Source: an uncultured Eubacterium sp. (GTDB lineage: Bacteria; Bacillota; Clostridia; Oscillospirales; Acutalibacteraceae). Taken from it: 11,405 nucleotides of DNA. The stretch is taken from positions 1-11,405 of the forward strand of contig CAMFPZ010000014.1 of NCBI GenBank assembly GCA_945979635.1, in the 5' to 3' direction. The position numbers and the translations under genes are program-made. A model generated the notes under the pieces. The model did not search any database. It saw only the letters and a program-made list of their open reading frames with translations, and had not been told where the DNA came from. Each line of letters begins with the position of its first letter. Within the stretch, counting starts at the first letter, position 1. Of the stretch, positions 1 through 11,405 are shown piece after piece.

Positions 1-45
1 ACACAAGGAGTATCGTCGGCAGCGTCAGATGTGTATAAGAGACAG
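1..45 (+). other. Residual Illumina Nextera adapter (not genomic)
   Basis: Bases 1-4 (ACAC) match the end of the P5 flow-cell primer. Bases 5-12 (AAGGAGTA) match a standard Nextera i5 index. Bases 13-26 (TCGTCGGCAGCGTC) are the Nextera Read 1 adapter, and bases 27-45 (AGATGTGTATAAGAGACAG) are the Tn5 mosaic end. All four parts lie in the exact order of a library molecule. This is untrimmed library sequence at a contig end, not a transposon of the organism. Genomic sequence starts at 46. Confidence 0.98.
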
Positions 46-46
46 G

Positions 47-172
47 GTTTTATGCCTCGTTTTGGGTGCGTTTGGAATAGCAAATATGTGGCTTGCCGTA
101 TTTGCAGATGTCGGAGTTATGGTGATTGCTGTGCTGAATTCAATTCGTACTTTGAATTCGAAGAAAATTTAA
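47..172 (+). CDS. Heavy-metal P1B-type ATPase, C-terminal end (partial)
   Basis: The open frame runs from the contig edge to TAA at 170-172 and gives about 41 residues. It reads through GAFGIANMWLAVFADVGVM and then AVLNSIRTLNSKKI. The M-W-L-A-V-F-A-D-V-G block followed by AVLN-x-x-R is the typical last transmembrane segment and tail of CadA/ZntA/CopA-like metal-exporting P-type ATPases. The metal cannot be told, because the metal-binding CPx motif, the phosphorylation DKTG and the N-terminal domain all lie upstream of the contig. The 5' part is missing only because the contig ends here, so this is not a pseudogene. I am confident of the family and have no basis for a gene symbol. Confidence 0.85.
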   Translation, partial: VLCLVLGAFGIANMWLAVFADVGVMVIAVLNSIRTLNSKKI

Positions 173-193
173 GAAATATTTTTTTGTAAATGC

Positions 194-222
194 TTGATAA
201 AATAATGACAAGGTATTATTAT
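194..222 (+). promoter_or_regulatory. Sigma-A-type promoter for the AI-2E family gene
   Basis: TTGATA (194-199) and TATTAT (217-222) are separated by exactly 17 bp, about 70 bp before the TTG start at 291. A second TATTAT at 214-219 would give a poor 14-bp spacer. The surrounding 173-290 region is AT-rich and holds nothing else recognisable. Confidence 0.6.
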
Positions 223-290
223 ATAAGTGTCGATTGATTAAATGTTGATGATTTATAAAAGTAATATGGATTTACAAAGGAGATAAAGGA

Positions 291-1460
291 TTGAATAAGG
301 TAGAAAAAAAGCGTGCCTTTCTAATAAATTTTGCCTTTGCGGCATTGATTTTGGCATTAGCGTTCGTATTTTTGAAATACTTTTTTTGGATTACAGCACC
401 GTTTGTACTGTCATTCTTCTTTGCTGTTGTGCTCCAAAAGCCGTTGAGATTTTTGGATAAAAAAACGAAGAATAAGGCTCATTCCTTTTTCTCAATATTG
501 CTCGTAATTCTTTCTATTTGTGTAATAATCGTTCCGGCTTCGTTCATCGTCGCTTCAATTATCGGAAAAATAGGCGAATTTGCAGCTTATCTTATAGACC
601 AGCTTCGCGATGTTTCGACATTTCTTGCTACTATCGAAAATTGGATTTTGGACACGGTTGACTTTTTGCCGAAGCATATTTATGATTCGGTCAGCGTGCA
701 AATAACCGATTGGTTTACTAAACTTCAACCGTCTGCGAACGAGGGTACAGCCGCTTCATCGGCATTGCTTTCTAATATTGATTTTTCGAGTATTACGGAA
801 AAGCTTACCTCCGGTGTTACCGGTGTGTATTCTGCCCTTAAGGGTGTTCCGTCGGTCGTTATCGGCCTTGTTATCGGAGTTGTTGCGTGGATTTTGTTTA
901 CAAAGGATTATGATTATATCGTAGCCTTTATTAAACGCCAGCTCCCTGATGATAAGAAAAATATTCTCGGTGACCTAAAGCATTTATTCTCGAAGACAGT
1001 GCTTACTATGTTTAAGGCATATGGAATTATTATGCTCATAACCTTCAGCGAACTTCTTTTGGGCTTTACTATTCTTCGCACAACGGGAATTATGGTGAAC
1101 AACTATTTTGTTCTCATCGCCGCATTAATCGCAGTATTCGATATATTACCTGTTGCAGGCTCCGGCGGCGTTTTGATTCCGTGGGCGTTGTTTTCGGTCG
1201 TTACCGGAAATATTAAACAGGCTGTCGGCTTAGTCATAATTTATGTTATTATCACGGTTATTCGTCAGTATATAGAGCCAAAGATTGTAGGAGATACTCT
1301 CGGTGTTCATCCGATAGTAACCCTTATGGGATTGTATTTCGGACTGAAGCTGTTCGGATTTATAGGAATGTTCCTCGTTCCGCTGACCATTATGACCCTA
1401 AAGGCATTTAATGATGCCGGTCGTATTAATCTTTGGAAGAACGATGTTGAGAGAAATTGA
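291..1460 (+). CDS. AI-2E family transporter / YtvI-like membrane protein
   Basis: 389 residues, a normal length for the AI-2E/PerM/YtvI superfamily of polytopic membrane proteins. Hydrophobic segments start near residues 10-48 and 68-95, and a cluster fills the C-terminal half. The family signatures are near the C-terminus: LPVAGSGGVLIPW, then IEPKIVG at residues 328-334 with the following GVHPIVTLMGLYFGLKLFG. The start is TTG at 291, set 8 nt after AAAGGAG (276-282). The gene is monocistronic: a promoter lies at 194-222 and a terminator at 1487-1523. Family members have been linked to autoinducer-2 or ion export, and the YtvI branch to sporulation. Which substrate applies here cannot be read from the sequence. 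The general family is sure; the YtvI subfamily is likely from the C-terminal motif. Confidence 0.88.
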   Translation: MNKVEKKRAFLINFAFAALILALAFVFLKYFFWITAPFVLSFFFAVVLQKPLRFLDKKTKNKAHSFFSILLVILSICVIIVPASFIVASIIGKIGEFAAYLIDQLRDVSTFLATIENWILDTVDFLPKHIYDSVSVQITDWFTKLQPSANEGTAASSALLSNIDFSSITEKLTSGVTGVYSALKGVPSVVIGLVIGVVAWILFTKDYDYIVAFIKRQLPDDKKNILGDLKHLFSKTVLTMFKAYGIIMLITFSELLLGFTILRTTGIMVNNYFVLIAALIAVFDILPVAGSGGVLIPWALFSVVTGNIKQAVGLVIIYVIITVIRQYIEPKIVGDTLGVHPIVTLMGLYFGLKLFGFIGMFLVPLTIMTLKAFNDAGRINLWKNDVERN

Positions 1461-1486
1461 TGTATAGTTCTACAAAATATTATGCT

Positions 1487-1523
1487 ATAACGGCTTTGCA
1501 TTTGGTAAAGTCGTTATTTTTTT
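1487..1523 (+). terminator. Rho-independent terminator after the AI-2E family gene
   Basis: An 11-bp stem (1487-1497 with 1507-1517, one G-U pair, 9-nt loop) is followed by a T run ending at 1523. It sits 27 nt after the stop codon at 1460 and just before the next promoter. Confidence 0.88.
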
Positions 1524-1542
1524 GCTTTTTTCGAAATTATGC

Positions 1543-1571
1543 TTGATTATCGTTATTCTTTGTGTTAATAT
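1543..1571 (+). promoter_or_regulatory. Promoter of the ACT-hom-lysC operon
   Basis: TTGATT (1543-1548), a 17-bp spacer, then TAATAT (1566-1571). Transcription would begin near 1578, leaving a leader of about 46 nt before the ATG at 1624. This placement shows that any in-frame start at 1522 lies upstream of the transcript. The leader is too short for a lysine riboswitch or T-box. Confidence 0.7.
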
Positions 1572-1623
1572 AGAAAAGTGTTTTTCACAGCAATACAACT
1601 GTCCGCGGGTGGTGTACACAACA

Positions 1624-2052
1624 ATGGGAAAGATTAATTATCTTTTAGTGGATATGTCGATATTGCCCGATGTGTATACTAGGGTAATAAAGGCTAAGGG
1701 CTATTTGCAGTCGGGCGAGGCATCAAACGCATCGCAGGCGGCAAAGATGGCAGGAATATCCCGTTCGGCATACTATAAATATAAGGACAAAATATTTGAG
1801 TACAGCGAACAGGGCGATGATGCAAGAACAATTAATGCAAAGCTTCGCGACAATGCAGGAGTTTTGAGCTCGGTTATGAACGAGCTTTATATGGCAGGGG
1901 CAAATATCCTTGCGATGAACCAAAGCATTCCTGTAAACGATATTGCTGATGTATCAATAACCGTTAGCTTTTCCGATAAGGAAGTAATAAACGACGGATT
2001 AGAAGAAAAAATAAAGAATATCAGCGGAGTAATTTCGGCTGAAATGGTATAG
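1624..2052 (+). CDS. ACT domain protein, UPF0735/PheB-like
   Basis: 142 residues from ATG at 1624. The family normally starts just before a YYLV/YLLV-x-x-x-ILP segment, and MGKINYLLVDMSILPD fits. Residues about 36-58 (ASQAAKMAGISRSAYYKYKD) form a short helix-turn-helix-like segment characteristic of UPF0735. Residues about 69-142 form an ACT domain (NAGVLSSVMNELYMAGANIL, then a V-S-I-T-V strand). The frame is open back to 1522 and those extra 34 residues mimic a signal peptide, but they overlap the promoter at 1543-1571 and so cannot be translated from it. The ribosome site is weak (GGGTGG at 1607-1612). The next gene's SD overlaps the stop codon, so translation is probably coupled to hom. 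ACT domains usually bind amino acids, so a role as allosteric or transcriptional sensor of Thr, Met or Lys is inference. In Bacillus the relative is PheB, next to pheA. Confidence 0.85.
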   Translation: MGKINYLLVDMSILPDVYTRVIKAKGYLQSGEASNASQAAKMAGISRSAYYKYKDKIFEYSEQGDDARTINAKLRDNAGVLSSVMNELYMAGANILAMNQSIPVNDIADVSITVSFSDKEVINDGLEEKIKNISGVISAEMV

Positions 2053-2062
2053 GAGGAATAAT

Positions 2063-3280
2063 ATGAAGGTTGCAGTGATGGGCTACGGAACAGTAGGCTC
2101 CGGTGTTGTTGAGGTTATCGAAACCCATAATAAGAGCATTGCAAACCGCACCGGCGGCGAGATATTAGAGGTTAGTCATATTCTTGATTTGCGTGATTTT
2201 CCGGGTGATGAGCACGAGGATTTGTTTACAAAGGACTTCAATGATATTTTGAACGACGAGGATGTAATGGTAGTTGCAGAAACAATGGGCGGGGTTAATC
2301 CGGCTTATGATTTCACAATGAAGCTTATTGAGTCGGGAAAGAGCGTAGTGACCTCGAATAAGGAACTCGTTGCTCAAAAGGGATTAGAACTTCTCGAGGC
2401 GGCAGAAAGAAATGGTGTAAACTATCTTTTTGAGGCAAGCGTTGGCGGCGGAATTCCTATTATTCGTCCTATGGCACAATGCCTTAGTGCAAACAATATC
2501 GAGGGCGTTGCAGGCATTCTCAACGGTACAACAAACTTTATTCTTACAAAAATGATTGAGGACGGTATGACCTTTGAGGAGGCACTTAAGCTTGCTCAGG
2601 ATAATGGCTATGCCGAAAAAGACCCGACTGCCGACATTGAGGGATTTGATGCTTGCCGTAAGGTTTGCATTCTTGCTTCTCTTGCGTTCGGAAAGCATGT
2701 TTATCCTAATCAGGTTCGTGCAGAGGGTATTACAAAAATCACTTTAGAGGATGTTTCTTATGTTTCCTCGGCTAATGGCGTAATCAAGCTTTTGGGCCAA
2801 ATAAAGAAGATTGATGATGATTCTATTGCTGCATTCGTAAGTCCCGCCATTGTTTTTAATGGTTCACAGCTTGCGAGTGTAAATGGTGTATTTAATGCTA
2901 TTCTTGTTCGCGGCGACGCCGTTGGAGATGTTTGCTTCTATGGTCCCGGTGCAGGAAAGCTTCCTACAGCCTCTGCGGTTGTTGCCGATATGGTTGATTG
3001 TGCTGTTCATGTTGACAGAAGAAAAACCTTTGGTTGGGGCGAGGGTGCAGAGGATTATGTTGTTGACGAAAAGACAGTGCTTAAAATGCCGTTTTATGTT
3101 CGTGCAAAGGCAGGCTGCGGCGAGATTATGGCACGATTCAATGATGTAAAATTCCTGAATCGTAAGGGACAGCCTTCTGATGAGGTTGCCTTCATAACCG
3201 ACAGTATGACAGAGAATGAGCTTACATCAAAGCTTGAGAATATGGATGTTATCAATATAATCAAGGTAACAGATTATTAA
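2063..3280 (+). CDS. hom: Homoserine dehydrogenase
   Basis: 405 residues. It catalyses NAD(P)H-dependent reduction of aspartate semialdehyde to homoserine, the branch point to Thr and Met, in the cytoplasm. The N-terminal Rossmann motif GYGTVGSG is at residues 7-14. TSNKELVA carries Lys100 and the GYAEKDPTADIEGFDACRK block ends with Lys200; these two lysines match the conserved catalytic pair of the family. GGGIPII (128-134) and LNGTTNFILTKM (153-164) are also present, as is GPGAGKLPTASAVV near 294-307. Residues about 340-405 form the regulatory ACT domain expected in feedback-inhibited enzymes, slightly short compared with the roughly 430-residue norm. The start is fixed by AGGAGG (2051-2056), which overlaps the stop codon of the ACT gene, 6 nt before the ATG. 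It is followed 26 nt later by lysC, the first enzyme of the same pathway. Confidence 0.97.
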   Translation: MKVAVMGYGTVGSGVVEVIETHNKSIANRTGGEILEVSHILDLRDFPGDEHEDLFTKDFNDILNDEDVMVVAETMGGVNPAYDFTMKLIESGKSVVTSNKELVAQKGLELLEAAERNGVNYLFEASVGGGIPIIRPMAQCLSANNIEGVAGILNGTTNFILTKMIEDGMTFEEALKLAQDNGYAEKDPTADIEGFDACRKVCILASLAFGKHVYPNQVRAEGITKITLEDVSYVSSANGVIKLLGQIKKIDDDSIAAFVSPAIVFNGSQLASVNGVFNAILVRGDAVGDVCFYGPGAGKLPTASAVVADMVDCAVHVDRRKTFGWGEGAEDYVVDEKTVLKMPFYVRAKAGCGEIMARFNDVKFLNRKGQPSDEVAFITDSMTENELTSKLENMDVINIIKVTDY

Positions 3281-3306
3281 TATAAACAATACTTAAGGAG
3301 GAAATT

Positions 3307-4515
3307 ATGGCACTTATAGTACAAAAATTCGGTGGCTCATCTGTTGCAAATGCCGAGCGAGTAATGAATGTTGCGAGAATTGTAACAGAGACCTATAAGC
3401 AGGGCAATGATGTTGTGGTTGTTGTTTCTGCACAGGGCGATACAACTGATGACCTTATTGCAAAGGCACAGGAGATTAACCCGACAGCAAAGAATAGAGA
3501 AATGGATCAGCTTCTTGCGGCAGGCGAGCAAATTTCAATCTCACTTCTTGCTATGGCTATTGAATCTCTCGGATTTCCTGTTATCAGCCTTTTGGGTTGG
3601 CAGGCAGGATTTAATACAAATTCTGTTTACAGTGCTGCAAGAATCAAGAATATCAAGCCTAACCGACTTCAGGCAGAGCTTGCAAGACATAATATTTGTG
3701 TTGTTGCCGGCTTTCAGGGTATTAATCGTTATGACGACCTTACCACTCTGGGCAGAGGCGGCTCCGATACTTCTGCAGTTGCTATTGCGGCAGCTTTACA
3801 CGCTGATAAATGCCAAATTTTTACAGACGTTGAGGGCGTATATACAGCCGATCCAAGAAAGGTCGAGAACGCTCGTAAGCTTAAGGAAATAACCTATGAT
3901 GAGATGCTTGAGCTTGCTACTCTCGGAGCACAGGTGCTCAATAACCGTTCGGTAGAAATGGCAAAAAAATATTCAGTAGAGCTTGAGGTTCTTTCATCAC
4001 TTAACCCGATTCCGGGTACAATCGTTAAGGAGGTAGCAAAAATGGAAAAAATGTTAATTAGAGGCGTAACAAAGGATACAGATGTGGCTCTCGTTTCAGT
4101 CCTCGGAGTAAAGGATAATCCGGGTGTTGCGTTCAATATATTCTCGAAGCTTTCACAGAGAAATATCAATGTTGATATTATTCTTCAGTCATTCGGCAGA
4201 GACGGCACAAAGGATATTGTATTCACAGTAAACAAGGATAACGGACCAAAGGCTGTTGAGCTTTTGAGCGAATCCTCACATCTTCAGGATGCAAGAATTG
4301 TTTGCGATACCTCTGTTGCAAAGGTTTCTATCGTAGGTGCAGGTATGGAATCTCATCCCGGTACGGCAACCTCTATGTTCGAGGCTCTTTATGAAAGAAA
4401 TATCAATATTAAGATGATTTCTACATCTGAAATTAAGATTTCTGTTATCATCGACGCAGAGGACGCTGACATAGCCGTCAGTGCAGTACACAACAAGTTT
4501 ATCCCGAACGACTGA
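3307..4515 (+). CDS. lysC: Aspartate kinase (aspartokinase II type)
   Basis: 402 residues. It phosphorylates aspartate with ATP, the committed step to Lys, Thr and Met. The kinase domain (1-240) has KFGGSSV (7-13), GRGGSDTSAVA (149-159) and FTDVEGVYTADPR (172-184). Two ACT domains follow (about 260-335 and 340-400), including the FSKLSQRNINVDIILQS and FEALYERNINIKMISTS helices typical of the lysine/threonine-sensing monofunctional enzyme. The start is supported by AAGGAGG (3295-3301), 5 nt upstream of ATG. An internal SD and ATG at codon 246 probably produce a second, 157-residue beta polypeptide (see separate entry), as in Bacillus subtilis LysC. The gene is last in the operon and a terminator follows at 4541-4594. 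The upstream gap is too short for an L-box riboswitch, so control is probably allosteric. Confidence 0.97.
   Translation: MALIVQKFGGSSVANAERVMNVARIVTETYKQGNDVVVVVSAQGDTTDDLIAKAQEINPTAKNREMDQLLAAGEQISISLLAMAIESLGFPVISLLGWQAGFNTNSVYSAARIKNIKPNRLQAELARHNICVVAGFQGINRYDDLTTLGRGGSDTSAVAIAAALHADKCQIFTDVEGVYTADPRKVENARKLKEITYDEMLELATLGAQVLNNRSVEMAKKYSVELEVLSSLNPIPGTIVKEVAKMEKMLIRGVTKDTDVALVSVLGVKDNPGVAFNIFSKLSQRNINVDIILQSFGRDGTKDIVFTVNKDNGPKAVELLSESSHLQDARIVCDTSVAKVSIVGAGMESHPGTATSMFEALYERNINIKMISTSEIKISVIIDAEDADIAVSAVHNKFIPND
4027..4044 (+). promoter_or_regulatory. Internal RBS and in-frame start for the LysC beta subunit
   Basis: AAGGAGG (4027-4033) lies 8 nt before ATG (4042-4044) inside lysC, in the same frame at codon 246. 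Translation from here to the stop at 4515 gives a 157-residue protein made only of the two ACT domains. B. subtilis aspartokinase II is an alpha2beta2 enzyme whose beta chain comes from an in-frame start at the equivalent codon. The match in position and the perfect SD make this more than chance, although a Lys-Glu-Val coding run (GTTAAGGAGGTA) also yields the SD. Confidence 0.75.
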
Positions 4516-4540
4516 TTTTCTGCATAATTTTAATATCCAA

Positions 4541-4594
4541 AATGACCGTATAGACATTGTCGAATTCTCGACTTTGCGATACGGTCGTTTTTTT
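4541..4594 (+). terminator. Two-part rho-independent terminator after lysC
   Basis: An outer 11-bp stem (AATGACCGTAT, 4541-4551, with ATACGGTCGTT, 4579-4589, one G-U) encloses an inner hairpin (GTCGA 4559-4563 with TCGAC 4568-4572, loop ATTC). A T run extends to 4594. This is larger than a usual terminator, and it ends the ACT-hom-lysC operon. Confidence 0.85.
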
Positions 4595-4620
4595 ATGATA
4601 CAATGTATTTTGTTTTTCTA

Positions 4621-4649
4621 TTGACTTTTTTATCGTTTTATGGTATTGT
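4621..4649 (+). promoter_or_regulatory. Promoter of the TetR-envelope-ABC operon
   Basis: TTGACT (4621-4626), a 17-bp spacer, then TATTGT (4644-4649). The expected transcript start is near 4656, inside the palindrome at 4649-4678. No terminator is visible until 9732-9759, so this promoter probably serves the whole 5-kb gene set. Confidence 0.72.
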
Positions 4650-4678
4650 GTAACAAAGGATATATAACGAGTGTTACA
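4649..4678 (+). promoter_or_regulatory. Palindrome over the promoter: likely TetR operator
   Basis: TGTAACA (4649-4655) and TGTTACA (4672-4678) are perfect inverted repeats separated by 16 bp. An inner TATATA (4661-4666) shares the same centre of symmetry. The left arm touches the last base of the -10 box and the palindrome covers the predicted transcript start, 33 bp before the TetR start codon. This is the usual geometry for autorepression by a TetR dimer or dimer pair. Binding is inferred, not shown. Confidence 0.62.
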
Positions 4679-4711
4679 TATCAAGTGATTTTTAAAGAAG
4701 GAAGTGATTGC

Positions 4712-5311
4712 TTGCCGCCGAAAGCGAAATTTACAAGAGAAGAAATTATTGCTGCTGCTTTGGAGGTTGCACGAGAAAAGGGAATAGGAGCAATAACGGC
4801 TCGTGAGGTCGGACGATATCTGGGTACCTCGTCATCGCCTGTATTTGTTGCATTTAACAATATGGATGAGCTTGTCGAGTGTGTTCACAATGCGGCTGTG
4901 GAGGAATATAGTAATTATATAGCCGATGCCGTTAATTTTACTCCTGCATTTAAGCAGTTCGGATTTCGTATGATTGAATATGCAAGGCAACAACCGAATT
5001 TGTTTATGTCCGTTTGTATTATGAGCAATCCCGAACGGGATTATGAAACGATGTTAATGAATATGCCTAAAGCTGATTTTTGTGTTAAAACAATAATGCA
5101 GCAGACAGGCTATGATGAAGAAAAATCAAAAATGATATTTAAGCAGGTGCTTCTCACAGGACTCGGAATTGCCTTTATGGTATCGTCAAAAATGTGTTCG
5201 TTCAGCGATGACGATTTGAATGTATATCTCGGAATGGCATATCAGGGAACAATACTTGCAATAAATAATCTTCAAAAGGAAGCATATTCCGTACTTCCGC
5301 ATAAAAAATAA
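4712..5311 (+). CDS. TetR/AcrR family transcriptional regulator
   Basis: 199 residues from TTG at 4712, which lies 7 nt after AAGGAAG (4698-4704). The protein opens with MPPKAKFTREEIIAAALEVA, the usual beginning of this regulator group. An in-frame ATG at 4640 was rejected because it precedes the -10 box. The N-terminal DNA-binding domain covers residues 1-50, with the helix-turn-helix at about 28-47 (ITAREVGRYLGTSSSPVFVAF). The remaining 150 residues form the variable ligand/dimer domain and give no clue to the inducer. Being the first gene of the operon, behind a palindrome that overlaps its promoter, it most likely represses itself and the envelope and ABC genes downstream until a membrane-active ligand is bound. 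The family is sure; the targets are inferred. Confidence 0.93.
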   Translation: MPPKAKFTREEIIAAALEVAREKGIGAITAREVGRYLGTSSSPVFVAFNNMDELVECVHNAAVEEYSNYIADAVNFTPAFKQFGFRMIEYARQQPNLFMSVCIMSNPERDYETMLMNMPKADFCVKTIMQQTGYDEEKSKMIFKQVLLTGLGIAFMVSSKMCSFSDDDLNVYLGMAYQGTILAINNLQKEAYSVLPHKK

Positions 5312-5333
5312 TCAATAGAAAAAGGTGAAAATT

Positions 5334-6023
5334 ATGAAAAAAACAAAGGGTATTTTATGGGGGCTTGCAGTAATCGCTCTCGGTATTATTTGGGGATTGA
5401 ACCAAGGTGGTCTGATTAATGTTCGTCTCTTTGACGGTTGGTGGACCTTGTTCATTATAGTGCCGTCATTCATTTCTCTCATTACAGACAAGGATAAAAC
5501 AGGAAGCTTAATCGGGCTTTGTATTGGTCTGGTGCTTCTGGCAGGAAACTATTTCGATATTTGGAATTACAGGGAATACCTTCTTCCTTTAGTAGTAATT
5601 ATTATCGGTGTTGTAATAATTTTTAATACAGTTAATACAAAGAAAATTAAAAATGATAATTCCGAATTTGTTATGAATGAAACGCAGGTACCTGTTTCTG
5701 AAACCGGTCAGGAATATTATGCAAGCTTTACCGGTCAGACCTATCAGTTTAATAACGGCTTTGCCGGAGGAAAATTCAGTGCATCATTCGGTGCATTGAA
5801 GCTTGATATTCGTAACGCAGATATTGTTGATAACTGCGTAGTAAATACATCAGCCACCTTCGGAGGAGTTGAGATTCTTGTGCCGCAGAATGTAAAAGTA
5901 ATCGCAAAATCAAATTCGGTTTTCGGGGGAACATCCGATAAGTCGAATAAGAGCCTTCCTGCTGATGCAAAAACAATTTATATAAACTCAACTAATCTAT
6001 TCGGAGGAACCGATATAAAATGA
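5334..6023 (+). CDS. LiaF-like four-TM membrane protein
   Basis: 229 residues. Four hydrophobic segments sit at about residues 6-26, 36-51, 57-74 and 82-100, arranged as two hairpins like the LiaI/LiaF N-terminal domain. A linker follows, then a beta-rich C-terminal domain (145-229) with the repeated F-G-G/FG motifs FGALKLDIR, FGGVEILVPQNVKVIAKS, VFGGTSDKS and LFGGTD that mark LiaF-like 'cell wall-active antibiotic response' domains. The ATG at 5334 is preferred over an in-frame GTG at 5325, because that GTG is part of the AAAGGTG ribosome site (5320-5326). In Bacillus, LiaF holds the LiaS kinase inactive until the envelope is stressed. Here there is no adjacent two-component system and a TetR gene is upstream instead. 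The stop codon overlaps the next ATG (ATGA), so the two are translationally coupled. Confidence 0.8.
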   Translation: MKKTKGILWGLAVIALGIIWGLNQGGLINVRLFDGWWTLFIIVPSFISLITDKDKTGSLIGLCIGLVLLAGNYFDIWNYREYLLPLVVIIIGVVIIFNTVNTKKIKNDNSEFVMNETQVPVSETGQEYYASFTGQTYQFNNGFAGGKFSASFGALKLDIRNADIVDNCVVNTSATFGGVEILVPQNVKVIAKSNSVFGGTSDKSNKSLPADAKTIYINSTNLFGGTDIK

Positions 6024-6835
6024 ACAATAAATTAGCAAAGGGCATTAATATTGTTGCAAAAGTATTTGCTGTTTTGCTGATAGTCTCGATAATCAGCGGA
6101 ATTGTTGAAGCATGCTTCGGTATTGGCAAAAGCCTTTTCGATAAAAAAGAAAAGCCGAAAACCTCTGCTTCTCAACAGCTTTCAGGCAGCTCGCAGGTTG
6201 ATGATGATGCAAAGCTTGTGCTTGATTTAATAGCAACAGAGGTTAAAATAACGCTCGGTGATGCATTTTCATACAATACCGATAATGAATATATCCGAGT
6301 AAAGAATAATAATAACAGCATTGAAATTATTGAAAACGAGCATAGAACAACAGATATTACACATCTTAATATTGTGCTCCCGAAGGATATTGTGTTCGCA
6401 TCATTTAATTTAGATGCAGGTGCAGGAAATATCAGTATTGAAGGACTGAAATGCCGAAATGCAGATATTGACCTCGGTGCAGGAAATGTCGTAATAGACG
6501 ATGTTGAGATTTCGGCAAATGCCGATATTGACGCAGGTGCAGGCGACTTCACCATAAGAAACGGATTACTGAATAATCTCGATTTTGATATGGGAATGGG
6601 TGAAGCTGAAATAAATGCTGTTCTTTTTGGTAATTCGTCGCTTGACTGCGGAGTAGGAAATCTTACTCTGAATGTAAATGCTCCGTTCGATGATTATACT
6701 ATTAATGTTGAAAAAGGAATTGGCACTGTAAGCATAAATGATCAAAGACTAACCGCAGACAGTATGCTCGGTAACGGTAGCAACAGAATTGAAATCAGCG
6801 GCGGATTGGGTAATATAACGGCTACATTTGGATAA
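6020..6835 (+). CDS. Membrane-anchored DUF4097-like beta-repeat protein
   Basis: 271 residues with one N-terminal membrane segment (about 11-36), a basic/Ser-rich linker (41-60) and an outside domain. Residues 131-220 contain four and a half repeats of 19-20 residues, each starting with a hydrophobic-D-x-G-x-G motif: LDAGAGNISI, IDLGAGNVVI, IDAGAGDFTI, FDMGMGEAEI and LDCGVGNLTL. Similar GIGTVSI and GLGNITATF turns follow near 233 and 262. This is the pattern of DUF4097/adhesin-like beta-solenoid proteins. The ATG overlaps the LiaF-like stop codon by 4 nt (ATGA), pointing to a coupled pair that may interact. The N-terminus has no lipobox, so it is probably an uncleaved anchor. Function is unknown; an envelope-stress sensing or scaffolding part is inference from the neighbours. 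Confidence 0.75.
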   Translation: MNNKLAKGINIVAKVFAVLLIVSIISGIVEACFGIGKSLFDKKEKPKTSASQQLSGSSQVDDDAKLVLDLIATEVKITLGDAFSYNTDNEYIRVKNNNNSIEIIENEHRTTDITHLNIVLPKDIVFASFNLDAGAGNISIEGLKCRNADIDLGAGNVVIDDVEISANADIDAGAGDFTIRNGLLNNLDFDMGMGEAEINAVLFGNSSLDCGVGNLTLNVNAPFDDYTINVEKGIGTVSINDQRLTADSMLGNGSNRIEISGGLGNITATFG

Positions 6836-6869
6836 ACAAAATTATTATATGAAGAGGAAATTATAGATT

Positions 6870-7109
6870 ATGGATAAGAAATTATATAAATCAACAGTCG
6901 ACAAGAAGCTCTGCGGAGTATGCGGAGGGCTTGCAAAGTATTTGAACATTGATTCAACTATTATTCGCTTAATTTGGGCTCTTGTCGTATTATGCGGCGG
7001 TGCCGGAATTGTTGCATATATCGTATGTGCATTGGTTATTCCTGAGGAACCTGTGCAAAACACATATGAGGACCCTTATTATGCTCCGACTAATATCAGC
7101 GAGGATTAA
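6870..7109 (+). CDS. PspC domain protein
   Basis: 79 residues, the normal size for a stand-alone PspC domain. The opening KLYKSTVDKKLCGVCGGLAKYLNIDSTIIRLIW is the classic PspC helix pair, and one membrane segment follows (about residues 32-56, ALVVLCGGAGIVAYIVCALVIPEEP). The short acidic tail is variable. A GAGGAAA site at 6854-6860, 9 nt ahead of ATG, supports the start. PspC proteins sense or relay damage to the inner membrane; in Gram-positives they are often encoded beside LiaF-like and DUF4097 proteins, as here. The stop at 7107-7109 lies 3 nt before the ABC ATPase ATG, whose ribosome site (GAGGA, 7101-7105) is inside this gene. The two are therefore likely coupled. Confidence 0.9.
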   Translation: MDKKLYKSTVDKKLCGVCGGLAKYLNIDSTIIRLIWALVVLCGGAGIVAYIVCALVIPEEPVQNTYEDPYYAPTNISED

Positions 7110-7112
7110 TAA

Positions 7113-7826
7113 ATGTTAAGAATTGACAATTTAACGAAGCGTTATGGCGAAAAGGTTGCTGTGAATAATCTTTCGCTACATATCGCTCCGGGCGAAATAT
7201 ATGGCTTTATCGGACATAATGGTGCCGGAAAGACCAGTACATTGAAATGCATAGTGGGTATTCAGAGCTTTGATGAGGGCGAAATTTATATTAATTCAAG
7301 CTCTATTAAGACTAATCCTATTGAATGCAAGTCACAGATTGCGTATATTCCGGATAATCCCGATATTTACGATTTTATGACAGGAATGCAATATCTAAAT
7401 TTTGTTGCCGATATATTTAAGGTTAGCGAAGATGAGAGAAGAACCCTGATAAAAAAATATGCCGATATGCTCGAAATAGCGGATAATCTCGGCGAAGCCA
7501 TTAGCACTTATTCGCACGGAATGAAGCAAAAGCTTGTGATTATTTCCGCACTTCTTCATTCTCCAAAATTGATTATTATGGATGAGCCCTTTGTTGGTCT
7601 TGACCCAAAGGCTACTCATTTGCTTAAGGAAATTATGCGAGAAATCTGCAATAACGAAGGTGCGATTTTCTTTTCGACTCATGTACTTGAGGTTGCAGAA
7701 AAGCTATGCGACAGAGTTGCAATAATTAAAAATGGAAATCTTGTTATGTCCGGAACTGTCGAGGAGGTTAAGGGCGACAACTCGCTTGAGGATGTATTTC
7801 TTGAGCTGGAGGACGAAAATGCTTAA
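7113..7826 (+). CDS. ABC transporter ATP-binding protein
   Basis: 237 residues, one nucleotide-binding domain. Walker A is GHNGAGKT (34-41), the signature is SHGMKQK (134-140), Walker B is LIIMDEP (153-159) and the D-loop GLD is at 162-164. The switch His is His190 in STHVLEVAE. The position where many ABC proteins have the Q-loop Gln reads YIPDNPD, so Asp stands there; E or D is common in this exporter subgroup. The sequence is of the CcmA/EcsA-like exporter type and pairs with the membrane protein next to it. That gene's ATG (7819) lies 8 nt inside this frame and has GGAGG at 7808-7812. The partner is broken by the tandem duplication, so the complex may be non-functional in this genome as assembled. 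The substrate is unknown. Confidence 0.93.
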   Translation: MLRIDNLTKRYGEKVAVNNLSLHIAPGEIYGFIGHNGAGKTSTLKCIVGIQSFDEGEIYINSSSIKTNPIECKSQIAYIPDNPDIYDFMTGMQYLNFVADIFKVSEDERRTLIKKYADMLEIADNLGEAISTYSHGMKQKLVIISALLHSPKLIIMDEPFVGLDPKATHLLKEIMREICNNEGAIFFSTHVLEVAEKLCDRVAIIKNGNLVMSGTVEEVKGDNSLEDVFLELEDENA

Positions 7827-8472
7827 GGTATTATTAAAAAAGCAGCTTTTGGAATTGAACAGGGGTTTTCTTCAAAACAAAAAAACCGGTGAACTCCGTT
7901 CAAAGAAATCAACCATCGTTATGGTGCTGAGCTTTCTTGTTTTGTTCGGTATGATTTCATTTGCATTTGTCGGAATAGGCTCGCTTTTGATAGATTCGTT
8001 CCATCTCGTTGATATGGACTGGATGTACTTTTTTATGATGTTTTCCATGGCGATTATGCTGGGTGCATTCGGTAGCGTTTTTAATACCTATGCGAGCCTC
8101 TATAAGGCAGGAGATAACGATTTGCTTTTCTCTATGCCGATTAGTGCCTATACAATAATTTTGGCTAGGCTTCTGAGCGTATATTTGTTGGGATTGTTGT
8201 ATTCGTTGATTGTTGAAATACCGACGCTCATCGTGTATTGGGTGAAGGTTGGGGCGACCTTTTTGACGGCGTTGGGACAGGTGCTTTGTGTTGGGATAAT
8301 CAGCCTTTTTGTGCTTGCAATCAGTGTTGCCCTGGGTTATATTGTGGCTGTCGTTTCGTCAAAAATTCACAGCAAAACCTTTGTTTCGGTATTATGCACA
8401 TTGTTGTTTTTGTTCGTGTATTATTTCGCTTATTTCAAAATGAATGAGTGCCTATACAATAATTTTGGCTAG
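7819..8472 (+). CDS. ABC exporter permease, N-terminal part (frameshifted by duplication)
   Basis: Start ATG at 7819 has GGAGG 6 nt upstream and overlaps the ATPase gene. The frame gives 217 residues with hydrophobic segments near 31-58, 66-91, 117-143, 155-180 and 187-207, and the conserved NDLLFSMPIS segment (100-109) seen in putative ABC-exporter membrane proteins (PF16949-like, usually about 530-550 residues). After residue 210 (KMNE) the frame enters the second copy of a 304-bp repeat in the wrong frame. It ends in CLYNNFG at TAG 8470-8472. Skipping one repeat copy joins this part to the downstream frame and gives a continuous 533-residue protein. It is therefore one broken gene, or an assembly error, rather than a natural short protein. 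Confidence 0.85.
   Translation: MLKVLLKKQLLELNRGFLQNKKTGELRSKKSTIVMVLSFLVLFGMISFAFVGIGSLLIDSFHLVDMDWMYFFMMFSMAIMLGAFGSVFNTYASLYKAGDNDLLFSMPISAYTIILARLLSVYLLGLLYSLIVEIPTLIVYWVKVGATFLTALGQVLCVGIISLFVLAISVALGYIVAVVSSKIHSKTFVSVLCTLLFLFVYYFAYFKMNECLYNNFG
8143..8446 (+). repeat. 304-bp direct tandem repeat, copy 1
   Basis: It is identical to 8447-8750 over all 304 bases, by direct reading. Two further matching bases (AG) at the junction make the boundary ambiguous by 2 bp. The unit lies inside the ABC permease gene and codes for about 101 residues. Since 304 is not a multiple of three, the duplication shifts the frame. Confidence 0.97.
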
Positions 8473-9724
8473 GCTTCTGAGCGTATATTTGTTGGGATTG
8501 TTGTATTCGTTGATTGTTGAAATACCGACGCTCATCGTGTATTGGGTGAAGGTTGGGGCGACCTTTTTGACGGCGTTGGGACAGGTGCTTTGTGTTGGGA
8601 TAATCAGCCTTTTTGTGCTTGCAATCAGTGTTGCCCTGGGTTATATTGTGGCTGTCGTTTCGTCAAAAATTCACAGCAAAACCTTTGTTTCGGTATTATG
8701 CACATTGTTGTTTTTGTTCGTGTATTATTTCGCTTATTTCAAAATGAATGAGCTAATAAGAAGAGTTGCCGAAAATGCCGAGCATTACGGAGAAAAATTC
8801 CGGTCGTCAACCTTCTTTTTGTATCATCTGGCATATGGTGCACAAGGAGATATAAAGTCTGTACTGATTGCCCTTGCAATTACATTAGCATTGCTTTTTA
8901 TTATTATTCTTGTGCTTCGAAGAAGCTTCTTCAAAATTGCAACAAAGACCGAAAAAAGTAAGCATAAAAAAGGCAGAACTACGATAAAAACATCTTCCTT
9001 GAAATCTGCTTTGCTCAAAAAGGAGCTGAAGCGTTTTGCTACCAGCACAAATTATATGATGAATTGCGGACTCGGATTAATCATTATGCCTGTGCTTGCA
9101 GTTTTTGCGTTAATTAAGGCGGATGCAATGAATGAGCTTTTGGGAGGTATGCTGGCAGATTTAGGCATTTTTGCAAATGCATTCCCGCTTATTCCTGCTT
9201 GCAGTATTTGTGCAATATGCTCTTTGAATGCGATTTCGGCTCCATCCGTTTCGTTGGAAGGAAAAAGCATTTGGGTGCTTCAATCCCTTCCTGTTGAAGA
9301 AAAATTGATTATTGAGGCAAAGGTGAATGCTCATGTTTTGCTTAACTCAATTCCTGCTGTAATCAGCACAGTGTTGCTCGGAATAGCATTTAGACTTGAT
9401 GTTGTAGGTATTGTACTGTCGTGCTGTGTTGTATGGATGTTCATTTGGTTCGATGCAAGATTTGGATTGGTTGAAAATTTGAAGCACTGCAATCTTGTTT
9501 GGACCTCCGAGGTTGTTCCTGTCAAGCAGGGCTTGAGTGTTTTTTTGAGCTTGTTAGTTGGCTTTGCTGTCACAATGATAATGCTCGGAGCCTCAATATT
9601 CGTTTGCGAATATGTTTCGATGTATGTCTATATGGTAATTCTTGTGGCAGTATTAATGATTTTTAATCTTGCCGAGCAAAGATGGCTTAACAATAAGGGC
9701 TCAAAAATCTTCAAAACATTATAA
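8444..9724 (+). CDS. ABC exporter permease, C-terminal part (duplicated start)
   Basis: 426 residues from ATG 8444, which exists only because the repeat junction makes AATGAGT. No Shine-Dalgarno is seen upstream. Residues 2-103 repeat residues 109-210 of the N-terminal part exactly; the rest (104-426) is the true second half of the permease. It includes a basic linker (KKGRTTIKTSSLKSALLKKE) and about six further hydrophobic segments. The end at TAA 9722-9724 is followed 7 nt later by the operon terminator. Translation of this piece alone is doubtful. With one repeat copy removed it fuses in frame to the part starting at 7819, giving 533 residues. Confidence 0.8.
   Translation: MSAYTIILARLLSVYLLGLLYSLIVEIPTLIVYWVKVGATFLTALGQVLCVGIISLFVLAISVALGYIVAVVSSKIHSKTFVSVLCTLLFLFVYYFAYFKMNELIRRVAENAEHYGEKFRSSTFFLYHLAYGAQGDIKSVLIALAITLALLFIIILVLRRSFFKIATKTEKSKHKKGRTTIKTSSLKSALLKKELKRFATSTNYMMNCGLGLIIMPVLAVFALIKADAMNELLGGMLADLGIFANAFPLIPACSICAICSLNAISAPSVSLEGKSIWVLQSLPVEEKLIIEAKVNAHVLLNSIPAVISTVLLGIAFRLDVVGIVLSCCVVWMFIWFDARFGLVENLKHCNLVWTSEVVPVKQGLSVFLSLLVGFAVTMIMLGASIFVCEYVSMYVYMVILVAVLMIFNLAEQRWLNNKGSKIFKTL
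8447..8750 (+). repeat. 304-bp direct tandem repeat, copy 2
   Basis: This is the exact second copy of 8143-8446, directly adjacent to it. It has no inverted ends, no transposase and no target-site signature, so it is a plain duplication and not an insertion sequence. Downstream of it the original reading frame continues from ELIRRVAEN. Confidence 0.97.
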
Positions 9725-9731
9725 CTTTTTT

Positions 9732-9759
9732 GGACTGCGGGTAACCACAGTCCTTTTTT
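9732..9759 (+). terminator. Rho-independent terminator of the TetR-ABC operon
   Basis: GGACTG (9732-9737) pairs with CAGTCC (9748-9753); after a C-A mismatch, GG pairs with CC across a GTAA tetraloop. Six T residues follow (9754-9759). It lies 7 nt after the permease stop codon. Confidence 0.85.
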
Positions 9760-9771
9760 ACAAAATAATAA

Positions 9772-9800
9772 TTGACTTTGCACTGACGATAATATATAAT
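9772..9800 (+). promoter_or_regulatory. Strong promoter of greA-lysS
   Basis: TTGACT (9772-9777), exactly 17 bp, then the consensus TATAAT (9795-9800). This is the best promoter in the window. The transcript would start near 9807, giving a leader of about 34 nt before greA. Confidence 0.88.
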
Positions 9801-9840
9801 TATTAAGTTAAATTGTATAATTTTGAAAAGGAGTTTTAAT

Positions 9841-10302
9841 ATGGCAGCTAAAACATTTACAATGACTGCGGCAGGTAAGGCTGAATTAGAGGCAGAGCTT
9901 GAACAGTTAAAGACCGAAGGCAGAATTGATATTGCAGAAAAATTGAAGGTTGCTCGTTCATACGGTGACCTTAGTGAAAACAGTGAATACGATGAAGCAA
10001 AGTCGGAGCAGGCAAAAATTGAGGCTCGTATTCAAGAACTCGAATATCAGCTCGAGAACGCTGTAATCATCGACTCCGTTGCAGGTGACCACGTTTCTAT
10101 GGGTTCAAAGGTTACTGTTGTTCGCGACGGAAAAGAATATGTTTATGAAATAGTTGGCTTCTCACAGAGTGACCCGTCAAATGGAAAAATTTCTGACGAA
10201 AGTCCTGTCGGTAAGGCTCTTATGGGTGCCACAATCGGCGAGAAGGTTACTGTTGAAGCACCTATCGGTACGCTCGAATTTGAAATTAAGTCAATAGACT
10301 AA
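9841..10302 (+). CDS. greA: Transcription elongation factor GreA
   Basis: 153 residues, close to the usual 158. GreA enters the RNA polymerase secondary channel and stimulates cleavage of backtracked transcripts. The N-terminal coiled coil spans residues 8-75. Its tip has [17 protein letters not shown], with the acidic pair Asp43 and Glu46 that coordinates the cleavage metal. The C-terminal FKBP-like domain (80-153) has [31 protein letters not shown] and the usual EFEIKSI end. The ATG at 9841 is chosen because AAAAGGAG (9827-9834) is 6 nt ahead; an in-frame TTG at 9823 would lack a ribosome site. It is followed 22 nt later by lysS, an arrangement common in Clostridia, and transcribed from the strong promoter at 9772. 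Confidence 0.97.
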
Positions 10303-10324
10303 TAACAGCAGAGGTAAAAGTATT

Positions 10325-11405
10325 ATGGCAGGAAAGTTTGAAATCACTAAAAAGGGTGATGGTACTTTCACATTTGAATTATTGATAGACGACATAAGCG
10401 TTGGCTCATCCCCTGTATTCGAAAAGGAGGATGCCTGCAAGCGTGGCGTTAAGGCAGTAAAGAAGAATTCCCGTATGAAGGTCCAAAATAATATTGCCGG
10501 AGACGAGGAAAAAACGAATCCAAAGTATGTTGTTGAGGCTGATGGCGAAAAGGTTAGCTATACACTTTATTTGCAGACAGGAGATGTTGCTTTTAGCGGC
10601 AAGGCAGAATCCGAGTCGGATGCTCTTGAGATAATCGAAAAAATCGGCAACAACGCAAATGCTGCCCAAATGACAATGGCAGAAGTTGTTTTGAGCGAAA
10701 ATGAGCAAAAGCAGATTAGAATTAATAAGCTTTCACAGCTCCAAAAGGACGGCAAGGACCCATTTGAGATTACAATCGCGAGCCAAACTCATCATTCCGA
10801 CGAAATCAAGGCTGATTTTGACAATCTTGAAAATAAGGAAGTTACTATTGCCGGCAGAATTATGACCTGGCGTGATATGGGTAAAGCAAACTTTATTGAT
10901 ATTCAGGACAGAAACGGCAGAATTCAGGCATATGTAAGAATGAATGATGTCGGTGAGGAGGCATTCGCAGAATTCAAGGGCTGGGATATCGGAGATATTG
11001 TTGAGGTAACCGGCTTTGTATTTAAGACCAGAACGGGCGAAATTTCCGTTCACGCACAGAAGATTAGATTGCTTTCAAAGTCGCTTCTTCCATTGCCTGA
11101 AAAATTCCACGGTCTTACCGACACTGATACAAGATACCGCAGAAGATATCTTGATATGATTATGAATCCTGATGTAAAGGATACATTTATCAAGCGTTCA
11201 AGGATTATTTCATCTATTCGTCATTATCTTGATAATCTCGGATTTGTTGAGGTTGAGACTCCTATTCTTAATACTATTGCAGGCGGTGCGGCAGCAAGAC
11301 CGTTCATCACTCACCATAACACTCTTGATATGGATATGTATCTTCGTATTGCAACCGAGCTTTATCTTAAGCGTCTTATTGTAGGCGGTATGGAAAGAGT
11401 GTATG
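10325..11405 (+). CDS. lysS: Lysyl-tRNA synthetase with N-terminal DUF1508-like repeats (3' partial)
   Basis: The frame is open from ATG 10325 to the window end (360 residues, no stop). Residues 116-360 are a normal class II LysRS. They contain the opening [19 protein letters not shown] (118-136), the anticodon-binding OB fold about 172-250 ([20 protein letters not shown], then [13 protein letters not shown]), [11 protein letters not shown] (269-279), and motif 1 with its extension ([20 protein letters not shown] and ETPIL). Motif 2 follows beyond the window. Residues 1-112 are extra. [17 protein letters not shown] followed by the [12 protein letters not shown] helix, and a second similar block at 66-112, resemble two DUF1508/YegP repeats. 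AGAGG at 10310-10314 supports the upstream start, while the internal ATGs at 10670 and 10676 have no ribosome site, so a real fusion is favoured. The enzyme charges tRNA-Lys with lysine. Identification of LysRS is sure; the DUF1508 call is tentative. Confidence 0.92.

Follow-up and report, generated by a model that had tools for sequence, protein, structure and literature searches.

Why should the gene for lysyl-tRNA synthetase (LysRS), in an uncultured Eubacterium sp. of the family Acutalibacteraceae, begin well ahead of the point at which LysRS normally begins, and what could the added piece contribute to the enzyme? The gene lies at the end of an 11,405-nucleotide stretch (GenBank assembly GCA_945979635.1, contig CAMFPZ010000014.1, positions 1 to 11,405; hereafter the window). 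From the letters alone, the original prediction had read it as an in-frame fusion of two DUF1508 (YegP-like) blocks to LysRS. DUF1508/YegP proteins are common (at least 8,000 candidates, all matching) and structures of them have been solved; in the accessible parts of the literature on DUF1508, YegP/UPF0339 and HVO_2922 we found no function for them and no such fusion. A fusion that is conserved, occurs also in a cultured species and joins DUF1508 to an enzyme with an exactly known task ties the domain to tRNA charging, and lets its role be tested directly through kinetics, binding and structure.

Results

The features of the locus are as follows, with residues numbered from the first residue of the fused protein.

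9841 to 10302, forward strand: greA, transcription elongation factor GreA, directly upstream (ORF 9823-10302 with an ATG at 9841; named by eye)
10310 to 10315, forward strand: Shine-Dalgarno-like AGAGGT of the fused gene, nine bases ahead of ATG 10325 (from the sequence)
10325 to 10489, forward strand: DUF1508 repeat 1, residues 1-55 (PF07411, YegP, structure model)
10427 to 10480, forward strand: residues 35-52, the basic helix of repeat 1 with the few residues that follow it (model helix 35-48; R40, K43, K46, K47 and K52 invariant in 120 of 120 distinct fused sequences)
10490 to 10678, forward strand: DUF1508 repeat 2, residues 56-118, with internal ATGs at 10670 and 10676 (model, second repeat of YegP, fold alignment of residues 1-118)
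10679 to 11404, forward strand: LysRS body, residues 119-360 of about 611, ended by the contig edge (NF001756 and TIGR00499 from residue 126; relatives of 610-611 residues)
10841 to 11074, forward strand: OB-fold anticodon-binding domain, residues 173-250 (PF01336, E 4.3e-19)
11123 to 11404, forward strand: start of the class II catalytic core, residues 267-360 (PF00152, E 7.3e-29)

From ATG 10325 the frame runs without a stop for 360 codons to the contig end. The NCBIfam LysRS models (NF001756, TIGR00499) match it from residue 126 onward, so about 118-125 N-terminal residues are extra. Both features of a bacterial class II LysRS, the OB-fold anticodon domain and the class II core, are present (PF01336, PF00152). 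In this frame, ended by the contig edge, TIGR00499 scores 310.8 bits against a cut-off of 427.6, which full-length fused relatives pass (L104, 675.5; L042, 679.9; P0244, 671 bits).

The fusion is real and conserved, and not an artefact. Of the 80 genomes searched in the window's genus, 73 yielded LysRS and 71 the extension; in the two with LysRS alone (G454, G464) the match starts at a contig edge that falls within the gene, and the other seven show neither. Comparison of the two listings places extension and LysRS on a common contig, with overlapping coordinates and an open frame, in 70 of the 71, and in the last (G030) the extension frame is ended by the contig edge. Because 69 further genomes of the genus share this open frame, a missed stop or frameshift, which would have undone the original prediction, is excluded. 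The expected ribosome site, too, is found at the upstream ATG only: an SD-like 4-mer precedes it in 63 of 68 fused genes (67 named loci and the window), against 0 of 68 for an internal site at residue 118, whose codon (10676) is ATG in 46 of 68. What did not hold is the reading of the ATG at 10670 as a relic start. That codon, for residue 116, is ATG in 67 of 68 fused genes and ATC in one, and lies in the last strand of repeat 2 (115-117) in the structure model; the residue also aligns with I/V of stand-alone proteins, and on these grounds together a relic start is rejected. The extension has a median dN/dS of 0.111, against 0.093 in the OB domain and 0.048 in the catalytic part (from 326 of 2,278 pairs, with mean core pS below 0.60 and saturated values excluded), which indicates that the extension is under purifying selection at the protein level. 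An artefact, whether a missed stop or frameshift or a true start at the internal ATGs, therefore has a negligible chance: the contig does come from a fragmented bin (211 contigs, 73.8% complete) and carries adapter-like sequence at its start, and residue 116 is nearly always ATG, but the frame shared across the genus, the contrast in ribosome sites and the selection on the protein all speak against it.

Two side observations concern other parts of the window. A 309-base stretch is repeated in tandem at 8140-8752 (8140-8448 and 8444-8752; 99.7% identical) inside an ABC-permease-like gene, and the duplication breaks this gene up into two frames that overlap. Only one copy is present in L041, the one related locus found, and so the repeat is likely an assembly error. 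At the contig start, positions 13-45 hold the adapter-like sequence, which gives the peptide SSAASDVYKRQ; we take it to be the Nextera transposase adapter, and the peptide a well-known artefact, which would make it library adapter left in the assembly.

Profile, fold and conservation evidence agree with the name DUF1508 given in the original prediction, and the fusion itself is further borne out by the selection and ribosome-site evidence above. The comparison with Pfam that the original prediction had proposed gives similarity to PF07411 at extension residues 25-49 (E 2.1e-4, 21.5 bits), narrowly missing the curated cut-off of 22 bits, which is a search threshold rather than a biological feature; the whole window frame scores 18.1 bits, also below it. 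Repeat 2 searched alone against PF07411 gave no match. Other fused proteins fall on both sides of 22 bits: L104 (15.4), L038 and L039 (12.4 each) lie below, and P0244 (31.1), P0249 (26.2), P0250 (27.1) and L133 (27.1) above, so that in one scan of five fused proteins four exceeded the cut-off, L104 being the exception. E. coli YegP (2k8e) aligned with both repeats (E 0.0017), and its tandem strand-strand-strand-helix-strand fold was recovered in the predicted model of the extension (fold alignment of residues 1-118). The full-length model has a mean pLDDT of 68.8 and leaves the position of the domain on LysRS unfixed. Both predicted blocks are thus present, and repeat 1 carries the motif C38-x-x-G41-x-x-x-V45-K-K-N48, but in repeat 2, which has the same predicted fold, the C and G of the motif are gone. 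By homology and predicted fold, and not by the Pfam cut-off, the window domain is a divergent relative of DUF1508. PF01588, searched up to E 10, has no match in the window frame or the extension.

The extension matched 37 of 60 genomes (the window's own and 59 relatives), 32 of 37 in the window's genus versus 5 of 23 in other families of the order, where the five are stand-alone frames of 125-155 residues at 28-32% identity. In a family sample 54 of 398 genomes matched, and fused frames occur in five of 135 family genera (g1, g197, g229, g231, g242), with one further match in g231 (G790) ended by the contig edge; the remaining family matches are stand-alone or weak. An order sample (394 genomes, 68 matching) had the fusion in only four genomes, all of the window's genus, and in a phylum sample (378 genomes, nine matching) the window is the only fused case; these surveys are samples, and fusions elsewhere are possible. 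Residues 1-118, used as a query against a protein database, matched 811 of 987 candidates (E up to 0.01), and PF01336 is annotated in 119 of the 120 matches listed for this query. From 349 candidates, a search with a divergent fusion picked out 11 proteins, all between 607 and 618 residues long, eight of which are annotated with PF07411, PF01336 and PF00152 together. Another context of DUF1508 was seen in the short proteins P0121, P0126 and P0132, annotated with PF13620 and, in two of them, PF13715 as well. The 68 named loci include the cultured Eubacterium coprostanoligenes ATCC 51222 (L104), which NCBI taxonomy places in Eubacteriaceae and whose group is presumably the Eubacterium_R of Acutalibacteraceae in GTDB.

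The fused enzyme is the cell's LysRS and the only one found. The genus scan gave one LysRS match per genome, except for two different pieces in G436, and a class I LysRS was sought in 12 genomes and found in none.

Gene order bears on how the fusion arose. In 66 of 67 named loci the gene just before the fused lysS is greA, the remaining locus having no room for it; among loci that lack the extension the same holds for 131 of 141 (eight not seen, two without room; some genes counted twice). Most likely, therefore, greA and lysS were already neighbours when the domain was inserted at the front of lysS. The fused domains form one clade, homologous to YegP and in one frame with LysRS: a 49-row tree of DUF1508 domains, which leaves out L021, L077, L310, L175, most genus rows and short matches, splits 24 fused from 25 stand-alone rows (99/95; 98% of bootstrap trees), with two long rows (L133, L154). 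A quick tree of 159 LysRS bodies, its 16 genus rows hand-chosen to include those with a C-terminal domain, gathers all fused rows but one, 21 of 22, into a single group (support 97) that has one further member, the unfused long branch G610. A single vertical history of the fusion within LysRS thus mostly holds.

The fused row far from that group is Clostridium sp. CAG:217 (G498), the only genome of its genus in the comparison. Its lysS (L105:4001-5923:+) looks like a mosaic: residues 1-120 resemble the window's genus, 121-280 are mixed, and the catalytic part from about residue 281 is nearer another LysRS clade. By eye its contig carries hom, lysC, greA and lysS, as the window does. Either a recombination event inside lysS or a chimeric assembly may account for this. 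The stand-alone tandem DUF1508 proteins closest to the fused ones, L176-L179 of genus g207 (E 1e-19 to 1e-22), start with MAGKFEIK as the fused proteins do, and may offer a picture of the pre-fusion gene.

Charge distinguishes the fused domains. Positions 39, 40, 43, 46, 47 and 50 are K or R in all 120 distinct fused sequences, counted after identical extensions, matches shorter than 95 residues and listed fused proteins shorter than 380 aa were dropped. Among the 137 distinct stand-alone sequences aligned with them, two of the six sites are basic in 100, three in 28, one in six and four in three; the contrast is descriptive, since the sites were chosen after the alignment was viewed and the stand-alone rows come mostly from one search around one query. 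On a helical wheel the six sites fall within 20-140 degrees, away from the V/C/G/A face, position 50 being just beyond the modelled helix. R40 (usually N in stand-alone proteins) and K43 (usually E) are among the columns fixed in fused and rare in stand-alone proteins, and R40, K43, K46, K47, R50 and K52 are kept in 11 fused sequences down to 35% identity. Helix 2 of the fused proteins has become acidic and has lost its C and G. Mean helix charge is +6.0 for helix 1 and -2.8 for helix 2 in fused proteins, against +1.2 and +0.4 in stand-alone ones, and the median net charge of the whole extension is -4. The helices of L176 and L178, stand-alone members of the same family, are fairly basic too.

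A second module occurs at the other end of LysRS in this family. L038:3747-6017:+ and L039:1752-4049:- encode LysRS with a C-terminal EMAPII/Trbp-type tRNA_bind domain (PF01588 by Pfam) as well as the N-terminal DUF1508, and at least 20 unfused family loci carry the C-terminal domain (19 by a profile built from L038/L039, one by its linker). Linkers seemingly leading to such a domain were seen in the truncated frames L102, L105, L137, L046 and L155. On the 159-row LysRS tree the C-terminal domain changes 18 times, so this module has often been gained or lost in the family. Mutual replacement of the two modules is rejected as a rule, given that they co-occur in L038 and L039. We draw no inference from a crude table (fused: two with, 65 without, seven undetermined; unfused loci listed, which are most of the matches listed: 20 with, 113 without, four undetermined; Fisher p 0.008), in which the 11 undetermined were left out, identical cores counted once and relatedness ignored. 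Family LysRS has gained modules at both ends.

Discussion

The original prediction had suggested tRNA, nucleic-acid or regulatory binding, and the first two of these are plausible and can be made more specific. We give about an even chance to the tandem DUF1508 being an accessory RNA-gripping domain of LysRS with a polyanion-binding repeat 1. On this proposal a tandem YegP-type protein would have become the N-terminal accessory domain of LysRS, and after the fusion repeat 1 would have turned into a polyanion-binding face. Sited directly ahead of the N-terminal helices and the OB-fold anticodon domain, its exposed, uniformly basic helix would touch the backbone of the bound tRNA, and this contact would make binding tighter or capture faster, an effect that eukaryotic LysRS achieves by other means with its basic N-terminal helix.

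Residue 70 of 6chd_A, which we take to be human LysRS, aligns with query residue 122, so DUF1508 is joined to LysRS where the human enzyme carries its tRNA-binding N-terminal domain. In the portions of the human studies accessible to us, nine positions of that domain, including K23, R24, K27, K30 and K31, are reported as more important for tRNA binding, K23A or K27A takes the Kd from 10 to 304 or 60 uM (PMC6213541), and all basic residues of the N-terminal helix face the tRNA in the complex (PMC11878792). The spacing of human K23, R24, K27, K30 and K31 is that of K39, R40, K43, K46 and K47 in the fused domain, as would be expected of any basic-faced helix. We take the two helices, by analogy, as the same physical solution reached independently.

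Against an RNA grip stand the negative net charge of the extension, its acidic helix 2 and the fairly basic helices already present in stand-alone L176 and L178. Moreover, the EMAPII-like domain of Entamoeba LysRS is described, in the text available, as dispensable for charging (PMC3226552), and therefore an added domain of tRNA-binding type need not aid charging. The wider proposal we hold as tentative, and distinctly less probable than the grip itself: tandem DUF1508 may be an unrecognised RNA/tRNA-binding accessory domain, which LysRS took up a single time, in gut Clostridia, as a bacterial counterpart of the eukaryotic N-terminal extension, and stand-alone YegP-type proteins may likewise bind tRNA or structured RNA.

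A protein-protein module is a less likely role, though one to be taken seriously. Basic helix 1 and acidic helix 2 would pair between subunits or with a partner such as another synthetase or the ribosome, leading to LysRS oligomerisation or docking. The opposite charges of the helix faces, weaker and of one sign in stand-alone proteins, suit such pairing, and domains appended to synthetases often serve assembly, as far as the accessible text of PMC7373986 goes; yet the basic helix is more invariant than the acidic one, whose residues vary. We consider it improbable, though with assembly it is one of the two chief alternatives, that the domain is a regulatory or sensing module, which would bind a small anion, a nucleotide or its own mRNA and tune LysRS activity or amount under stress; an Rfam scan of the window at gathering scores found nothing. 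A passenger, fused by chance and kept as a solubility or stability tag with no partner of its own, would fit an extension that evolves faster than the LysRS body and family members that live without it, but purifying selection and several surface residues invariant across five genera make this very unlikely.

Synthetases with appended domains are an established kind of arrangement (PMC11286949, PMC7373986, PMC13215547, each seen in part). The DUF1508-LysRS fusion was not found in the accessible literature on LysRS fusions and appended domains or on E. coprostanoligenes, and it appears to add an undescribed kind of appended domain to bacterial LysRS. Compared with YegP/UPF0339/DUF1508 proteins (E. 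coli YegP, 2k8e; S. oneidensis SO3888, 2k49), the window domain is fused to LysRS, has an all-basic face on helix 1 and lacks the C and G of helix 2. The enzyme body is that of bacterial class II LysRS (TIGR00499, NF001756), and in L104, L042 and P0244 the complete body scores above the curated cut-offs; it differs in the 118-125 extra N-terminal residues, the usual family frame being about 500 residues. LysRS with a C-terminal EMAPII/Trbp-type PF01588 domain, as in family members and Entamoeba (PMC3226552, in the part available), likewise has an extra module appended, and binding of the tRNA 3' end is reported for this OB-fold type in the accessible text of PMC11286949; DUF1508 has another fold and sits at the other end of the protein. 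The N-terminal tRNA-interaction domain of eukaryotic LysRS (PMC6213541, PMC11878792, both in part) shares the attachment point and a basic face of the same spacing. In human LysRS this domain is disordered and turns into a long helix, whereas the fused domain is predicted to be folded in the YegP manner; it may work in a similar way, but it does not belong with the disordered, lysine-rich extensions, and the likeness between the two is one of analogy, not homology.
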